Shown here: positions 1-64,000 of the stretch, piece after piece
How positions within the stretch are numbered: the first letter of the stretch is position 1
Layout of the letters: each line of letters starts with the position of its first letter
DNA from: Ilumatobacteraceae bacterium
Lineage (GTDB): Bacteria; Actinomycetota; Acidimicrobiia; Acidimicrobiales; Ilumatobacteraceae
DNA length: 64,000 nucleotides
Direction: 5' to 3'
Assembly: GCA_033344875.1 (NCBI GenBank)
Contig: JAWPMO010000001.1
Coordinates: 1,575,595-1,639,594, forward strand
Translations under genes and position numbers: made by a program
Notes under the pieces: model-generated
Databases searched by the model: none
What the model saw: only the letters and a program-made list of their open reading frames with translations
What the model was told of the DNA's origin: nothing

Positions 1-1233
1 ATCGACTACATCAGCGGCTGGTTCACCGAGCATCCGCTGTACGACGCGGCCGGTCAGCCGATCCTCGTGCCCGAGTGGAACTTCCCCGGCCGCGGCAAGG
101 TCGAGAGCCAGCTCAACCGGGCCATGGCCGTGCTCACCCGCACCGAGAAGGTCCTCAACGCACTCCCCCTGCGCGGCAGGCAGGCCGAGTTCACGGCGAC
201 ACTCGAAGACAAGCGCAGTGAGATCGAGACCGCCAAGCAGTACGTCGAGCTGTACGGCCTCTACACCGAGTGCGAGGCGATCTACCAGGTCGACAACCTG
301 CTCGCACTCTGGGACACGCTCGACGCCGACACGCAGGCGACCTTCAACTTCGACCCGCGGGTCGTCGACTGGGAGTACTACGTCACCCAGATCCACCTGC
401 CGTCGATCGTGCAGCACGCACGCGTCAAGACGACACCCGGCAAGTCGCGCAGCACCGACCGAGCGACCCGGCTCCGCAAGCAGGTGCTCGACCCTCGACG
501 CCAGGTCGTGGCCTTCGACCTCGAGAACACACTGATCGCGTCGAACGTGGTCGAGAGTTACTCGTTCCTCGCCACTCGCCGCCTCAACGGTCCGGAACGT
601 GCCCGCTACGTGATGCGCACGCTCACCGAAGCCCCTGGGCTGCTGAAGATGGACCGCCGTGACCGCACCGACTTCCTGCGCCACTTCTACCGCCGCTACG
701 AAGATGCACCGGTCGAGCAGATCGAGGCCGACGCCAGGGCGATGATGCACCAGCTGATCCTCACGAAGAGCTTCCCCGAGGGTCTCCGCCGGGTGCGTGA
801 GCACCGGGAGCTCGGCCACCGCACCGTGCTGATCACCGGCGCCCTCAGCTTCGCGGTCGAGAACCTGCGGCCGCTGTTCGACGAGATCTTCGCCGCCGAG
901 ATGAGCATCCGGCCCGACGGCACGTACTCGGGCGAGATGAGCACCGTGCCGCCCACCGGCGAGGCCCGCGCCCAGCTGCTGTCCGACTACTGCGACGCCG
1001 AGGGGTTCCGGCTCGACGAGTGCGTGGCGTACGCCGACTCGTCGTCCGACCTGCCGCTGTTCGAGGCGGTCGGGTTCCCGGTCGCCGTCAACCCCGAGAC
1101 CCGCCTGGCCAACATCGCCCGCAAGCGCGGCTGGCTGGTCGAGAACTGGTCGAAGGCCAAGGGCGCACCGAAGCCGCTGCTGCCGATCGGCGACATGCTC
1201 GCCGAGTCCGAGCGCCGGAAGGTGTTCTCATGA
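1..1233 (+). CDS. Reductase-like / HAD-IB hydrolase fusion, 5' end outside window
   Basis: The reading frame is open from base 1, so the N-terminus lies upstream; 410 codons are visible. The first 150 or so residues, with a WEYY-type motif near bases 370-400, resemble the C-terminal part of fatty-acyl-CoA-reductase-like proteins. The rest is a HAD-IB phosphatase domain: motif I is DLENT at 517-531, a TG motif II lies near 835, and an ADSSSD motif around 1033-1050 supplies the acidic residues of the last HAD motif. The second Asp of the usual DxDxT is Glu here, so general acid chemistry may differ. Downstream lie a dehydrogenase, a lactate-racemase-like protein and an acyltransferase on the same strand, which suggests a role in lipid or fatty alcohol/aldehyde metabolism. 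The HAD assignment is firm. The reductase half is inferred from weak resemblance in the visible part. Confidence 0.75.
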   Translation: MDYISGWFTEHPLYDAAGQPILVPEWNFPGRGKVESQLNRAMAVLTRTEKVLNALPLRGRQAEFTATLEDKRSEIETAKQYVELYGLYTECEAIYQVDNLLALWDTLDADTQATFNFDPRVVDWEYYVTQIHLPSIVQHARVKTTPGKSRSTDRATRLRKQVLDPRRQVVAFDLENTLIASNVVESYSFLATRRLNGPERARYVMRTLTEAPGLLKMDRRDRTDFLRHFYRRYEDAPVEQIEADARAMMHQLILTKSFPEGLRRVREHRELGHRTVLITGALSFAVENLRPLFDEIFAAEMSIRPDGTYSGEMSTVPPTGEARAQLLSDYCDAEGFRLDECVAYADSSSDLPLFEAVGFPVAVNPETRLANIARKRGWLVENWSKAKGAPKPLLPIGDMLAESERRKVFS

Positions 1234-1245
1234 ATCGCGACTTGA

Positions 1246-1393
1246 GTTGCGAGTTGTGCCGGGAGGTCGAGCGGATAGGTGAGGCTCTGCCGAACCTGGC
1301 CGCTCGACACTCCCAATGGATACGGGGAGGAATCAGCGGAATGAAAAGGAGCGGAGCGACCTATCCGCTGATCCTCCAGGCACAACTCGTGAT
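1246..1393. repeat. Long imperfect inverted repeat between genes
   Basis: Arms at 1246-1280 and 1359-1393 are inverted copies of each other (28 of 35 positions match by eye), with 78 bases between. The arm tips carry the core GAGTTGTGCC, which recurs as the short hairpins at 2621-2651 and 5276-5306. The interior at 1326-1340 contains a further partial copy of the inner arm sequence. No coding frame in it looks real. It has the layout of a small MITE- or REP-type element with terminal inverted repeats. It sits between the HAD gene stop and the dehydrogenase start inside an apparent operon. Confidence 0.7.
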
Positions 1394-1405
1394 GGGGGGT
1401 TTCCG

Positions 1406-2602
1406 ATGAGGGCGTTGCAGATCCGCCGTTCGGCCGGCAAGTTCGGCATGGCCCGGATCGCGTCGGCGGTCGCTCCAGCCACCGCTGCCCGCATCGGTCC
1501 ACTCGAACTCCGCACGATCGACGACCCCGAGTGCCCCGGCGACGGCTGGCACCGGGTCAACACCCGGCTCGCCGGCATCTGCGGGTCCGACCTGTCGTTG
1601 GTCGAAGGACACGCCTCCACGTACTTCGACGACTACGTCAGCTTCCCGTTCGTGCCCGGCCACGAGGTCGTCGGCGAACTCGACGACGGCACACGAGTGA
1701 TCCTCGAACCGGTGCTCGGCCACGAAGCTCGTGGGCACACTCCCCCGTTCGAGGGCGCTGCACCCGGCGACGGCGACGACTACGCCCACGTGGCCACCGT
1801 CTCGGTGAACGGCATGGTCGACGCCGGAATCCAGACCGGGTTCTGCTGCTCGACCGGCGGCGGTTGGGCACCCTGGTTCTGGGCCCACGAGTCACAGCTC
1901 CACCGGATCGACGACTCGATGCCCGACGAGCGCGCCGTGCTCGTGGAGCCGCTCGCCGGCGGCATCCACGCCGCGCTGCTCGCCTGGCCGACCGTGCGGG
2001 GCGCCGAGAAACCGATCGTCGCCGTGCTCGGCGCCGGCACGATGGGCCTCGCCGCGATCGCCGGCCTGCGCCGCTACGTGCCCGGTGTCCGGATCGTCGT
2101 CGGTGCCCGCTACCCACACCAGATGGCACTCGCCACGGCGATCGGCGCCGACATCGTGGTCCAGGCGGCCAAGCTCGACCGTGCGGTCCGTCGTGAGGCC
2201 GGCTGCCACCTGATCGGCGACACGCTGTCGTCGGGCGCGCACGTCACGATCGACGCCGTCGGGAACAGCGACTCGATCACCGACTGCCTCCGCATCACCC
2301 GCCCCCGTGGCCGGGTCGTGTTGATGGGCATGCCGGCCGAGGTCCGGCTCGACCTCACGGGGCTCTGGCACCGGGAAACCGAACTCAAGGGTGCGTACAC
2401 GTACGGCACCGAGACGATGCCCGACGGCACCACCGCCCGCACGTTCGATCTCGCGATCGACACTGTGAACCACTACGAGGCCGAGCGTCTGCTCTCGGCC
2501 ACCTACACGCTCGACGATCACGTCGACGCCGTCGCCCATGCTGCCGCAGCGGGCCGACGCGGCGCCGTCAAGATCGCCTTCGACCTGAGGAGCAACGCCT
2601 GA
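1406..2602 (+). CDS. Medium-chain dehydrogenase/reductase (zinc-type alcohol dehydrogenase fold)
   Basis: A 398-residue MDR-family NAD(P)-dependent dehydrogenase. Catalytic-zinc-type ligands are visible as Cys59 (GICGSD) and His86-Glu87 (PGHE), and the Rossmann motif LGAGTMG lies at 208-214. The lobe that normally carries four structural-zinc cysteines (after residue 100) has none in the usual spacing and holds a His/Gly/Asp-rich loop instead, so structural zinc is probably absent. The ATG at 1406 is chosen because GGGGGG lies just upstream and because the earlier in-frame start would read through the inverted repeat. It is the second gene of a four-gene plus-strand set. The substrate is unknown; a fatty alcohol, aldehyde or polyol would fit the neighbours, but this is inference. 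Confidence 0.8.
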   Translation: MRALQIRRSAGKFGMARIASAVAPATAARIGPLELRTIDDPECPGDGWHRVNTRLAGICGSDLSLVEGHASTYFDDYVSFPFVPGHEVVGELDDGTRVILEPVLGHEARGHTPPFEGAAPGDGDDYAHVATVSVNGMVDAGIQTGFCCSTGGGWAPWFWAHESQLHRIDDSMPDERAVLVEPLAGGIHAALLAWPTVRGAEKPIVAVLGAGTMGLAAIAGLRRYVPGVRIVVGARYPHQMALATAIGADIVVQAAKLDRAVRREAGCHLIGDTLSSGAHVTIDAVGNSDSITDCLRITRPRGRVVLMGMPAEVRLDLTGLWHRETELKGAYTYGTETMPDGTTARTFDLAIDTVNHYEAERLLSATYTLDDHVDAVAHAAAAGRRGAVKIAFDLRSNA

Positions 2603-2620
2603 TGATCGTGTCCAGCACCG

Positions 2621-2651
2621 ATCGCGAGTTGTGCCTGGCACAACTCGCGAT
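2621..2651. repeat. Perfect palindrome, 14-bp arms and 3-base loop
   Basis: The arms 2621-2634 and 2638-2651 are perfect inverted copies around CTG. The arm core GAGTTGTGCC is the same as at the tips of the 1246-1393 element and in the 5276-5306 palindrome. It lies between the dehydrogenase stop (2602) and the next start (2670). There is no T-tract, so a classical terminator is unlikely. It may be a REP-like element or an RNA processing/stability hairpin inside the operon. Confidence 0.8.
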
Positions 2652-2669
2652 GACCGAGGGTGAGCGCTG

Positions 2670-4256
2670 ATGCCCCGTCCCGGATTCGTCCTCGACGTCG
2701 ATCGTTCGACGCCGCCCATCCTGTTCTGGCGCGGCGAGAACTTCAGCCTCGAGAAGCTGCCCGCCGACCGCAGCCGTGTGATCTACCCGGCCGAGCCGCT
2801 GCCAGGCCTCGACGACGTCGACGGCGCGATCCGCAACGCGCTGCTCAACCCGATCGACATGGACCCGTTGCCGGCGCTGCTCAAGCCCGACATGAAGCTC
2901 ACGATCTGCTTCGACGACGCCAGCCTGTCACTGCCCAAGATGCGGCGACCCGACAACCGCCAGCGCATCATCGAAGCCGTGCTCGACCTGGCCGCTGCGG
3001 CCGGCGTCGACGACATCCACCTGATCGCCGCGCTCGGCCTGCACCGTCGCATGCACGACTACGAACTGCGTCACGTGCTCGGCGACCGCATCTTCGATGC
3101 GTTCCACCCGCGCGGCATGCTGTACCAGCACGACGCCGAGGACTACGACAACCTGACCGTGATCGGCGAGACCGACCAGGGTGAGGTGCTCGAGATCAAC
3201 AAGCGGGTCGCCGACTCCGACCTCGTCGTGTACGCCAACCTCAACCAGGTCGCGATGGACGGCGGCTGGAAGTCGATCACGACCGGTGTGGCCAGCTACC
3301 GCTGCCTCAGCTTCCACCACAACCCACAGACACTGCAGAACACCCGCAGCCTCATGGACCGCCACAAGAGCGACCTCCACAAGAGCGTCTGGCGGCTCGG
3401 CAAGGTCCTGCAAGATCACGGCCCGCAGATCTTCACGGTCGAAACCACGATCAACAACGACGCGTTCCCGTCGCCGTTCGACTTCCTCTCCAAGCGCGAA
3501 TGGGAGTGGACGGCGAAGGACCGCGCGTTGTTCCTCGGCACGCAGAAGTCGCTGAACCGCACCCCGAACCGCCTCGCCCGCAAGATCTTCCACGGCATCG
3601 AGGCGCCATACGCGATGACCAGCGTGCAGGCCGGGTTCACGCCCTCGGTGCACGAGCACACGCTCGAACACGTCCACGCCCAGCACATCGTGCCGGTCGA
3701 GGGGCAGACCGACATCCTCACCATGGGCATCCCGTTCATCAGCCCGTACAACCCCGAGGGCATCATGAACCCGATCCTCGTGATGTGCATGGGGCTCGGC
3801 TACCTGTTCAACATGTACCGCAACAAGCCGCTGGTGCGCGAGGGCGGGGTCGTGATCATGACCCACCCGACGTACCGCGAGTTCAACCCGGTGCACCACC
3901 CGAGCTACATCGACTTCTTCGACGAGGTGCTCGCCGACACCACCGACCCGGTCGTGATGAGCGAGAAGTGGGAGCAGAAGTACGCCGAAGACGAGTGGTA
4001 CCGCCACCTGTACCGCACCGGCAACGCCTACCACGGCGTGCACCCGTTCTACGCCTGGTACTGGGGTGCACACGGTCAGCAGTGGGCCGGCAAAGTGATC
4101 ATCGTCGGCGGCGACCCGTCGACGGTGCGCCGCCTCGGCTTCACGCCGGCCAGCACGATGGACGACGCGTTCGAGATCGCCAGCGACGTCGTCGGCCGCA
4201 CCCCGACCATCTCCCACCTCCACGTGCCGAGCGTGCTCGTTGCCGACGTCGTCTGA
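2670..4256 (+). CDS. LarA-like (lactate racemase domain, DUF2088) protein
   Basis: A 528-residue protein related to the nickel-pincer lactate racemase LarA. Visible family landmarks are the N-terminal acidic motif FDDASLSLP at 81-89, the ALGLHRRM motif at 121-128, INKRVADSD at 176-184, and GGWKSITTGVAS at 198-209. Lys201 aligns with the lysine that anchors the pincer cofactor in LarA. The middle (about 230-330) is longer than in LarA and unlike it. No larB, larC or larE cofactor genes are in the window, so cofactor use is unproven. The start has a GAGGG ribosome site. The gene lies 67 bases after the dehydrogenase and 3 bases before the acyltransferase, so it is probably cotranscribed. An isomerisation or racemisation of a 2-hydroxy acid or polyol in lipid assembly is a guess. 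Confidence 0.75.
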   Translation: MPRPGFVLDVDRSTPPILFWRGENFSLEKLPADRSRVIYPAEPLPGLDDVDGAIRNALLNPIDMDPLPALLKPDMKLTICFDDASLSLPKMRRPDNRQRIIEAVLDLAAAAGVDDIHLIAALGLHRRMHDYELRHVLGDRIFDAFHPRGMLYQHDAEDYDNLTVIGETDQGEVLEINKRVADSDLVVYANLNQVAMDGGWKSITTGVASYRCLSFHHNPQTLQNTRSLMDRHKSDLHKSVWRLGKVLQDHGPQIFTVETTINNDAFPSPFDFLSKREWEWTAKDRALFLGTQKSLNRTPNRLARKIFHGIEAPYAMTSVQAGFTPSVHEHTLEHVHAQHIVPVEGQTDILTMGIPFISPYNPEGIMNPILVMCMGLGYLFNMYRNKPLVREGGVVIMTHPTYREFNPVHHPSYIDFFDEVLADTTDPVVMSEKWEQKYAEDEWYRHLYRTGNAYHGVHPFYAWYWGAHGQQWAGKVIIVGGDPSTVRRLGFTPASTMDDAFEIASDVVGRTPTISHLHVPSVLVADVV

Positions 4257-4259
4257 CCC

Positions 4260-5264
4260 ATGGCTGCCGTCGACCGATACCTGAAGAGCGGGCAGCGCGC
4301 CGTCGGCAAGGTCGAGCGCGCCGTGCAGAAGGCCGCCAGGCCGCTGCGCTCGTGCGGGTTCCCGTACCGGGCCCCGAACGTGCCGAAGGGTGTCGAGGTG
4401 CCGGTCGAAGAATCGAAGCTCGGCGCCAACTACGACACCGAATGGGCACGCAAGCCGATCTCGCGTGCGGTGCGTGGCGTGTTCACCGAGGGCCCGTTGC
4501 GGCTGGCGGTCAAGGGCATCGCCAATTCGGAGGTCAAGGGCGTCGACCGGCTCGCCGACCTGATGCGGCTCGACGACCCGCCGCCGGTGATCTTCGCCCC
4601 CAACCACCACAGCCACGTCGACACCGGGTTGATGATCCGGTCGATCCCGATGTGCTGGCGCCGCGAACTCGTCGTGGCCGCCGCCGCCGACTACTTCTTC
4701 GACAAGCAGTGGAAGGCTGCCGTTTCGGCGCTGACGCTCAACGCGATCCCGATCGACCGCGAGGTCACCGGGCGCAAGTCGAGCGACATGTTCCGCGACC
4801 TCGTCGCCGACGGCCACAGCCTGCTGATCTACCCGGAGGGCGGCCGCTCCCCCGACGGCTGGGGTCAGGAGTTCAAGGGCGGCGCGGCCTACCTGTCGTC
4901 ACGCACGGGCGCACCGGTGGTGCCGGTGTTCATCGACGGCACCGGCGCGATCTTCGGCAAGGGCATGAAGCGCCCCAAGCCCGGCCGCACGAAGGTGATC
5001 TTCGGCGCTCCGCTGCGCCCGGCCGAGGGCGAGAACACCCGCCGGTTCAACGCCCGCATCGAGGCCGCGGTCACGCGACTCGGCGACGAGGCGATCACCG
5101 ACTACTGGACGGCCACCAAGCGGGCAGCGAACGGCACGAACCCGAAGCTGACGGGCCCGGAGTACAACGGTTGGCGTCGAGAGTGGGAACTCAGCGAGCG
5201 CCGCAAGCTCGGCGCCGCCGGCCTGCGTCGGCGCCAGAAGCGTCGCTGGCCCGACCTCGGCTGA
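4260..5264 (+). CDS. 1-acyl-glycerol-3-phosphate acyltransferase family (PlsC)
   Basis: A 334-residue PlsC/LPLAT acyltransferase, expected at the inner face of the membrane. The catalytic HX4D motif is NHHSHVD (His116, Asp121), and the acyl-acceptor phosphate motif is PEGGRS at 192-197. Residues 135-165 are moderately hydrophobic. It starts 3 bases after the LarA-like gene, so the two are almost certainly one transcript. The acceptor could be lysophosphatidate or an unusual polar head group; the presence of a reductase/phosphatase, a dehydrogenase and a racemase-like gene in the same operon makes a specialised lipid possible. The family assignment is firm; the substrate is not. Confidence 0.85.
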   Translation: MAAVDRYLKSGQRAVGKVERAVQKAARPLRSCGFPYRAPNVPKGVEVPVEESKLGANYDTEWARKPISRAVRGVFTEGPLRLAVKGIANSEVKGVDRLADLMRLDDPPPVIFAPNHHSHVDTGLMIRSIPMCWRRELVVAAAADYFFDKQWKAAVSALTLNAIPIDREVTGRKSSDMFRDLVADGHSLLIYPEGGRSPDGWGQEFKGGAAYLSSRTGAPVVPVFIDGTGAIFGKGMKRPKPGRTKVIFGAPLRPAEGENTRRFNARIEAAVTRLGDEAITDYWTATKRAANGTNPKLTGPEYNGWRREWELSERRKLGAAGLRRRQKRRWPDLG

Positions 5265-5275
5265 CGTCGGCACGC

Positions 5276-5306
5276 ATCACGAGTTGCGCCTGGCACAACT
5301 CGTGAT
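5276..5306. repeat. Palindrome between convergent genes
   Basis: The arms 5276-5289 and 5293-5306 pair over 14 bases with one mismatch around CTG. It is the third copy of the element seen at 1246-1393 and 2621-2651. It fills almost the whole gap between the plus-strand plsC stop (5264) and the minus-strand LysM stop (5307), so here it could also end transcription from both sides. No T-tract follows on either strand. Confidence 0.75.
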
Positions 5307-5963
5307 TCAGTCGCAGGAGCCGCCGGCGGGGATGTTGAGCGTGGCCCCGACCAGGAAGGTGTCCATGACACCGCCCGGGTTCGCGGCGTAGAGGTCGTCG
5401 GTGCTGATGTCGTACTGGTTGGCGACCTTGGTCGGATTCTCGCCCGCCACGATCTCATGTGTGCAGGCAACGCCGTCGGTGCCGGTGTCACCGTCGTCAT
5501 CACCGTCGTCATCACCATCGTCGCCACCGGAATCCGTGCCCGGGTCGGTGTCGCCACCCGTGTCGGTGTCGGTGGCCGTGCCGGGCACCAGCGCATCGGG
5601 CGGGATCTTGATCGTCTGGCCCGGCAGGATCAGCTGGTTGGCACCGTCGGCGAACTGGTTGTAGTTGATCAGCTGTTCGAGCGTGATGTCGTACAGCGCC
5701 GCGATCCGGCCGAGGCTGTCGCCACCCTGGATCTCGTAGGACTGCTCCGACGGCGAGCGGGTGCCGGCCACGAGGTCTTCGGGCGGCAACGTCGTCGTGG
5801 TCGTCGTAGTCGTGGCTGGAGCGACCTCGACGAAGCTGGTCGGCTGGATGTTCGCGATCGTCGCGCCGGCCCCGGTCGGGGTCGACCCGCCGCAACCTGA
5901 AGCCAGCAGCAACGGTCCGACGCCGAAAGCGGCGAGAGCGACGGCGCGCGGCGTGATCTGCAT
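5307..5963 (-). CDS. Secreted lipoprotein with two LysM domains
   Basis: A 218-residue protein with a lipoprotein signal peptide: a hydrophobic stretch ending in LLLASGC, with lipidated Cys24. A Thr-rich linker leads to the first LysM domain (about 76-123, starting YEIQGGDSLGRIA), then a Gly/Asp-rich linker, then a second, more divergent LysM (about 164-214). LysM modules bind peptidoglycan or other GlcNAc polymers, so this is probably a cell-wall-associated lipoprotein with no catalytic domain. The ATG at 5963 lies 7 bases after a TACGCT box, which suggests a leaderless transcript. The gene follows gltD by 62 bases on the same strand but probably has its own promoter. Confidence 0.85.
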   Translation of the reverse strand: MQITPRAVALAAFGVGPLLLASGCGGSTPTGAGATIANIQPTSFVEVAPATTTTTTTTLPPEDLVAGTRSPSEQSYEIQGGDSLGRIAALYDITLEQLINYNQFADGANQLILPGQTIKIPPDALVPGTATDTDTGGDTDPGTDSGGDDGDDDGDDDGDTGTDGVACTHEIVAGENPTKVANQYDISTDDLYAANPGGVMDTFLVGATLNIPAGGSCD

Positions 5964-5970
5964 ACGGCCC

Positions 5971-5976
5971 AGCGTA
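5971..5976 (-). promoter_or_regulatory. -10 box of LysM lipoprotein (leaderless)
   Basis: On the minus strand TACGCT ends 7 bases before the ATG at 5963, and no Shine-Dalgarno sequence is present. The placement fits transcription starting at or next to the start codon. Confidence 0.5.
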
Positions 5977-6025
5977 GGCGGTACGGCCGGTGAGACGGCA
6001 GCACCCGGCCGTCGGCCGAGGCGTC

Positions 6026-7477
6026 TCACATCAACGGGCGGTCGGTCGGCGCGATCGGCACGGGCAGCTTGGTCTCGCCCATCAGGTACCGGTCGGCACC
6101 AGCGGCAGCCGCCCGTCCCTCGGCGATCGCCCACACGATCAGACTCTGGCCGCGGCCCATGTCGCCCGCCACGAACACGCCGGGAACCTTGCTCATGTAC
6201 TCGGCGCTGCGCTTGACGTTGCCGCGCTCGTCGTACTCCACGCCGAGCTGTTCGAGCCACGAACCCTGCTCGGGACCGACGAAGCCGAGCGCGAGGAACA
6301 CGTAGTCGGCGGGCAGTTCGCGGTCGGTGCCCTCGACCTGCTGGAAGCGACCGTCGACCATCTCGACCTCGTGGATCGACAGGGCGCGGACGTTGCCCTC
6401 ACCGTCGTCGAGGAACTCGGCGGTGTTCACGGCGTAGATCCGCTCGCCGCCCTCGTCGTGGGCCGACGTGACCTTGTAGACGAACGCGAACTGCGGCCAC
6501 GGATTGGTCCCGGCCCGCTCCTCGGGTGGCCGCGGCATGATCTCGAGCTGGGTGACCGACGCAGCGCCCTGGCGGTGCGCCGTACCCAGACAGTCGGCGC
6601 CGGTGTCGCCACCACCGATGATCACCACGTGCTTGCCCTCGACGTCGATCGGCGAAGCCTCCATGTCGCCGAGCTGCACCCGGTTGGCGAGGGGCAGGTA
6701 CTCCATCGCCTGGTGGATGTTGTTCAGCTCACGGCCGGGGACCGGCAGGTCACGCCACTTGGTCGCACCGCACGCCAACACGATCGCGTCGTACGACGCG
6801 TAGAGCACGTTGATGTCGACGTTCTCACCCACCACCGCGTTGGTGCGGAACTCGGTCCCCTCGGCCGACATCTGCTCGAGGCGTCGGTCGATGTGACGCT
6901 TCTCCATCTTGAACTCGGGGATGCCGTAGCGCAGCAGGCCACCGATCCGGTCGGCGCGCTCGAGCACCACGACCTCGTGGCCGGCGCGGGTGAGCTGCTG
7001 GGCGGCCGCCAATCCGGCAGGGCCCGACCCGATCACCGCAACGCGCTTGCCGGTCCTGACCGACGGCACCTGCGGGATGACCCAACCCTCGTCGAACGCC
7101 TTGTCGATGATCTCGACCTCGACCTGCTTGATCGCCACGGGCGGCTGGTTGATGCCGAGCACGCACGACGACTCGCACGGTGCCGGGCACAGCCGACCCG
7201 TGAACTCGGGGAAGTTGTTGGTGGCGTGCAGCCGATCGATCGCCTCGCGCCAGTGGTCGCGATAGACGAGGTCGTTCCAGTCGGGGATGAGGTTGCCGAG
7301 CGGGCAGCCGTTGTTGCAGAACGGGATGCCGCAGTCCATGCAGCGCCCGGCCTGGGTCTTCAGCTTGTCTTCGGGGAAGTCTTCGTAGACCTCCTTCCAG
7401 TCCTTCAACCGGACCGGAACCGGTCGATACTGCGGAACCTCGCGGTCCCACTTCAGAAAGCCAGTCGTCTCGCCCAT
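6026..7477 (-). CDS. gltD: Glutamate synthase small subunit
   Basis: A 483-residue NADPH-dependent GOGAT beta subunit. The N-terminus carries the cysteine cluster CMDCGIPFCNNGCPLGN and CPAPCESSC that binds 4Fe-4S centres. The FAD-binding motif GSGPAGLAAAQ follows, then the NADPH-binding motif GGGDTGADC. The C-terminal GDMGRGQSL motif completes the flavoprotein fold. It passes electrons from NADPH to the large subunit, which makes glutamate from 2-oxoglutarate and glutamine. The ATG lies one base after the gltB stop, so translation is almost certainly coupled. Length and motifs are normal for the family. Confidence 0.97.
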   Translation of the reverse strand: MGETTGFLKWDREVPQYRPVPVRLKDWKEVYEDFPEDKLKTQAGRCMDCGIPFCNNGCPLGNLIPDWNDLVYRDHWREAIDRLHATNNFPEFTGRLCPAPCESSCVLGINQPPVAIKQVEVEIIDKAFDEGWVIPQVPSVRTGKRVAVIGSGPAGLAAAQQLTRAGHEVVVLERADRIGGLLRYGIPEFKMEKRHIDRRLEQMSAEGTEFRTNAVVGENVDINVLYASYDAIVLACGATKWRDLPVPGRELNNIHQAMEYLPLANRVQLGDMEASPIDVEGKHVVIIGGGDTGADCLGTAHRQGAASVTQLEIMPRPPEERAGTNPWPQFAFVYKVTSAHDEGGERIYAVNTAEFLDDGEGNVRALSIHEVEMVDGRFQQVEGTDRELPADYVFLALGFVGPEQGSWLEQLGVEYDERGNVKRSAEYMSKVPGVFVAGDMGRGQSLIVWAIAEGRAAAAGADRYLMGETKLPVPIAPTDRPLM

Positions 7478-7478
7478 C

Positions 7479-10400
7479 TCAGACCCTCGCAGATTCCATG
7501 ATTCGGGTGGTCGTCTCGTCGTCGCTCAGGCCGGCCGCCTCGGCGTCGGCCATCACGGCCAGCACCCGCTTGTAGTCGGTCGGCATCACCTTGCGGAACT
7601 TGCTGACCTCGACGTTGAAGGCCTTCAACATCCGCCGCGCGACCGCCGAACCGGTGTACTCGAGATGACGCCCGAGGGTCTGGTGCAGGAAGTCGCGATC
7701 CGATTCGTCGAGCTGCTCGATCTCGACCATCTCGTAGTTGACCTTGCGATCGAAGTCGTTGTTCCGGTCGTACACGTAGGCGATGCCGCCCGACATGCCC
7801 GCACCGAAGTTGCGTCCGGTCGGGCCCAGCACGACGACGCGACCGCCGGTCATGTATTCGCACCCGTGGTCGCCGACGCCTTCGACGACGGCGGTGGCAC
7901 CGGAGTTGCGGACGCAGAACCGCTCACCGACCATGCCACGCAGGTAGATCTCGCCGCTGGTCGCGCCGTAGCCGATCACGTTGCCGGCGATCACCTGGTC
8001 TTCGGCGACGAACGGGGCCGCCTCGGACGGGCGCACGATCAGCTTGCCGCCCGAGAGTCCCTTGCCGAGGTAGTCGTTGGTGTCGCCGACCAGTCGCATG
8101 GTGATGCCCTTGGGCACGAACGCACCGAAGCTCTGCCCGGCCGAACCGGTGAACTCGATCTTGATCGTGTCGTCGGGCAGCCCTGCGCCCTTCCAGACCT
8201 TGGTGACCTCGTGGCCGAGCAGCGTGCCGACCGTGCGGTTGACGTTGCGGATCGGCAGCTCGATCTCGACGGGGGTGCCCTCGGTGATCGCCGGCTGTGC
8301 CCGACGGATCAGCTCCTGGTCGAGCGCCTCGTCGAGCCCGTGATCCTGGCCGACCGTCTGGCGGAACGCCTGGTCGTACGGGTTCTCGACGATCTGGAGG
8401 ATCGGGCTGATGTCGAGACCGCTCGCCTTCCAGTGATCGACGGCCGGCTGCACGTCGAGCGCCTCGACATGACCGATCATCTCGTCCATCGTGCGGAACC
8501 CGAGCTGCGCCATGTACTCACGGATCTCCTCCGCGATGTACTCGAAGAAGTTCACGACGAACTCGGGCTTGCCCGTGAACCGCTTGCGGAGTTCGGGGTT
8601 CTGCGTGGCGACGCCCACCGGACACGTGTCGAGGTGGCAGACACGCATCATCACGCAGCCCGACACCACGAGCGGCGCGGTGGCGAAGCCGAACTCCTCG
8701 GCTCCGAGCAGCGCGGCGACGACGACGTCACGGCCCGTCTTCAGCTGACCGTCGGCCTGGACGACGATGCGGTCGCGCAGCCCGTTGAGGATCAGCGTCT
8801 GCTGCGTCTCGGCGAGGCCCAGTTCCCACGGGCCGCCGGCGTGCTTCAGGGATGTGAGCGGTGATGCACCCGTTCCACCGTCGTGACCGGAGATCAGCAC
8901 CACGTCGGCCTTCGCCTTGGAGACACCGGCGGCGACGGTGCCGACCCCCATCTCGGCGACGAGCTTGACGTGGATGCGCGCCTCGGGGCTCGCGTTCTTG
9001 AGGTCGTGGATCAGCTGCTTGAGATCCTCGATCGAATAGATGTCGTGGTGCGGCGGCGGGCTGATCAGCCCGACACCCGGCGTGGAGTGCCGGGTCTTGG
9101 CGATCCACGGGTACACCTTGTGGCCGGGCAGCTGCCCACCCTCGCCGGGCTTGGCACCCTGCGCCATCTTGATCTGGATGTCGTCGGAGTTGGTGAGGTA
9201 CTCGCTGGTGACGCCGAACCGGCCGGAGGCGACCTGCTTGATCGACGAGCGGCGGGTCGGGTCGTAGAGCCGATCGGCGTCTTCGCCACCCTCACCCGTG
9301 TTCGACTTGGCGCCGAGCTGGTTCATCGCCACCGCGAGCGTCTCGTGGGCCTCGGCCGAGATCGACCCGTACGACATCGCCCCGGTCGAGAACCGCTTCA
9401 CGATCTCGCTGACCGGCTCGACCTCGTCGATCGAGATCGGCGTGCGGCCGTCGGCGAACTTGAACAGGCCACGCAGCGTCGCCAGGTTGGTCGACTGGTC
9501 GTCGACCCGCGACGTGTACTCCTTGAAGATGTCGTACCGCTTCGACCGTGTGGCGTGCTGCAGCTTGAACACGGTCTCGGGGTTGAACAGGTGGTACTCG
9601 CCCTCGCGACGCCACTGGTACTCGCCGCCGAGCTCGAGCTTGCGGTGGGCGCGCTCCTCGGGACGCTTCGGGTTGGCGACGGAGTGGCGCATCTGGATCG
9701 CGGTCGCGATCTGATCGAGGCCGATGCCGCCGAGTCGGCTGACCGTGCCGGTGAAGTACTTGTCGACGAGTTCGTCGCCGAGTCCGATCGCCTCGAAGAT
9801 CTGCGCACCGGTGTACGACGCGACCGTCGACACGCCCATCTTCGACATGACCTTGAGCACGCCCTTGCCGCAGGCCTTGATGTAGTTCTTGATCGCGACG
9901 TGCGGGTCGATCCCGCCGAGACCGTGCAGGCCTTCGGAGATCAGGTCCTCGATCGACTCGAACGCGAGGTACGGGTTGATCGCCCCGGCGCCGTACCCGA
10001 TCAGGAGCGCCATGTGGTGCACCTCCCGGGCATCGCCGCACTCGACCACCAGACCGACCTGCGTGCGCTGCTTGGTGCGGACGAGGTGATGGTGCACGGC
10101 AGCGGTCAGCAGCAGCGACGGGATCGGCGCCTCGACCGAGTCGGCGTTGCGATCGCTCAGGACGATCACGCGGGCGCCACGTTCGATCGCGGAGGTGACC
10201 TCTTCGAAGATCGCGTCGAGCGACGTGCGCAACGACTCGCCACCGCCGGCCACGCGATACAGGCCCTTGACCACGTGCGCCGCGAGGCCGGGGAACTGTC
10301 CGCCGGCGTTGGCGTGGATGATCTTGGCCAGCTCGTCGTTGTCGATGATCGGGAACGGCAACGCCAACTGGCGGCAGCTCTCGGCACTCGGGGCGAGCAC

Positions 10401-12023
10401 GTTGGCCTCGGGGCCGATCGACGACGCCACCGAGGTGACGACCTCTTCGCGGATCGCATCGAGCGGCGGGTTCGTCACCTGGGCGAACAGCTGGGCGAAG
10501 TAGTCGAACAGCAGCCGGGGACGCTGCGACAGCACCGCGATCGGGGTGTCGGTACCCATCGAGCCGAGTGGCTCCTTGCCGGTGAGGGCGGTCGGGGCGA
10601 TGATCAGCTTGAGCTCTTCGTGCGTGTAGCCGAACATCTGCTGCCGACGCAGCACGCTGTCGTGGCTGAACACGATGTGCTCGCGCTCGGGAAGGTCGAC
10701 CAGTTCGACCATGCCGTCGGCGAGCCACTGCTGGTACGGGTGCTCGCTCGCGAGCTGCTTCTTGATCTCCTCGTCGTCGACGATCCGTCCCTCGCGGGTG
10801 TCGATCAGGAACATCTTGCCCGGCTGCAGCCGTCCCTTGTTGACCACCTTGGCCGGGTCGATGTCGATCACGCCGACCTCCGACGCCATCACGACGAGAT
10901 CGTCGTCGGTGACCCAGTATCGGCTCGGGCGCAGGCCGTTGCGGTCGAGCACGGCACCGATGATCTCGCCGTCGGTGAACGTGACGCTCGCGGGTCCGTC
11001 CCACGGCTCCATCACGCTGGCGTGGAAGCGGTAGAACGCCCGACGATCGGCGTCCATGTCGTCGTTGTTCTCCCACGCCTCGGGGATCATCATCAGCACG
11101 GCGTGGTGGAGGGGGCGTCCACCGAGGTGGAGGAGCTCGAGCGCCTCGTCGAAGCGAGCCGTGTCGGACGCGCCGGGGGTGCAGATCGGGAACGCCTGGT
11201 CGAGACCGGGCAGGTGCTCGCTCGCCGCCATCGCCTCGCGTGCCCGCATCCAGTTCTGGTTGCCCTGCACGGTGTTGATCTCACCGTTGTGCGCCACGTA
11301 GCGGTAGGGGTGGGCCAGCGGCCACGACGGGAAGGTGTTGGTCGAGAACCGCGAGTGCACGAGCAGCAGTGCACTCTCGATCCGAGGGTCGGTCAGGTCG
11401 GCGAAGAACTGGCCGAGCTGCGGCGTGGTCAGCATCCCCTTGTAGACCATCGTGCGGGCCGACAACGACGCGAAGTACATCTCCTCGTCACCGGTCGCGT
11501 GCTCGTGTTCGACCCGTTTGCGGGCGACGTACGTCCGCCGATCGAGCGCCACGCCGGCCTCGCCGTCGGGCGACGACACGAACAGCTGACGGAAACTCGG
11601 CATCGCAGCGCGGGCCGTCTTGCCGAGGCAGTCGGGGTTGACCGGCAGGTCGCGCCACCCGTGAACGGTCAGGCCCTCTTCGCCCATGATCGCCTCGATC
11701 CGCGCGATCACCTTGTCGCGGACGCTGTCGACGGCCGGCAGGAAGGCGATCCCGGCCGCGTACGAGCCGGCGGCGGGCAGTTCGAAATCGACCGAGTCCC
11801 GCAACAGCTTGTCGGGGACCTGGATCAGGATGCCCGCGCCGTCACCGGTGTCGGGCTCGGCACCGGTGGCGCCACGGTGTTCGAGATTCGTCAGGGCGAG
11901 CAGACCCGTCTGGACGAGCTCGTTGGAGCGCTCGCCCTTCATGTTCGCGACGAACGAAACGCCACATGCGTCGTGTTCGAACCGCGGGTCGTACAGGCCC
12001 GTGGGCCCAGGAGTCGTCAACAT
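7479..12023 (-). CDS. gltB: Glutamate synthase large subunit
   Basis: A 1514-residue GOGAT alpha subunit. The protein starts with a 19-residue propeptide, and Cys20 in HDACGVSFV is the N-terminal amidotransferase nucleophile exposed by processing. The glutaminase domain, central domain, FMN/3Fe-4S synthase domain (with [10 protein letters not shown] and the [15 protein letters not shown] cysteine cluster) and C-terminal beta-helix ([13 protein letters not shown]) follow in the usual order. The ATG at 12023 is chosen because GGAG lies 5 bases upstream and because the earlier in-frame extension is low-complexity and not conserved in this family. It forms a two-gene operon with gltD for ammonium assimilation. 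Confidence 0.97.
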
Positions 12024-12090
12024 CAATACTCCACGTAAGTCGGGGGTTGGCTTGCAGGAGTCGGGACGACGTTGGCCCGAAGGAAAGTCA

Positions 12091-12119
12091 ATACTACGCC
12101 ACCGGAGGTCGAAACCGAA
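12091..12119 (-). promoter_or_regulatory. Probable gltBD promoter
   Basis: On the minus strand TTCGGT (12119-12114) and TAGTAT (12096-12091) are 17 bases apart, giving a leader of roughly 60 bases before the gltB start. The -10 is good and the -35 is weak. Confidence 0.4.
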
Positions 12120-12177
12120 AACGCTTCCATCGCGACCGGACGGAAGGTGCGCCCGGATGACGGACCACCCGCTCCGC

Positions 12178-12981
12178 TCAGTCGTCGAAGTCGGCGGGTC
12201 GTCGCTCCATGTTGGACATGATCGCCTCGACCTGGTTCGGCGAGCCGATCTGCTCACCGATCAGCTGACGTTCGAGCGCGAACTGCTCCGCGGCGCCCTC
12301 GGTGAACATGTGGTTGAACGCCACCTTCGAGCCGCGCACGGCGCCGGGGCTGCGGGCGGCGATCTCGCGGGCGAGCGCCATGGCGTCGTCGTACGGCGTG
12401 TCGCTCAGCCGGGTGCACAGGCCGATGTCGAACGCCTCGCGGCCGTCGACCATCCGTGCGGTGTAGGTGAGTTCCCGTGCGATGTCGGAGCGGATCAACC
12501 GGCTGAGCATGAACGTGCCGGTCATGTCGGGCACGAGGCCCCAGTGCACCTCGCGGACGGACCACGTGGTGTCAGGGTGGGCAATGCGGATGTCGGCACC
12601 CATCGCGATCTGGAAGCCGCCACCGAGGGCATGACCGTGCACCGCTGCGATCACCGGCATCGGCAGCTCCTGCCACACCCAGCAGATCTGCTGGGCGCGG
12701 TGCGTGATCCGACCGTCGGGGAGGTCACCCGGGTTGCCTTGGGTGTCGCGCTCGCCCCCACCGGCCATGCCGGAGAACATCGAGAAGTCGAGCCCGGCAC
12801 AGAACGACTCACCCTCGCCGGAGAGCACCACGACCCGGACGCCCTCGGCCGACTTCAGCGATTCACCGACCGCCTCGATCGCGGCGAACTGCTCGCCGTC
12901 GAGTGCGTTGCGTTTGTCGGCACGGTTGAAACGGACATCGGCGATGCCGTCGGCGATGGTGACGGTGACACGTTCGGACAT
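12178..12981 (-). CDS. Enoyl-CoA hydratase/isomerase family (crotonase)
   Basis: A 267-residue crotonase-fold protein. The oxyanion-hole segments are visible as FCAGLDFS (near 61-68) and [15 protein letters not shown] (near 113-127). In the second catalytic segment, [13 protein letters not shown], Glu and Asp sit as in isomerase-type members such as dienoyl-CoA isomerases, so an isomerase rather than a classical hydratase is possible. It lies 18 bases downstream of a methyltransferase gene on the same strand and is probably cotranscribed with it. The specific acyl-CoA substrate cannot be told from sequence. Confidence 0.88.
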
Positions 12982-12999
12982 GGCCCCGATTGTCGCAGG

Positions 13000-13848
13000 T
13001 CACCGCTTGCGAGCACGCAGCGTGTACGAGCACGGCAGCCGCTCGGGACGGTCGACGAGGCGGAACTCGCCGCCGCCCACGTCACGCATCGCGTCGCCCA
13101 TCGGATTCCACGGCACGGTGTCGTGCTCGTCGAACATCGTGATGTCGAGCCCAGCCGACCACAGCGCGTTGAAGATCTCGGCGAGCCCGTGATTGAAGTG
13201 CATGATGTCGGGCGATTCGAGCGGTACGTCGTGGTCGACGTACGTCTCCTCCTCGGTGAACCGGATGCCCTCGGTCTCGAAATAGGGAAAGGCGAGCACG
13301 GGCAGGCCGTCGGGGCGCGGGTCGTCGAGTGCCCACAGCACGGGATGCCCCTCGCGGATGAACAGTTCACCACCCGGCTTCAACAGCGCGGCGACGGTGT
13401 CGGCCCAGCGGGCGACCGACGGCAACCAGCACAGCGCCCCGATGCCGGTGTAGACCAGGTCGAACCGTTCCCGCCCGAGCACGTCGGCAGCGTCGTAGAC
13501 GTCGGCCTCGACGTACTCGACGTGCGGTCCGCCCTGCGCCGAGACCCGGCGCGCCTCGGCGAGTGCGGCGGCGCTGAAGTCGAGCCCCGTGACCGTCGCC
13601 CCGAGCCGGGCCAGCGACAGCGAGTCGTTGCCCATGTGGCACTGGAGGTGGACGACGTCGAGTCCGGTGACGTCGCCCAAGCGGGCACGATCGAACTCGA
13701 CCACCTCGCTCAACAGCTCGGGTTCGGCGACGTACCGGTCGAGCCGGTACGCCGCGCTGGCCGCGTGAACCGGCACGCGCGACTCCCAGTTCGCGTGGTT
13801 GATCGACCGGGGGTCGACATCGTGTTCGTCGGAGTTCTCCTCGGTCAT
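13000..13848 (-). CDS. Class I SAM-dependent methyltransferase
   Basis: A 282-residue protein. Motif I is present in the diverged form LDVVHLQCHMGNDSLSLA (HLQCHxGxDxL), typical of a family of small bacterial methyltransferases. The acidic residue of motif II is in VTGLDFSAAAL, and FDLVYTGIGAL forms motif IV. The C-terminal part includes a FPYFETEG segment common in these enzymes. The ATG at 13848 is the third of three nearby candidates and has no clear ribosome site. Its start is only 67 bases from the divergent nitroreductase. The methyl acceptor is unknown. Confidence 0.82.
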   Translation of the reverse strand: MTEENSDEHDVDPRSINHANWESRVPVHAASAAYRLDRYVAEPELLSEVVEFDRARLGDVTGLDVVHLQCHMGNDSLSLARLGATVTGLDFSAAALAEARRVSAQGGPHVEYVEADVYDAADVLGRERFDLVYTGIGALCWLPSVARWADTVAALLKPGGELFIREGHPVLWALDDPRPDGLPVLAFPYFETEGIRFTEEETYVDHDVPLESPDIMHFNHGLAEIFNALWSAGLDITMFDEHDTVPWNPMGDAMRDVGGGEFRLVDRPERLPCSYTLRARKR

Positions 13849-13915
13849 GCGCCCATGGTCACACATCACGGGCCCGAATCCGTCCGACGTCGCGGGGAGC
13901 TGCCACAATCGCCGG

Positions 13916-14566
13916 ATGCGTCTCAATCTGTCAGCCGACGAAGTCCTCGCCACCACCCGTTCGGTCCGCAAGCGACTTGATTTCGACCGTCCCGTGGAGC
14001 GCGAAGTCGTCATGGAGTGCCTCGATCTCGCGTTGCAGGCGCCGACCGGATCCAACCGCCAGGGCTGGCAGTGGGTGTTCGTCGAGGACCAGGCCAAGAA
14101 GGACCGCCTCGCCGAGATCTACCGGGGGGCCTTCGAGCTCTACCGCCAGTTGCCTCGCGCCGAGTACGAGGCGGGCGACACCCGCGCCGACCGGATGGAC
14201 GCGGTGGTCGACTCGGCGAGCTATCTCGCCGACAACTTCGAGAAGTCGCCGATCATGATGATCCCGTGCATCCAGGGTCGCGTCGACCCGCAGGGCGGCT
14301 CGGCGTCCGGCGCCGGCATGTGGGGATCGATCCTCCCCGCGGTGTGGAGCATGATGCTCGCGCTTCGAGAACGAGGGATCGGGTCGGCCTGGACCACGTT
14401 GCACCTGCTCGGCGACGGCGAGCGTGAGGCCGCCGAGCTGCTCGGCATCCCGTACGAGACCCACACGCAAGCGGGTCTGTTCCCGATCGCGTACACGCAG
14501 GGCACCGACTTCAAGCCGGCCAAGCGCCTGCCGGCCGAGGACGTCACGCACTGGGACGGGTGGTGA
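13916..14566 (+). CDS. Nitroreductase family FMN-dependent oxidoreductase
   Basis: A 216-residue nitroreductase-fold protein. The N-terminal TTRSVRKRLDFDRPV and ALQAPTGSNRQGWQW segments form the usual FMN phosphate and dimer contacts, and a Gly-rich GSILPAVWSMMLALRERG helix follows. Such enzymes reduce nitro groups, quinones or enones with NAD(P)H. The start is divergent from the methyltransferase and has no Shine-Dalgarno sequence; CACAAT lies 6 bases before the ATG and may be a weak -10 of a leaderless mRNA. The physiological substrate is not predictable. Confidence 0.88.
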   Translation: MRLNLSADEVLATTRSVRKRLDFDRPVEREVVMECLDLALQAPTGSNRQGWQWVFVEDQAKKDRLAEIYRGAFELYRQLPRAEYEAGDTRADRMDAVVDSASYLADNFEKSPIMMIPCIQGRVDPQGGSASGAGMWGSILPAVWSMMLALRERGIGSAWTTLHLLGDGEREAAELLGIPYETHTQAGLFPIAYTQGTDFKPAKRLPAEDVTHWDGW

Positions 14567-14594
14567 GCGCGGACGAGTTCCTCCAGCGGCCTTC

Positions 14595-14619
14595 GCAGAC
14601 CGCTACGTCCGGGGTCTGC
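14595..14619. terminator. Possible hairpin between convergent genes
   Basis: Arms 14595-14601 and 14613-14619 (GCAGACC/GGTCTGC) are perfect and lie between the convergent nitroreductase and PAS genes. The stem is short and no T-tract follows, so the call is weak. Confidence 0.3.
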
Positions 14620-14666
14620 CGCCCGCTGCCGAGTTCGAGGTGGCGACGGTTCGGCCGCGTCGGAAC

Positions 14667-15032
14667 TCAGTCCGTCACAGCGACGTGGAGGAGCACAGCG
14701 GCGACCGCCGGGTCCTCCAACCGATTGTCGGGCACGACGTCGACGTCGATCAGGCCGTCGTCGCCCCGCAGCCGGATGCCCAGCCGTCGGTGACGTCCGG
14801 CACTGCGGCCGATGCCGGTGAACGCCTCGACCGCCTGCTCGACGTCGTCGCCGTGGACGAACTCCAGGAACGACCGGCCGATCAGGGTCCCGGGTTCGAG
14901 CCCGAGCAGGTCGTCGAGTTCGTCATCGACGTAGTGGATCGCGCCGAGTTCGCTCATGGCGACGAGCCCGCCGTACCCCGGCAGGCGGCACGCGGCGATC
15001 GCCTCGCGGTTCAGAACACTCGTTATCGGCAC
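14667..15032 (-). CDS. Small PAS-domain protein
   Basis: A 121-residue protein that is almost entirely one PAS fold: a strand pair around AIHYVDDELDDLLG, the LEPGTLIGRSFLEFVHGDD helix and turn, and a final strand pair. There is no output domain, so it may act as a sensor partner or be the remains of a larger protein. The GTG start at 15032 is uncertain; ATG at the MSELG segment would also work. It lies 54 bases downstream of the GntR regulator on the same strand. Confidence 0.7.
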   Translation of the reverse strand: MPITSVLNREAIAACRLPGYGGLVAMSELGAIHYVDDELDDLLGLEPGTLIGRSFLEFVHGDDVEQAVEAFTGIGRSAGRHRRLGIRLRGDDGLIDVDVVPDNRLEDPAVAAVLLHVAVTD

Positions 15033-15086
15033 CCATGGTGATCGGCACGCCGACCCGCCGACTTGACCGGATCGATGATCCGGGCG

Positions 15087-15812
15087 TCATTCGACGAGAC
15101 GGAGACCGGCGGGGGTGATCGACGGTTCGTCGTGTGGCAGGTCGACGACGAACTCGGTCCGGTGTGCCGGGAAGTAGTGCTCGCTGACCAGGACCGGGTT
15201 GCCGTCGAGGTCGGCCGTGACCCGCTGGCACTTGAGCAGCGGCGCGCCGACGGGTACGGCGAGCAGACCGGCGAGGTCTGCATCCGCCGAGTCCGCGCCG
15301 ATCGTCTGCGTCGCGCCGCGCAGTTCGACGTCGAGCAACTCGGAGAACGGGCGTCGCTCGACGTCGTCCAGCGAGAGTCGCTGCCCCATGACGGCCGGAC
15401 ACCACACGGTGACGACGGCGAACGGCTCCCCGTCGGCCAGGCTCACCCGCTTGACGCGCAGCACCTTGGCCGGCCCCAGCAGCTTGCGAACGTGGACCGG
15501 CGGCGACTCGAACGAGAAGTCGATCACGCGCCGCGCCGGGTCGCGGCCGCTCGTCTCCAGCTGCGACTCGATCGTTCCGAGTCGCTCGAGGCTCTGGCGA
15601 ACCGGCTCGGTCGACACGAACCAACCGAACCCCTGCCGGGCCGCGATCAGTCCGTCTTCGCGCACGACTTCGAGGGCGCGCCGGATGGTCACGCGGCTCG
15701 CCGAGAACTCACGCGACAACTCGGCCTCGCTGGGCAGGAGCGAGCCGGGGGCCGCGCTCCGCACCCTGGTGCGGAGTTCGTCGGCGATCTCCTGATACCT
15801 GACGTGCCGCAT
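15087..15812 (-). CDS. GntR-family regulator with UTRA domain (HutC type)
   Basis: A 241-residue regulator. The N-terminal winged helix (about 5-70) contains [20 protein letters not shown], the hallmark GntR recognition segment. Residues 90-235 form a UTRA ligand-binding domain ending in [12 protein letters not shown]. HutC-type members are usually ligand-released repressors. It is 5 bases downstream of a VOC-family gene, whose promoter is shared with the divergent aconitase gene, so autoregulation through that 24-base region is likely. The ligand is unknown. Confidence 0.92.
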
Positions 15813-15817
15813 CGTCG

Positions 15818-16189
15818 TCAGCCGCCCGCGTCGATCAGTTCGATCCGGTTGCCGAACGGGTCGTCGACATGGCAGCGGACACTCTGGTCGATCTCATCGC
15901 TCCACCGCACGTCGAGCCCGGTGCCGGCGACGACCTCGCGCAGGTCGACCACCAACAGTGCAGGGTGGGCCTTGCGGGCCGGCACGAAATCGGCCTCGAC
16001 ACCGACGTGGATCTCGGTCGGACCCGCCCGGAACCATGCACCGCCGCGGGCCGCCATCGCCGGCGGTTTGGGTATCTCGACCATGCCGAGCACCCCGACG
16101 TAGAACTCCCGCGCGGTGTCTTCTCGGCCCTCCGGGATCGCCAGTTGCACGTGGTCGATACCGAGCCATCTGATCTTTGCCGATCCCAT
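15818..16189 (-). CDS. VOC-family (glyoxalase/dioxygenase fold) protein
   Basis: A 123-residue single vicinal-oxygen-chelate protein. Metal-ligand-like residues appear in IDHVQLAIP (His), TEIHVGVE (His/Glu) and NRIELID (Glu), the classic positions. It could be a lyase, isomerase or resistance protein; sequence alone does not say which. The ATG at 16189 is 9 bases from a perfect TATAAT on the minus strand. It is first in an apparent VOC-GntR-PAS operon. Confidence 0.82.
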
Positions 16190-16198
16190 GAAACTTGT

Positions 16199-16206
16199 AT
16201 TATAGT
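16199..16206. promoter_or_regulatory. Bidirectional promoter with overlapping -10 boxes
   Basis: Only 24 bases separate the VOC start (16189) and the aconitase start (16214). On the plus strand TATAGT (16201-16206) is 7 bases before the aconitase ATG. On the minus strand TATAAT (16204-16199) is 9 bases before the VOC ATG. The two -10 boxes share four bases, so both genes are probably transcribed without a leader and compete for polymerase. The surrounding AT-rich half-sites could also hold the GntR operator. Confidence 0.7.
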
Positions 16207-16213
16207 TGTCTAC

Positions 16214-18481
16214 ATGTCTGTGACTGCCACCACCCCGATCGAGCTCGTCGAGGCCGTGTACTCGAAGCTGTCCGCCAACGCTCAACTCGGCCGCGAACGG
16301 CTCGGCCGTCCACTCACCCTCGCCGAGAAGATCCTGATCAACCACCTCGTCGATCCCGAGGGGCAGGACATCGAGCGAGGCGTCACCTACAACGACTTCA
16401 GCCCCGACCGCGTCGCGATGCAGGACGCGACCGCACAGATGGCGCTGCTCCAGTTCATGACGGCCGGGCTCGACGAGGCGGCGGTGCCGTCGACGGTGCA
16501 CTGCGACCACCTCATCCAGGCCAAGGTCGGCGCCTCGATCGACCTCGGTGTGGCGATCGACACGAACAAGGAGGTCTACGACTTCCTGAAGAGCGTGTCG
16601 GCCAAGTACTCGATCGGCTTCTGGGGCCCCGGCTCGGGCATCATCCACCAGGTCGTGCTCGAGAACTACGCGTTCCCCGGCGGCATGATGATCGGCACCG
16701 ACAGCCACACCCCGAACGCCGGAGGTCTCGGCATGGTGGCGATCGGTGTCGGCGGCGCCGACGCGGTCGACGTGATGACCGGCTTCCCGTGGAACGTGCG
16801 CTGGCCGAAGGTCATCGGCGTCAAGCTGACCGGCACCCTCAGCGACTGGTCGAGCCCCAAGGACGTCATTCTCGAGGTCGCCCGCCAGCTCACGGTCAAG
16901 GGCGGCACCGGCGCGATCGTCGAGTACCACGGCCCCGGCGCCGACTCGATCTCCGCCACCGGCAAGGGCACCATCTGCAACATGGGCGCCGAGATCGGCG
17001 CCACCACGTCACTGTTCGGCTACGACCACAACATGGCGATGTACCTCAAGGCCACCGGCCGCGAAGCGATCGCCGACGCCGCCGAACAGGTCGCCGACGA
17101 CCTCCGTCCCGACGAGGGCGCGCTCTACGACCAGTTGATCGAGATCGACCTCGACGAGTTGAAGCCGCTCATCAACGGCCCGCACTCCCCCGACCGGGCC
17201 CACAAAGTCGGCGCGTCCGGCGTCGGCGCCGCGGCCCAGGAGCACGAGTGGCCGATGGTCCCGTCGGCAGCGCTGATCGGGTCGTGCACGAACTCGTCGT
17301 ACGAGGACATCACGCGCGCCGCCTCGATCGCCCGCCAGGCAGCTGCAGCCGGTCTCACCGCCAAGGTGCCGCTGCTGATCACGCCGGGCTCCGAGCAGAC
17401 CCGTGCCACCATCGAGCGCGACGGGCTCCTCGCCGACCTCGAGGCGATCGGCGCGACCGTGCTCGCCAACGCCTGCGGTCCGTGCATCGGCCAGTGGAGC
17501 CGCCCCGAAGCCATCACCGGCGAGACCAACACGATCGTCACGTCGTACAACCGCAACTTCCCGAAGCGCAACGACGGGTCCGCCAACACGCTCGCGTTCG
17601 TGACCTCACCCGACACGGTGATGGCGATCGCGCTCGCCGGCCGACTCGACTTCGACCCGACGACCGACACCATCACCGCCCCCGACGGCACCGAGGTCAC
17701 GCTCGACGCGCCGGTCGGCCAGGTGTTGCCCGACGCCGGCTACGACCCGGGCGACGACACGTTCACCGCGCCGCCCGCCGACGGCAGTTCGGTCGAGGTC
17801 GCGGTCAGCCCCGACAGCGACCGGCTGCAGCTGCTCGAGCCGTTCCCCGCATGGAACGGCGATGACTACCAGGCGCTCCCGGTCCTCGTGAAGGCCCAGG
17901 GCAAGTTCACCACCGACCACATCTCGATGGCCGGTCCGTGGCTCAAGTACCGGGGCCACCTCGAGAACATCTCGGGCAACCTCTACCTCGGCGCCGTCAA
18001 CGCGTACGACGGCTACGAGGTCGGACACGGCAAGAACCAGCTGACCGGCGAGACCCAGACCTTCCCCGACATGGCCAAGGCGTACCACGAGGCCGGCCAG
18101 CCCTGGGTCGTCATCGGCGACGAGAACATGGGCGAGGGCTCCAGCCGTGAACACGCGGCGATGGAGCCCCGGTTCCGACTCGGGCTGGTCGCGATCGCAC
18201 GCAGCTTCGCCCGCATCCACGAGACCAACCTGAAGAAGCAGGGCATGGTGCCGCTCACGTTCGCCGATCCGGCGACCTACGACCAGATCGACGAGGACGA
18301 CCGCATCAGTGTGCTCGGCCTCCCGCCGGTTCCCGGTCAGAACGTCCGCTGCCAGATCGTGAAGCCCGACGGCACCACGATCGACTTCGAGGCAGTGCAC
18401 ACCTTCAGCCCCGAACAGGTCGAGTGGTTCAAGGCCGGTTCGGCGTTGAACATCATCCGCCAGAAGTCGAACCAGGGCTGA
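16214..18481 (+). CDS. acn: Aconitate hydratase, mitochondrial type
   Basis: A 755-residue aconitase of the TCA cycle, interconverting citrate and isocitrate. The 4Fe-4S ligands are Cys358 (GSCTNSS), Cys421 and Cys424 (ACGPCIG), the same numbering as in pig heart aconitase. Its length also matches the mitochondrial class, not the roughly 900-residue bacterial AcnA. The C-terminal swivel domain carries [10 protein letters not shown], including the substrate-binding Arg. The ATG directly follows a TATAGT box by 7 bases with no ribosome site, indicating a leaderless mRNA. It is divergent from a VOC-GntR pair that may regulate it. Citrate synthase lies elsewhere in the window. Confidence 0.97.
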
Positions 18482-18488
18482 CGAGCGA

Positions 18489-18518
18489 GGCGGCCCGGGC
18501 GACGGCGCCCCGGCCGCC
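18489..18518. terminator. GC-rich hairpin between convergent genes
   Basis: Arms GGCGGCC (18489-18495) and GGCCGCC (18512-18518) pair perfectly and continue inward for four more pairs after one C-C mismatch. The hairpin lies just after the aconitase stop and before the convergent PAP2 stop. No T-tract follows, as is common in actinobacteria. Confidence 0.5.
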
Positions 18519-18541
18519 GAGCAGACCCCGGACGGTCGGCG

Positions 18542-19393
18542 TCAGCAGTCGGCAGACTCGGGGCGCGGCTCGTTGGCGAGGTCTTCGAGCTTCTTGATCC
18601 CGTCGCCCGCCTGGAAACGCATCGAGGTCCACGACCAACGCCGGTCGCCGACCCACGCCGTGAGGACCCGCCACAAGGCGATACCGGTCACGACCAGGAA
18701 CGCCGCGGCCGCTGCGTCGATCCACCAGTGGTTCGCGGTGGCGATGATCGCCAGCGTCATGAGCACCGGGTGGATGACCACGACCCATCGCCATCGCGAC
18801 GTCAACACCGACACGACCGCGATGGCTTCGATCATCGCCCATGCGAAGTGCAGCGACGGCATCGCCGCGATCTGGTTGGCCGCACCCTCGAGCGGGTTGG
18901 CCGGGTAGATCGCCGGACCGTACCGGGCCATGGTGTCGACGAATCCGTCCATCATGCGCGGCGGCGCGAGCGGGAACAGCAGGTGGATGATCAGACCGGT
19001 GAACGTCGAGAACGCCATCAGGTTGCGGAACGACCGGTACGCCTCGGAGTGGCGGAGGTACAGCCACAGCAAGAGCGCGATCGCCGCCGGGAAATGGAAC
19101 CAGATGTAGTAGTGGTTCAACATCTTGATGAAGTTCGGGTGGTCGAGGAGGAACCCCTGGAGGTTGTCTTCGAACGGCAGCCCGAGCCAGCTCTCGAAGC
19201 GGATGATGTCACGCGAGTTCGAGAATGCGGTCTGGAGATCGGTCCGGTTCAGCGTCCGGATCGATCGGTAGATCATCAACAGGCCGGCGACGATGCTGAT
19301 CTCGACCAGCATCTGGGCTCCGTAGCGGCTCCGCCACCAGGTCGCGAGAGGGCGACGCGTGCCCCCATCCTGCGACTCCGTTGCCGTCTCCAT
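18542..19393 (-). CDS. PAP2-superfamily membrane enzyme (inositolphosphotransferase-like)
   Basis: A 283-residue integral membrane protein with about six hydrophobic segments. The PAP2 signature residues appear as MPSLHFAWAM (motif 2) and NHWWIDAAAA (motif 3, His and Asp). The upstream RFESWLGLPFED segment is typical of the phosphatase/inositol-phosphoceramide-synthase-like subgroup. It probably acts on a lipid phosphate or transfers a polar head group at the outer membrane face. AGGGAG lies 6 bases before the ATG at 19393, which supports that start. It diverges from the DinB gene. Confidence 0.85.
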   Translation of the reverse strand: METATESQDGGTRRPLATWWRSRYGAQMLVEISIVAGLLMIYRSIRTLNRTDLQTAFSNSRDIIRFESWLGLPFEDNLQGFLLDHPNFIKMLNHYYIWFHFPAAIALLLWLYLRHSEAYRSFRNLMAFSTFTGLIIHLLFPLAPPRMMDGFVDTMARYGPAIYPANPLEGAANQIAAMPSLHFAWAMIEAIAVVSVLTSRWRWVVVIHPVLMTLAIIATANHWWIDAAAAAFLVVTGIALWRVLTAWVGDRRWSWTSMRFQAGDGIKKLEDLANEPRPESADC

Positions 19394-19480
19394 CGAACGC
19401 TCCCTGTCTGCCAACAGTACCCTCGTAACAACATCGACATACAGCACATTTCTTCCGGGATCGAGGTGCCAGTGGTCACA

Positions 19481-20029
19481 ATGAGCGCGAATTCAGGCAA
19501 CAACGACGTTCTTCACACTCCTGGCGCGCCGGTTGACCCCGATCGGACCGGCTCCGAACATGACATGCTCATGTCATTCCTCGACTACTTCCGGGTCGTC
19601 CTGGTCAGGAAATGTGCCGGATTGAACGCCGAACAGCTCCGAACGACCGTCGGCGAATCGACGCTCACACTCGGCCGACTGCTGCGCCACATGGCCTTCG
19701 TCGAGGACCACTGGTTCACGTACACGCTGCTCGGCGACGAACTCCCCGAACCCTGGCTCGGGGCCGACTGGGATGCGCAGCCCGATTGGGAGATGGACAC
19801 CGCTGACGACTGCACCCCCGTCGACCTGGCCGAGCGGTTCGACGAGGCCGTGGCCCGCAGCCGCGACGCGATCACCGGACTGGACCCCGACCACCCGGCC
19901 TCGCGCGAGAGCCCCTCCGGACCGACCAGCCTCCGGTGGATCCTCATCCACATGATCGAGGAGTACGCCCGCCACTGCGGCCATGCCGACCTCATCCGCG
20001 AGGCGATCGACGGCAACGTCGGCGACTGA
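19481..20029 (+). CDS. DinB/DUF664 family protein
   Basis: A 182-residue four-helix-bundle protein of the DinB/DUF664 superfamily. The metal-ligand histidines are in LLRHMAFVEDHWF and in HMIEEYARHCGHADLIRE, both hallmark segments. In actinobacteria many such proteins are thiol (mycothiol or bacillithiol) transferases, which is a possible but unproven role. The start is uncertain: ATG at 19481 has no good ribosome site, and the conserved part begins near MLMSFLDYFR. Confidence 0.8.
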   Translation: MSANSGNNDVLHTPGAPVDPDRTGSEHDMLMSFLDYFRVVLVRKCAGLNAEQLRTTVGESTLTLGRLLRHMAFVEDHWFTYTLLGDELPEPWLGADWDAQPDWEMDTADDCTPVDLAERFDEAVARSRDAITGLDPDHPASRESPSGPTSLRWILIHMIEEYARHCGHADLIREAIDGNVGD

Positions 20030-20095
20030 CGCCGCGAAGAAATTCAGACCGACGCGGAACGAAACCGACGAGGTGTGCGTCTGGAGGGCGTGACC

Positions 20096-20632
20096 ATGGT
20101 CGAACCGACATCGATCGACGGCGGCGCAAGCCGCGCGAGGACGAGTACCGACGTGCGCGATGTCCCGACCGTGCGCAGCTTCGAGGCGTTCTGCACCAAC
20201 GAAGCAGACCGATTGGCCCGCGCACTCGCGATCGCCCTCAACAACCGCGAACTCGGACGTGACGCCGCCGCCGAAGCGCTCACCCGAGCGTGGCCCCGAT
20301 GGGCCGAGATCTCCGAGTACGACAATCCGGCCGGCTGGGTCTACCGGGTCGGACTCAACTGGGGGCGCTCACGCCTCCGGCGCTGGCGACGCGAGACCAT
20401 CACCGAAGTGTTCGCCGAAGTGACGGAACCGGCACCCGACCCGGACGGCGCCATCGCCGACGCGTTGCGGAAGCTGTCGACCGAACACCGTGCCGTGGTG
20501 GTCGGCCGGATCTACCTCGACTGGTCGGAGGCCGACCTCGCGATCGCGCTCGGCATCCCCACCGGCACCGTCAAGAGCCGCCTCAGCAGGGCGCTCGCAC
20601 AACTCGAACAGCACCTGGGAGCATCATCATGA
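20096..20632 (+). CDS. ECF-type RNA polymerase sigma factor
   Basis: A 178-residue sigma-70-family factor of minimal ECF layout. Region 2 spans about 25-95 (SFEAFCTNEADRLARALA to the NPAGWVYRVGLNWGRSR segment), and region 4 about 120-170 ends in the helix-turn-helix IPTGTVKSRLSRAL. The ATG at 20096 has GGAGG 8 bases upstream. Its stop overlaps the start of the next gene (ATGA), so a regulator-partner relation with that membrane protein is likely. The promoter set it recognises is unknown. Confidence 0.88.
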   Translation: MVEPTSIDGGASRARTSTDVRDVPTVRSFEAFCTNEADRLARALAIALNNRELGRDAAAEALTRAWPRWAEISEYDNPAGWVYRVGLNWGRSRLRRWRRETITEVFAEVTEPAPDPDGAIADALRKLSTEHRAVVVGRIYLDWSEADLAIALGIPTGTVKSRLSRALAQLEQHLGASS

Positions 20633-22668
20633 GCGATCCGAGCCGATCCACCGGCCGCCTCCACGACGCGCTGCACGCCGCCGCCGACGAACTCGCACTC
20701 GACCCGATCGAGCCGACGGCCATCCGTGGCCGTGCGGCAACCCGCCGTCGCCGACGCCGGGCCGCCGTCGGCGGAGGCATCACCGTCGTCGCGATCGCGC
20801 TGGTCGGCGCCGTCGTCGCCAACCGCGACCTGGGCGACGACACCATCGAGTTCGCCAACCCGCCCGAGACCACCCAACCCGAGACCACCCAGCCCGATGG
20901 GTCCGGCGACCAGTCCGCTCCCGCCCCGGTCACGACGCCGATCACGACGCCGCCGACGTTGCCGCCGGCCGACACCGACCCCGTCTTCGACGGTGGTACC
21001 GACGCAACCGCTCCCGCCGGCGATCTCGTGCAACTCCTGCCGTGGCGCGACGGGTTCCTGCGGATCGCCGTGCTCACCGAACCGCAGCCACTCGGGCCGA
21101 TCCCCGAGGAGATCAGTGCGCTCTTCCCCGACGAGGTGCTCGCCCTGTTCCCCGACGGGCTCCCCCCGACCATCGAGGAGGCCACCGCCATCCTGAGCGA
21201 GGCCGGTCTGCTCGACGAGGTCACGGCCATCCTGTCCGAACACCCCGAGGCATCGGAGGCGATCTACGCGACCGAGGCACCGCCGTCCACCCTCGTCGCC
21301 GGCTTCACGACCGACGGGGCGTCGTGGACCACGTCGGAGATGACGATGCCCGGCGGGTACCCGGGAACCTTCACGGTCAGCGGCGACCGGTTGGTCACGT
21401 CGTCGACCGGGCCCGTCGGCGACGACGGCCAACTGGAGGTCACCGTCGCCTGGACCGACGACCTGGTCACCTGGAACGAGACGTCGATCGATGTCGTGGC
21501 CACGGAATCCGAGGTGACCCCGCCGTTCCACCAGGAGACGTACGTCAACTCGATCGCCGTCGCCGGCGACCGATGGGTCGCACGGGTCGAGCGACACGTG
21601 TGGGTCGACTACGAATCGCTCCTTCCGGCCGACGTCCGCGCCGAGTTGAACGACAGCCAGTTCGGCTACGGGATGTCGACGTCCGACACCGGCCTCACCA
21701 TCGACATCGAACGGGCGGACGGGCCACCACAGTCGTATGTCTTCACCTGGGTCGAACTCGGGTACGAGGACGACCCAGGTGTCGGCGTCGCCGACATCGA
21801 CTCGTCCCAGACGCTGCTCGTCGGCACGCTCGACGGAGGTGCCGAGGAGATCCCCGCCCCGGCCGGCGGGAACGCGTACGGCAACGTGATCGCCGGTGCG
21901 TCCGAGTTCTACCTCGTCGGCGAACACCTGTCGGCCAGCGCCGACGGACGCACGTGGAGCCGTGTCGACGGCGTGCCGTCCGACCGGTACGTCGCCTCGG
22001 TCGTGCCCCTGACGAACGGCGACCTGTTCATCATGGAAGCGTCGACGGGCAACGAAGCCTGGTTCCGGAGCGACGGCTCGTTCACCCAGGTCCAACTACC
22101 CGACCTGGGGCTCCCCTACGGACTCTGGAACTCGAACCCGACCGGTGCCTGGGTCGTCGACCTCGGCGACCAGGGCTACTTCGAGGAACCGGCCGAACCC
22201 ATCACGGTGGTCGTCGAGTACGAGGGCTACGAACTCGCTGTCACCGACGGACCGGACGGCAGCACGTACGAACTGGCCGACGCCACGACCGGCGAGATGA
22301 TCGTCGACGGTGTGGTCGGACCGGGCGGCGACGACCGGGACTCGATCTGGGAGTTCGACGAGGAGACGGGCACGACGACCGTCGTCATCCGCGACGCCGC
22401 CGGCGCCGAGGTCGTGCGCATCCCGGGCGCGCTGCTCACCGACGCCTACAACGCTGCGTACGAATCCAACTCCGGCTCCTCGGCCGGACCCGCCGACGAG
22501 TGGACGCCCGACTTCTGGCTCATCGCGACGGCGGACGGGGTCGACTGGCTCACGCTCGACCTCGCCGAGCCGACCCCTGACGGCGGCTCCTGGCCGACAT
22601 CGGCCGCCCGGAACGGGCGGACGGTGCTCTACCAGACCCCCGGCGGCTGGGCCACCGTCGAGCTCTGA
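20629..22668 (+). CDS. Single-pass membrane protein coupled to the sigma factor
   Basis: A 679-residue protein I do not recognise by family. About 46 cytoplasmic residues, including a RRRRRR run, precede one membrane segment (about 47-63). A Thr/Pro-rich linker and a large acidic extracellular part follow, with repeated short beta-type motifs (SADGRTWSRVDG, TDDLVTWNE, TTDGASWTT) that resemble sialidase-like Asp-box blades. The topology and the 4-base overlap with the sigma gene fit an anti-sigma or sensor role, but no zinc-binding anti-sigma motif is visible. The extracellular part could form a beta-propeller sensor. Confidence 0.7.
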   Translation: MSDPSRSTGRLHDALHAAADELALDPIEPTAIRGRAATRRRRRRAAVGGGITVVAIALVGAVVANRDLGDDTIEFANPPETTQPETTQPDGSGDQSAPAPVTTPITTPPTLPPADTDPVFDGGTDATAPAGDLVQLLPWRDGFLRIAVLTEPQPLGPIPEEISALFPDEVLALFPDGLPPTIEEATAILSEAGLLDEVTAILSEHPEASEAIYATEAPPSTLVAGFTTDGASWTTSEMTMPGGYPGTFTVSGDRLVTSSTGPVGDDGQLEVTVAWTDDLVTWNETSIDVVATESEVTPPFHQETYVNSIAVAGDRWVARVERHVWVDYESLLPADVRAELNDSQFGYGMSTSDTGLTIDIERADGPPQSYVFTWVELGYEDDPGVGVADIDSSQTLLVGTLDGGAEEIPAPAGGNAYGNVIAGASEFYLVGEHLSASADGRTWSRVDGVPSDRYVASVVPLTNGDLFIMEASTGNEAWFRSDGSFTQVQLPDLGLPYGLWNSNPTGAWVVDLGDQGYFEEPAEPITVVVEYEGYELAVTDGPDGSTYELADATTGEMIVDGVVGPGGDDRDSIWEFDEETGTTTVVIRDAAGAEVVRIPGALLTDAYNAAYESNSGSSAGPADEWTPDFWLIATADGVDWLTLDLAEPTPDGGSWPTSAARNGRTVLYQTPGGWATVEL

Positions 22669-22671
22669 GGC

Positions 22672-24120
22672 TCAGTCGGTACCCGGGCGACGCTCGGCCT
22701 CGCGGTCGGGGTCGCCCCGGTACCCGGGCGGGTACGTGGCAGCGAGTTCTTCGGGGGTCGGGTCGCGCCGCACCTGCGACTCGGGCGGCAACAGCGCCGA
22801 GATTGCCTTCATGATGCGCTTGGTGTCCTTGTCGAGGCTCTTGCCCTTCAGTTCGACCGGGTCGCCGACGGCCGCGAGCACGGTCGGCGCATCGGTGACG
22901 TTGAACACCTTCGGTACCCGGGAGGAGCGTGGCCAGACCTCTTCGGTGCCCCACAGGCCGATGGGGATGACCGGCGCACCGGTCATCTGCGCGAGTCGGG
23001 CGGCACCCCACCGTCCCTTGAGCTTCGGCTCGAAGAACGCCGGACCGCGGGGGATGGTGCCCTCGGGCATGATCGCGACCATCTCACCGGCACCGAGCGC
23101 CTCAGCGGCCAGTTGGAGCGGCTCGTCCGACCCGGTGCCGCGCTCGACGCGGATGCCGCCCATGGCGGAGGCGAGCGACCCGACGACGGGCACGTCGAAG
23201 ACCTCCTTCTTGCCGAGCGACCTGACCGTGCGTCCGGTCTTGGCGACGACCATCGAGATCACCATCGGATCGAAGTACGAGCGGTGGTTGGCGACGAGGA
23301 TGACGGGACCGGATGACGGGATCTTGGAGGTGCCCGTGATGCGGATGTCGGCGTAGGGCACCATCGAGGGACGGGAGAACGCGAGCGCGAGGCGTTGGAG
23401 CTCCATGCCGACGAGCGGCATCTTCTTCGCCCCGGGCGAGACCCCGAGGTCGATCGTCGGCCAACGTCGAGCGGCGGCCATGACCACCATCCGGGGGTCG
23501 GGGTTGACCACGACCGGGTGACCGACGGCGGCGAGGAGTGGCGTGTCGTACACGCTGTCGGAGTAGGCGTAGCTCTCGGCCAGGTCGATCCCGTGCTCGT
23601 CGGCCCACTCGCGTACCGCCGCCAGCTTGCCGGCCGACCAGACGAACGGCCCGACGAGGTCGCCGCTGTACGTGTCGTCGTCGTCGGTGACGCCGTACCT
23701 GGTCGCGACGACGCCGTCGAGACCGAGACGATCGGCGAACGGCTTGACGAGGTCGTACGGGGTGGTGGTGGCGAGCACGATCGGCCGGCCCTCGTCGCGG
23801 TGCATCGCGAACACCGACTCGGCGAAGGGCTGCACCAGGTCGACGAGGCGGTCGGCGACGCTGTCGGCCGCCTCGTGCACCGCAGCCCTCGAGCGACCCT
23901 TGGCGAAGTTGACCGCCTGCCGGGCGAGCGCCATCGACGGGAGCGTCTCGCCGACCGTGTTGAACAGCTGGTAGAGCAACTTCTCGCCGGGGATGTTGCG
24001 GCTGACCAGCCCGGCGGCCCGCATCGCGTCGGAGAACACCTCACCGCTCGCGCCCCGCAGCAGCGTGCGGTCGAGGTCGAAGAACGCTGCGCCGGTCGGG
24101 TCGGTCGATCGCTGGGCCAC
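22672..24120 (-). CDS. HAD-IB phosphatase / PlsC acyltransferase fusion
   Basis: A 482-residue two-domain protein. Residues 1-240 form a HAD-IB (SerB-like) domain with intact motif I FDLDRTL (Asp15, Asp17) and the SYAYSDSVYDTPLL acidic motif. Residues 250-460 form a PlsC acyltransferase with NHRSYFD (HX4D, near 284) and the PEGTIPRG motif. This fusion is common in actinobacteria and probably acts in phospholipid synthesis, with acylation of a glycerol-phosphate and removal of a phosphate. The GTG at 24120 lies 6 bases after TAGTCT on the minus strand, so the mRNA is probably leaderless. The 6C RNA gene lies just upstream on the same strand. Confidence 0.92.
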   Translation of the reverse strand: MAQRSTDPTGAAFFDLDRTLLRGASGEVFSDAMRAAGLVSRNIPGEKLLYQLFNTVGETLPSMALARQAVNFAKGRSRAAVHEAADSVADRLVDLVQPFAESVFAMHRDEGRPIVLATTTPYDLVKPFADRLGLDGVVATRYGVTDDDDTYSGDLVGPFVWSAGKLAAVREWADEHGIDLAESYAYSDSVYDTPLLAAVGHPVVVNPDPRMVVMAAARRWPTIDLGVSPGAKKMPLVGMELQRLALAFSRPSMVPYADIRITGTSKIPSSGPVILVANHRSYFDPMVISMVVAKTGRTVRSLGKKEVFDVPVVGSLASAMGGIRVERGTGSDEPLQLAAEALGAGEMVAIMPEGTIPRGPAFFEPKLKGRWGAARLAQMTGAPVIPIGLWGTEEVWPRSSRVPKVFNVTDAPTVLAAVGDPVELKGKSLDKDTKRIMKAISALLPPESQVRRDPTPEELAATYPPGYRGDPDREAERRPGTD

Positions 24121-24126
24121 ATCGGC

Positions 24127-24132
24127 AGACTA
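24127..24132 (-). promoter_or_regulatory. -10 box of HAD/PlsC gene (leaderless)
   Basis: TAGTCT on the minus strand is followed by 6 bases and the GTG start at 24120, with no Shine-Dalgarno sequence. Confidence 0.5.
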
Positions 24133-24173
24133 GGCCAAGGGTGTCGCCGACCGATACCGTCGAACGTCACCCG

Positions 24174-24296
24174 AAAACGGGAAACGCCCCGATGGGGGAT
24201 CGGGGCGTCTCAACCTGGAAATCCCGTTCGGTGGGGGACCGAACATGTTGGGATCTCCTCGAAGCGGAACATGGGGGGTGTTCTCGCGTCGTTCTG
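24174..24296 (-). ncRNA. 6C: 6C-type small RNA
   Basis: On the minus strand three hairpins follow one another, each with a C-only or nearly C-only loop. Hairpin 1 has arms at 24279-24283 and 24267-24271 and loop CCCCCCA. Hairpin 2 has perfect 7-bp arms at 24238-24244 and 24226-24232 and loop CCCCC. Hairpin 3 has a 10-bp stem between 24199-24208 and 24184-24193, loop CCCCC, and is followed by TTTCCCGTTTT, so it is the terminator. Two C-loop hairpins are the definition of the actinobacterial 6C RNA. No coding frame fits. In mycobacteria the 6C RNA (B11) lies, as I recall, next to a HAD/SerB-family gene; here it lies next to a HAD-IB fusion. The 5' end is estimated from the TACTTT box. Confidence 0.8.
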
Positions 24297-24302
24297 TTTG
24301 TG

Positions 24303-24308
24303 AAAGTA
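24303..24308 (-). promoter_or_regulatory. -10 box of the 6C RNA
   Basis: TACTTT on the minus strand lies about 20 bases before the first C-loop hairpin and would start transcription near 24296. A convincing -35 is not seen. Confidence 0.5.
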
Positions 24309-24370
24309 TGCACGCACTTCCAAGCATCTGACAAGTAGAACTCTCCGATACTTCACATCTGTTTTCGTGA

Positions 24371-24376
24371 TACCCT
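24371..24376 (+). promoter_or_regulatory. -10 box of LysR gene (leaderless)
   Basis: TACCCT is followed by 6 bases and the GTG start at 24383. No ribosome binding site is present. Confidence 0.45.
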
Positions 24377-24382
24377 CGGCGT

Positions 24383-25321
24383 GTGGATGTTCGACAGCTC
24401 TCGGCCATCGTGGCGGTCGCCGATCACGGCACCTTCTCCGCAGCGGCGCGGGCGCTCTACACCGTCCAGTCCAACGTCTCCGGCCACGTCGCCAAGCTCG
24501 AACGTGAACTGGGAGTCACGCTCGTCGACCGCGCCCACGGCGGCCTGACCGACGAGGGCGAGCGGGTCGTCGAGCGGGCCCGACGGGTGCTCCACGAGAT
24601 CGACGACATCTCCGCCGACATCGCCTCGCTCGACTCCGACGTCTCGGGCGATGCCCGCATCGGCGTGATCGGCACCACCGCCCGCTGGCTGATGCCCCAG
24701 CTGCTCGGGGCCGTCGCCGACCGACACCCCCGCGTCCATCCGATCGTCAGCGAGGGCAGCACGACGACGATCGTTCCCGGCGTGCTCTCCGGGCAACTCA
24801 ACGCGGCGATCATCCACCTCCCCATCGACGACCCGGAGTTGATCGTCGAGCCACTCTTCGCGGAAGACCTGATCCTCCTGGTCCATTCGTCGCACCCGCT
24901 CGCCGAACGCGACCACATGTCGCTGCGCGAACTCGAAGAGGTACCGCTCCTGCTCCCACCCAAGGGCGCCGCACTGCGTCGCGTGCTCGATCGGGCCGCC
25001 GGCAGCGTCGACGTGACGCTGCGCGCCCAAGCCGAGATCGACGGTGTCCGGCTGCTGGCATCGCTCGCGTTCGATGCGTACGGCGCCGCCATCGTGCCCG
25101 CCACCGCAGCCCCCAAGCAGATCGAGGGCGACTTCAAGCGGGTGATGGTGCCCGAACTCCCCCGCCGTGTCGTTGCATGGACCCGTCGACGTCGGCCGGG
25201 CCCGAGCGCCGCGACCAATGCAGTCGCCCTGATCCTGAACGAGGTCGTGCACGCTCACGCCGACGACCAACCCGGCGTCCACCTCACCACCGACACGTTC
25301 CCGCTGCACCGCAACGCGTGA
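24383..25321 (+). CDS. LysR-family transcriptional regulator
   Basis: A 312-residue LysR regulator. The N-terminal helix-turn-helix (about 1-60) contains GTFSAAARALYTVQSNVSGHV, the usual LysR recognition segment, followed by the linker helix and a two-lobe substrate-binding domain (about 90-295). The GTG start is placed by the HTH position and by the TACCCT box 6 bases upstream. The carboxyltransferase gene starts 31 bases downstream but has its own candidate promoter. The inducer is unknown. Confidence 0.93.
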   Translation: MDVRQLSAIVAVADHGTFSAAARALYTVQSNVSGHVAKLERELGVTLVDRAHGGLTDEGERVVERARRVLHEIDDISADIASLDSDVSGDARIGVIGTTARWLMPQLLGAVADRHPRVHPIVSEGSTTTIVPGVLSGQLNAAIIHLPIDDPELIVEPLFAEDLILLVHSSHPLAERDHMSLRELEEVPLLLPPKGAALRRVLDRAAGSVDVTLRAQAEIDGVRLLASLAFDAYGAAIVPATAAPKQIEGDFKRVMVPELPRRVVAWTRRRRPGPSAATNAVALILNEVVHAHADDQPGVHLTTDTFPLHRNA

Positions 25322-25338
25322 GCGCCCACGCGAGCGTC

Positions 25339-25344
25339 TAGTGT
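25339..25344 (+). promoter_or_regulatory. -10 box of carboxyltransferase gene (leaderless)
   Basis: TAGTGT is followed by 8 bases and the ATG at 25353. It supports that ATG over the in-frame GTG at 25341, which would lie inside the box. Confidence 0.4.
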
Positions 25345-25352
25345 CCGCGACG

Positions 25353-26702
25353 ATGTCGCTCGATGAACTGAACGTTGCGGCCGGGCTTCCCGGGCCGATC
25401 TCCGCACAGGTCCGCGTGATCGACGATCGCCGGGTGTCATGGGTCGAGTTCGACGCCGTCGAACCCGCTGCGCCGCTCACACAGGCGATGACCCAGACCT
25501 GGGAACGCGCCGCGATGACCGCCCTCGAGGAACAGATCCCCTTCGTCATGGTGATCAACTCCGCCGGCGCCGACATCGGCGAGGGCATCGCCGCACTCGA
25601 CGGCTGGGGACGCGTCGCTCGAGCCCTCACCCGCTGTTCCGGCAGGGTGCCGACGTTCGCGATCGTCGACGGCCCGGCCGTGTCGGGCCCCGCGCTCCTC
25701 CTCGGCCTCGTCGACTTCACGATCATGACGAACACCGCGTACGCGTTCGTCAACGGCCCGGTCATGGTGAAGCAGATCACCGGCATCGAGATCTCGAAGG
25801 ACGAGCTCGGCTCCGCAGCCTCGCTCGAACGCAACGCCGGTCTGCCGATCGCGATCGTGGCCGACCGCGAGGCCGGCGCCGAGCTGATCGAACAACTCCT
25901 GACCTACGTGCCCGATCACGCCGACGAGGAACCACCGTTCTCCCCCACCTCCGACCCGATCGAACGTCGCTGCCCCGAGGCCGGCGAACTGATCCCCGAA
26001 TCGTCGACCGGCAGCTACGACGTTCGTCAGGTGGCCGAGGCGATCGTCGACGAGGACTCGCTGCTCGAACTCCGCTCACGATGGGCCGGCAACGTCGTCA
26101 CCGCGTTCGCGACGGTGGCCGGGCAACCGGTCGGCATCGTCGCCAACCAGCCGATGAACCTGGCGGGGACGCTCGACATCCCCGCCTCGCAGAAGGCGGC
26201 TCGATTTGTCGCGTTCTGCGACGCCTTCAACCTCCCGCTGATCACGCTGGTGGACACCCCCGGCTTCTACCCGGGCAAGGACCTCGAGTGGCGGGGCATG
26301 ATCCGCCACGGGGCGCAGCTCGTCTACGCATACGGCCGAGCGACCGTGCCCCGTGTGTGCGTGATCCTGCGCAAGAGCTACGGCGGCGCGTTCATCGTCA
26401 TGGACTCCAAGACGATGGGGAACGACGTGTGCCTCGCGTGGCCGTGGGCCGAACTCGCCGTGATGGGCGCCGGCCAGGCCGCCGCCATCCTCCAGCGGCG
26501 GGCCACCGACGAGGAGCGCGCCGCGTTCGAGGTCGACTACGCCGAACGGCTCCTCAACCCCTACGTCGCCGCCGAGCGCGGCTACGTCGACGCGGTCATC
26601 GACCCGGCCGACACGCGACGCGAGATCGCCGGCGCACTCGAGATGCTCGCCAACAAGCGCGAGCGCCTCCCCCGCCGCAAACACGGCAACACGCCGCTGT
26701 GA
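25353..26702 (+). CDS. Carboxyl transferase domain protein (acyl-CoA carboxylase beta-like)
   Basis: A 449-residue protein with two crotonase-like lobes of the biotin-dependent carboxyltransferase family. The second lobe (about 215-440) is typical: NQPMNLAGTLDIPASQKAARF, LVDTPGFYPGKDLEW, RKSYGGAFIVM and AVMGAGQAAAIL. The first lobe (about 15-190) is shorter and more diverged, and the usual N-terminal segment of PccB/AccD proteins is missing, so the protein is 50-80 residues shorter than normal. No biotin carboxylase or biotin carrier gene is nearby. It may pair with a carboxylase encoded elsewhere or have taken another acyl-CoA role. Confidence 0.85.
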   Translation: MSLDELNVAAGLPGPISAQVRVIDDRRVSWVEFDAVEPAAPLTQAMTQTWERAAMTALEEQIPFVMVINSAGADIGEGIAALDGWGRVARALTRCSGRVPTFAIVDGPAVSGPALLLGLVDFTIMTNTAYAFVNGPVMVKQITGIEISKDELGSAASLERNAGLPIAIVADREAGAELIEQLLTYVPDHADEEPPFSPTSDPIERRCPEAGELIPESSTGSYDVRQVAEAIVDEDSLLELRSRWAGNVVTAFATVAGQPVGIVANQPMNLAGTLDIPASQKAARFVAFCDAFNLPLITLVDTPGFYPGKDLEWRGMIRHGAQLVYAYGRATVPRVCVILRKSYGGAFIVMDSKTMGNDVCLAWPWAELAVMGAGQAAAILQRRATDEERAAFEVDYAERLLNPYVAAERGYVDAVIDPADTRREIAGALEMLANKRERLPRRKHGNTPL

Positions 26703-26759
26703 CAGCGCGGCGCCGTGGGGTGCTGCGCACGGGTTCGGGCGGCACGTCGGACGGTCGGC

Positions 26760-26780
26760 GACGTTGATCCGATCAACGTC
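26760..26780. promoter_or_regulatory. 21-bp palindrome upstream of citrate synthase, likely operator
   Basis: Perfect 10-base arms GACGTTGATC and GATCAACGTC flank a single C at 26770. Downstream lie TTGAAG (26791) and TACATT (26816-26821) as a possible promoter with a rather long 19-base spacer. The palindrome would then sit just upstream of the -35, a usual place for an activator. A one-base loop makes an RNA hairpin terminator unlikely. Confidence 0.55.
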
Positions 26781-26876
26781 GTCCGTCTCGTTGAAGGCGG
26801 AGGTGGTCCGACCGATACATTGGATCCTCGGGGAGCAAGCCCCTGTCCCATTCGAGCGTGACACGAAGGAAGCAAC

Positions 26877-28145
26877 GTGCCCGAGACCATTACCATCACC
26901 GACGACCGGACCGGGAAGACGGTCACCGTCCCGATCGAGGGCGGGGTGTTCCCCTCCAGCGCGCTGCGCGAGCTCGACCCGTCACTGTTCATGTACGACC
27001 CGGCCTACATGTCGACGGCGGCGTGCAAGTCCGAGATCACGTATCTCGACGGCGCCAACGGCGTACTCCGCTATCGCGGCTACCCGATCGAGCAGCTCGC
27101 CGAGAAGTCGACCTACCTCGAAGTGGCGTACCTCCTCGTCAACGGCGAGCTGCCGACGACCGAGCAGCTCGACGCGTGGACCCACGAGATCACCCATCAC
27201 ACGTTCATCCACGAGAACATGCGCAAGCGGTTCGTCGACGGTTTCCACTACGACGCCCACCCGATGGGCATGTTCGTCTCGTCGCTGGCGGCGCTCGGCA
27301 CGTTCTACGAAGGCGCCAAAGACGTCCACGACCCCGACGCCCGGCATCGCCAGATCGTCCGCCTGATCGGCAAGACTCCGACGCTCGCCGCGATGGCGTA
27401 CCGCTTCTCGGTCGGCCTGCCGTTCAACTACCCGGACAACGACTTGTCCTACCCGGCGAACTTCCTCAACATGATGTGGAAGATCGGTCCGCGTTACGAG
27501 GTCGACCCTCGACTCGAGCGGGCGATGGACATCCTGTTCATCCTCCACGCCGACCACGAGCAGAACTGCGGCACCACCGCGATGCGCGTCGTCGGTTCCA
27601 GCCAGACCGATCCCTACTCGTCCGCTGCCGCGGCGGCGAGCGCGCTCTACGGCCCGCTGCACGGTGGCGCCAACGAGGCGGTCGTGCGGATGCTGGCCGA
27701 CATCGGCCACAAGGACAACGTGCCCGCCTTCATCGAATCGGTGAAGAACGGCGAGGGCCGCCTCATGGGCTTCGGCCACCGCGTGTACAAGAACTACGAC
27801 CCGCGCGCCACCATCATCAAGAAGGCCGCCTACGACGTCTTCGAGGTCACCGGCAAGAACCCGCTGCTCGACATCGCGTTGGCCCTCGAAGAGGTCGCGC
27901 TGCAAGACCCGTACTTCGTCGACCGCAAGCTGTACCCGAACGTCGACTTCTACTCGGGCCTCATCTACCAGGCCCTCGGCTTCCCCGTCGACATGTTCAC
28001 GGTGCTGTTCGCCATCCCGCGCACCGTCGGCTGGCTGGCGCACTGGCAGGAACTGCTCAACGACCCGGCACAGAAGATCTCTCGTCCCCGGCAGTGGTAC
28101 GCCGGCGTCGACGAACGAGATTACGTCGCGATCGACGCTCGCTGA
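26877..28145 (+). CDS. gltA: Citrate synthase
   Basis: A 422-residue type II citrate synthase that condenses acetyl-CoA and oxaloacetate. Active-site segments are HADHEQNCGTTAMRVVGSS, LHGGANEAVV (His) and GFGHRVYKNYDPRA (His and Arg); the catalytic Asp lies in PNVDFYSG. Length and all motifs are normal. The GTG start has a GAAGGA ribosome site. A strong hairpin terminator follows at 28192. With the aconitase at 16214, two consecutive TCA cycle steps are encoded in the window but not in one operon. Confidence 0.97.
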   Translation: MPETITITDDRTGKTVTVPIEGGVFPSSALRELDPSLFMYDPAYMSTAACKSEITYLDGANGVLRYRGYPIEQLAEKSTYLEVAYLLVNGELPTTEQLDAWTHEITHHTFIHENMRKRFVDGFHYDAHPMGMFVSSLAALGTFYEGAKDVHDPDARHRQIVRLIGKTPTLAAMAYRFSVGLPFNYPDNDLSYPANFLNMMWKIGPRYEVDPRLERAMDILFILHADHEQNCGTTAMRVVGSSQTDPYSSAAAAASALYGPLHGGANEAVVRMLADIGHKDNVPAFIESVKNGEGRLMGFGHRVYKNYDPRATIIKKAAYDVFEVTGKNPLLDIALALEEVALQDPYFVDRKLYPNVDFYSGLIYQALGFPVDMFTVLFAIPRTVGWLAHWQELLNDPAQKISRPRQWYAGVDERDYVAIDAR

Positions 28146-28191
28146 GTCGAGACGCTCGCTGCGTCATCAGCGCCGTTCCATCACCACCGAG

Positions 28192-28225
28192 CGCCGTCGG
28201 GTCGATGTTCGACCCGGCGGCGTTT
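28192..28225 (+). terminator. Intrinsic terminator after citrate synthase
   Basis: Arms 28192-28205 and 28209-28222 pair over 14 positions with one G-U wobble, loop TGT, followed by TTT. It lies 47 bases after the gltA stop and just before the convergent repeat protein stop. Confidence 0.7.
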
Positions 28226-28253
28226 GCCGTTCGGAACCGATCGACGGCTCGGG

Positions 28254-28832
28254 TCAGAGGCAGTCGGCGACCAGGTCGAGCGCCGCGCTGACCGTTTCGA
28301 GCAGGGCGGCGGGCGGCACCGGGGGTTGCGCGACGGCGACCTGGGGCCTGGCCGGCGCAGCGGGCACCGGCGGCGATCCCACGGCGACCTCGGGCTCCTG
28401 GGCCGTGGGCGGCACCGGGGGCTGACCGACCGCGACCTCGGGCTCCTGGGCCGCCGGCGGCACCGGGGGCTGCCCGACCGCGACCTCGGGCTCCTGGGCC
28501 GTGGGCGGCACCGGGGGCTGACCGACCGCGACCTCGGGCTCGGCGGGAGCGGGGGGCGGCGGCGGGGCACCGACGGCGACGGTCGTTCCGTCGACCTCAC
28601 CGGTCTCGGGGGCCGGCTCGTCGGCCGGCTCGGACGGTGCGACCTCGTCGTCGGACGTGGTCGGCTCGTCGGCCGGTTCGTCGGCCCAGACGGAACCTGC
28701 GGGGACGACGCCGCACATCGCGACGGCGATCGCCAACGCCCCGTACCGCTTCCGAGCAGAGTTCCGCCGTGTCATGGAGAACAGCGTACGAACGCCCGCC
28801 ACCTGCGTCCGGTCGAAATTCAAGATCACCAT
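28254..28832 (-). CDS. Secreted Pro-rich protein with 16-residue repeats
   Basis: A 192-residue protein of unknown function. A signal peptide (basic RRNSARKRYG, hydrophobic core, VWADE cleavage site near residue 50) is followed by an acidic Glu/Asp/Thr segment and then five 16-residue repeats of the form EPEVAVGQPPVPPTAQ at 98-177. The repeats would form an extended, polyproline-like rod. The C-terminus ends in a short helix with a lone Cys. The ATG at 28832 has GAGGGGAA upstream; an internal ATG at 28775 would give a more ordinary signal peptide. A cell-surface spacer or wall-associated role is a guess. Confidence 0.65.
   Translation of the reverse strand: MVILNFDRTQVAGVRTLFSMTRRNSARKRYGALAIAVAMCGVVPAGSVWADEPADEPTTSDDEVAPSEPADEPAPETGEVDGTTVAVGAPPPPPAPAEPEVAVGQPPVPPTAQEPEVAVGQPPVPPAAQEPEVAVGQPPVPPTAQEPEVAVGSPPVPAAPARPQVAVAQPPVPPAALLETVSAALDLVADCL
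28302..28541 (-). repeat. Tandem 48-bp coding repeats
   Basis: Five consecutive 48-base units encode the 16-residue EPEVAVGQPPVPP-type repeats. The first three units are nearly identical at the DNA level; the last two have diverged. Copy-number variation by slippage is expected. Confidence 0.8.
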
Positions 28833-28944
28833 AGGGTTCCCCTCAAGAACGAATGCTCACCGTACCCGTTCGCCACCCCAGTCGTCAATACGACCACTCT
28901 GAGTGACTTCAGGTGCGGGTTGCACTCGGTGGTGTGGCAGCCCG

Positions 28945-28950
28945 TACGAT
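28945..28950 (+). promoter_or_regulatory. -10 box of acyl-CoA dehydrogenase (leaderless)
   Basis: TACGAT is followed by 8 bases and the ATG at 28959, with no ribosome site. Confidence 0.5.
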
Positions 28951-28958
28951 CGTCGACG

Positions 28959-30065
28959 ATGGATTTCAGCTGGACCGACGAACAGATCGAGCTCCGCGAG
29001 CAGGCGTGTGAGGTGGCCCGATCGGCCGTCGAGCGCTTCGGCCGCCACAACGACTCGTGGATCAACGGCTTCAGCAAGGAGTTCGCCGTCGAGATGGCCG
29101 AACTGGGTTGGATCGGCCTCACCTGGCCGGTCGAGTTCGGCGGTGGCGGCCGTCCACCGATCGATCGCCTCATCATCGGAGAAGAACTCATCGCCGCCGG
29201 CGCGCCGATCGCCGCGATGTGGTTCGCCGACCGCCAGATGGGGCCGTCGCTGATCTCGTACGGTCGCCCCGACCAACAGGAGGCGTTCCTGCCGGGCATG
29301 TTGGCGGGCGAGACCACCTGGTGCATCGGCATGTCCGAACCCAATGCCGGCAGCGACCTCGCCGGCCTCACGACGCAAGCGGTGCGCGACGGTGACGAGT
29401 ACGTCATCAACGGTCAGAAGATCTGGACCAGCTTCGGGCTCGTCGCCGACTACTGCTACGTGATCTGTCGCACCACGAACGAGGGCCCGCCGCACCAGGG
29501 CATCAGCGAGATCATCGTGCCGATGGACACCCCCGGTGTCGAGGCACGACCGATCAAGGACATGACCACGAACCAGCACTTCTCCGAGGTCTTCTTCACC
29601 GACGTGCGGGTCCCGGTCACCAACCTGGTCGGCGTCGAGGGCAACGCCTTCAAGCAGACCATGACGCAGCTCGAGCACGAGCGCGGCGGCATCGACCGGC
29701 TCGTCAGCAACGAGGCGCTGTTCCGCATGGCGGTGGAGCGGGCCGACACCGCCGACCCGCGCATCCGTCAGGAGATCGCTGCGCTCGAAACCGGCTACCG
29801 GCTCGGCCGGATCCTCGTCACCCGGGAGGTTCTCAAGCAGGCACCCCGCGGGTTCTCCGCCGCGACCAAGTGTTTCTGCACCGAACACGAGTGGCGGGTC
29901 GCCGAGTTCGTCGGACGCGTCTTCGGCGCCGAGGCAACGGTCTGGAGCGACGTCGTGCACGGCCTGCTCTACGCACCGGGCTACACGATCATGGGCGGCA
30001 CGTCCGACATCATGCGCAACATCCTCGGCGAGCGCGTCCTCGGTCTCCCCCGAGAGCCCCGCTGA
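28959..30065 (+). CDS. Acyl-CoA dehydrogenase family protein
   Basis: A 368-residue FAD-dependent acyl-CoA dehydrogenase. The N-terminal helical domain starts with DFSWTDEQIELREQ. The FAD/substrate segment is CIGMSEPNAGSDLAGL, followed by KIWTSFGLVADY, and the C-terminal signature is YTIMGGTSDIMRNILGERVLGL. The catalytic base is not at the most common Glu position, so the acyl chain class cannot be assigned. It starts without a leader after TACGAT. The next gene follows after a short hairpin and may be partly cotranscribed. Confidence 0.92.
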   Translation: MDFSWTDEQIELREQACEVARSAVERFGRHNDSWINGFSKEFAVEMAELGWIGLTWPVEFGGGGRPPIDRLIIGEELIAAGAPIAAMWFADRQMGPSLISYGRPDQQEAFLPGMLAGETTWCIGMSEPNAGSDLAGLTTQAVRDGDEYVINGQKIWTSFGLVADYCYVICRTTNEGPPHQGISEIIVPMDTPGVEARPIKDMTTNQHFSEVFFTDVRVPVTNLVGVEGNAFKQTMTQLEHERGGIDRLVSNEALFRMAVERADTADPRIRQEIAALETGYRLGRILVTREVLKQAPRGFSAATKCFCTEHEWRVAEFVGRVFGAEATVWSDVVHGLLYAPGYTIMGGTSDIMRNILGERVLGLPREPR

Positions 30066-30070
30066 AGCGA

Positions 30071-30097
30071 TACCGTGCCCACATGGGGGCACGGTGA
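30071..30097 (+). promoter_or_regulatory. Promoter with leaderless 4-codon ORF and hairpin before the hydrolase
   Basis: TACCGT (30071-30076) is followed by 6 bases and an ATG at 30083 that opens a 4-codon frame, MGAR-stop. Its TGA (30095-30097) overlaps the GTG start of the hydrolase at 30094. Arms 30073-30080 and 30087-30094 (CCGTGCCC/GGGCACGG) form a perfect 8-bp hairpin over the same bases, which in full-length readthrough RNA would cover the start. Confidence 0.45.
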
Positions 30098-30966
30098 GTT
30101 CGTTCCCGCCCGAGGTGGTGAACATCGACGTGGGCGACGCCGCACTCGGCGTCGTTCGTTGGCACACGCGCCCGGGCGCACCGGTCGTGTTCGCCGTGCA
30201 CGACTTCAGCGGCAACGCCTGGAGCTGGGCGGCGGTCGCCCGTCATCTCGAAGGTCGAGCCGCGCTCGTCGCCGTCGACCTGCGCGGACGCGGCTTCAGC
30301 CACCACATCGACGGTCCCTTCGGGGTACGGCAGCATGCCGACGACGTAGCGGCGATCATCCGCCGCCTCAATGCGTCGCCGGCCGTCATCGCGGGCCACG
30401 GCCTCGGTGCCTTCGTGGCGCTGGCCGCGGCGGAGCGACATCCTGCCGACGTCCGTGACGTCGTGCTGGTCGACGGCGGCAGCCCGATCCCCGCACCCGA
30501 CGGCGGCGACCCCGAGGAACGTCTGCGCGAGCTGCTCGGCCCGGCGCTCGGACGACTCGGTCGGGTCTGGACCGACCGGGTCGCCTACCGCTCCCGATGG
30601 ACCGAACACCCCGCCTTCGCCGACATGATGAACCCGGAGGTCGAGCGCTACGCCCTGAGCGATCTCGTCGAGTGCGACGGCGGCTTCCGCAGCCGGGTCA
30701 GCGAGACCGGGGTCCGCACCGACGGCGTCGAGCTGCTCGTCGACACCGAGCTCCGCACGATGCTCGAACGACGGCGTCGCACCCGGATCGTCGTGGCCGA
30801 GACCGGCCTCGACAACGGTCCGCCGCCCCTGGTCGACGACGACGTCGTCGCCCGCCTCGAACAACACCGGTGGCGCAGGGTGCCCGCCACCAACCACTAC
30901 TCGATCCTGCTCGGCGAGGCCGGCGCCGCGACGGTCGCCGACGAACTCGTCGCCTGCCTGGGCTGA
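30094..30966 (+). CDS. Alpha/beta-hydrolase fold protein lacking the nucleophile serine
   Basis: A 290-residue alpha/beta-hydrolase fold. The strand-turn VFAVHDFSGNAWSW at 32-45 (oxyanion region), VDLRGRGFS at 61-69 and a final NHYSILLG histidine are all normal. The nucleophile elbow, however, reads AGHGLGA (100-106), so the usual Ser/Asp/Cys at position 103 is Gly. It may be a non-hydrolytic member (cofactor-free oxygenase or lyase type) or have lost activity. The GTG start overlaps the stop of a 4-codon leader frame. Confidence 0.8.
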   Translation: MSSFPPEVVNIDVGDAALGVVRWHTRPGAPVVFAVHDFSGNAWSWAAVARHLEGRAALVAVDLRGRGFSHHIDGPFGVRQHADDVAAIIRRLNASPAVIAGHGLGAFVALAAAERHPADVRDVVLVDGGSPIPAPDGGDPEERLRELLGPALGRLGRVWTDRVAYRSRWTEHPAFADMMNPEVERYALSDLVECDGGFRSRVSETGVRTDGVELLVDTELRTMLERRRRTRIVVAETGLDNGPPPLVDDDVVARLEQHRWRRVPATNHYSILLGEAGAATVADELVACLG

Positions 30967-30969
30967 CCG

Positions 30970-31806
30970 TCACGCTCCGACGGTGATCATGGTGACGGCC
31001 CCGACCGCGAGCGCCATTCCGAACAGCTGCGAGCGGCTCGCACGTTCGCCGTCGAGGACCGACGCCAGCACCACGGTGCTCGCCGGATAGAGCGAGACGA
31101 GCACGGCGACCACGGTCAGCATGCCGCGCTGCGCCGCGAGCAGGTACAACCCGTTGGCGAGCCCGACGAGCAGACCGATGATCGCCCCCGGCGCCAGCGC
31201 CGACCGCTGCAGGCGGATGCTCGGGTCGCGACGCCGCATCGTCGCCAGTGCGACGATCAGCAGCGGGGTGGCAGCGAACCGACTGGTCAGCAGCGGCCAC
31301 AGCCCGGCCTCGTCCCCGGCCCGGGAGTACGCCACGAACAGCATGCCGAACGCAGCGCCGACCACTGCGGCGAGCAGCACGGTGGCCGGCTCGACGTTCG
31401 ACGCGGCGCCGATGCCGCCGATCAGCAGGACGGCGACGAGCGCAGCCACGATCCCGACGCTCGCCAGAACACTCGGGCGCTCACCGAGACCGAGACCGAC
31501 CAGCACCGGGACGGCTGCGGCCACGACGCCCGTGATCGGAGCGACCACCGTCATGTTGCCGCGGGACAGCGCCAGGTACAGACCCAGCACACCCGAACTC
31601 CCCGCCAAGCCGCCGACCACACCCCACCACACCGCGGCCGATGTCGGTCCCGCCGACTCGGCCAACGGAACCACCACGATCATGATGCCGAACAGGCTGA
31701 GCTCCGCGATCAACGTGACGACGATCGGCGCGAAACGTCGGCTGACCCGCCCACCGACGTAGTCGGAGACGCCGTACACCAGACCTGATCCGAGCGCCAA
31801 CAGCAT
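30970..31806 (-). CDS. EamA/DMT-family transporter
   Basis: A 278-residue membrane protein with about ten hydrophobic helices arranged as two EamA repeats (about 1-130 and 140-278), typical of drug/metabolite transporters. Characteristic pieces are LGLYLALSRGNMTVVAPI in the first repeat and ANGLYLLAAQRGMLTVVAVL in the second. It exports or imports small metabolites; the substrate is unknown. ATG at 31806 is chosen by the family start; the much longer upstream frame overlaps the VWA gene and is an artefact of base composition. It converges on the hydrolase with a 3-base gap. Confidence 0.85.
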   Translation of the reverse strand: MLLALGSGLVYGVSDYVGGRVSRRFAPIVVTLIAELSLFGIMIVVVPLAESAGPTSAAVWWGVVGGLAGSSGVLGLYLALSRGNMTVVAPITGVVAAAVPVLVGLGLGERPSVLASVGIVAALVAVLLIGGIGAASNVEPATVLLAAVVGAAFGMLFVAYSRAGDEAGLWPLLTSRFAATPLLIVALATMRRRDPSIRLQRSALAPGAIIGLLVGLANGLYLLAAQRGMLTVVAVLVSLYPASTVVLASVLDGERASRSQLFGMALAVGAVTMITVGA

Positions 31807-31926
31807 CGCCACCGCGCCGTGTGTAGCAGCCCGGACGCCCGAACGACGACGCCGTTTGCGAGGGCCCGTCACCAGGTCGACACATCCGTCGGGGAACTGC
31901 ATCCCTGCGCCGGGCGTCAGACCCGC

Positions 31927-33714
31927 ATGAAGCGCAGCAACGTGAACAGGTCGATGGCCGCCCTGGCGGCCGTGGGGGTGCTCCTCACCGGATGCAGTGG
32001 AGGGGACGACGACGCCGGTCCGCCCGGATCGGCCGGCGAGCAGTCGAGCGATGTGGGAGGCATCTTCGACACGAACGACGAGGGTCGCGACGACCGGGAC
32101 GGCGGCGACGACACCGTGGAGGAAGGGGGCGGCGACGACGAGTCGGAGTTCGCCGACAAGTCGACGGCCGAAGCACCGGTGAGCAGCGACGACGCAGGTG
32201 ACGCGAATGACGAGACCACCTTCGAGCCGGCGAACGGGGACACGTCCTCCGACGGTGCTGCCACGGCAGGTGCCCCGGAGCGGGGCAGCCGGGACGCGGA
32301 GGGAGGCCTGTTCGGTGCAGCGGAGCCCGCAGACGATCTGGATGCCGACCGCACCGAGGGCAACACCTTCGAGGACTACGGGTACCGCGACTTCGTCGAC
32401 GCAGCCGACGACCCCGAATCGACGTTCGCGCTCGACGTCGACACCGGATCGTTCTCGATCGCTCGCCGCTGGCTGGCCGAGGGCACGCTCCCGCCGCGTG
32501 AGTCGGTCCGGCCCGAGGAGTACGTCAATGCGTTCGAGTACGACTACGACGCACCTCGCGACGGCCTCGAGCTGACCGTCGACGGTGGCCCCTCCCCCTT
32601 CGACGACGACAACGTCCTGGTCCGCATCGGCGTGCAGGGCGAGATCGTCGACGACCGCGACCGCGGTGCCGCCGCACTCACGTTCGTCATCGACACGTCG
32701 GGCTCGATGGACCGTGACGACCGCCTCGGCCTCGTCAAGGAGTCGCTCTCGATCCTCGTCGACGAACTCGACGACGACGACACGGTCGCGATCGTCACCT
32801 ACGACGACAATTCGGGCGTCGTCCTCGAACCGACGAGCGTTCGTGATCGCGGCGAGATCCTCGATGCCATCGAACGACTTCGCCCGGGTGGTTCGACCAA
32901 CCTCGAGGCCGGGCTCCGCCAAGGATACGCACTGGCCGACGACGCGTTCCGCCGGGGCGGTATCAACCGCGTGGTCCTCGCGTCCGACGGCGTCGCCAAC
33001 GTCGGTGTGACCGACCCCGACCAACTCGCCCGAATGATCCGGGACGACGCCGACCGCGGCATCAACCTGGTCACCGTCGGCTTCGGCATGGGCAACTTCA
33101 ACGACGTGACGATGGAGCAGCTGGCCGACCAGGGCGACGGCTTCTACGCCTATGTCGACACCGAGGACGAGGCGGAGCGTCTGTTCGAGGACGAGCTGAC
33201 CTCGACACTGCTGACGATCGCCAAGGACGCCAAGATCCAGGTCGTCTTCGACCCGGAGATCGTCGACTCGTACCGGCTGATCGGATTCGAGAACCGGGGC
33301 GTGCTCGACCGCGACTTCCGCAACGACGACATCGACGCCGGCGAACTCGGTTCGGGGCACCAGGTCACCGCCCTCTACGACGTCGAGCTCCGGCGTGGCG
33401 TGACGCTCGACGACCGCGGCGACATCGGCGAGGTCTTCCTGCGGTGGGAGGACCCCGACGACGGCGAGGTCGTCGAGATCGACGAGGACATCGATCTCCG
33501 TGACATCGAGGAGCGTTGGGGCGACACCGAGCTCGACTTCCAGCTCGCCACCGTCGTGGCCGTGTTCGCCGAGATCATGCGCGAGAACCCGTACGCCGGC
33601 GATGTCGACATCGACGACCTGGTCGACGAGGTCGACCGTCTCGCCGACGACCTGGACGACCGCGAGATCGACGATCTCGCCGACCTGATCGAGCGGGCCG
33701 CCGAACTCCGCTGA
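31927..33714 (+). CDS. VWA-domain lipoprotein (YfbK-like)
   Basis: A 595-residue surface lipoprotein. The signal peptide ends in LLTGC (Cys23), then comes a long acidic, low-complexity linker to about 140. A VWF_N-type segment (FALDVDTGSFSIARRWL) leads to a VWA domain with an intact MIDAS motif, FVIDTSGSMDRDDRL, near 253-268. The C-terminal YfbK-type domain (about 400-595) follows. MIDAS proteins bind ligands through a divalent metal. It probably forms protein contacts at the outer membrane face or wall. It stands alone, with a strong terminator after it. Confidence 0.88.
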   Translation: MKRSNVNRSMAALAAVGVLLTGCSGGDDDAGPPGSAGEQSSDVGGIFDTNDEGRDDRDGGDDTVEEGGGDDESEFADKSTAEAPVSSDDAGDANDETTFEPANGDTSSDGAATAGAPERGSRDAEGGLFGAAEPADDLDADRTEGNTFEDYGYRDFVDAADDPESTFALDVDTGSFSIARRWLAEGTLPPRESVRPEEYVNAFEYDYDAPRDGLELTVDGGPSPFDDDNVLVRIGVQGEIVDDRDRGAAALTFVIDTSGSMDRDDRLGLVKESLSILVDELDDDDTVAIVTYDDNSGVVLEPTSVRDRGEILDAIERLRPGGSTNLEAGLRQGYALADDAFRRGGINRVVLASDGVANVGVTDPDQLARMIRDDADRGINLVTVGFGMGNFNDVTMEQLADQGDGFYAYVDTEDEAERLFEDELTSTLLTIAKDAKIQVVFDPEIVDSYRLIGFENRGVLDRDFRNDDIDAGELGSGHQVTALYDVELRRGVTLDDRGDIGEVFLRWEDPDDGEVVEIDEDIDLRDIEERWGDTELDFQLATVVAVFAEIMRENPYAGDVDIDDLVDEVDRLADDLDDREIDDLADLIERAAELR

Positions 33715-33722
33715 CATCGTGA

Positions 33723-33759
33723 CCGTGCGGGCGATCCGATGTCCGGGTCGCCCGCACGG
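33723..33759 (+). terminator. Hairpin terminator after VWA gene
   Basis: Perfect 12-bp arms 33723-33734 and 33748-33759 with a 13-base loop lie 8 bases after the VWA stop. No long T-tract follows. Confidence 0.6.
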
Positions 33760-33764
33760 ACTTG

Positions 33765-33770
33765 TACGGT
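33765..33770 (+). promoter_or_regulatory. -10 box of aldo/keto reductase (leaderless)
   Basis: TACGGT is followed by 6 bases and the ATG at 33777. The in-frame TTG at 33762 would overlap the box and is not used. Confidence 0.5.
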
Positions 33771-33776
33771 CGAAGC

Positions 33777-34775
33777 ATGGAGCATGTTCGATTCGGCCGT
33801 ACCGGCCTGCACGTGTCGAGACTCTGCCTCGGCACCATGACATTCGGTTTCCAGTGCGACGACGACACCTCGTTCGCCATCATGGACGCCGCCTACGACG
33901 CCGGCATCACGTTCTTCGACACGGCCGACGTCTACCCGATCGGTGGCCCGAGCGAGATTATCGGTCGCACCGAGGAGATCATGGGCCGCTGGATGTCCCG
34001 GGGCGAGCGCACCCGTGACGACATCGTGCTCGGCACCAAGTGCTTCGGTCACAGCGGCCCGCAACCGTGGGACCGCGGCAACGGCCGGAAGAACATCATG
34101 CGGGCGGTCGATGCCTCACTGCGCCGACTCGACACCGACTACATCGACCTCTACCAGATCCACTTCTACGATCCCGACGTCCACATCGACGAGACCCTCC
34201 GGGCGATGGACGACCTCGTGCGATCGGGCAAGGTTCGATACATCGGGTGCTCCAACACGTTGGCGTACCAGCTCGCCAGGGCGATCGGGCGCAGCGAACT
34301 CCACGACATCGTGCGGTTCGAGAGCGTGCAACCCCGCTACAACATGCTGTTCCGGGAGAACGAGCGCGAGCTGTTCCCGCTCTGCTCCGAGGAAGGCATC
34401 GCGGTCATTCCGTACAACCCGCTCGCCGCAGGCATGCTCACCGGCAAGCATCGCCCGGGCGCTCCGACCGAGGGCACCCGGTTCACGCTCGGGCGGTCGC
34501 AAGATCTCTACCAGGGCCGCTACTGGCACGACCGCATGTTCGAGTCGGTCGAAGCGATCCGCGCCGTCGCCGAAGACGCCGCCACCCCGATGACCACACT
34601 GGCGATCCAATGGGTGCTGGCCAACCCGACGATCACCGCGCCGATCGTCGGCGCCAGCCGACCCGAACAGCTCGCCGCGTCGGTCGCCGCCGTGGAGACG
34701 CCGATCGATCCGGAGGTCAAGCGACAGCTCGACGAGCTGACGGCGGTCTACCGCCAGGGTGACCACGACCGCTGA
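33777..34775 (+). CDS. Aldo/keto reductase
   Basis: A 332-residue TIM-barrel NADPH-dependent reductase. The catalytic tetrad is visible: Asp and Tyr in FFDTADVYPIGG, Lys in LGTKCFG, and His in LYQIHFYDP. The C-terminal GASRPEQLAASVAAV segment binds the cofactor. The closest style is the YghZ/potassium-channel-beta type of AKR. It begins without a leader after TACGGT and precedes zwf by 45 bases. The physiological carbonyl substrate is unknown. Confidence 0.93.
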   Translation: MEHVRFGRTGLHVSRLCLGTMTFGFQCDDDTSFAIMDAAYDAGITFFDTADVYPIGGPSEIIGRTEEIMGRWMSRGERTRDDIVLGTKCFGHSGPQPWDRGNGRKNIMRAVDASLRRLDTDYIDLYQIHFYDPDVHIDETLRAMDDLVRSGKVRYIGCSNTLAYQLARAIGRSELHDIVRFESVQPRYNMLFRENERELFPLCSEEGIAVIPYNPLAAGMLTGKHRPGAPTEGTRFTLGRSQDLYQGRYWHDRMFESVEAIRAVAEDAATPMTTLAIQWVLANPTITAPIVGASRPEQLAASVAAVETPIDPEVKRQLDELTAVYRQGDHDR

Positions 34776-34820
34776 CCCACGCACCGACCGGTGTCGATCG
34801 GTCTCGATCGGGGCGTTTGA

Positions 34821-36203
34821 TTGAGCACGCACGCAACCGGGTACCGGTCGCCCGTGCCCGATCACACCGAACGAACCGAACGATCCGACGCGCTGGTGAT
34901 GCTCGGCCTGACCGGCGACCTGGGTCGCAAGAAGTTGTTCCCTGCGATCTACGAACTGGCCGCCGACGACCGCCTCGATGGCCCCGTGATCGGCGTCGGA
35001 CGGTCCGACCACACCGACGGCGAGCTCCGCGAGATGTTCGAGGACGTACTCGACGACCACGAGCCGGCGGGCGGAGGCGACGTCGACCCGGACGTCGCCC
35101 GGTCCGTCGACCTCACCTATCTCGCCGGCGACTCCACCGAACAGGCGGTGTACGACGAGATGGCCGAGCGGCTGGAAGGACGGCGGCGTCCCCTCGTGTA
35201 CGCCGCCCTGCCGCCGGATCTGTTCGGCTCGGTCGCCTCGGGGATCGCCGCCGCCGATCTGCCGGACACCACCCGCCTGGTCGTCGAGAAGCCGTTCGGC
35301 GACGGGGCCGACGCCGCCCGCGCCCTCTACGCCGAGATCACGAACTCGATCGCGCCCGACCGGCTGTTCATCGTCGACCACTTCCTCGCCAAGGCCGCGA
35401 TCGAGAACATGTTGATCGTGCGAGCGGTGAACCCGCTGCTCCACAACTCGCTCGACGCGACCCACGTCGACGCGATCGACGTCATCATGCACGAGTCGGG
35501 CGGCGTCGACGGCCGAGGCTCGTTCTACGAAGGTGTCGGCGCCATCCAGGACGTCGTCCAGAACCACCTCCTGCAGATGCTGGCGATGGTCACGATGGAA
35601 CCCCCGGTCGACGACAGCGACGAGGCACATCATCGTGCCCGTCGCGATCTGCTCGCCGCCATCGAGCCGGTCCGGCCGACCGACGCCGTGCTCGGCCAAT
35701 ACCTCGGATATCGCGATCTCGACGATGTCGCCGACGACTCCGACGTCGAGACCTTCGTCTGGCTGTCGTTGTCGATCGACAACGACCGCTGGCGAGGTGT
35801 CCCCGTCTCGGTACGAACGGGCAAGCGTCTGCGAGAAGACCGAACCGAGGCGATCTTCCACCTCCGGAACACGTCGCCTCATCACTCGAACCACGGCAAT
35901 CGCGTCAGGTTCTCGGTCAAGCCTGCGGCCTCGCTGTCGATCGATCTCGACGTCATGGACTCCGAGACACACGAACCGAAGCCGACCAGCGTGATCGCCT
36001 GCGGACCCGCCGATCACGGCGAACTCGGCGACTACGCGGTCATGTTCGACAATGCGATGCGCGGCGAGACCCGGCACTTCGCCCAGATCGACGGCATCGT
36101 CGAAGCGTGGCGCGTGCTCGACCCACTGCTCGCCGACCCGCCTCCACTGCGCGAGTACGAACCGGGCTCGTCCGGGCCGTCCGCGTCTCCGTTCGACGCA
36201 TGA
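34821..36203 (+). CDS. zwf: Glucose-6-phosphate 1-dehydrogenase
   Basis: A 460-residue enzyme of the oxidative pentose phosphate pathway. The cofactor motif is LGLTGDLGRKKLF (28-40). The substrate motif reads VDHFLAKAAIENM near residue 185, a diverged version of RIDHYLGKE in which the first Arg is missing while His and Lys remain. The VVQNHLLQMLAMVTMEPP segment is typical of the family. The start is uncertain: TTG at 34821 or GTG at 34854. Its stop overlaps the GH15 start (ATGA), so glucose release and oxidation are translationally coupled. The divergence leaves room for a related sugar-phosphate substrate. Confidence 0.9.
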   Translation: MSTHATGYRSPVPDHTERTERSDALVMLGLTGDLGRKKLFPAIYELAADDRLDGPVIGVGRSDHTDGELREMFEDVLDDHEPAGGGDVDPDVARSVDLTYLAGDSTEQAVYDEMAERLEGRRRPLVYAALPPDLFGSVASGIAAADLPDTTRLVVEKPFGDGADAARALYAEITNSIAPDRLFIVDHFLAKAAIENMLIVRAVNPLLHNSLDATHVDAIDVIMHESGGVDGRGSFYEGVGAIQDVVQNHLLQMLAMVTMEPPVDDSDEAHHRARRDLLAAIEPVRPTDAVLGQYLGYRDLDDVADDSDVETFVWLSLSIDNDRWRGVPVSVRTGKRLREDRTEAIFHLRNTSPHHSNHGNRVRFSVKPAASLSIDLDVMDSETHEPKPTSVIACGPADHGELGDYAVMFDNAMRGETRHFAQIDGIVEAWRVLDPLLADPPPLREYEPGSSGPSASPFDA

Positions 36204-37984
36204 GCACCGACCTCGAGCGGTACGCCGCGATCGGCGACATGCGCACACTCGGCCTGGTCGACGACGGCGGGAGCCTCGACTGGTGGTGCTGGCCCCGATT
36301 CGACTCCCCGTCGGTGTTCGGCCGGCTACTCGACGACGACGGCGGACACTGGCAGATCGAGCCGACCGAGACCGTGGTCGCTCATCGGCACGTGTACCTG
36401 TCGGGCACGAACGTCCTCGTCACCCGGATGCACACCGAAACCGGCGTCTTGGAAATCGACGACCTGATGGCGGTCGGCGACACACGGTTGGTCATCCGCA
36501 GAGCACGCTGTGTTCGCGGCACCGTCGCTCTCCGGAGCACGATGATCGTCCGGCCCGACTACGGCCGGGCCGACGCACGCTTCTCCGAACGCGACGGCGA
36601 GATCCGGATCGACGTCGGCGAGGTACCACCGCTGGTCGCCACCGCTTCCGTGGAGCTCGCGATCGACGGCGACACCGTGCGAGGCGAGTGCGAGTTGGGT
36701 GAGGGCGAGAGCGCCTGGTTCACGCTGGGTGCCGACGGTCACACGGCACTCGACGTCGGCACCGTCATCGACGACACCGTCGACTACTGGCAACTCTGGA
36801 CCGCCCAGAGCACATACCGCGGCCGCTGGCGCGAAGCGGTCGAACGCTCGGCGCTCGTCTTGAAGCTCCTCACGTCGATCGAGACCGGTGGGCTGATCGC
36901 GGCCGGGACCACCAGCCTGCCCGAGGTGGCCGGCGGCGAGCGCAACTGGGACTACCGGTACGTCTGGATCCGCGACGCTGCGTTCACCCTGTACGCCTTC
37001 CTCGAGCTCGGCTACACGTCGGAAGCAGCGGCGTTCACCGAGTGGCTCACCGACCGCCTCGAGGCCTGCGCCGACCGATGTACAGCGACCGACCGCCCGC
37101 CGCTCTCGCCGCTCTACGACCTCGACGGCAACGACGACCTGGGCGAGACGAATCTCGACCATTGGAGCGGCTACGCCGACAGCCGCCCGGTCCGCATCGG
37201 CAACGCCGCCAGCAGCCAGGCACAGCTCGACATCTACGGCGAACTGATCGACTCGGTGTACATCGCCGACAAGCAGAGCGACGGCGTCAGCATCGCGACC
37301 TGGCGTCACGTGCGCACCCTCGTCGACTGGGTGGTCGATCACTGGGACGAGCCCGACGACGGCATGTGGGAGGCTCGCAGTGGCCCCCGTCGTTACACGT
37401 CGTCACTCCTCATGTGCTGGGTCGCCGTCGAACGGGCGATGCGCATGGCCCGTCGCCGCGGCAGACCCGGTGATCTGGTCACCTGGCAACGCGCCCGCGA
37501 CGAGATGCACGCCACGCTCGTCGACCGAGGCTTCTCCGACGACCTGCAGGCCTTCACCCAGACGCTCGACGGCGAGACCCTCGACGCCTCGATCCTGCTG
37601 ATGCCGCTGGTCAAGTTCATCGCCCCCACCGATCCGATGTGGCGCACCACGCTCGACGCCATCGGCAACGGGTTGGCGCACGGCCCGCTGGTCGACCGGT
37701 ACGACCCGTCCGTCACCGACGACGGGCTCGACGGGGACGAAGGCTCGTTCACGATCTGCTCGTTCTGGTACGTCGAGGCGATGAGCCGGAGCGGTCGGGT
37801 CGAGGAGGCCCGCCGCCACTTCGACCGACTCCTGACGTACGCCACGCCGACCGGTCTGTTCTCCGAGGAGATCGGGCCGAACGGCCGGCTGCTCGGCAAC
37901 TTCCCCCAGGCATTCACCCACCTGGCGCTGATCAGTGCCGCCGTCAGCCTGAACGAGACGCTCGAAGCAGGGAGCACGACATGA
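36200..37984 (+). CDS. GH15 family glucosidase (trehalase/glucoamylase type)
   Basis: A 594-residue glycoside hydrolase family 15 protein of the bacterial trehalase/glucoamylase-like group. An N-terminal beta domain (about 1-230, starting YAAIGDMRTLGLVDDGGS) precedes the alpha/alpha barrel. Catalytic segments are RNWDYRYVWIRDAAFTLYAF, the general-acid region DGDEGSFTICSFWYVE near 511-526, and the base region LFSEEIGPNG near 552-561. It releases glucose from trehalose or alpha-glucans. It overlaps zwf by 4 bases. It lacks a signal peptide, so it acts in the cytoplasm on internal trehalose or glycogen-type sugars. Confidence 0.92.
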   Translation: MSTDLERYAAIGDMRTLGLVDDGGSLDWWCWPRFDSPSVFGRLLDDDGGHWQIEPTETVVAHRHVYLSGTNVLVTRMHTETGVLEIDDLMAVGDTRLVIRRARCVRGTVALRSTMIVRPDYGRADARFSERDGEIRIDVGEVPPLVATASVELAIDGDTVRGECELGEGESAWFTLGADGHTALDVGTVIDDTVDYWQLWTAQSTYRGRWREAVERSALVLKLLTSIETGGLIAAGTTSLPEVAGGERNWDYRYVWIRDAAFTLYAFLELGYTSEAAAFTEWLTDRLEACADRCTATDRPPLSPLYDLDGNDDLGETNLDHWSGYADSRPVRIGNAASSQAQLDIYGELIDSVYIADKQSDGVSIATWRHVRTLVDWVVDHWDEPDDGMWEARSGPRRYTSSLLMCWVAVERAMRMARRRGRPGDLVTWQRARDEMHATLVDRGFSDDLQAFTQTLDGETLDASILLMPLVKFIAPTDPMWRTTLDAIGNGLAHGPLVDRYDPSVTDDGLDGDEGSFTICSFWYVEAMSRSGRVEEARRHFDRLLTYATPTGLFSEEIGPNGRLLGNFPQAFTHLALISAAVSLNETLEAGSTT

Positions 37985-38137
37985 TCGTCACGACCGTCGG
38001 GACCAGGTCGTCGTCGTGACCCGAGCGGCCGAGCACGCGCTCGATGGTGCCGGCATCGGCATCCCGTTCCCGATCCGAACGCTCGACGTGCCTCCCGGCT
38101 CGCCGCTCGCCCGGCTGGCGCACGGGAGACCTGAGAC
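37983..38137 (+). pseudogene. Remnant of an MscS-type channel C-terminus
   Basis: In one plus-strand frame, directly after the GH15 gene, the sequence reads RRDQVVVV, then EHALDGAGIGIPFPIRTLDV. The AGIGIPFPIRTL part is the characteristic C-terminal signature of small mechanosensitive channels. No start, channel helices or MscS beta domain precede it, because the GH15 gene ends at 37984, and the frame runs into the opposing ATPase gene. It looks like the leftover 3' end of a deleted gene. Confidence 0.45.
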
Positions 38138-39142
38138 TCAGTCGTCGGCGACGACGACGGGCACGTGTCCGGCCCGCATCGACGGCACGACGCGCGACCC
38201 GATCGCGATCCGGTCGAGATGCGACTGGAGCGACCGCACGGTGCCACCGGAGGGCAGACCCAACGTGTAGCACCAGCTCGAACCACGGAACTCGGCGGCA
38301 TCGACCGTCGCTGCCCCGTCGGGCTCGACCGAGAACGTCACGTCGTCGGGCCGGACCATCGCCATCGCCGACGGATCGGAGATGGCGGCGATGCCCGAGA
38401 TCTCGGCGGCCGCGACGCCCCACGGCAGGAAGCTCGCCTCGCCCATGAACGCCGCCACGAATCGATTGACCGGCTCGTGGAAGACGTGCTCCGGCGTGTC
38501 GATCTGCACGATCCGGCCGGCCTGCATCACCGCGACGCGGTCACCGACGGCCAGCGCCTCGTTCTGGTCGTGGGTCACCATGATCGCCGGCGTCGCGGTG
38601 GAGCGCAGGATGGCCGCGACGTCGTCGCGCACCCGCGCCCGAAGGTTCGGATCGAGGCTCGCGAAGGGCTCGTCCAGCAGCAGGAGCGCCGGGCGCGGGG
38701 CGAGTGCCCTGGCCAGCGCCACCCGCTGGCGTTCCCCACCCGACAGCTCGTGCGGGTACCGCTCGTCGTAGCCGGCCAGCCCGACGAGATCGAGCATCTC
38801 GGCGACGCGGGCCGTCCGGCCGCCGTCGCGGACGCCGAACCCGATGTTGCCGGCGACCGTCAGGTGCGGGAACAAGGCGTGCTCCTGGAAGACGAGTCCG
38901 ACACGGCGCCCCTCGGGAGGCACCGGACGACGTCCGTCGTCGACCACCCGACCACCGAGTTCGACGGTGCCGGTCTCGGTCGGTTGCAGACCGGCGAGGA
39001 TCCGCAGCAGGGTCGACTTGCCACAACCGCTCGGCCCGACGAGGGCCAGCAGTTCGTGATCGCCGAGCTCGAACGACACCTCGTCGACGGCGACCACGCC
39101 GTCGAAGCGCTTGGAGACACCGTGGACACGCAGCGACGTCAT
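38138..39142 (-). CDS. Ferric-iron-type ABC transporter ATPase (FbpC-like)
   Basis: A 334-residue ABC ATPase. Walker A is GPSGCGKST, the signature is LSGGERQRVALARALA, Walker B is LLLLDEPFASLD and the switch His is in VTHDQNEAL. A C-terminal regulatory (TOBE-like) domain covers about 235-334. It is the last gene of a four-gene minus-strand operon, and its ATG overlaps the permease stop by 4 bases. By family and by the neighbouring binding protein it powers uptake of ferric iron. An iron box at the operon head supports this. Confidence 0.92.
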   Translation of the reverse strand: MTSLRVHGVSKRFDGVVAVDEVSFELGDHELLALVGPSGCGKSTLLRILAGLQPTETGTVELGGRVVDDGRRPVPPEGRRVGLVFQEHALFPHLTVAGNIGFGVRDGGRTARVAEMLDLVGLAGYDERYPHELSGGERQRVALARALAPRPALLLLDEPFASLDPNLRARVRDDVAAILRSTATPAIMVTHDQNEALAVGDRVAVMQAGRIVQIDTPEHVFHEPVNRFVAAFMGEASFLPWGVAAAEISGIAAISDPSAMAMVRPDDVTFSVEPDGAATVDAAEFRGSSWCYTLGLPSGGTVRSLQSHLDRIAIGSRVVPSMRAGHVPVVVADD

Positions 39143-40776
39143 CGCGCGGCTCCGTCGAGTCGACGGGACAGCAGGAACACCGGGATCAGCGCGACCACGA
39201 TGATCGACAGGGCCGGGAGTGCCGCCTGCTCGTAGCGGGATTCCGACGCCAGGTTGAACACCCAGACCGGCAGCGTGTCGAAGCCGAGCGGACGGAGCAG
39301 CAGCACGATCGGCAGTTCCTTGAGCGCGTCGACGCCGACCAGGACGGCCGCCGAGAACAGCGACGCCTTCGCGAGTGGCACGTGCACGCGACGGGCCGTC
39401 TCGAGCGGGGCAGCGCCGAGCGTCCGCGCCGAGGCGGTCATCTCCTCGGGAACCTGTCCGACCCCCGATTCGACCGCGCTCAGACCTGGTGCCAAGAACC
39501 GGACGGTATAGGCGTAGACAAGCACCAGCAACGATCCGGTGGCCACGAAGCCCGGCAGGTCGAGGCCGATCGATTCGAGCCCGCCGTCGACGGCGACCAT
39601 CGTGAGGATCACGCCGATGCCGACCACCGGGCCGGGAACCGCGTACCCGACGGCGATCGCCCGGCTCGCCAACGAGGTGGCGCGGCGGCCACCGAAGCGG
39701 CGCGCGTTGGCGACGGTCACCGCGACCACGGTGCAGATCAGCACCGTGTAGAAGACCAGTTGGAGACTGTGCCAGAGGTAGCCCGGGTACTGGTCGAGCA
39801 GCGGTGTGCCCCGATCGCCGGCCTGTTCTCGGATGGCCCAGACCGACAGCTGCACGACCGGACCGACGAACGCAGCCACGACGATCGCTCCGCACACGGC
39901 GGTCGCAGCCCAGGACCGCCAGCCGGTGAGCGTTCGGCGTTCGATCCCGCCCGCTGCCCCACCCGACTGGCCGAAGCGGGCACGCCCGCGACCGACCCGC
40001 TCGAGTCCGATCGCGAGCAGCGCGAACCCCAGGACCAGTGTCGCGATCTCGCTGGCGGCGTTGCGGTCGTAGGTCCCGTTCCAGATCCGGAACACGCCGA
40101 CCGACACCGTGTCGACGCCGAAGTACTGCACGGTGGCGAAATCGGTCAGCGTCTCCATCATCACGACCGCGCCGCCGGCGGCGATCGCCGGCCGCACCAG
40201 CGGGAGCACGACCCGGCGCGCTGCTTCGGTCGGTCCGGCACCGAGTGTGCGGGCCGCGTGGTACGCACCGGCGGCCTGGTCGCGCAGCGCGGCCCGAGCG
40301 AGCAGGTAGACGTACGGGTACAGCACGAGCGTGAATGCAACGATGGCACCGGTGAGCGATTCGACCTCGGGGAACCAGGCATCGCGACCGAACCACGACC
40401 GCCAGGTGTCCTGGATCGGCCCGGTCCGCCCGAACGTCGACAACGTGAGGAACCCGAGGATGTAGCTCGGCATCGCGAACGGGAGGATCAGCATCCAACC
40501 GAACGTGCGAACACCGCGGAACTCGTAGGCGCTCACCAGCCAGGCGAGCCCGGTGCCGAGCACGACCGTGCCGACCGCGACTCCGACCAGCAGGATCGCC
40601 GTCGTGACGAGTTCACCCGGCAGGCGGGTCCGCCACTGCTGTGACCAGACATCGGGGCTGGGTCGCAGGATGCTCGCGGCGAGCATCGCGACCGGCACGA
40701 CGACCAGGAGAGCCGCGACGATCGAGGACAGCGACCAGCCCGCGGTTCCCGAGCGTCTCCCGAACGTCGATGCCAC
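39139..40776 (-). CDS. Ferric-iron-type ABC transporter permease (FbpB-like)
   Basis: A 545-residue permease made of two fused halves with about 12 membrane helices, as usual for FbpB/SfuB. Each half carries an EAA-type loop (ARTLGAGPTEAARRVVLPLVRPA in the first half, ARTLGAAPLETARRVHVPLAKA in the second). The GTG start lies 7 bases after the binding-protein stop, and the 3' end overlaps the ATPase start. It forms the membrane channel for iron delivered by the binding protein. Confidence 0.93.
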   Translation of the reverse strand: MASTFGRRSGTAGWSLSSIVAALLVVVPVAMLAASILRPSPDVWSQQWRTRLPGELVTTAILLVGVAVGTVVLGTGLAWLVSAYEFRGVRTFGWMLILPFAMPSYILGFLTLSTFGRTGPIQDTWRSWFGRDAWFPEVESLTGAIVAFTLVLYPYVYLLARAALRDQAAGAYHAARTLGAGPTEAARRVVLPLVRPAIAAGGAVVMMETLTDFATVQYFGVDTVSVGVFRIWNGTYDRNAASEIATLVLGFALLAIGLERVGRGRARFGQSGGAAGGIERRTLTGWRSWAATAVCGAIVVAAFVGPVVQLSVWAIREQAGDRGTPLLDQYPGYLWHSLQLVFYTVLICTVVAVTVANARRFGGRRATSLASRAIAVGYAVPGPVVGIGVILTMVAVDGGLESIGLDLPGFVATGSLLVLVYAYTVRFLAPGLSAVESGVGQVPEEMTASARTLGAAPLETARRVHVPLAKASLFSAAVLVGVDALKELPIVLLLRPLGFDTLPVWVFNLASESRYEQAALPALSIIVVALIPVFLLSRRLDGAAR

Positions 40777-40783
40777 GACGGGA

Positions 40784-41800
40784 TCAGCCGTAGCCGGCTT
40801 CGTCCATCAGGCGAACGGCGTCGGCGTTCAAGGCACCGAAGACCGAGGCATCGAGCGGGTCGCGCACGAAGTCGGTACCGAACTCACGCGTGATCAGCGG
40901 CTCGGGTGGGACCGACGGGTTGGCCGGGTACTCGTGGTTCGCACTGACGAGCACGTCCTGGCCCTCGGTGGCCAACCATTCGAGGAACTCCCGTGCGAGC
41001 TCTGGCTGCTTCGAGTACTTCGTCACGCCGCCGCCGGAGATGTTGACGTGGACACCGCGCCCGTCCTGGTCGGCCCAGACGAGTCCGACCGGGAAGTCAG
41101 GGTCTTCTTCGAGCATGCGGCCGAGGTAGTAGTGGTTGGTCACACCCACTTCGCAGAGCCCGTCGGCCAGCGACTCGAGGATCAACACGTCGTTGCTCAG
41201 GATCTCGGCGTTGTCGGACCAGCCCTCGACGACCCGGAGCGCTTCGTCGGGACCGAGGTTGGCGATCAGGCTGGCCACCAGTGACTGCTGGTACACGTTG
41301 GTGGAGTTCCGGAGACAGATCCGGTCCTTCCACTCGGGTTCGGCGAGTTCTTCGTACGTGGTGGGGACGTCGCTCTCGTCGAGGAGTTCGGTGTTGTAGA
41401 CGATCGTGCGAGCCCGGATCGTCAGGGCGTACCAGTAGCCGTCGGGGTCGCTCAGCTCGGCCGGGATCGCACTCTGCAGGATCTCGGAGTCGAGCGGCTG
41501 GAACAGGCCGTCGGCTGCCGCCGTCGCGAGGTTGCCGGCGTCGACCGTGATGTAGGCGTCGGCCTCGGTGTCTTCTCCCTCGGCCTCGATGCGCTCGCGG
41601 AGCGCACCGTCGTTCCCGGTCAGGAACTCGATGTTGACCCCGGTCTCGTCCTCGTAGAGCTCGAACGCCTTCTCGATGTTGTAGTGACGACCGCTGTACA
41701 CGTAGAGCGTGTCGCCGTCGCTCCCCGAACACGCCGTGATCGTCATCACCGCGCCGACGGCCACGGCACCGAGTCGAAGGGGACGACGGATCCTGTTCAC
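40784..41800 (-). CDS. Ferric-iron ABC transporter substrate-binding lipoprotein (FbpA/FutA-like)
   Basis: A 338-residue binding protein with a lipoprotein signal ending in TITAC (Cys24). The mature part starts LYVYSGRHY, typical of FbpA/FutA. The paired tyrosines in TNHYYLGRM correspond to the iron-coordinating Tyr residues of the family, and ISGGGVTKYSKQPELAREFLEWL is another family landmark. The GTG start has GAGG 7 bases upstream. It lies 9 bases after the 861-residue adenylation/acyltransferase gene, so the two are cotranscribed. Confidence 0.93.
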   Translation of the reverse strand: MNRIRRPLRLGAVAVGAVMTITACSGSDGDTLYVYSGRHYNIEKAFELYEDETGVNIEFLTGNDGALRERIEAEGEDTEADAYITVDAGNLATAAADGLFQPLDSEILQSAIPAELSDPDGYWYALTIRARTIVYNTELLDESDVPTTYEELAEPEWKDRICLRNSTNVYQQSLVASLIANLGPDEALRVVEGWSDNAEILSNDVLILESLADGLCEVGVTNHYYLGRMLEEDPDFPVGLVWADQDGRGVHVNISGGGVTKYSKQPELAREFLEWLATEGQDVLVSANHEYPANPSVPPEPLITREFGTDFVRDPLDASVFGALNADAVRLMDEAGYG

Positions 41801-41809
41801 GTGGCTACC

Positions 41810-44395
41810 TCAATGCTGCAATCGGGGGGTGGTGCTGGCGACTCGGGCGACGGGCTCGGGAGTGGCACGCCGCCACGACCATGCTTGTCGCCAGTTGTTC
41901 AGGGAGCCTAACGAACGCTCCGCGACGAACCACACGAGCACACCCGACACGATCGTCAGCACGTACGAGACCTCGCGGATGAAGACCAGGCGATAGAGCG
42001 GCCAGATCGTGAAGTGCGACACGTAGATCCACATGCTGGCGGCGGCGAGCGTGCCGACGATCCGCACCGACCAGCGAGGCACGGGCAACTCACGCACCCA
42101 CACCAGCACGACGAGCAACACCAGGATTCGCCACTCGCGGGCTGCGGTGTGGAAGTAGCCGAGCACGGTGGCGAGGGCGACGATCGACGTCAGCGACCGC
42201 TGCCACCACGTCGTCGACCGCTGGATCAGCCAGCCGAGCGCGAAGAACCAGGCGACCCCGTGGGTGCGGAACCGGAGGTTGTACCACTCCCCCATGTACG
42301 CCCACTCCATGCGAAACACGAGGGCGAGACCGAGGGCGGCCAGCGGGACCAGGTAGGCGAACCGCCGATCCATGCGCCGGACGGCCGGAACGATCGTCAG
42401 CAGCGACGCCAGCAGCACCAGGTGGACGAACACCTCGATGAACCAGAAGTGCCAGTGGTCGTCGGCGTGTGACGAGGGTCCGACGTAGTTGTTGACCAGC
42501 AGCAACGTGCCGACGCTGTACGAACCGAACACGGTCATCCCGACCGCGACCCAGACCATCGTGGGGACCGCCGCCCGCCCGGCCGTGCGGAGCCCGGCGC
42601 GGATTCGCTCGCCGGGCGACGGCAGCGGGGCCATGAACCGGGCGAGGTTGTATCCGGCGACCGCCAGCAGGGTGTGGGCACCCCCGGGAACGTGGCGGAC
42701 ACGCATGTGCGTGGCCACCACGAGGCAGATGCCGATCGCCCGCAACGCGACCGTCGTGTCGAGTCGGGCCCACCTGCGGCGCGGCACCGCTGCGGCTGCG
42801 AGCGTCGAGATCGGTTGGAGGTGCCAGTCGGACGGCAGCTGACCGAGGGTCGCTTCCAGGCGGATCGAACACTCGACGTAGCTCAGCGAGTCGCCGCCGA
42901 GGGAGACGAACGTGTCGGTGTCGTCGACCCGAGCGACGCCGAGGACCGCCGCGAAGATCGCCGCGACGGACCCGTCGGAACCGGTCGATGTGGAGGGCTG
43001 CTCGTCCGCTGCGGCGACGTCGATGCCGGCGTCGGTCGCCAACATCGTGGCCTGGTCGACCTTGTCGGACGCCGTCCGCGGGATGGGGCGGTCGTGGACC
43101 CGGCAGCAGTGTCCGGGCAGCCCGGTCACCGCCGAGAGCCGTTCGGCGACCTCGGCGGGGTCGGACCCCGGGGCGAAGACCACCACCCGGTCGTCGTCCC
43201 CGGCGACCGCCAACGCGCCGGCGGTGTGAGGTGCGAGCTGCGACTCGACCTCGTCGAGATCGATCCGGAGCCCGAACGGCTTCACGAAGCGGGATCGCCG
43301 GCCGACGATCTCGTAGACGTCGTCCTCGGCGTGATACCTGGCGAGGTCGCCGGTCGCCAGTTCGTCGAGCGTGTGGCCGAGCGCCAGGTCGTCGAGTTCG
43401 CCCGCGTAGCCCATCATCACGTTGGCGCCGCGGTACACGAGTTCACCGACATCGCCGGGTTGCCCGTCGACCGGGCGCAGCTCGAGCGACCCGCCGGGGA
43501 TCGGTCGCCCGATCGCCGAGGGCCGACGCAGGGTCAGCTCCGGCGGCAGATAGGCGATGCGCGCGGTCGCCTCGGTCTGCCCGTACATCACCACGAACTC
43601 GGCGCCCCACCCGGCGACCCGCTCGGCCCACCTCGTCACGGCCTCGGGTGCCATGCGGCCGCCCGCCTGGGTGAGCAGTCGCAGCGACGAGGCGGCCAGC
43701 TCGTCGGGTGACGCCCGGTCGAGCATCTCGTAGGTGTGTGGCACGCCGGCGAGGTTGGTGACGCCGTGCTCGAACAGGGCGGTGCGGAAACAGGGGTCGA
43801 CGACGGATGTGTCGGTGAGCACGACGCTCGCTCCCACCAGCAGATGCGAATGCAGCACCGACAGGCCGTAGCAATAGTGGAGCGGCAGCGAGGTGATGCC
43901 GCGGTCGTCGGGCGTCAGCCGCAGGTAGTCGGCGATCGACTCGGCGTTGCTGAGCAGGTTGCGATGCGAGAGTCGGGCGAGCTTGGGGCTCCCGGTCGAC
44001 CCGGATGTGCTCACCAGGATCGCGAGATCAGGGTGCAGTTCGACCTGCGCCGTCTCGCACTGTGTGATCTCGACCACCTCGTCGGTGGCGACGACGACGG
44101 CCCCCACCGGCCAGGCCTCGGACAGCCGGTCGCCGTGGGACCCGGCGAGCAGCGGGACGTGACCCGACTCGATGAGCGCGAGGTAGGTGACGACGAACTC
44201 GATCGAGTGGTCACCGGTCAGGGTCACGATCGACCGTGCGGGCAGGGCCACGTCGGCTCGTCGAGCGTCGACCAGCGCCGCCAGCTCGGAGAAGGTGACG
44301 TGTCGATCACCCGACACGAGGGCAGGTCGATGCGGCGAGCCAGCGCCGGCGAGCAGTATGCCGGACAGCGTGGCGGTCGACGTCGAGGCGCGCAT
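41810..44395 (-). CDS. Adenylation - carrier protein - membrane acyltransferase-3 fusion
   Basis: An 861-residue protein in three parts. Residues 1-450 form an AMP-forming ligase: A3 motif TSGSTGSPK (130-138), A5 YGQTEAT (271-277), A7 TGDL (348-351), A8 with Lys372 and GLRIDLDEVE, and the A10 catalytic Lys445. Residues about 475-535 form a carrier domain with LGGDSLSY, pantetheinylated at Ser503. Residues 545-840 are an acyltransferase-3 membrane domain of about ten helices with the RX10H motif Arg552-His563. No condensation, thioesterase or reductase domain is present. The pocket segment LHYCYGLSVLHSHL resembles acyl-acid ligases, and the Asp that holds amino-acid amines is not evident. The likely role is to activate a carboxylic acid, load it on the carrier and pass it to a membrane acceptor. 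It leads an iron-transporter operon with an iron box at its promoter. Confidence 0.88.
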   Translation of the reverse strand: MRASTSTATLSGILLAGAGSPHRPALVSGDRHVTFSELAALVDARRADVALPARSIVTLTGDHSIEFVVTYLALIESGHVPLLAGSHGDRLSEAWPVGAVVVATDEVVEITQCETAQVELHPDLAILVSTSGSTGSPKLARLSHRNLLSNAESIADYLRLTPDDRGITSLPLHYCYGLSVLHSHLLVGASVVLTDTSVVDPCFRTALFEHGVTNLAGVPHTYEMLDRASPDELAASSLRLLTQAGGRMAPEAVTRWAERVAGWGAEFVVMYGQTEATARIAYLPPELTLRRPSAIGRPIPGGSLELRPVDGQPGDVGELVYRGANVMMGYAGELDDLALGHTLDELATGDLARYHAEDDVYEIVGRRSRFVKPFGLRIDLDEVESQLAPHTAGALAVAGDDDRVVVFAPGSDPAEVAERLSAVTGLPGHCCRVHDRPIPRTASDKVDQATMLATDAGIDVAAADEQPSTSTGSDGSVAAIFAAVLGVARVDDTDTFVSLGGDSLSYVECSIRLEATLGQLPSDWHLQPISTLAAAAVPRRRWARLDTTVALRAIGICLVVATHMRVRHVPGGAHTLLAVAGYNLARFMAPLPSPGERIRAGLRTAGRAAVPTMVWVAVGMTVFGSYSVGTLLLVNNYVGPSSHADDHWHFWFIEVFVHLVLLASLLTIVPAVRRMDRRFAYLVPLAALGLALVFRMEWAYMGEWYNLRFRTHGVAWFFALGWLIQRSTTWWQRSLTSIVALATVLGYFHTAAREWRILVLLVVLVWVRELPVPRWSVRIVGTLAAASMWIYVSHFTIWPLYRLVFIREVSYVLTIVSGVLVWFVAERSLGSLNNWRQAWSWRRATPEPVARVASTTPRLQH

Positions 44396-44403
44396 CGCGC
44401 TGA

Positions 44404-44425
44404 ATGTTAGGACGGCCTAACGCAA
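44404..44425 (-). promoter_or_regulatory. IdeR/DtxR-like iron box over the -10 of the iron operon
   Basis: On the minus strand TAACAT (44409-44404) is 8 bases before the ATG at 44395, so the mRNA is probably leaderless. TTTGGA lies 18 bases further up. Overlapping the -10, 44407-44425 matches the mycobacterial iron-box consensus (TWAGGTTAGSCTWACCTWA) at about 14 of 19 positions, and GTTAGG/CCTAAC form perfect 6-base arms around ACGG. Binding there would block transcription when iron is plentiful. Confidence 0.6.
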
Positions 44426-44471
44426 ATTCCAAACTGTGCCATACGTCGGATTCGACGCGCGCCCCGAGGCG

Positions 44472-44762
44472 TCATTCGCGGTGGACGACGTCGGCGTCGT
44501 CCGGGTGTTCGCGGAAGTACCGGGCAGCGAACGAACAGTGCGGCACGACCGTCCGACCGTCATCCCGGACGATCTCGACGACGCCGGCCATCAGTCGAGC
44601 CCCGAACCCCTGCCCGCGATGCTGCGCCAAGGTCTCGACGTGCGGCACGACGACCGTCTCCCCACGCTGGTGGTAGGTCGCGAACCCGACGAGCTCGCCG
44701 GCGCGCCGGAGTTCGAATCGCCCGGAGTCGGTCGCGTCGGTCACCTGGAAGTCATCAGCCAC
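44472..44762 (-). CDS. Small GNAT-family acetyltransferase-like protein (YidJ type)
   Basis: A 96-residue single GNAT core, of the compact type with only about 95 residues. The acetyl-CoA loop is QHRGQGFGARLM, and the C-terminal VVPHCSFAARYFREHPDD segment with its conserved Cys is characteristic of this small family. GTG at 44762 is chosen because the family begins with an FELRRAGELVGFATY strand pair shortly after; longer frames would overlap the divergent gene. The substrate is unknown. It converges on nothing and lies downstream-to-upstream next to the iron box region. Confidence 0.75.
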   Translation of the reverse strand: MADDFQVTDATDSGRFELRRAGELVGFATYHQRGETVVVPHVETLAQHRGQGFGARLMAGVVEIVRDDGRTVVPHCSFAARYFREHPDDADVVHRE

Positions 44763-44847
44763 CCGACCATCTTCGCCGATGATCCCGTCGTCGACCCGAT
44801 CGGCGGACGATGCGATCTCGACCGGTGCGTCCCGCGAGAATGTCAGC

Positions 44848-45948
44848 ATGCCGATCGACCTGGTGACGAACGACGGGGTGAGGTGCATGCTGATGCGCGG
44901 CGGCACCTCGAAGGGGGCGTACTTCCTCGCCGATGATCTGCCCGTCGAGAAGGCCGACCGCGACGACCTCCTCCTCCGGCTCATGGGGTCACCCGACGAC
45001 CGGCAGATCGACGGTCTCGGCGGAGCCCATCCGCTCACCAGCAAGGTGGCGGTGGTCCGGCGGTCCGAACGCGACGATGCCGACGTCGACTATCTCTTCC
45101 TGCAGGTGAGCGTCGATGAACCGAGCGTGAGCGACCGGCAGAACTGCGGCAACCTGCTGGCGGGCGTCGGACCCTTCGCCGTCGAGCGTGGCCTCGTCGC
45201 CGGCGTCCCCGGCGAGGCGACCACGTCGGTGCGAGTGTTCATGGTCAACACCGACTCGATCGCCACCGCCTCGTTCCCGACCCTCGACGGCGTGCCGATC
45301 TACCACGGGTCGACCGCGATCGACGGCGTTCCGGGAACGGCCGCTGCGATCCAGCTCGATTTCGAAGGTATCGCCGGGGGTTCGTGCGGCGCGCTGCTCC
45401 CGACCGGCAACGTCGTCGACGTCATCGACGACGTCGAGGTGACGCTGATCGACAACGGCATGCCGGTCGTCGTGCTCCGCGGGCGGGATCTCGGGATCGA
45501 GGGCACGGAGTCCCCCGCCGAGCTCGAAGCCGACCAGACCCTGCGGCGGCGCCTCGAGTCGATCCGGCTCGAGGCCGGTCCGTTGATGAACCTGGGTGAC
45601 GTCACCGACACGACCGTGCCGAAGCTGACGATGGTGTCGCCACCGACGGCCGGGGGCGACATCTCCACGCGCACCTTCATCCCCCACCGCTGCCACGACG
45701 CCATCGGCGTGTTGGGAGCCGTCTCGGTCGCGACCGCGGCACTGCTTCCCGGATCGCCTGCGGGCGAGCTGCTCCGCCCCGGCGCCGGCGACGACGGCGT
45801 GTTGATCTGCGAACATCCGACCGGCGCCTTCACCGCGACGGTCGAGGTCGACACGACGGGCGAGATCCCGCTCGTCCGGCGCGCCGGGATCATCCGCACC
45901 GCCCGCAAGCTGATGGACGGCACCGCCTTCCCGAGGAGCTCCACGTGA
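44848..45948 (+). CDS. PrpF/4-oxalomesaconate tautomerase family protein
   Basis: A 366-residue PrpF-fold isomerase. The N-terminal CMLMRGGTSKGAYF, the catalytic Cys segments RQNCGNLLAGVGPFA and GGSCGALLPTGN, and the C-terminal HPTGAF motif are all as in PrpF and in GalD-type 4-oxalomesaconate tautomerases. The neighbouring gene encodes a LigI-like pyrone hydrolase, whose product is tautomerised and hydrated in the protocatechuate 4,5-cleavage or gallate pathway, so the tautomerase role is favoured over methylaconitate isomerase. The stop overlaps the next start. Confidence 0.88.
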   Translation: MPIDLVTNDGVRCMLMRGGTSKGAYFLADDLPVEKADRDDLLLRLMGSPDDRQIDGLGGAHPLTSKVAVVRRSERDDADVDYLFLQVSVDEPSVSDRQNCGNLLAGVGPFAVERGLVAGVPGEATTSVRVFMVNTDSIATASFPTLDGVPIYHGSTAIDGVPGTAAAIQLDFEGIAGGSCGALLPTGNVVDVIDDVEVTLIDNGMPVVVLRGRDLGIEGTESPAELEADQTLRRRLESIRLEAGPLMNLGDVTDTTVPKLTMVSPPTAGGDISTRTFIPHRCHDAIGVLGAVSVATAALLPGSPAGELLRPGAGDDGVLICEHPTGAFTATVEVDTTGEIPLVRRAGIIRTARKLMDGTAFPRSST

Positions 45949-46826
45949 TGTCCGAGCCGAAGCGCATCGCCGGTCCGCACCCGGACCCGCATCCACCCCG
46001 TCGCTGGACGCCGCCGCCGAACGCCACCGACGCGCACTGCCACGTGTTCGGTCCGGCCGCTCGGTTCCCGTTCTCGCCCGACCGGTCGTACACCCCGTCC
46101 GACTCCGGCATCGACGACTTCGAGGTGCTCCAAGCGCGGCTCGGACTGTCGCGGGCGGTGTTCGTTCAGGCGTCGTGCCACGGCACCGACAACGCCGCAA
46201 TGGTCGATGCGCTCGAACGGGGTCGCGGTCGGTACGCCGGCGTGGCGATGATCGACGAGTCGTTCGCCGACGCCGACATCGCACGCCTGCACGAATCCGG
46301 CGTCCGCGGCACCCGATTCAACTTCGTGCAGCATCTCGGCGGGGCTCCCGCGCTCGACGTCTTCTGGCGTCTCGTCGACCGAGTGCAGCCGTACGGTTGG
46401 CACATCGTGTTGCACTTCGACGCCAAGGACCTGCCGGCCCACGCCGAACTGCTCGACCGGATGCCGTGCCCCTACGTGATCGACCACATGGCCCGCGTGC
46501 CGACGGCCGACGGGATCGAGCAGGCACCGTTCCAGGCGTTGCTCGAGCTGATGCGCGACGAGCGCTGCTGGGTCAAGATCTCGGGTGCCGAACGGCTCAC
46601 GGCCGACGGTCCGCCGCCGTATGACGACGTGGTGCCGTACGCTCGAGCACTCGTCGCCGCCGCACCCGATCGGGTCCTGTGGGGAACCGACTGGCCACAT
46701 CCCAATGTGCGCCACATGCCCGACGACGGCGACCTCGTCGACCTGCTGGTCGACCTGATCCCCGACGAGGCGACGCGCGAGCGCGTGCTCGTCACCAACC
46801 CCGAGACCCTCTACGACTTCGACTGA
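45948..46826 (+). CDS. Amidohydrolase, 2-pyrone-4,6-dicarboxylate hydrolase (LigI)-like
   Basis: A 292-residue TIM-barrel amidohydrolase of the COG3618 group. Landmarks match LigI closely: DAHCHVFGPAARFPF, VFVQASCHGTDNAAM, GTRFNFVQHLGG, VIDHMARVP and LWGTDWPHPN. LigI opens the pyrone lactone to 4-oxalomesaconate/4-carboxy-2-hydroxymuconate without a metal. The related L-rhamnono/L-fucono-lactonases of this group are the alternative and would fit the sugar genes around. ATG at 45948 overlaps the tautomerase stop by one base and has GAGGAG upstream. Confidence 0.85.
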   Translation: MSEPKRIAGPHPDPHPPRRWTPPPNATDAHCHVFGPAARFPFSPDRSYTPSDSGIDDFEVLQARLGLSRAVFVQASCHGTDNAAMVDALERGRGRYAGVAMIDESFADADIARLHESGVRGTRFNFVQHLGGAPALDVFWRLVDRVQPYGWHIVLHFDAKDLPAHAELLDRMPCPYVIDHMARVPTADGIEQAPFQALLELMRDERCWVKISGAERLTADGPPPYDDVVPYARALVAAAPDRVLWGTDWPHPNVRHMPDDGDLVDLLVDLIPDEATRERVLVTNPETLYDFD

Positions 46827-46857
46827 ACATCGTGGACGCCGAGACGGAGCACGCCGG

Positions 46858-47814
46858 ATGATCACGTTGCACGCAGGTGCGCTCACCGCGACGATCGACG
46901 AGTCGATGGGCGGCGAACTGCGTCAGATCGAGCTCGACGGCACTCCCCTCCTCGCCGAGTACGAGTGGGATTCGCCGGTGGCCGCGTCCCGGAGCCGGAG
47001 TTACGGCGACCAGCGGCTCGACTGGCTCTCGGAATACCGAGGCGGCTGGCAGTTCCTCGTTCCGAACGCGGGCGCGGCGTGCGTGGTCGACGGCGTGCCG
47101 CTGCCGTTCCACGGCGAGTGGTCGCGCACGGCGGTCGACATCGACACCGTGTCGCAGTCGGAGGTCTCGATGCGGGCCGGCACCCGCTTGCCGTTCGTCG
47201 CGCACCGGACCATCGCTCTGGTCGACGCCCCCGACCGGGTCCGCATCACGACGACGATCGAGAACGTCAGCGGCGAACGTCAGCCGTTCGTCTGGGGCGA
47301 GCACCCCGCGTTCGTCGCCGGGCCCGGTGACCGCATCGATCTGCCCGCCGGCCCTGTCGTCGACCGCGACGACGAGACCGCGTCGTCGGTGGCGTGGCCG
47401 TGCCGACGCCAGGGCCAGATCGGGCTCGACGTCGTGCCGGACACACGTCCGCTCGAAAGCGTCCACTACCTGCCGGATCGGCCGGACGGATGGGCCGCCC
47501 TGCGATGCCCCGCGGTCGGTGTCGCGATCGTGTGGGAGATCGAGGACTTCCCGCACATGTGGCTCTGGCGAGAGCTCGGCAGCCCAGGGTTCCCGTTCCA
47601 CGGCCGGACCTCGCTGGTCGCCCTGGAGCCGGCCAGTTCGTGGCCCGGCGACGGGCTCGCCGCCGCGATCGAGCGCGGTCAGGCGCACTGGTTGATCCCC
47701 GGCGAACACAGGACCACGACGGTGACCGTCATCCCGTTCCGACCGGACGGCCGAGCCGTCACGGGTGCCGACCACACCGGAGCGATCAGCTTCAAAAACG
47801 CGGCGACCGGTTGA
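46858..47814 (+). CDS. Aldose 1-epimerase family protein
   Basis: A 318-residue galactose-mutarotase-like beta-sandwich. The segments LLAEYEWDSPVAA, GGWQFLVPNAG, LPFHGEWSRTAVD (with the conserved His) and FVWGEHPAFV are family landmarks. Glu in the last part would act as base. Such enzymes interconvert sugar anomers before oxidation or phosphorylation. It follows the LigI-like gene by 31 bases on the same strand and is probably in the same operon, which links aromatic-type and sugar-type enzymes. The substrate sugar is unknown. Confidence 0.82.
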   Translation: MITLHAGALTATIDESMGGELRQIELDGTPLLAEYEWDSPVAASRSRSYGDQRLDWLSEYRGGWQFLVPNAGAACVVDGVPLPFHGEWSRTAVDIDTVSQSEVSMRAGTRLPFVAHRTIALVDAPDRVRITTTIENVSGERQPFVWGEHPAFVAGPGDRIDLPAGPVVDRDDETASSVAWPCRRQGQIGLDVVPDTRPLESVHYLPDRPDGWAALRCPAVGVAIVWEIEDFPHMWLWRELGSPGFPFHGRTSLVALEPASSWPGDGLAAAIERGQAHWLIPGEHRTTTVTVIPFRPDGRAVTGADHTGAISFKNAATG

Positions 47815-47844
47815 CGACCGAATGCGCCGGTCCACCGCTTGGGG

Positions 47845-48936
47845 TCAGAAGACGATCAGGCCGCGAGCCTGTTCCCCGGCGGCCAAGGCGCGGAAGGCTT
47901 CGTCAGCTTCGTCGAGGTCGTATCGCTTCGTCACCAACTCATCGAGCTTGAGACGGCCGGCCATCGCCAGCTCGACCATCTTGGGGAACTCGACCATCGG
48001 GTTGCTGCTGCCGTAGCGAGAACCGACGATCCGACGCTCGCCCGACATCAGCAATGCAGGATCGACAGGGAACGTCTGGCCGGTCCCTGGAAGTCCGAGC
48101 ACGACTTCCACACCCTGCCTGGCGAGGATGTCGAGACCTTGCTGCATGGCGATCGTCGCGCCGACGGCGACGATGCTCGCGTCGACACCTTGGCCGGTGA
48201 TGCGTAAGACCTCTGCCTGGAGATCGTGCCGGGTGGGGTTGATCGTGTGTGTCGCACCGAACTCACGCGCCAGGTCGAGCTTGCTGTCGAGCACGTCGAC
48301 CCCGATGATCGGGTACGCGCCGGTCGCCACGGCACCCTGGATCGCGTTGAGGCCGACGCCACCGCAGCCGAACACGGCGACGCTCTGGCCGGCCCGGAGC
48401 GCTGCCGAGTTGACGACCGAGCCGAAGCCGGTCGTGACGGAACAGCCGATCAGCGCCGCGAGCTCCAGGGGAAAGTCGGGTCGCACCCATACTGCGCCGG
48501 CCTCTGGCACCACGATGTACGGGCCGTATGTCGCCGGCCCGTAGTGGTGGACATCGTTGCCCTGGTGATGGAAGCGGGTGGTGCCGCCGGTCATCTTGCC
48601 GATGGGCGGCGTGTTCAGACACAGCGAGGGAAAGCCGAGGGCGCAGTACTTGCAGGCGCCACAGTCGGGCGCCCATGAGATGATGACGTGATCACCGGGC
48701 TTGAGGCTGTTGCAGCCTTCGCCGACGGCATCGACGATGCCCGACCCCTCGTCGCCGAGGACGATCGGCATCGGGATACCCGTGTGCGAACCGTCGTACG
48801 CATGCAAGCAACTGTGACAGACGCCGCTCGCCACCATCTTGACCCGCACTTCGCCGAAGCCCGGCTCGTCGAGCTCGACGTCCATCATCTGCATCGGCTC
48901 GTTCGGTTTGAGGAGAACTGGAGCTGTGATCTGCAT
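47845..48936 (-). CDS. Zinc-dependent alcohol dehydrogenase (class III-like)
   Basis: A 363-residue zinc MDR. Structural-zinc cysteines are Cys92, Cys95, Cys98 and Cys106 (DCGACKYCALGFPSLC). The catalytic set has Cys40 (GVCHSC), and Asp62-Glu63 in LGDEGSG where His-Glu is usual, so one zinc ligand is changed to Asp. The Rossmann motif is FGCGGVGLNAIQG. ATG at 48936 is preferred over 48945 because AAGGGA is then 8 bases upstream. It is probably transcribed from its own promoter in the 200-base gap that holds a 30-base regulatory site shared with 57539. Confidence 0.88.
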   Translation of the reverse strand: MQITAPVLLKPNEPMQMMDVELDEPGFGEVRVKMVASGVCHSCLHAYDGSHTGIPMPIVLGDEGSGIVDAVGEGCNSLKPGDHVIISWAPDCGACKYCALGFPSLCLNTPPIGKMTGGTTRFHHQGNDVHHYGPATYGPYIVVPEAGAVWVRPDFPLELAALIGCSVTTGFGSVVNSAALRAGQSVAVFGCGGVGLNAIQGAVATGAYPIIGVDVLDSKLDLAREFGATHTINPTRHDLQAEVLRITGQGVDASIVAVGATIAMQQGLDILARQGVEVVLGLPGTGQTFPVDPALLMSGERRIVGSRYGSSNPMVEFPKMVELAMAGRLKLDELVTKRYDLDEADEAFRALAAGEQARGLIVF

Positions 48937-49043
48937 GGCATGCATCCCTTGTTGAGTCTTCGGGAAACCGACGGATGCGGTCCCCACTCCGGCTGGTCGT
49001 CGTGGGAGCCATCACGGTCGGTTGACCAAGAAACGCCCCCACA

Positions 49044-49073
49044 TTTCGTTTATTCTGAGCGAACAGTAACATA
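49044..49073. promoter_or_regulatory. 30-bp regulatory site A, twin of 57539-57568
   Basis: 23 of 30 bases match the site at 57539-57568, including the central CTGAGCG. Half-sites TATTCT (49051-49056) and AACATA (49068-49073) form an imperfect inverted repeat 11 bases apart. It lies about 108 bases upstream of the alcohol dehydrogenase start, in an AT-rich patch. The IclR protein encoded at 59401 is the obvious candidate to bind it. Confidence 0.6.
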
Positions 49074-49136
49074 AACCAAGTTTGCGCGACAAGCTCGCAC
49101 CGATCGATTCAGCCTGCATCCCATGGTCGGTCGGGC

Positions 49137-49937
49137 TCAGTGCATGACCCAACCGCCGTCGACCGTGATTGCCTGCCCCGTGATGAACGACGCTCGATTC
49201 GACGCGAGGAACGACACCATCTGAGCGATGTCGTCGGGTGTACCCCGCCGCTCCAGCGCTTGCACGGTGGAGAGGTACCGAGCGAGTTCATCGGGGTCGC
49301 CGTAAACGGCCTCCGATGGGGTCTCGATCGCGCCGATGACGATCGCGTTCACCCGGATGCGATGCACACCCAACTCTCGGGCCAGAGAGCGGGTGAAGCC
49401 GAGTTGCGCCGCCTTCGACGTGACGTAGTGCAGATTGCCGGTCGCGCCGAGTAGCGCCGTGACCGACGACATGTTGATGATGCTCCCGCGGCCGCACGCA
49501 ATCATCGACGGTGCAACTGCTCGGGCGCAGATGGCCCCACCGACCACGTTGACAGCCATCACCCTCGTCCACTCCTCGGCGGTGATCTCCTGCCAGGGCC
49601 GCGACGAGGCAACCGATGCCGCGGCGTTGTTGACGAGCACCGAAATCGGACCGAACTCCAGCTGCACCTTGCGCACCATCTCGGTGACGTCACGCTCCGA
49701 GGACACGTCCGCTCGGACTGCGATCGCGACGCCTCCCGCATCGCGGATTCGGTCGACGACCGCGCCGGCTTCATCGGCGGAGGCTTCGTCGAGATGGTTG
49801 ACCGCCACCGAGGCTCCGGCAGCTGCCAACTCGGTAGCGACGGCCGCCCCGATGTTGCGACAAGCGCCGGTGACGATCGCGACCCCGTGGGGGCCAGACG
49901 CTCCGAACGTGGCACCGTCGGTGGCCTCAGCGTTCAC
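49137..49937 (-). CDS. SDR-family oxidoreductase
   Basis: A 266-residue classical short-chain dehydrogenase. The cofactor motif is TGACRNIGAAV (a variant of TGxxxGIG), NNAA follows, and the catalytic Ser, Tyr and Lys are in MSSVTALLG and YVTSKAA. The C-terminal FITGQAITVDGGW is typical. It starts with GTG overlapping the stop of the isomerase-like gene by 4 bases and is the last gene of the transporter operon. A sugar, sugar lactone or keto-sugar substrate is inferred from the neighbours. Confidence 0.9.
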   Translation of the reverse strand: MNAEATDGATFGASGPHGVAIVTGACRNIGAAVATELAAAGASVAVNHLDEASADEAGAVVDRIRDAGGVAIAVRADVSSERDVTEMVRKVQLEFGPISVLVNNAAASVASSRPWQEITAEEWTRVMAVNVVGGAICARAVAPSMIACGRGSIINMSSVTALLGATGNLHYVTSKAAQLGFTRSLARELGVHRIRVNAIVIGAIETPSEAVYGDPDELARYLSTVQALERRGTPDDIAQMVSFLASNRASFITGQAITVDGGWVMH

Positions 49938-50986
49938 GACGTGGTCCGATCAGTGCTCGGAGGCAGGCACACGATGGCTTCGACGTCGCCACGAAAGCTG
50001 GCGGGTCCGACACCATGCGGAACGACCCAGGTCTCACCACGCCTGATGGGGTCGGCGCCAGCGTCGCAACACAGCGAGCCGACTCCGCCGGTGACCACCA
50101 CTACGGCGAAGCTCGGCCAGGGAAGATCGACATCACGGAAGCACTGGACCAAGCGAGCGGAGAAGAACTGCTCGGCGGCCGTCGGAAACAGATTGGACAC
50201 GATGCCACCAGTCGACGCGGCCAGTTCGACGGGCTCGGCGAAGAGCGCCGCCAAGCGCTCCCCGCCATACCCGCTGAGGTCGAAACAGTCGATTGCGACG
50301 TCCCAACCGAGACCGAGCGTGGCCTGGTCTGCACCGACACCGAACGCCGCATGCTCTGCGAGAACCGAGAACGCCGTCGGTTCCTGCAACTCCGTCAGCA
50401 GGATCCCTGGACCGATGGCGTGCGGGACCCCGGCCGGTACGTACACGACCTGACCGGCTCCGACCTCGACCTCGTTCATCGCCGCCAGCATCGACATCGC
50501 GTCCTGGTGATCGATCCATCGGCGAAGCGTCGCTCGATCGATGTCGTCGCTCAGACCGAGCCACACTCGAGAACCGGGCTCTGCATCCAGAATGATCCAC
50601 CCCTCCGTCTTGCCGAACAGGCTCCCCAGGTGGTCGGCGCCGAACGTCCGCGTCGGATGACAATGGACGGGGAGACGCTCTCCCGCGTCGAGCAGTTTCA
50701 CCAGTAGACCGGAATCGTCGCCGAACCTCTCGGCCAATCCTTCGCCGAGCCAGCCGACCGGGTCGGCAGCGATGAGGTCCGCCAGAACCACTCCGTCGGC
50801 CGTCACCGACAGACCGGCGTCGCCGGAGTCCGTCGCCCCGACCCTCGGCGGCAACGTGCACAGCGACGCGACCCAGTCCTCCGGACCTCGACGCTCGCCG
50901 GGCACCGCACGGAAGCGGTCGATGCCCTCGCCCCCCTGGTAGTAGACAGGAACCCGATTGTCGGGCAGCAGGATCGGGCGCGGCAC
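49934..50986 (-). CDS. Type I mannose-6-phosphate isomerase-like cupin protein
   Basis: A 350-residue protein of the ManA (type I phosphomannose isomerase) cupin family. Metal-binding motifs are LPVHCHPTRTFG and a later VPAGVPHAIGPG segment (His), with the ELQEPTAF motif in between and a second cupin half at about 235-345. It is 40-60 residues shorter than E. coli ManA. It could isomerise an aldose/ketose sugar or its phosphate imported by the adjacent transporter. GTG at 50986 follows the ATPase gene by 50 bases. Confidence 0.82.
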   Translation of the reverse strand: MPRPILLPDNRVPVYYQGGEGIDRFRAVPGERRGPEDWVASLCTLPPRVGATDSGDAGLSVTADGVVLADLIAADPVGWLGEGLAERFGDDSGLLVKLLDAGERLPVHCHPTRTFGADHLGSLFGKTEGWIILDAEPGSRVWLGLSDDIDRATLRRWIDHQDAMSMLAAMNEVEVGAGQVVYVPAGVPHAIGPGILLTELQEPTAFSVLAEHAAFGVGADQATLGLGWDVAIDCFDLSGYGGERLAALFAEPVELAASTGGIVSNLFPTAAEQFFSARLVQCFRDVDLPWPSFAVVVVTGGVGSLCCDAGADPIRRGETWVVPHGVGPASFRGDVEAIVCLPPSTDRTTS

Positions 50987-51036
50987 TTATCGACGCCCGA
51001 TCGACCGGCGGATCATCGTTGAACCTTCACGTCGCG

Positions 51037-51810
51037 CTACAGGCTGGCGACCCGCGCCGCGGCAAGCAGCGCCGCGGTGTACGACGACTGCGGATTGGCG
51101 AGCACGGCATCGGTTCGACCCGACTCGACGACCCGACCGTCTCGCATGACGACGATGTCCTCACACATCCGACTCACGACACCCAGATCGTGCGACACCA
51201 TCACGAGCGTGAGCCCTAGCTCATCGCGAAGGTCCATCAGCAGGTTGAGAACCTGCGCCTGAACCGAGACGTCCAGCGCGCTGACCGGTTCATCAGCGTA
51301 GAGGATCGTCGGGTCGACCGAGAGCGAGCGCGCGATGCCGACCCGCTGCAACTGACCTCCGGAGAGCTGATGCGGGAATCGTGGCAGCACCTCACGACCG
51401 AGGCCGACTCGCTCCAGCGATGTGATCAACTCGTCGTCGTCGGGCTTGCGGCCCTGCAATGCCCGCACCGGTTCGCTCAGCGATCGGCGGATCGTCATGC
51501 GCGGGTCGAGCGACCGGCGCGGGTTCTGGAAGACGATCTGGTTCTTCCGACGCAGCTCGTTGGCGCCGTCCCGGCGGTAGTCGCCGATGTCACGGCCCTC
51601 GAACCGAACCGTTCCGCGTTGATGCCGGAGCAACCCGCACATCACGCGGATCAGGGTGGACTTACCGGAGCCCGACTCTCCGACGATGCCGATGGTCGAA
51701 CCCTCACCAATGGCAACCGAGACGCCGCGCAGCGTCCAACCCTCGTCGTCGGGCCCGAGCCGGGCTCTCGGGTAGTGGAAGTACAGGTCATCGACGTCGA
51801 CGATCGCCAT
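51037..51810 (-). CDS. Peptide/nickel-type ABC transporter ATPase (DppF-like)
   Basis: A 257-residue ATPase of the oligopeptide/oligosaccharide importer family. Walker A is GESGSGKST, the signature LSGGQLQRVGIARSL, Walker B ILYADEPVSALD, and the switch is MVSHDLGVV. ATG at 51810 is 2 bases after the stop of the first ATPase gene. The usual C-terminal solute-uptake extension is short. Together with the next gene it forms the ATPase pair of the importer. Confidence 0.93.
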   Translation of the reverse strand: MAIVDVDDLYFHYPRARLGPDDEGWTLRGVSVAIGEGSTIGIVGESGSGKSTLIRVMCGLLRHQRGTVRFEGRDIGDYRRDGANELRRKNQIVFQNPRRSLDPRMTIRRSLSEPVRALQGRKPDDDELITSLERVGLGREVLPRFPHQLSGGQLQRVGIARSLSVDPTILYADEPVSALDVSVQAQVLNLLMDLRDELGLTLVMVSHDLGVVSRMCEDIVVMRDGRVVESGRTDAVLANPQSSYTAALLAAARVASL

Positions 51811-51812
51811 CT

Positions 51813-52781
51813 CTATGTGTCCTCCTCGGCCGGATGCCAGCAGGAGTACCGGTGGCCGCTCGCCGACGTGACCGCCGGCGGGGCGCCGGCGCACGAACCC
51901 GTCACGTGTTCACACCGATTCCGGAACCGGCAGCCGCTCGGGAATCTGCCGACGGCCGGGACAGATCCCTGGATCGTCTGCAGCCGCTGGCCGATGAACG
52001 ACGAATAGTCGTCGGCCTGGGGCATGCCCGGGTTCGCAGCGAGCAGCGCTGTCGTGTACCGGTGCCGGGGTTGCCCGATGACCTGTTCGACGGCGCCAGC
52101 CTCGACGACGTGCCCGCCGTAGATCACCGCGACGCGGTCGCACACGAACCGGATGACTCCGAGGTCGTGGCTGACGAAGAGCAAGCTCATGTTCCGTTGC
52201 TCGCTCAACGAGATCAGCAGCCGCAGGATCTCTTCCTGGACGGTGACATCGAGAGCCGTGGTGGGTTCGTCGGCGATCAGGAGTTCGGGGTCAGCGGCGA
52301 TCGCAGCGGCGATCATCACCCGTTGTTGCTGGCCACCCGAGAGTTGATGCGGGTACCGGCGAACGAGTGCGGCCGGCTCAGGGAGTTGCACCAGCTCGAG
52401 CAGTTCGACCACCCGTTCAGTGACGGCACGGCCTCTGAGACCGGTGTGCAGACGGATCGCCTCGGACACCTGGCGCCCGATCCGCATCATCGGATTCAGT
52501 GAACGCGCCGGATCCTGGAAGACGAAACCGATCTTGTCACCTCGTATCTTGGCGAACTCGGCGTCGGACAGCGACAGGAGGTCGTCGTCGCCGAAGCGAA
52601 CGGCACCAGACGCCTTGGCCTCGTCGGGCAACAGCCCGGCGATGGCCTTGGCGGTCATCGTCTTACCGGATCCGGACTCACCGACGAGCCCCAACCGGGC
52701 CCCGACGGGCACGTCGAGTTCGTCGATGTGCACGATCTGATGTCCGTCGATGTGGACACTGAGGTCACGGATCTCGAGCAT
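51813..52781 (-). CDS. Peptide/nickel-type ABC transporter ATPase (DppD-like)
   Basis: A 322-residue ATPase. Walker A is GESGSGKT, the signature is LSGGQQQRVMIA, Walker B LLIADEPTTALD and switch FVSHDLGVI. The C-terminal oligopeptide extension is present with its cysteines (CRFRNRCEHVTGSC and a final CWHP), as in DppD/OppD, where they bind an iron-sulfur cluster. Its ATG overlaps the permease stop by one base. Confidence 0.94.
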   Translation of the reverse strand: MLEIRDLSVHIDGHQIVHIDELDVPVGARLGLVGESGSGKTMTAKAIAGLLPDEAKASGAVRFGDDDLLSLSDAEFAKIRGDKIGFVFQDPARSLNPMMRIGRQVSEAIRLHTGLRGRAVTERVVELLELVQLPEPAALVRRYPHQLSGGQQQRVMIAAAIAADPELLIADEPTTALDVTVQEEILRLLISLSEQRNMSLLFVSHDLGVIRFVCDRVAVIYGGHVVEAGAVEQVIGQPRHRYTTALLAANPGMPQADDYSSFIGQRLQTIQGSVPAVGRFPSGCRFRNRCEHVTGSCAGAPPAVTSASGHRYSCWHPAEEDT

Positions 52782-53692
52782 CAGGACAACCCACTCCTGG
52801 TCTGCTGAGGATCGAGGATGGTGCGCAGACCGTCACCGAGCAGATTGAATCCGAGCGCCGTGAAGACGATCGCGAGTCCGGGGAAGAACATCAGGTACGG
52901 CGCCGCCTCAAGCAGCGACTGCGTCTCGTTGAGGAATCTCCCCCACGACGAGGTCGGAGGCTGGACGCCGACGCCGAGGTACGCGAGCGAGGCCTCGATC
53001 AAGATCGCCGCAGCGAACATGACGGAGCCCAGCACGATCAGCAGAGGACTGATGTTCGGTAGGACGTGGCGAACCAGGACGTACGACTTGCGGCGGCCGT
53101 ACCCGTACGCCGCCTCGACGAAGTCGAGCGCCAAGACCTGCCGCGCCGGTCCGATCGTGACACGAGCCGCCACCGGGATCTGCCAGGTGATGATCGCGAT
53201 CGTGGCCGTCGTGTTGCCAGGCCCCAACTTCGCCGCCAGGACCAGGGCAGTGAGGATGCCGGGCAGCGCCAAGCCGGCATCGACGAGCCGGGTGAGTGGC
53301 CCTTGAAAGGTACGGTTCGCGCCGGCGATCGAGAGTCCGATCGCCGCACCGATGACCATCGCTGCGATCGTCGACACGACGCTGACGTACAGCGAGTTCC
53401 GGGCGCCGAGCATGAGTTCGGTGGTGACGTCCCGCCCGGCGCGGTCGGTGCCGAGAAGGAATCCCGGCGACCCGGGCGGCGCGAGCCGGTTCGTCATGTT
53501 CAGCTGATTCGGCGGGTAGGGAGTCCAGATGAACGAGAGCAGCGCTACGAACACGAACGACGCGACGAGGGTGCCGCCGAGATAGAGCGTCAGCGGCAGT
53601 CGGCGAAGCCGCCGCCACCTGGAGGGCTGCGCCGGGATCGCCGTGTCGTCGTCGAACATGTCGTCAACGGTCGTTGTCGTGTTGTCAGACAT
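52781..53692 (-). CDS. ABC transporter permease (DppC-like)
   Basis: A 303-residue permease with an N-terminal Asp/Thr-rich tail, a first helix near 35-55, a periplasmic loop with LLGTDRAGRDV, and five further helices. The EAA loop is visible as VEAAYGYGRRKSYVLVRHVL. ATG at 53692 overlaps the DppB stop by 8 bases. It pairs with the next gene as the membrane channel of the importer. Confidence 0.93.
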   Translation of the reverse strand: MSDNTTTTVDDMFDDDTAIPAQPSRWRRLRRLPLTLYLGGTLVASFVFVALLSFIWTPYPPNQLNMTNRLAPPGSPGFLLGTDRAGRDVTTELMLGARNSLYVSVVSTIAAMVIGAAIGLSIAGANRTFQGPLTRLVDAGLALPGILTALVLAAKLGPGNTTATIAIITWQIPVAARVTIGPARQVLALDFVEAAYGYGRRKSYVLVRHVLPNISPLLIVLGSVMFAAAILIEASLAYLGVGVQPPTSSWGRFLNETQSLLEAAPYLMFFPGLAIVFTALGFNLLGDGLRTILDPQQTRSGLS

Positions 53693-54644
53693 CAGCGTCC
53701 GCCTTGTCGCGAATTCGTGGGTCGAGGAAGCCATAGGCGATGTCGACAAAAAAGTTCAGGATCAGGATCACGAGCATGATCACGAGGGCGAGCGACTGCA
53801 CCACGATCACCTCGCGCCCGAGCGTCGCCGTGACGATGAGGCGCCCGATCCCCGGGAGCACGAACACGTTCTCGACCACCACGGCGCCGGCGATCAACTG
53901 GCCGAATTGGAGCGCCGCCACCGTCACGAGCGGAATGGAGGCGTTGCGGACGCCATGGACGAGAGCCGCACCTCGCCGGCTCCGGCCCCGCGCCATCGCA
54001 GATCGGACGAAGTCTTCGTTCATCACGTCGATCATCGAGGTGCGGACGTATCGCGTGAAGACGGACGTCACGCCGAGACTCAGGGCCAGGACGGGCAGGG
54101 TGATCGAGCGGAGGCACGCCAGGGGATCCTCCGTGAGCGGCACGTAGCCGCCCGTCGGCAACCACCCGAGGCGAACAGCGAAGAACAACACGAGGAGCAG
54201 CCCAGCCCAGAACGTCGGGATGGCGATCCCGATCTGGGTGACGACGTCGACGACGGCGCCTCGAACCTTCTTGGAGTTGATGGCGGAGTAGGTTCCGAGT
54301 GCCAGCGACAACGGCACGGAAACGATCAACGCACCGATGGTGATCATGAGTGTGGGCTCGATACGTCTGACGATCTCGTCGAAAATGTCGTAGCCCATGC
54401 CATACGAGGTGCCCAGGTCTCCGGTCACCACACCCCAGAGCCAGTCGAAGTACTGGACGAAGAGCGAACGGTCGAGCCCGAGTTCCTCGCGCATGAACTG
54501 CACGTCGACGGGCGCTGCTTCTTGGCCGAGCAGGACGGTGACGATGTCGCCACCGAGCAGGTTCACGAGCGAGAAGACGGCAACAGATCCGACGAAGGCA
54601 GCGAACAGAAGGTTCAGGAGCAAACGAAGTGTGTAACGAATCAT
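53685..54644 (-). CDS. ABC transporter permease (DppB-like)
   Basis: A 319-residue permease with six helices. The N-terminal helix and REELGLDRSLFVQYFDWLWG segment, and the EAA loop VRSAMARGRSRRGAALVHGV, are typical of DppB/OppB. ATG at 54644 is chosen by the family start. A pair of strong hairpins lies between this gene and the binding-protein gene upstream, so the permease is probably expressed at a lower level than the binding protein. Confidence 0.93.
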   Translation of the reverse strand: MIRYTLRLLLNLLFAAFVGSVAVFSLVNLLGGDIVTVLLGQEAAPVDVQFMREELGLDRSLFVQYFDWLWGVVTGDLGTSYGMGYDIFDEIVRRIEPTLMITIGALIVSVPLSLALGTYSAINSKKVRGAVVDVVTQIGIAIPTFWAGLLLVLFFAVRLGWLPTGGYVPLTEDPLACLRSITLPVLALSLGVTSVFTRYVRTSMIDVMNEDFVRSAMARGRSRRGAALVHGVRNASIPLVTVAALQFGQLIAGAVVVENVFVLPGIGRLIVTATLGREVIVVQSLALVIMLVILILNFFVDIAYGFLDPRIRDKADADV

Positions 54645-54671
54645 GTGTTCAGAGAGTGTCAGATGGACCGA

Positions 54672-54752
54672 GGGTCGTCCGGTAGCGGATGCCACCGGAC
54701 GACCCATCGACATCGGTGAACTGGTCGGGCCGAGGCACCGACCAGTTCACCG
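54672..54752 (-). terminator. Tandem hairpins between binding-protein and permease genes
   Basis: Reading on the minus strand, a perfect 15-bp stem (54738-54752 with 54714-54728, 9-base loop) lies 8 bases after the binding-protein stop, followed by a perfect 12-bp stem (54694-54705 with 54672-54683, 10-base loop). No T-tract follows. The likely effect is partial termination or protection of the binding-protein mRNA from 3' decay. Confidence 0.7.
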
Positions 54753-54760
54753 TGGAGCTG

Positions 54761-56407
54761 TCAGTCGGACCACCGAGCCGACCGTACGTCGACTGCGTTG
54801 TTGATCCGAACTTCCTGGATGCCGTCGAGGCCGGCCGTCATGACCTGGGGCACCCGCGGTGCAGCGATCACCGTGACCCAGGCCAAGTCGGCCAAGGTCT
54901 TGACCAAATCGGACATCGCAGCGAGGTACTCGTCGTTGTCCGTATACGAGTCGGCGAGGGCCAACTGGTCCTCGAACTCGGGGATGCACAGCTGGGAACT
55001 CTTACCCAGCGGCTCACGCCCACCCTCGCAGCCGTACTGCAGGATGTTCGCCGAGTCGCGGATCTCACTCATGCCGTAGTTGCCCTGCGCCCAGGTCTTG
55101 TCGAGCCAGGTGGTGAGGTCCTCCGAACGACTGTTGACCTTGATGCCGACTGCCCCTAGCTGCTGGGTCAGCACCTCCATGGTGAAGGGGTGCGATGCGA
55201 CCGCAGCGAACGGGTAGTCGACCTCGAGATCCTCGTAGCCGGCCTCGGCGAGCAACGACATGGACGTGTCGGGGTCGTACGGGTACGGGCAATAGTCGCT
55301 GTTGTACGGCTCGGCGTACGGGACAACCATCAGGCACGTCGGATCGGCGTAGCCGTCGTAGACGGCAATCGCTTCTTCGCGATTGACGGCGTGGGCGATC
55401 GCCTGCCGGACACGGATGTCCTGGAACGCCTCCTCGTTGACGTTGAGCCACAGGTACGAGACCTCGCCGGCACTCTCGAACAACACCTTGTACTCAGCGT
55501 CATCGGAGAACGTGGCGACCCGCTCGATACCTTCGGCGAGCACCGCGGTGACGAAGTCGTACTCACCGGCGAGCAGACCGTTGAGGGCCGCCGTCTCGTC
55601 GTCGACGAAGCGCCAGTCGATGACCTCGAAGTACGGCAGGTCCCCCCAGTAGTCCTCGAATCGAGTGAGGGTCAGGCTCGTGTCGGGCTTGTAGTCGCTG
55701 AACACGAAGGGCCCGGTACCGATCATCGTGCTACCGGCGTCGTTGTCCTCGAGGAAGTTCTCGGGAACGACGTAGCCGGCCGAGTTGCCGAGTTCCTTGA
55801 GGAACGTGGCGCTCGGTTGGCTGAGCACGATCTCCACTGTGGTGTCGTCCAGCGCCTCGACGCTCGAAACGATGAGGTGCGGAGCGCTCAACTTGCTGAG
55901 CGGCGACTCGGCGTTCTTGAGCATCGAATACACCACGTCGGCCGAATCGAGCTCCGAACCATCGTGGAACATTGCTTCCCGGATCGTGAAGGTGTAGCTC
56001 AGGCCGTCGTCGCTGATCGACCAATCCTCCGCGAGCATCGGCACGATGCTCCCATCGGGCTTGACCTCGACCAACGTCTCTTGGACGTTGTAGAAGGTCG
56101 GAACACGCAGAGCGTTGGCGCCGACTTCCCAGTAGTTCCAGCTCGCCGGCTCCTGCGGGAGTGTGGCGATGAGGGTCGTGGACTTGCCGTCATCCGACGA
56201 TTCCGAATCGTCGCCTCCGCTCGGTTCTGCTGCTGGCTCGGAGGCCTCGCCGTCGTCCGCAGTGTCGGTCGCCTCCTCGGCGGTATCCGGCTCGTCGGCG
56301 GCGTCGTCGTCGCCTCCGCACGATGCGGCAATGAGCGCCACGCTCATCAGCAGCGCGACGGATCTTCCCCGACGCACTCCTGTTCCGTACCTCAATGTTT
56401 GCAACAC
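54761..56407 (-). CDS. Peptide/oligosaccharide-type ABC substrate-binding lipoprotein (SBP family 5)
   Basis: A 548-residue family 5 solute-binding lipoprotein. The signal peptide ends in VALIAASC (Cys30), followed by a Glu/Asp/Ser-rich linker to about 75. Family landmarks include VPMLAEDWSISDDGLSYTFT, FHDGSELDSADVVYSM and VRQAIAHAVNREEAI. GTG at 56407 is preferred because AGGGGG lies 7 bases upstream. It heads the minus-strand transporter operon. Its upstream region is interrupted by an IS element only about 90 bases away, so its original promoter may be lost or altered. Confidence 0.93.
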   Translation of the reverse strand: MLQTLRYGTGVRRGRSVALLMSVALIAASCGGDDDAADEPDTAEEATDTADDGEASEPAAEPSGGDDSESSDDGKSTTLIATLPQEPASWNYWEVGANALRVPTFYNVQETLVEVKPDGSIVPMLAEDWSISDDGLSYTFTIREAMFHDGSELDSADVVYSMLKNAESPLSKLSAPHLIVSSVEALDDTTVEIVLSQPSATFLKELGNSAGYVVPENFLEDNDAGSTMIGTGPFVFSDYKPDTSLTLTRFEDYWGDLPYFEVIDWRFVDDETAALNGLLAGEYDFVTAVLAEGIERVATFSDDAEYKVLFESAGEVSYLWLNVNEEAFQDIRVRQAIAHAVNREEAIAVYDGYADPTCLMVVPYAEPYNSDYCPYPYDPDTSMSLLAEAGYEDLEVDYPFAAVASHPFTMEVLTQQLGAVGIKVNSRSEDLTTWLDKTWAQGNYGMSEIRDSANILQYGCEGGREPLGKSSQLCIPEFEDQLALADSYTDNDEYLAAMSDLVKTLADLAWVTVIAAPRVPQVMTAGLDGIQEVRINNAVDVRSARWSD

Positions 56408-56499
56408 GATCTTGCCCCCTAGATGTGATGACCGGGAACGTTGTCCCTGGCGGGATGGGATTGTTGGTCCGCTGAATAGGTGAGCCCTCCGAGCGAGGC

Positions 56500-57534
56500 T
56501 GTGTGTCTTCGACAACGCACACCACTCGCAAGGAGAGCTCGATGGGACACGCTAGAACCCAACACCCGAACGCGTCACTGACACCGCTCGGTCGCCGCAA
56601 GATGATTGCCTGTGTGATCGATCGGGGCTGGACGATCGAAGCCACTGCGGAACGGTTCCAGGTCGACGCGAAGACAGTTCGGAAGTGGCGGGACCGGTTC
56701 GTCGCCGAAGGGTCGTCGGGTTTGTTGGATCGTTCGTCGCGGCCGCACCGTTCTCCGAGCGCAACACCTGATGATTGTCGGCGGCGGATCATCGAGCTGC
56801 GTCAACAGCATCGGTGGGGTGCTGCCCACATCGGGTTCGAGGTTGGTCGGGCCAGTTCCACGGTGCAGAAGATCCTCATCGCCGAGGGTCTTGGCCGGCT
56901 CGACTCCGGTGATCGTGCCACCAAGGACTCGGTCGTGCGCTATCAGCGCGATCGGCCCGGTGAGCTGGTCCACGTCGACGTCAAGAAACTCGCTGGCATC
57001 CCCGACGGTGGCGGTTGGCGAATCCACGGCAAAGGCAACGCCCCCACGGCGAAACGGTCAACTACCGGTTACAGGTTCCTGCACTCGGCGCTCGATGACC
57101 GCACCCGCCTCGTCTACTCCGAGATCCACGCCAACGAACAAGCCGTCACCGCCGTCGCCTTCTGGCACCGAGCGAACACCTGGTTCAACGCTCACGGCAT
57201 CACCGTCGAACGAGTGCTGACCGACAACGGGTCCTGCTACAAGAGTCACCTGTGGCGAGACACGCTGCTCGCTGCCGGGATCACCCCGAAACGGACACGA
57301 CCGTTCCGACCCCAGACCAACGGCAAGATCGAACGCTTTCACCGAATCCTGCTCGAGGAATGGGCCTACATCCGCGACTGGCACAGCGACGACGAACGCT
57401 CAGTCGAGTACGACCACTTCGTGCACTTCTACAATCACCACCGAGCACACGGCGCACTCGGATGGTCAACACCAATCGACACGCTCAAGGACAACGTCCC
57501 CGTCATGCACACCTAGACGTTGTTGTGTGGCACA
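56500..57534 (+). mobile_element. IS481-family insertion sequence
   Basis: About 1.03 kb around one intact transposase gene. Candidate ends are TGTGTGTC at 56500 and its inverted counterpart TGTGTGGCACA ending at 57534; both begin with TGTG, as in this family, but the inverted repeats match poorly and no target duplication is evident, so the exact limits are uncertain. The element lies between the transporter operon and a divergent SDR operon. I see no second copy in the window. Confidence 0.7.
56542..57516 (+). CDS. IS481-family transposase
   Basis: A 324-residue transposase, apparently intact. An N-terminal helix-turn-helix (about 10-60, with VIDRGWTIEATAERFQVDAK) precedes a DDE catalytic core: Asp146 (HVDVKK), Asp228 (LTDNGS) and Glu264 (NGKIERFH), a DD(35)E spacing. 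The C-terminal FVHFYNHHRAHGAL motif is standard. ATG at 56542 has AAGGAG 5-6 bases upstream. The protein cuts and pastes or copies its own element. Confidence 0.95.
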   Translation: MGHARTQHPNASLTPLGRRKMIACVIDRGWTIEATAERFQVDAKTVRKWRDRFVAEGSSGLLDRSSRPHRSPSATPDDCRRRIIELRQQHRWGAAHIGFEVGRASSTVQKILIAEGLGRLDSGDRATKDSVVRYQRDRPGELVHVDVKKLAGIPDGGGWRIHGKGNAPTAKRSTTGYRFLHSALDDRTRLVYSEIHANEQAVTAVAFWHRANTWFNAHGITVERVLTDNGSCYKSHLWRDTLLAAGITPKRTRPFRPQTNGKIERFHRILLEEWAYIRDWHSDDERSVEYDHFVHFYNHHRAHGALGWSTPIDTLKDNVPVMHT

Positions 57535-57538
57535 TAGA

Positions 57539-57568
57539 TTTCGTCTATGCTGAGCGGATGTTAGCATA
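57539..57568. promoter_or_regulatory. 30-bp regulatory site B next to the IS end
   Basis: It matches site A (49044-49073) at 23 of 30 bases. TATGCT (57546-57551) and AGCATA (57563-57568) form a perfect inverted repeat with an 11-base centre. It lies about 105 bases upstream of the SDR gene at 57674 and 4 bases from the inferred IS right end. It was probably the shared operator of the divergent SDR and transporter operons. Confidence 0.65.
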
Positions 57569-57673
57569 TCCAGAGTCGGGGGAGCAAGGCTCGGACGTGT
57601 GAACACCGCGTTTCAGTGCCGCCGAACCATCGGCCGCACTCGCTCAGACACATTCTCAAACGGGGGTTGATAC

Positions 57674-58468
57674 ATGGATTCGAACGACGCTGGAATCAGG
57701 GACGGGTCGAACCTGTTCGACCTCAGCGGCATGACCGCTCTCGTCACAGGCGCCGGGTACGGCCTGGGCCGAGGATTGGTCCACGGGCTGGTCGATCACG
57801 GGGCGACCGTCATCGGCCTCGCGCGCAGCGCCGATGCGCTGGCCGAGACGTTCTCCTCACTGGAGGCGCCGCATCGATACCTCGTGGGTGACCTCACCGA
57901 AGATGCGCTCTACGAAGAACTCGACGACATTCCCGAGCACATCGACGTCCTCGTGAACAACGCCGGCGGCGACCCACACACCAAGCCGTGGGGTGAGCAG
58001 TCCGCGCAGGAGTGGCGTGACACCTACGAGATCAACGTCATCGCGATCGAGCGGCTCTGCCGGCTGCTCACCCCGAAGATGATCGACCGCGGATTCGGTC
58101 GCGTGATCAACGTGTCGTCGATCTACGGTTCCATCGGTCAGGACCCTCGGAACACCGGCTCGCGCGGCGGAGCGGGCGCCTATACGGCGGCGAAGCACGG
58201 TCTGATCGGTCTCTCGCATTACCTGGCGTGCCAGATCGGTGCCACCGGCGTCACGGTCAACACCCTGAGCCCGGGCATGATCACCTGGCAGAAGGACCCG
58301 GACGAGGAGACCCAGCGTGTCTGGGACCACCTTGCGGACCAGACGCCGGTCAAGCGAACGAGCTTGCCCGAGGACTACGTGACCGCCACGGTGTTCCTGG
58401 CCGCCCGCGCCTCGGGATTCGTCCACGGGCACAACCTCGTTGTCGACGGCGGATGGAGCATCTGGTGA
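57674..58468 (+). CDS. SDR-family oxidoreductase
   Basis: A 264-residue short-chain dehydrogenase. The cofactor motif is TGAGYGLGRGL, followed by VNNAGGD, catalytic Ser in NVSSIYGSIG and YTAAKHG. The C-terminus ends GHNLVVDGGWSIW. GGGGG before the ATG forms the ribosome site. It is the first gene downstream of regulatory site B and probably cotranscribed with the next SDR gene 37 bases on. A sugar or sugar-acid dehydrogenase role is inferred from context. Confidence 0.92.
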   Translation: MDSNDAGIRDGSNLFDLSGMTALVTGAGYGLGRGLVHGLVDHGATVIGLARSADALAETFSSLEAPHRYLVGDLTEDALYEELDDIPEHIDVLVNNAGGDPHTKPWGEQSAQEWRDTYEINVIAIERLCRLLTPKMIDRGFGRVINVSSIYGSIGQDPRNTGSRGGAGAYTAAKHGLIGLSHYLACQIGATGVTVNTLSPGMITWQKDPDEETQRVWDHLADQTPVKRTSLPEDYVTATVFLAARASGFVHGHNLVVDGGWSIW

Positions 58469-58505
58469 ACTCCCGCACCCATATCACAACGAGCAAAGGC
58501 AGGAC

Positions 58506-59276
58506 ATGACAGGACGACTCGAGAATCGCGTAGCGATCGTCACTGGTGCATCGTGGGGCATCGGAGCCGCTGCGGCCGAGGCGTTCGCCCGTGAAGGCGC
58601 ATGCGTCGTCGTCAACACGTTGCCCGAAGAGCGAATGGATGCGCTGGCACAAGGCGTCGTCGACCGCATCAACGAGTCGGGCGGCCGAGCGATCAAGATC
58701 CCTGGCGACATCAGCGTTCCGGCCGACGTCGATCACCTCATCGACGTCGCCGAGGGCACGTTCGGCGACATCGACATCATGGTGGCCAACGCTGCATACT
58801 CGGAGCGCGGCGTGTGGAACGAGATCCCGATCGAACAGTGGGACCGCACGATGGCGGTCAACCTGCGCGGCACGTATCTCTGCGCCCGCGCCGTGTACCC
58901 CAGCATGCTTCGTCTCGGTCGGGGCAGCATCATCACGCTGACGAGCGTCACGGTCGAACTCGGCATGGCCGGCTTCGTCGACTACGTCACGACCAAAGCG
59001 GGCATTATCGGACTCACACGCTCACTGGCTCGCGAGGTGGGCGGTGACGGCATCCGCGTGAACAGCGTGATGCCCGGAGCGATCCGCACCGAGCAGGAGG
59101 TCGAGCTCAATTTCGACGAACACGAACTCGCTATCCTCTCGGCCGAACGTCAGTCGATTCCTCGTCGCGGCTACGCCGATGATCTGGCCGGCACGTTCGT
59201 CTATCTCGCCTCGGACGACAGTGCCTTCGTGACTGGACAGGTGATCACCGTCGACGGGGGCTGGGTCCACCACTAG
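58506..59276 (+). CDS. SDR-family oxidoreductase
   Basis: A 256-residue short-chain dehydrogenase of the FabG-like style. The cofactor motif is TGASWGIGAAAAE, followed by VANAA (in place of NNAG), Ser in TLTSVTVELG, and YVTTKAG. The C-terminus FVTGQVITVDGGW is typical. ATG at 58506 has a weak AGG ribosome site. With the SDR upstream it may supply two oxidation steps on one sugar path, for instance aldose oxidation and a later keto-deoxy-acid step. Confidence 0.92.
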   Translation: MTGRLENRVAIVTGASWGIGAAAAEAFAREGACVVVNTLPEERMDALAQGVVDRINESGGRAIKIPGDISVPADVDHLIDVAEGTFGDIDIMVANAAYSERGVWNEIPIEQWDRTMAVNLRGTYLCARAVYPSMLRLGRGSIITLTSVTVELGMAGFVDYVTTKAGIIGLTRSLAREVGGDGIRVNSVMPGAIRTEQEVELNFDEHELAILSAERQSIPRRGYADDLAGTFVYLASDDSAFVTGQVITVDGGWVHH

Positions 59277-59400
59277 TTTACGTTCTCACCTCACACAGCC
59301 AGAGGAAGGTAGAAGCGTCCTGAAAACTCCGTCGACTCGATCGAAGAAGAAGAGCAAGAAGCCCGACGCGGGCGCCTCACGGTCGGCACCAAGTGGGACG

Positions 59401-60204
59401 TTGCTGACCCTCGAGCGAGGCATTCGGGTCCTCGAGGAGATCGCTCGGGGGAACGGGCTCGGTACCGCACGGTCGATCGGGGCGTCGCTCAGCATCAACC
59501 AGGGCACCGTCTACCAGATCCTCCGGACGCTCCAGAACAGCGGGTACGTGCATCGCCTCGCAGGTGGGCGCTACCAGCTGGGGGCACGCGTCGCCTATCT
59601 CATCGACGGTTACCAGATCCAAGCGGCCCCGCCTCAGGTCATCATCGATCACCTGCATGCGCTCCACATGGCGACCGACGAAACCGTCTACGCATCGCTT
59701 GCGTTGGGCTCGACGATCGCCATCGTCGCCTCGCACGAGAGCACCAAGCGACTTCGAGTGGGCAGCTTCGAGGTCGGGTTTGCCGACGATCCGCACTCGA
59801 CGGCGTCGGGAAAGGCCTTTCTGGCGTTCTGCGACGCAGAGGAACTCGAGACGTACCTGCCCGGCCGCGAACTCGAGGCGGTAACCGGGCGCACCATCGT
59901 CGACTGGGACCAGCTCCTCACCGAATTCGAGCAAGTGCGTCTCAACGGTGTGGCATTCGATCGCGAGGAGTCCGACGTCGGGATCGCCGGGATCGGCACC
60001 GTGATCATCGGAAGCCACGGCGAACCGGTCGGTTCCTTCGCCGCGGCGATGCCGATCGCTCGCTTCGACGAGGCCAAGGATGACGTCACCACTGCCCTCC
60101 TCAAGGCTGCTGACGATGCGTCGCGGGCGCTCAGATATCGCGGCGAGTACCCGCCGAAGAAGCCGCAGGCCCGAAATCCGAAGAAGCCGTACGTTTCCCG
60201 CTGA
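59401..60204 (+). CDS. IclR-family transcriptional regulator
   Basis: A 267-residue IclR regulator from the TTG shown. The winged helix (about 1-60) has LERGIRVLEEIARGNGLGTARSIGASLS split around the recognition helix. The ligand domain covers about 75-250, with DPHSTASGKAFLAF and RLNGVAFDREESDVGIAGIG as landmarks. The C-terminal tail is Lys/Pro-rich. The true start may be upstream: a basic in-frame extension opens at a CTG (59320) 10 bases after GAGGAAGG. It is the likely ligand-responsive regulator of the surrounding sugar genes and the best candidate to bind sites A and B. Confidence 0.9.
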   Translation: MLTLERGIRVLEEIARGNGLGTARSIGASLSINQGTVYQILRTLQNSGYVHRLAGGRYQLGARVAYLIDGYQIQAAPPQVIIDHLHALHMATDETVYASLALGSTIAIVASHESTKRLRVGSFEVGFADDPHSTASGKAFLAFCDAEELETYLPGRELEAVTGRTIVDWDQLLTEFEQVRLNGVAFDREESDVGIAGIGTVIIGSHGEPVGSFAAAMPIARFDEAKDDVTTALLKAADDASRALRYRGEYPPKKPQARNPKKPYVSR

Positions 60205-60245
60205 GGTGGGCGTCGCACCACCCAGACCGACCCGGAGGACATGAC

Positions 60246-60302
60246 ATGAACACCCGACCACACGAGGTCGCGACGCTGACGACGGGATTCGATCGCCGAT
60301 GA
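60246..60302 (+). CDS. Possible 18-residue leader peptide before the dehydratase
   Basis: An 18-codon frame (MNTRPHEVATLTTGFDRR) starts at 60246, 8 bases after GGAGG, and its TGA overlaps the dehydratase ATG (ATGA). The dehydratase start itself has no ribosome site. This layout suggests that ribosomes reach the dehydratase by coupling from the small frame. The peptide has no recognisable similarity, and it could instead be a chance frame. Confidence 0.4.
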   Translation: MNTRPHEVATLTTGFDRR

Positions 60303-62032
60303 CCGAACACGAGCAGGAGACTCCGGTCCGACTCCGGACCGGTCGGTGGTACGAGGGCACCAGCCGTGACAATTACATCCATCGGAGCTGGATGAAGCGA
60401 GGCCTTCCGGACGACGCCTTCAGCGGCAAGCCGATGATCGGCATCTGCAACTCGGCGTCGGAACTCACACCGTGCAACCAGCACCTCAGCGCATTGGCCG
60501 AACACGTCAAGCGAGGCGTGTGGGAGGCGGGCGGGGTGCCGCTCGAGTTCCCGGTCATGTCGCTCGGCGAGACGCAGATCCAGCCGACGACGATGCTGCT
60601 CCGCAACTTGATGGCGATGGACGTCGAGGAGTCGATCCGAGGCAATCCGATCGACGGGGTCGTCCTCCTGTCCGGATGCGACAAGACGACGCCGGCGATG
60701 ATCATGGGGGCGGCATCTGTCGACCTTCCGGCGATCATGATGACCGGCGGGCCGATGCTGACCGGCCGGCACGAGGGCCGCCCGCTCGGGTCGGCGACCG
60801 ACATGTGGAAGATGAGCGAAGCCGTTCGCGCCGGCACGATGAGCGTCGAGGACTTCGTGGCGACCGAGTCGGTGATGACCCGGAGCGCCGGTCACTGCAA
60901 CCCGATGGGGACGGCGTCGACGATGGCGACGATGGCCGAAGCGCTCGGCTTCACACTGCCGGACAATGCCGCCATCCCGGCACCCGATGCGCGACGCAAC
61001 CGACTGGCCCACATGACCGGACGCCGGATCGTCGCCATGGTGAGCGAAGACCTCCGGCCCGCGTCGGTCCTCACCCGGCCGGCCTTCGAGAACGCCATCC
61101 GCGTGCTGTCTGCGGTCGGCGGCTCGACCAACGCCGTCATCCACCTCCTGGCGATCGCCGGGCGATTGGGGATCGAGCTGTCGCTCGACGACTTCGATCG
61201 GATCGGTTCGCACCTCCCCCTCATCACCAACGTCATGCCGGCCGGCCAGTACCTGATGGACGATGTCTTCGAAGCGGGTGGCATCCCGGCGGTGATGGCC
61301 GAACTCGACACACTGCTCGACGGCGACGCGCTCGCCGTCACCGGGCATCCGATCCGAGACAACTGGGCCGGACGAACGACCTGGAACCGCGAAGTCATCC
61401 GACCGCTGGACGACCCGCTGATCCCCGAGGCCGGCATCGCGGTCCTGCGCGGCAACCTCTGCCCGCAGGGCGCGGTCATCAAACCGTCGGCCGCGTCACC
61501 CGAGCTGTTGACACACACCGGTCCCGCTCTGGTGTTCGACACGATCGAGGAGTTCCACGAACGCATCGACGATCCCGACCTCGACGTGACCGCCGACACG
61601 GTCATGGTGCTGCGGGGCTGCGGCCCGACCGGCTACCCGGGCATGCCCGAAGTCGGCAACATGCCGCTCCCGACGAAACTCCTCACGCAGGGCGTCACCG
61701 ACATGGTCCGGATCAGCGACGCCCGCATGAGCGGCACCGCGTTCGGCACGGTCGTGCTCCACACCGCGCCCGAGTCGGCGGTCGGCGGCCCGCTCGCCCT
61801 CGTGCGCACGGGCGACTCGATCACGCTCGACGTACCGAACCGAAGCCTCACGCTCCACGTCGACGAGGCCGAACTCGAGCACCGCCGAGCCGACTGGGAG
61901 GCGCCACCACCCGTAGCGGTCCGCGGGTGGTATCGCCTCTACATCGATCACGTCACACAGGCCGACACCGGCTGCGACCTCGGCTTCCTCGTCGGCGGCA
62001 GCGGCTCGACCATCACCCGCGAGAGTCACTGA
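60299..62032 (+). CDS. IlvD/EDD-family dehydratase (sugar-acid dehydratase type)
   Basis: A 577-residue dehydratase of the dihydroxy-acid/6-phosphogluconate dehydratase family. Cluster and Mg-site segments are ICNSASELTPCNQHL, LLSGCDKTTPAMIMGA and SAGHCNPMGTASTM, giving three cysteines for a 2Fe-2S or 4Fe-4S cluster. The C-terminal RMSGTAFGTVVLHTAPESAVGGPLA segment is typical. Sequence style (MSLGETQIQPTTML, RNYI/H N-terminus) and context favour a sugar-acid dehydratase such as arabinonate, xylonate or a related type over the branched-chain amino acid enzyme. It would convert an aldonate to a 2-keto-3-deoxy acid. Confidence 0.9.
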   Translation: MTEHEQETPVRLRTGRWYEGTSRDNYIHRSWMKRGLPDDAFSGKPMIGICNSASELTPCNQHLSALAEHVKRGVWEAGGVPLEFPVMSLGETQIQPTTMLLRNLMAMDVEESIRGNPIDGVVLLSGCDKTTPAMIMGAASVDLPAIMMTGGPMLTGRHEGRPLGSATDMWKMSEAVRAGTMSVEDFVATESVMTRSAGHCNPMGTASTMATMAEALGFTLPDNAAIPAPDARRNRLAHMTGRRIVAMVSEDLRPASVLTRPAFENAIRVLSAVGGSTNAVIHLLAIAGRLGIELSLDDFDRIGSHLPLITNVMPAGQYLMDDVFEAGGIPAVMAELDTLLDGDALAVTGHPIRDNWAGRTTWNREVIRPLDDPLIPEAGIAVLRGNLCPQGAVIKPSAASPELLTHTGPALVFDTIEEFHERIDDPDLDVTADTVMVLRGCGPTGYPGMPEVGNMPLPTKLLTQGVTDMVRISDARMSGTAFGTVVLHTAPESAVGGPLALVRTGDSITLDVPNRSLTLHVDEAELEHRRADWEAPPPVAVRGWYRLYIDHVTQADTGCDLGFLVGGSGSTITRESH

Positions 62033-62046
62033 CGTCGCGCTCGACC

Positions 62047-62916
62047 ATGGCCGATACCTACACCTCCGTGGACGTCGCCGCGTATCGCCAGCAGGGTTAC
62101 GTCGTCGTGACCGATGTGCTCACCACCTCGGAGCTCGGCGCCATCCGTCGGGAACTCGCCGACGTGGTGGCCAAGGCGGCAGGGCTCACCGAGAACGACG
62201 ACGTGTACGACCTCGAGGACAGCCACTCCCCCGCCTCACCACGCGTCAGGCGCATCAAAGAGCCGCACGCAGTGATGCCGACGGTGGCCGCGCTCGTCCG
62301 CCACCCGCGCATGATCGAGATCCTCACCCAACTGATCGGACCGGACATCCGGTTCCAGACCAGCAAGTTGAACATGAAGTCGGCCGGCGACGGCGCCGCC
62401 GTCGAGTGGCATCAGGACTGGGCGTTCTACCCGCACACGAACGACGATCTCGTCGCGGTCGGGATCATGCTCGACGACGTCGACGAATCGAACGGTCCGC
62501 TGTGCGTACTCCCCGGTAGTCACCGTGGTCCCACCCACGATCACCACGCCAACGGCTTCTTCTGCGGAGCGATCGACCCCGTGGCCACCCCGATCGACTT
62601 CGGATCAGCAGCCAAGCTGACCGGGACGGCCGGATCGATGACGTTCCATCACGTGCGTGCCGTGCACGGTTCGGCGCCGAACCGGTCCGATCGCTCACGG
62701 AACCTCTTGCTGTTCCAGTTCGCCGCGGTCGACGCGTTTCCGCTCGCGACACCGGTCGACGATCTCGCCCGGTTCGACGAGATGATCGTCGCCGGCGAAC
62801 CGACGATCGAGCCGCGAGTCACCGTCACTCCGATCAGGATGCCGCTGCCGCCGGCTCCCAGCCAGGGCTCGATCTACGAGAACCAACGCGCGATGACGAA
62901 CCGGTTCTTCCGATGA
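62047..62916 (+). CDS. Phytanoyl-CoA dioxygenase (PhyH) family protein
   Basis: A 289-residue Fe(II)/2-oxoglutarate-dependent dioxygenase. The iron ligands are His122 and Asp124 (WHQDW) and His207 (AVHGSAPN), with a nearby Arg for 2-oxoglutarate. PLCVLPGSHRG is a further hallmark. It lies 14 bases after the dehydratase and 37 before the lactonase, so it is in the same operon. A hydroxylation or oxidative demethylation of a modified sugar or glycoside would make the product accessible to the other enzymes; this is inference. Confidence 0.9.
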   Translation: MADTYTSVDVAAYRQQGYVVVTDVLTTSELGAIRRELADVVAKAAGLTENDDVYDLEDSHSPASPRVRRIKEPHAVMPTVAALVRHPRMIEILTQLIGPDIRFQTSKLNMKSAGDGAAVEWHQDWAFYPHTNDDLVAVGIMLDDVDESNGPLCVLPGSHRGPTHDHHANGFFCGAIDPVATPIDFGSAAKLTGTAGSMTFHHVRAVHGSAPNRSDRSRNLLLFQFAAVDAFPLATPVDDLARFDEMIVAGEPTIEPRVTVTPIRMPLPPAPSQGSIYENQRAMTNRFFR

Positions 62917-62953
62917 CCCGAACTCGCGTGACGTACACGAGGAGCGATCACCC

Positions 62954-63829
62954 ATGACACCTGACATCGTCGTCGACACCGCCTCGCTGCTCGGCGAGGG
63001 ACCGACGTGGGATGCCCGACGCGGGCGGCTGCTGTGGCTCGACGTCGACGGCCAGATCTTCCATCAGCTGGACGCCGCCGGCTCACACACCGAGATCCCC
63101 CTCGACCGGCGGGTCAGCGCCGTCGTCCCCGCCATCGACGACGGATTGATCGCCGTCGCCGGTATCGACGTGGTGCGGATCGACGAGTCCGGACGGGTCG
63201 GCGAGACCATCGCACCGTTGCCGCCCGATGGTGACGGCCTGGCGAACGACGCCCGATGCGACCCGATGGGCCGCCTGTGGGTGGGCACGGTCGACCGTTC
63301 CGGCGACCAACGCGGTGGGTTGTTCTGCGTCGCCGACGACGGCTCGACCGTCCAGGTTCGCGACGGGATCGCCCTGTCGAACGGCATCGATTGGAGTCCC
63401 GACGGTCGGACGTGCCACTACGTCGACTCGCTCGCCCACCGCGTCGAGACGATCCATCTCGATGCCGATGGCCTTCCCACGCACTCGGAACCGCTCGCCC
63501 ACATCGACGCCATCCCCGATGGTCTCAGCGTCGACGCAGAAGGCGCTGTGTGGGTGGCCCTCTGGGACGGCGGTGCCATCCACCGGTACACCCCGGACGG
63601 CCGGCTCGACCGTGTGGTCGAGGTGCCGGGCGGATTCATCACGAGCTGCGCGTTCGGCGGGCCCGACCTCACCACACTCTTCATCACGTCGGCACGCGGC
63701 GGACTGCCCGACGAACAACTCCGGGAACAACCGCACGCCGGCGCCCTGTTCGCGCTCGACGTCGGCATCGCCGGCCGCGGATACACGCCGTTCGGCAGGC
63801 ACGACCAGGGCGCAGCGTCGACCACCTGA
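62954..63829 (+). CDS. SMP-30/gluconolactonase family protein
   Basis: A 291-residue six-bladed beta-propeller lactonase. Metal-site segments are LLGEGPTWD (Glu), ANDARCDPMGRLWVGT (Asn), LSNGIDWSPD (Asn) and IPDGLSVDAEG (Asp). It hydrolyses sugar lactones with a divalent metal. ATG at 62954 has AGGAG 10 bases upstream. Last gene of the visible operon; between an SDR that would form a lactone and the dehydratase that needs the open acid, it completes an oxidative, non-phosphorylating sugar route. Confidence 0.93.
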   Translation: MTPDIVVDTASLLGEGPTWDARRGRLLWLDVDGQIFHQLDAAGSHTEIPLDRRVSAVVPAIDDGLIAVAGIDVVRIDESGRVGETIAPLPPDGDGLANDARCDPMGRLWVGTVDRSGDQRGGLFCVADDGSTVQVRDGIALSNGIDWSPDGRTCHYVDSLAHRVETIHLDADGLPTHSEPLAHIDAIPDGLSVDAEGAVWVALWDGGAIHRYTPDGRLDRVVEVPGGFITSCAFGGPDLTTLFITSARGGLPDEQLREQPHAGALFALDVGIAGRGYTPFGRHDQGAASTT

Positions 63830-63868
63830 CGGGGTCGGCGCCACACCCGGCCGGGCGTGCCGAGTGCG

Positions 63869-64000
63869 TCAGCGACGACCACCGCGACCCGTCCAGGGGA
63901 CGGCGATGCCGAATGTCGTCGACGGACTCGGATGCTGACGAACAGTGTCCGACTATCCGGCGAGAAGGTCGCACCGGCGAACTCGTTGTCACCCATCGCG
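63869..64000 (-). pseudogene. Frameshifted C-terminal end of a PhoX/DUF839-like protein, runs off the window
   Basis: On the minus strand from the window edge the frame reads GDNEFAGATFSPDSRTLFVSI, the usual near-C-terminal motif of PhoX/DUF839 proteins, and then leaves the expected sequence near 63930-63938. The expected ending (QHPSPSTTFGIAVPW, stop at 63869) is found in a neighbouring frame. The break lies at a CAGCATC that would be doubled in an intact gene, so loss of 7 bases by slippage would explain it. The 5' part is outside the window. Confidence 0.45.

Follow-up and report, generated by a model that had tools for sequence, protein, structure and literature searches.

A stretch of 64,000 nucleotides from an Ilumatobacteraceae bacterium of the order Acidimicrobiales (hereafter the window) carries a gene whose product joins, in one chain, an adenylation (A) domain, a carrier (PCP) domain and a membrane acyltransferase domain of the AT3 type. 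This layout raises the question of which acid such a chain would activate, whether its membrane part would take the acyl group from the carrier or from CoA, and what the transfer would serve. A sequence-only reading had recognized in it the activate, hold and transfer logic of the Dlt system, with an AT3 domain in place of an MBOAT enzyme, and had proposed that the AT3 domain is fed by the carrier. The analysis presented here adds three points, namely iron-type promoters, a ferric importer and the lack of CoA-linked motifs in the AT3 part.

A family of A-PCP-AT3 proteins

The open reading frame at 41810–44395 (minus strand) and its Pfam domains agree in giving one chain of 861 residues, and its A-PCP-AT3 layout is confirmed. 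The adenylation (ANL) domain occupies about residues 1–455 (43031–44395, minus strand; AMP-binding, E value of 1.8e-44) and is identified by Pfam and structural matches. The carrier (PCP/ACP) domain spans residues 477–533 (42797–42967, minus strand; PP-binding, E value of 1e-6; Pfam and alignment), and the TmAT/AT3-type membrane domain covers about residues 547–830 (41906–42757, minus strand; Pfam and fold of the model). The Pfam family Acyl_transf_3 matches the whole chain with 30.9 bits (E value of 1.9e-7) against a cut-off of 31, and the C-terminal 326 residues alone with 35.5 bits. The AlphaFold model of the entire chain has a mean pLDDT of 84.6, and that of the membrane part alone a pLDDT of 89.3 and a pTM of 0.86.

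Relatives occur in both Actinomycetota and Pseudomonadota (Nocardia, Mycolicibacterium, Sinorhizobium, Rhodobacteraceae and others), a coherent family that rules out a chance open reading frame or a lone fusion. Among the best 80 of 83 loci from a scan of species genomes, 31 (L013–L043) contain the family A domain, and in 29 of these the match extends past the carrier domain, the exceptions being L038 and L042. The split pair of L042, from Henriciella, was considered as an ortholog of the fusion and rejected, its AT3 having no real similarity to the fused AT3. Within the window's own genus the family was found in 5 of 10 genomes (E value of 1e-60), in its order in 11 of 118 and in its phylum in 16 of 396, the own genome being counted and the three lists overlapping; three matches are partial and come without flanks (G076, one of nine new loci from the order, and G335 and G449, two of twelve new loci from the phylum). 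Plasmid searches with two queries gave 85 and 86 records, from which 16 regions were picked by hand for analysis, covering 7 of the 11 listed actinobacterial rows. Two pairs of loci are near-copies (L146 and L162; L150 and L161), L142 coincides with hit H51 and was counted once, and genes of unannotated loci were called by a simple codon-usage script rather than a gene finder. Most plasmid relatives are annotated as 'AMP-binding protein' only, as would follow from sub-threshold or missing Acyl_transf_3 matches: of seven full-length relatives, two lie above the cut-off, two below it and three are unmatched at an E value of 0.01. Among the matches listed in open-licence literature there is no description of an A-PCP-AT3 fusion or of a link between AT3 proteins and siderophores, in line with the earlier reading, which knew of no characterized protein of this layout.

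Conservation was assessed in an alignment, A1, of 34 rows chosen as full-length: the window protein, 25 of the 35 loci L009–L043, and L108–L115. Left aside were L038 and L042 (no fused AT3), L012 (partial), L011 (frame continuing into the next gene) and L015, L023, L030, L035, L036 and L041 (mostly near-copies). The residues singled out by the sequence-only reading, Lys445, Ser503 and Arg552-X10-His563, are as it placed them and are invariant in all rows, as are Thr130, Ser131, Gly132 and Asp350 and, in the membrane part, Trp651, Arg695, Gly721 and Trp722. In the P-loop TSGSTG of the ANL domain, T130, S131, G132 and G135 are kept in 34/34 rows and S133 and T134 nearly so; together with the A10 lysine, Lys445, these mark an ANL enzyme. 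Ser503, within LGGDSL, is the candidate phosphopantetheine serine of the carrier domain.

The substrate pocket narrows the class of acid. No acidic residue is present at the A4 (amino-group) position; the counterpart of GrsA Asp235 is presumably Cys175 (hand alignment) or Gly177 (HMMER alignment). Arg279 is invariant in the 34 rows. Judged from sequence, this pocket speaks against D-alanine specificity, and the substrate is probably a carboxylic acid other than an α-amino acid. Solved A domains matched by structure (VIA-align) are too even in score to single out the acid, with Z scores of 33.7–34.4 for PltF, HitB, MenE, MatB and others and 32.9 for DltA. The closest stand-alone A domains found share the MYGQTEA (14/17) and TQAGG (15/17) motifs of the fused family and differ from it in having no fused AT3. 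In the three of their loci tested (L044, L055 and L058) LuxE and LuxC genes follow the ligase, and a reductase (L048 and L055) and an ACP (L048) are also found as neighbours. By gene description rather than by sequence comparison, these loci resemble the AMP ligase-LuxE-LuxC set, with ACP and reductase, that one study reports from Aeromonas flagellar glycosylation islands (PMC7874193). Given this company of ligases carrying the family pocket motifs, a hydroxy acid or a short acyl acid is as likely a substrate as any.

The membrane part is predicted to have the 10-helix fold of the TmAT superfamily. Its model superimposes best on HGSNAT (Z score of 14.8, r.m.s.d. value of 4.6 calculated over 265 residues; VIA-align), and the top 9 rows have Z scores of 12.5–14.8, in a method where values near 13–14 can arise from helix arrangement alone in helical models. 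Seven of these rows are titled HGSNAT and two 'membrane proteins', one of which, 8JKV, is HGSNAT (PMC12423673). GWT1 follows at 9.4–9.7, the next row falls to 6.4, and every one of the first 11 rows appears to be a TmAT protein; Foldseek alone gave nothing for the AT3 model at an E value of 0.001. The catalytic fold class expected of the AT3 part is thus recovered in the structure prediction, and Acyl_transf_3 and TmAT structures, rather than an MBOAT of the DltB type, are what it matches.

Iron-type promoters and ferric importers

Two features not mentioned in the sequence-only reading flank the gene, a palindrome at its promoter and genes for an Fe3+ importer directly downstream. The palindrome, TTAGGACGGCCTAA (44407–44420), is perfect, resembles an iron box and lies 11 bp upstream of the ATG. 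By pattern count at no more than one mismatch, 0.04 sites are expected in the window and one is found; the whole genome has 4 such sites versus 16 for the reversed pattern. Perfect copies number two in the 4.97 Mb genome, one at the A-PCP-AT3 promoter and one at C1:3711159, between a gene for a siderophore-interacting protein and one for a FecCD permease, with genes for two binding proteins and a DUF2470 protein nearby and the third palindrome site about 1 kb away. The fourth, upstream of a gene for an IclR-type regulator, looks unrelated. The spacer of the window's palindrome is 4 bp versus the usual 9, and a 19-bp pattern search of the own genome found two sites only, neither at the A-PCP-AT3 gene.

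Promoters of the relatives were scanned from −120 to +20 with a 19-bp DtxR/IdeR consensus at a threshold score of 13. Outside Nocardia, 17 of 21 actinobacterial genes or operons reach this score versus 2 of 207 other genes of the same loci, in a set that is partly not blind since the scoring tolerances were set after the first upstream regions had been viewed. The four that score lower are L113, L114 and two loci from the window's own genus, L010 and L011. Among L108–L115, taken after the tolerances were set, 6 of 8 reach 13. Later sets gave a box in 7/10 and 7/7 loci (14/17 together; L134, L135 and L139 miss), and where it is present no site elsewhere in the locus examined scores higher. IdeR-type boxes precede the mycobacterial copies; the Nocardia loci have no DtxR/IdeR-like box (0/6). 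Operon starts were taken from gene maps for L017, L026, L027, L109, L115, L140, L142, L150 and L161, the start of L024 was shifted 30 bases downstream after the box fell just inside the first guess, and the first set omits L016, whose contig stops short of the operon start (score of 12.0), and the partial L012. The window gene, which has a candidate box with a 4-bp spacer at its promoter and a single DtxR-family gene elsewhere in its genome, is a candidate member of a DtxR/IdeR regulon.

The proteobacterial relatives carry sites of other kinds. The pattern TGA-N9-TCA, presumably the RirA half-sites, is present with its six fixed letters at 14 of 21 proteobacterial loci, in 7 of 13 lineages by our own grouping, against a background of 0.05 per window; 6 of these 14 loci are from Sinorhizobium/Ensifer and are not independent. 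The 21 loci were treated as alphaproteobacterial, including L157 (filed as a betaproteobacterium), L034 (filed under Proteobacteria) and L158 (shortened annotation, uncertain start); L038 and L042, neither of which has an exact site, were left out. Alphaproteobacterial iron genes are controlled by RirA, IscR and others (PMC4618611). Balneatrix, a single case, has a Fur-like site that agrees with the pattern at 12 of its 14 fixed letters. Sites of such unrelated types suggest that the link to iron may persist although the regulators differ in kind.

Directly behind the A-PCP-AT3 gene, which heads the operon, a gene for an Fe3+ substrate-binding protein of the FutA/FbpA type (40784–41800, minus strand; best match 7li0, 259 bits; lipobox by eye) begins 9 bp after the stop codon. 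It is followed by a double-length ABC permease (39139–40776, minus strand; gene call and match search) and an ABC ATPase whose gene overlaps the end of the permease gene (38138–39142, minus strand; match search). The importer is an ordinary member of the FbpABC type, and no second binding protein of this kind was found in the 4.97 Mb genome. When 62 loci were clustered at 70% identity of the enzyme, a ferric binding protein and a permease were present within the flank examined in 10 of 39 clusters and the pair was not found in the other 29; the L016/L027 cluster, with one of the two genes in each locus, was counted as negative. The box is present where the importer pair is not in the L019–L025 relatives, L108, L110–L112, L136–L138, L141 and L146. 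The importer order of the window recurs on plasmids of Rhodococcus gordoniae, R. fascians and R. pseudokoreensis, the importer genes come first in Mycolicibacterium rufum and M. chubuense, and in the alphaproteobacterium Pararhizobium the importer lies on the opposite strand. Phyllobacterium L144, a further iron-ABC neighbour by annotation, was rejected, its binding protein being of the sugar type.

Sorted by their best match among solved structures, the binding proteins form three groups: 7li0/FutA-like (the window), SfuA/YfuA-like (Rhodococcus and LLX17) and 1y9u-like (Pararhizobium). The importer pairing is scattered by eye over several separate parts of a tree in which 15 of 59 inner branches are open, and whose printed group statistic compares importer-linked rows with stand-alone ligases only. 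Why different importers should have been recruited is hard to see unless enzyme and importer share a task. Listing the fusions and their neighbours, as had been proposed, thus yielded both a coherent family and a recurrent partner, and no importer linked to a carrier-type acyltransferase is described among the matches listed in open-licence literature. Importer genes set aside, the neighbours compared across genera include no prominent helper gene for biosynthesis; in the mycobacterial loci a thioesterase gene adjoins the family gene on the opposite strand. With no such recurrent helper, both acid and acceptor are probably common metabolites.

A possible role in iron supply

The explanation favoured here, with modest confidence, is that the protein is an iron-starvation enzyme that makes or attaches an extracytoplasmic iron ligand by means of a carrier-fed transmembrane acyltransferase. 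The gene would be induced by iron starvation; the A domain would adenylate a carboxylic acid, probably not an α-amino acid, and attach it to the phosphopantetheine carried by Ser503. From the cytoplasmic side this loaded arm would reach into the entrance of the fused TmAT/AT3 domain, and the acyl group would be passed on to an acceptor on the outer side of the membrane. What results, an iron ligand that is either small or held at the surface, would help to supply Fe3+ to the co-encoded FbpABC-type importer. This reading is supported computationally by the domain layout, the invariant catalytic residues, the fold class, the iron-type promoter sites and the linkage to ferric importers; carrier rather than CoA feeding, the direction of transfer and iron binding by the product are what we infer. 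Iron-type promoters and importer linkage point to iron acquisition rather than to routine decoration of the cell wall.

The activate, hold and transfer logic proposed earlier gains support from the invariant residues and the TmAT-like model, and its likeness to Dlt stands as an analogy. As in the Dlt system (DltA, DltC, DltB and DltD), a ligase would activate a carboxylate, a carrier would hold it as a thioester and a membrane enzyme would pass it to an acceptor outside. Unlike Dlt, the A-PCP-AT3 protein is a single chain with a membrane domain of the TmAT/AT3 rather than the MBOAT type, and its family combines iron-type promoters with a pocket that lacks an acidic residue at the amino-group position. 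The main rival to an iron ligand is a Dlt-like modification of the envelope under iron starvation, in which a surface polymer or lipid is acylated and charge or permeability changed by a product that does not bind iron. This is unlikely, though worth serious consideration, as the bacterial AT3 proteins covered in a review mostly have surface or secreted glycans as their targets (PMC9558356), and ligases with the family pocket motifs stand beside LuxE and LuxC, the set described from Aeromonas glycosylation islands (PMC7874193). Pairing with ferric importers of three binding-protein groups suggests instead a direct role in iron supply.

The mycobactin trio MbtM-MbtL-MbtK consists of an iron-regulated acyl-ACP ligase, a carrier and an acyltransferase. 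The A-PCP-AT3 protein resembles it in combining putative iron-regulated ligase, carrier and acyltransferase functions, and differs in being fused, in having a membrane transferase versus a GNAT and in the lack of an NRPS partner in its own genome. An enzyme that similarly tailors a siderophore made elsewhere, by acylating it, would agree with the IdeR-type boxes of the mycobacterial copies and with a match to the MbtM model that is weak (79 bits versus a cut-off of 621). It is nevertheless rather improbable: searches of the own genome gave no match for the NRPS condensation domain (PF00668; 4 of 14 control genomes positive) or for the IucA/IucC NIS synthetase (PF04183; 2 of 14 control genomes positive), and no siderophore synthetase was seen among the neighbour genes scanned or annotated, unannotated stretches remaining. 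The same genome has one AcpS-family gene, which could prime the carrier. More tentatively, and with somewhat less than even confidence, the favoured reading may be extended to a siderophore or iron-ligand route outside both NRPS and NIS, in which one polypeptide would activate a common acid, carry it and pass it across the membrane to an acceptor outside, the resulting iron carrier feeding an FbpABC importer.

The acyl donor of the membrane domain

Whether carrier or CoA feeds the AT3 part can be approached through the conserved motifs of AT3/TmAT proteins, which are, as set out in two studies, R-x10-H, DxxR, FxxxxG, RxxR, a TMH6 glycine and SxxxY (PMC12423673, PMC9833829). In the second of these, simulations place the 3′-phosphate of CoA at Arg14 and Arg74 of OafB (PMC9833829). 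With motif registers set by sequence rather than on a solved structure, the TMH1 R-x10-H is kept in 34/34 rows of A1, the TMH2 and TMH6 glycines are invariant (TMH6 being Gly721, 34/34), and the TMH9 SxxxY retains Tyr in 32/34, Ser in 28/34 and both in 26/34. The canonical TMH3 RxxR (0/34), the TMH1 DxxR Asp (0/34) and the TMH2 FxxxxG Phe (0/34) are all missing; an RxxR elsewhere within the preceding 12 residues is seen in 9/34 rows and a single Arg there in 15/34. The four other AT3s of the own genome, inspected by eye, have RxxR (4/4), FxxxxG (4/4) and DxxR (3/4). Two loci have a separate AT3 beside the A-PCP gene; again by eye, RxxR is kept in the AT3 of L038 and missing from that of L042.

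The fused family thus shares with AT3 (PF01757)/TmAT proteins such as OafB and HGSNAT the predicted fold and the invariant R-x10-H, and differs from them in having its own A and carrier domains and in lacking these three elements throughout. Since a carrier-bound phosphopantetheine offers no nucleotide to grip, the absence of CoA-linked motifs favours the carrier over CoA as the donor, as had been proposed. The counterpart of OafB Arg14 is retained in the family, and in OacB, one AT3 protein, the Asp of DxxR is dispensable (PMC12423673); both weigh against carrier feeding. That the AT3 part takes acyl-CoA as usual, with A-PCP charging or regulating something else, is highly improbable, for although AT3 proteins with tested donors use acyl-CoA in the excerpts consulted (PMC9833829, PMC9558356) and the separate AT3 beside the L038 A-PCP gene keeps its RxxR, the fused proteins lack three elements that all or most of the genome's other AT3s keep, and 29 of the 31 loci L013–L043 have the transferase fused to the carrier.

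If the carrier-fed, iron-ligand reading is true, the A-PCP-AT3 protein would be, among the matches found, the first of the TmAT superfamily to be fed by a carrier protein, and would show how a carrier domain can supply a TmAT enzyme. Importers of the FbpABC type are widespread and, to our knowledge, what supplies them with Fe3+ in many free-living bacteria is unclear. A one-gene partner with iron-type promoters, present in distant bacteria and in a genome where neither NRPS nor NIS genes were found, makes this question testable, and proteins that are mostly annotated as AMP-binding gain a name and a test.

Related adenylation domains and separate acyltransferases

The closest stand-alone adenylation domains found are those of gene sets encoding an AMP ligase together with LuxE and LuxC (loci L044, L048, L055 and L058), some of which also contain an SDR or an ACP; sets of this type were tested in Lysinibacillus, Salinispora and Magnetospirillum, and ORFs of similar size occur in other loci among L044–L063. 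The second-best adenylation-domain match of the bacterium's own genome is an exosortase-A-associated ligase (L002, C1:1926756–1927961), which scores just above the TIGR03098 cut-off (593.7 versus 592.35 bits). At two further loci, an A-PCP protein devoid of a fused AT3 domain is encoded beside a convergent, separate AT3 gene (L038:4920–7802 and 7830–8921; L042:5824–7524 and 7536–8537). The L038 A-PCP protein shows a long additional C-terminal part that appears GNAT-like by eye, and the separate AT3 of L042 has no real similarity to the fused AT3 of the A-PCP-AT3 family.

Genes flanking A-PCP-AT3

In the window, a PrpF-family gene and, after it, an Amidohydro_2 gene that overlaps it by 4 bp (44779–46826, plus strand) lie near the divergent A-PCP-AT3 gene and are probably an unrelated catabolic pair. 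An acyl-CoA thioesterase gene adjoins A-PCP-AT3 on the opposite strand at L022:8419–9240 and at similar mycobacterial loci, an adjacency that may reflect a functional link or no more than synteny. The Rhizobium phaseoli relative is followed downstream by YcaO-like and TfuA-like genes (L143:11740–18412), as in modified-peptide clusters. An Rrf2/IscR-like regulator gene, recognized by eye, is divergent from A-PCP-AT3 at L110:7278–7823.

Further palindromic and iron-box-like sites and the second palindrome locus

At the relatives' locus L115, a second strong palindrome, TTAGGCAGGCCTAA (position 15108), lies upstream of a glutamate synthase-like gene (identity by eye). The Rhodococcus plasmid loci L145, L159 and L160 carry a second iron-box-like site near 10.5–10.9 kb, around the end of A-PCP-AT3 and ahead of the ferric-iron importer genes. 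Within the own genome, the other perfect copy of the A-PCP-AT3 promoter palindrome is contained in an iron/haem locus (L097, C1:3704000–3718000) that encodes a siderophore-interacting protein, a FecCD permease, two Peripla_BP_2 proteins and a DUF2470 protein. The bacterium may import foreign siderophores.
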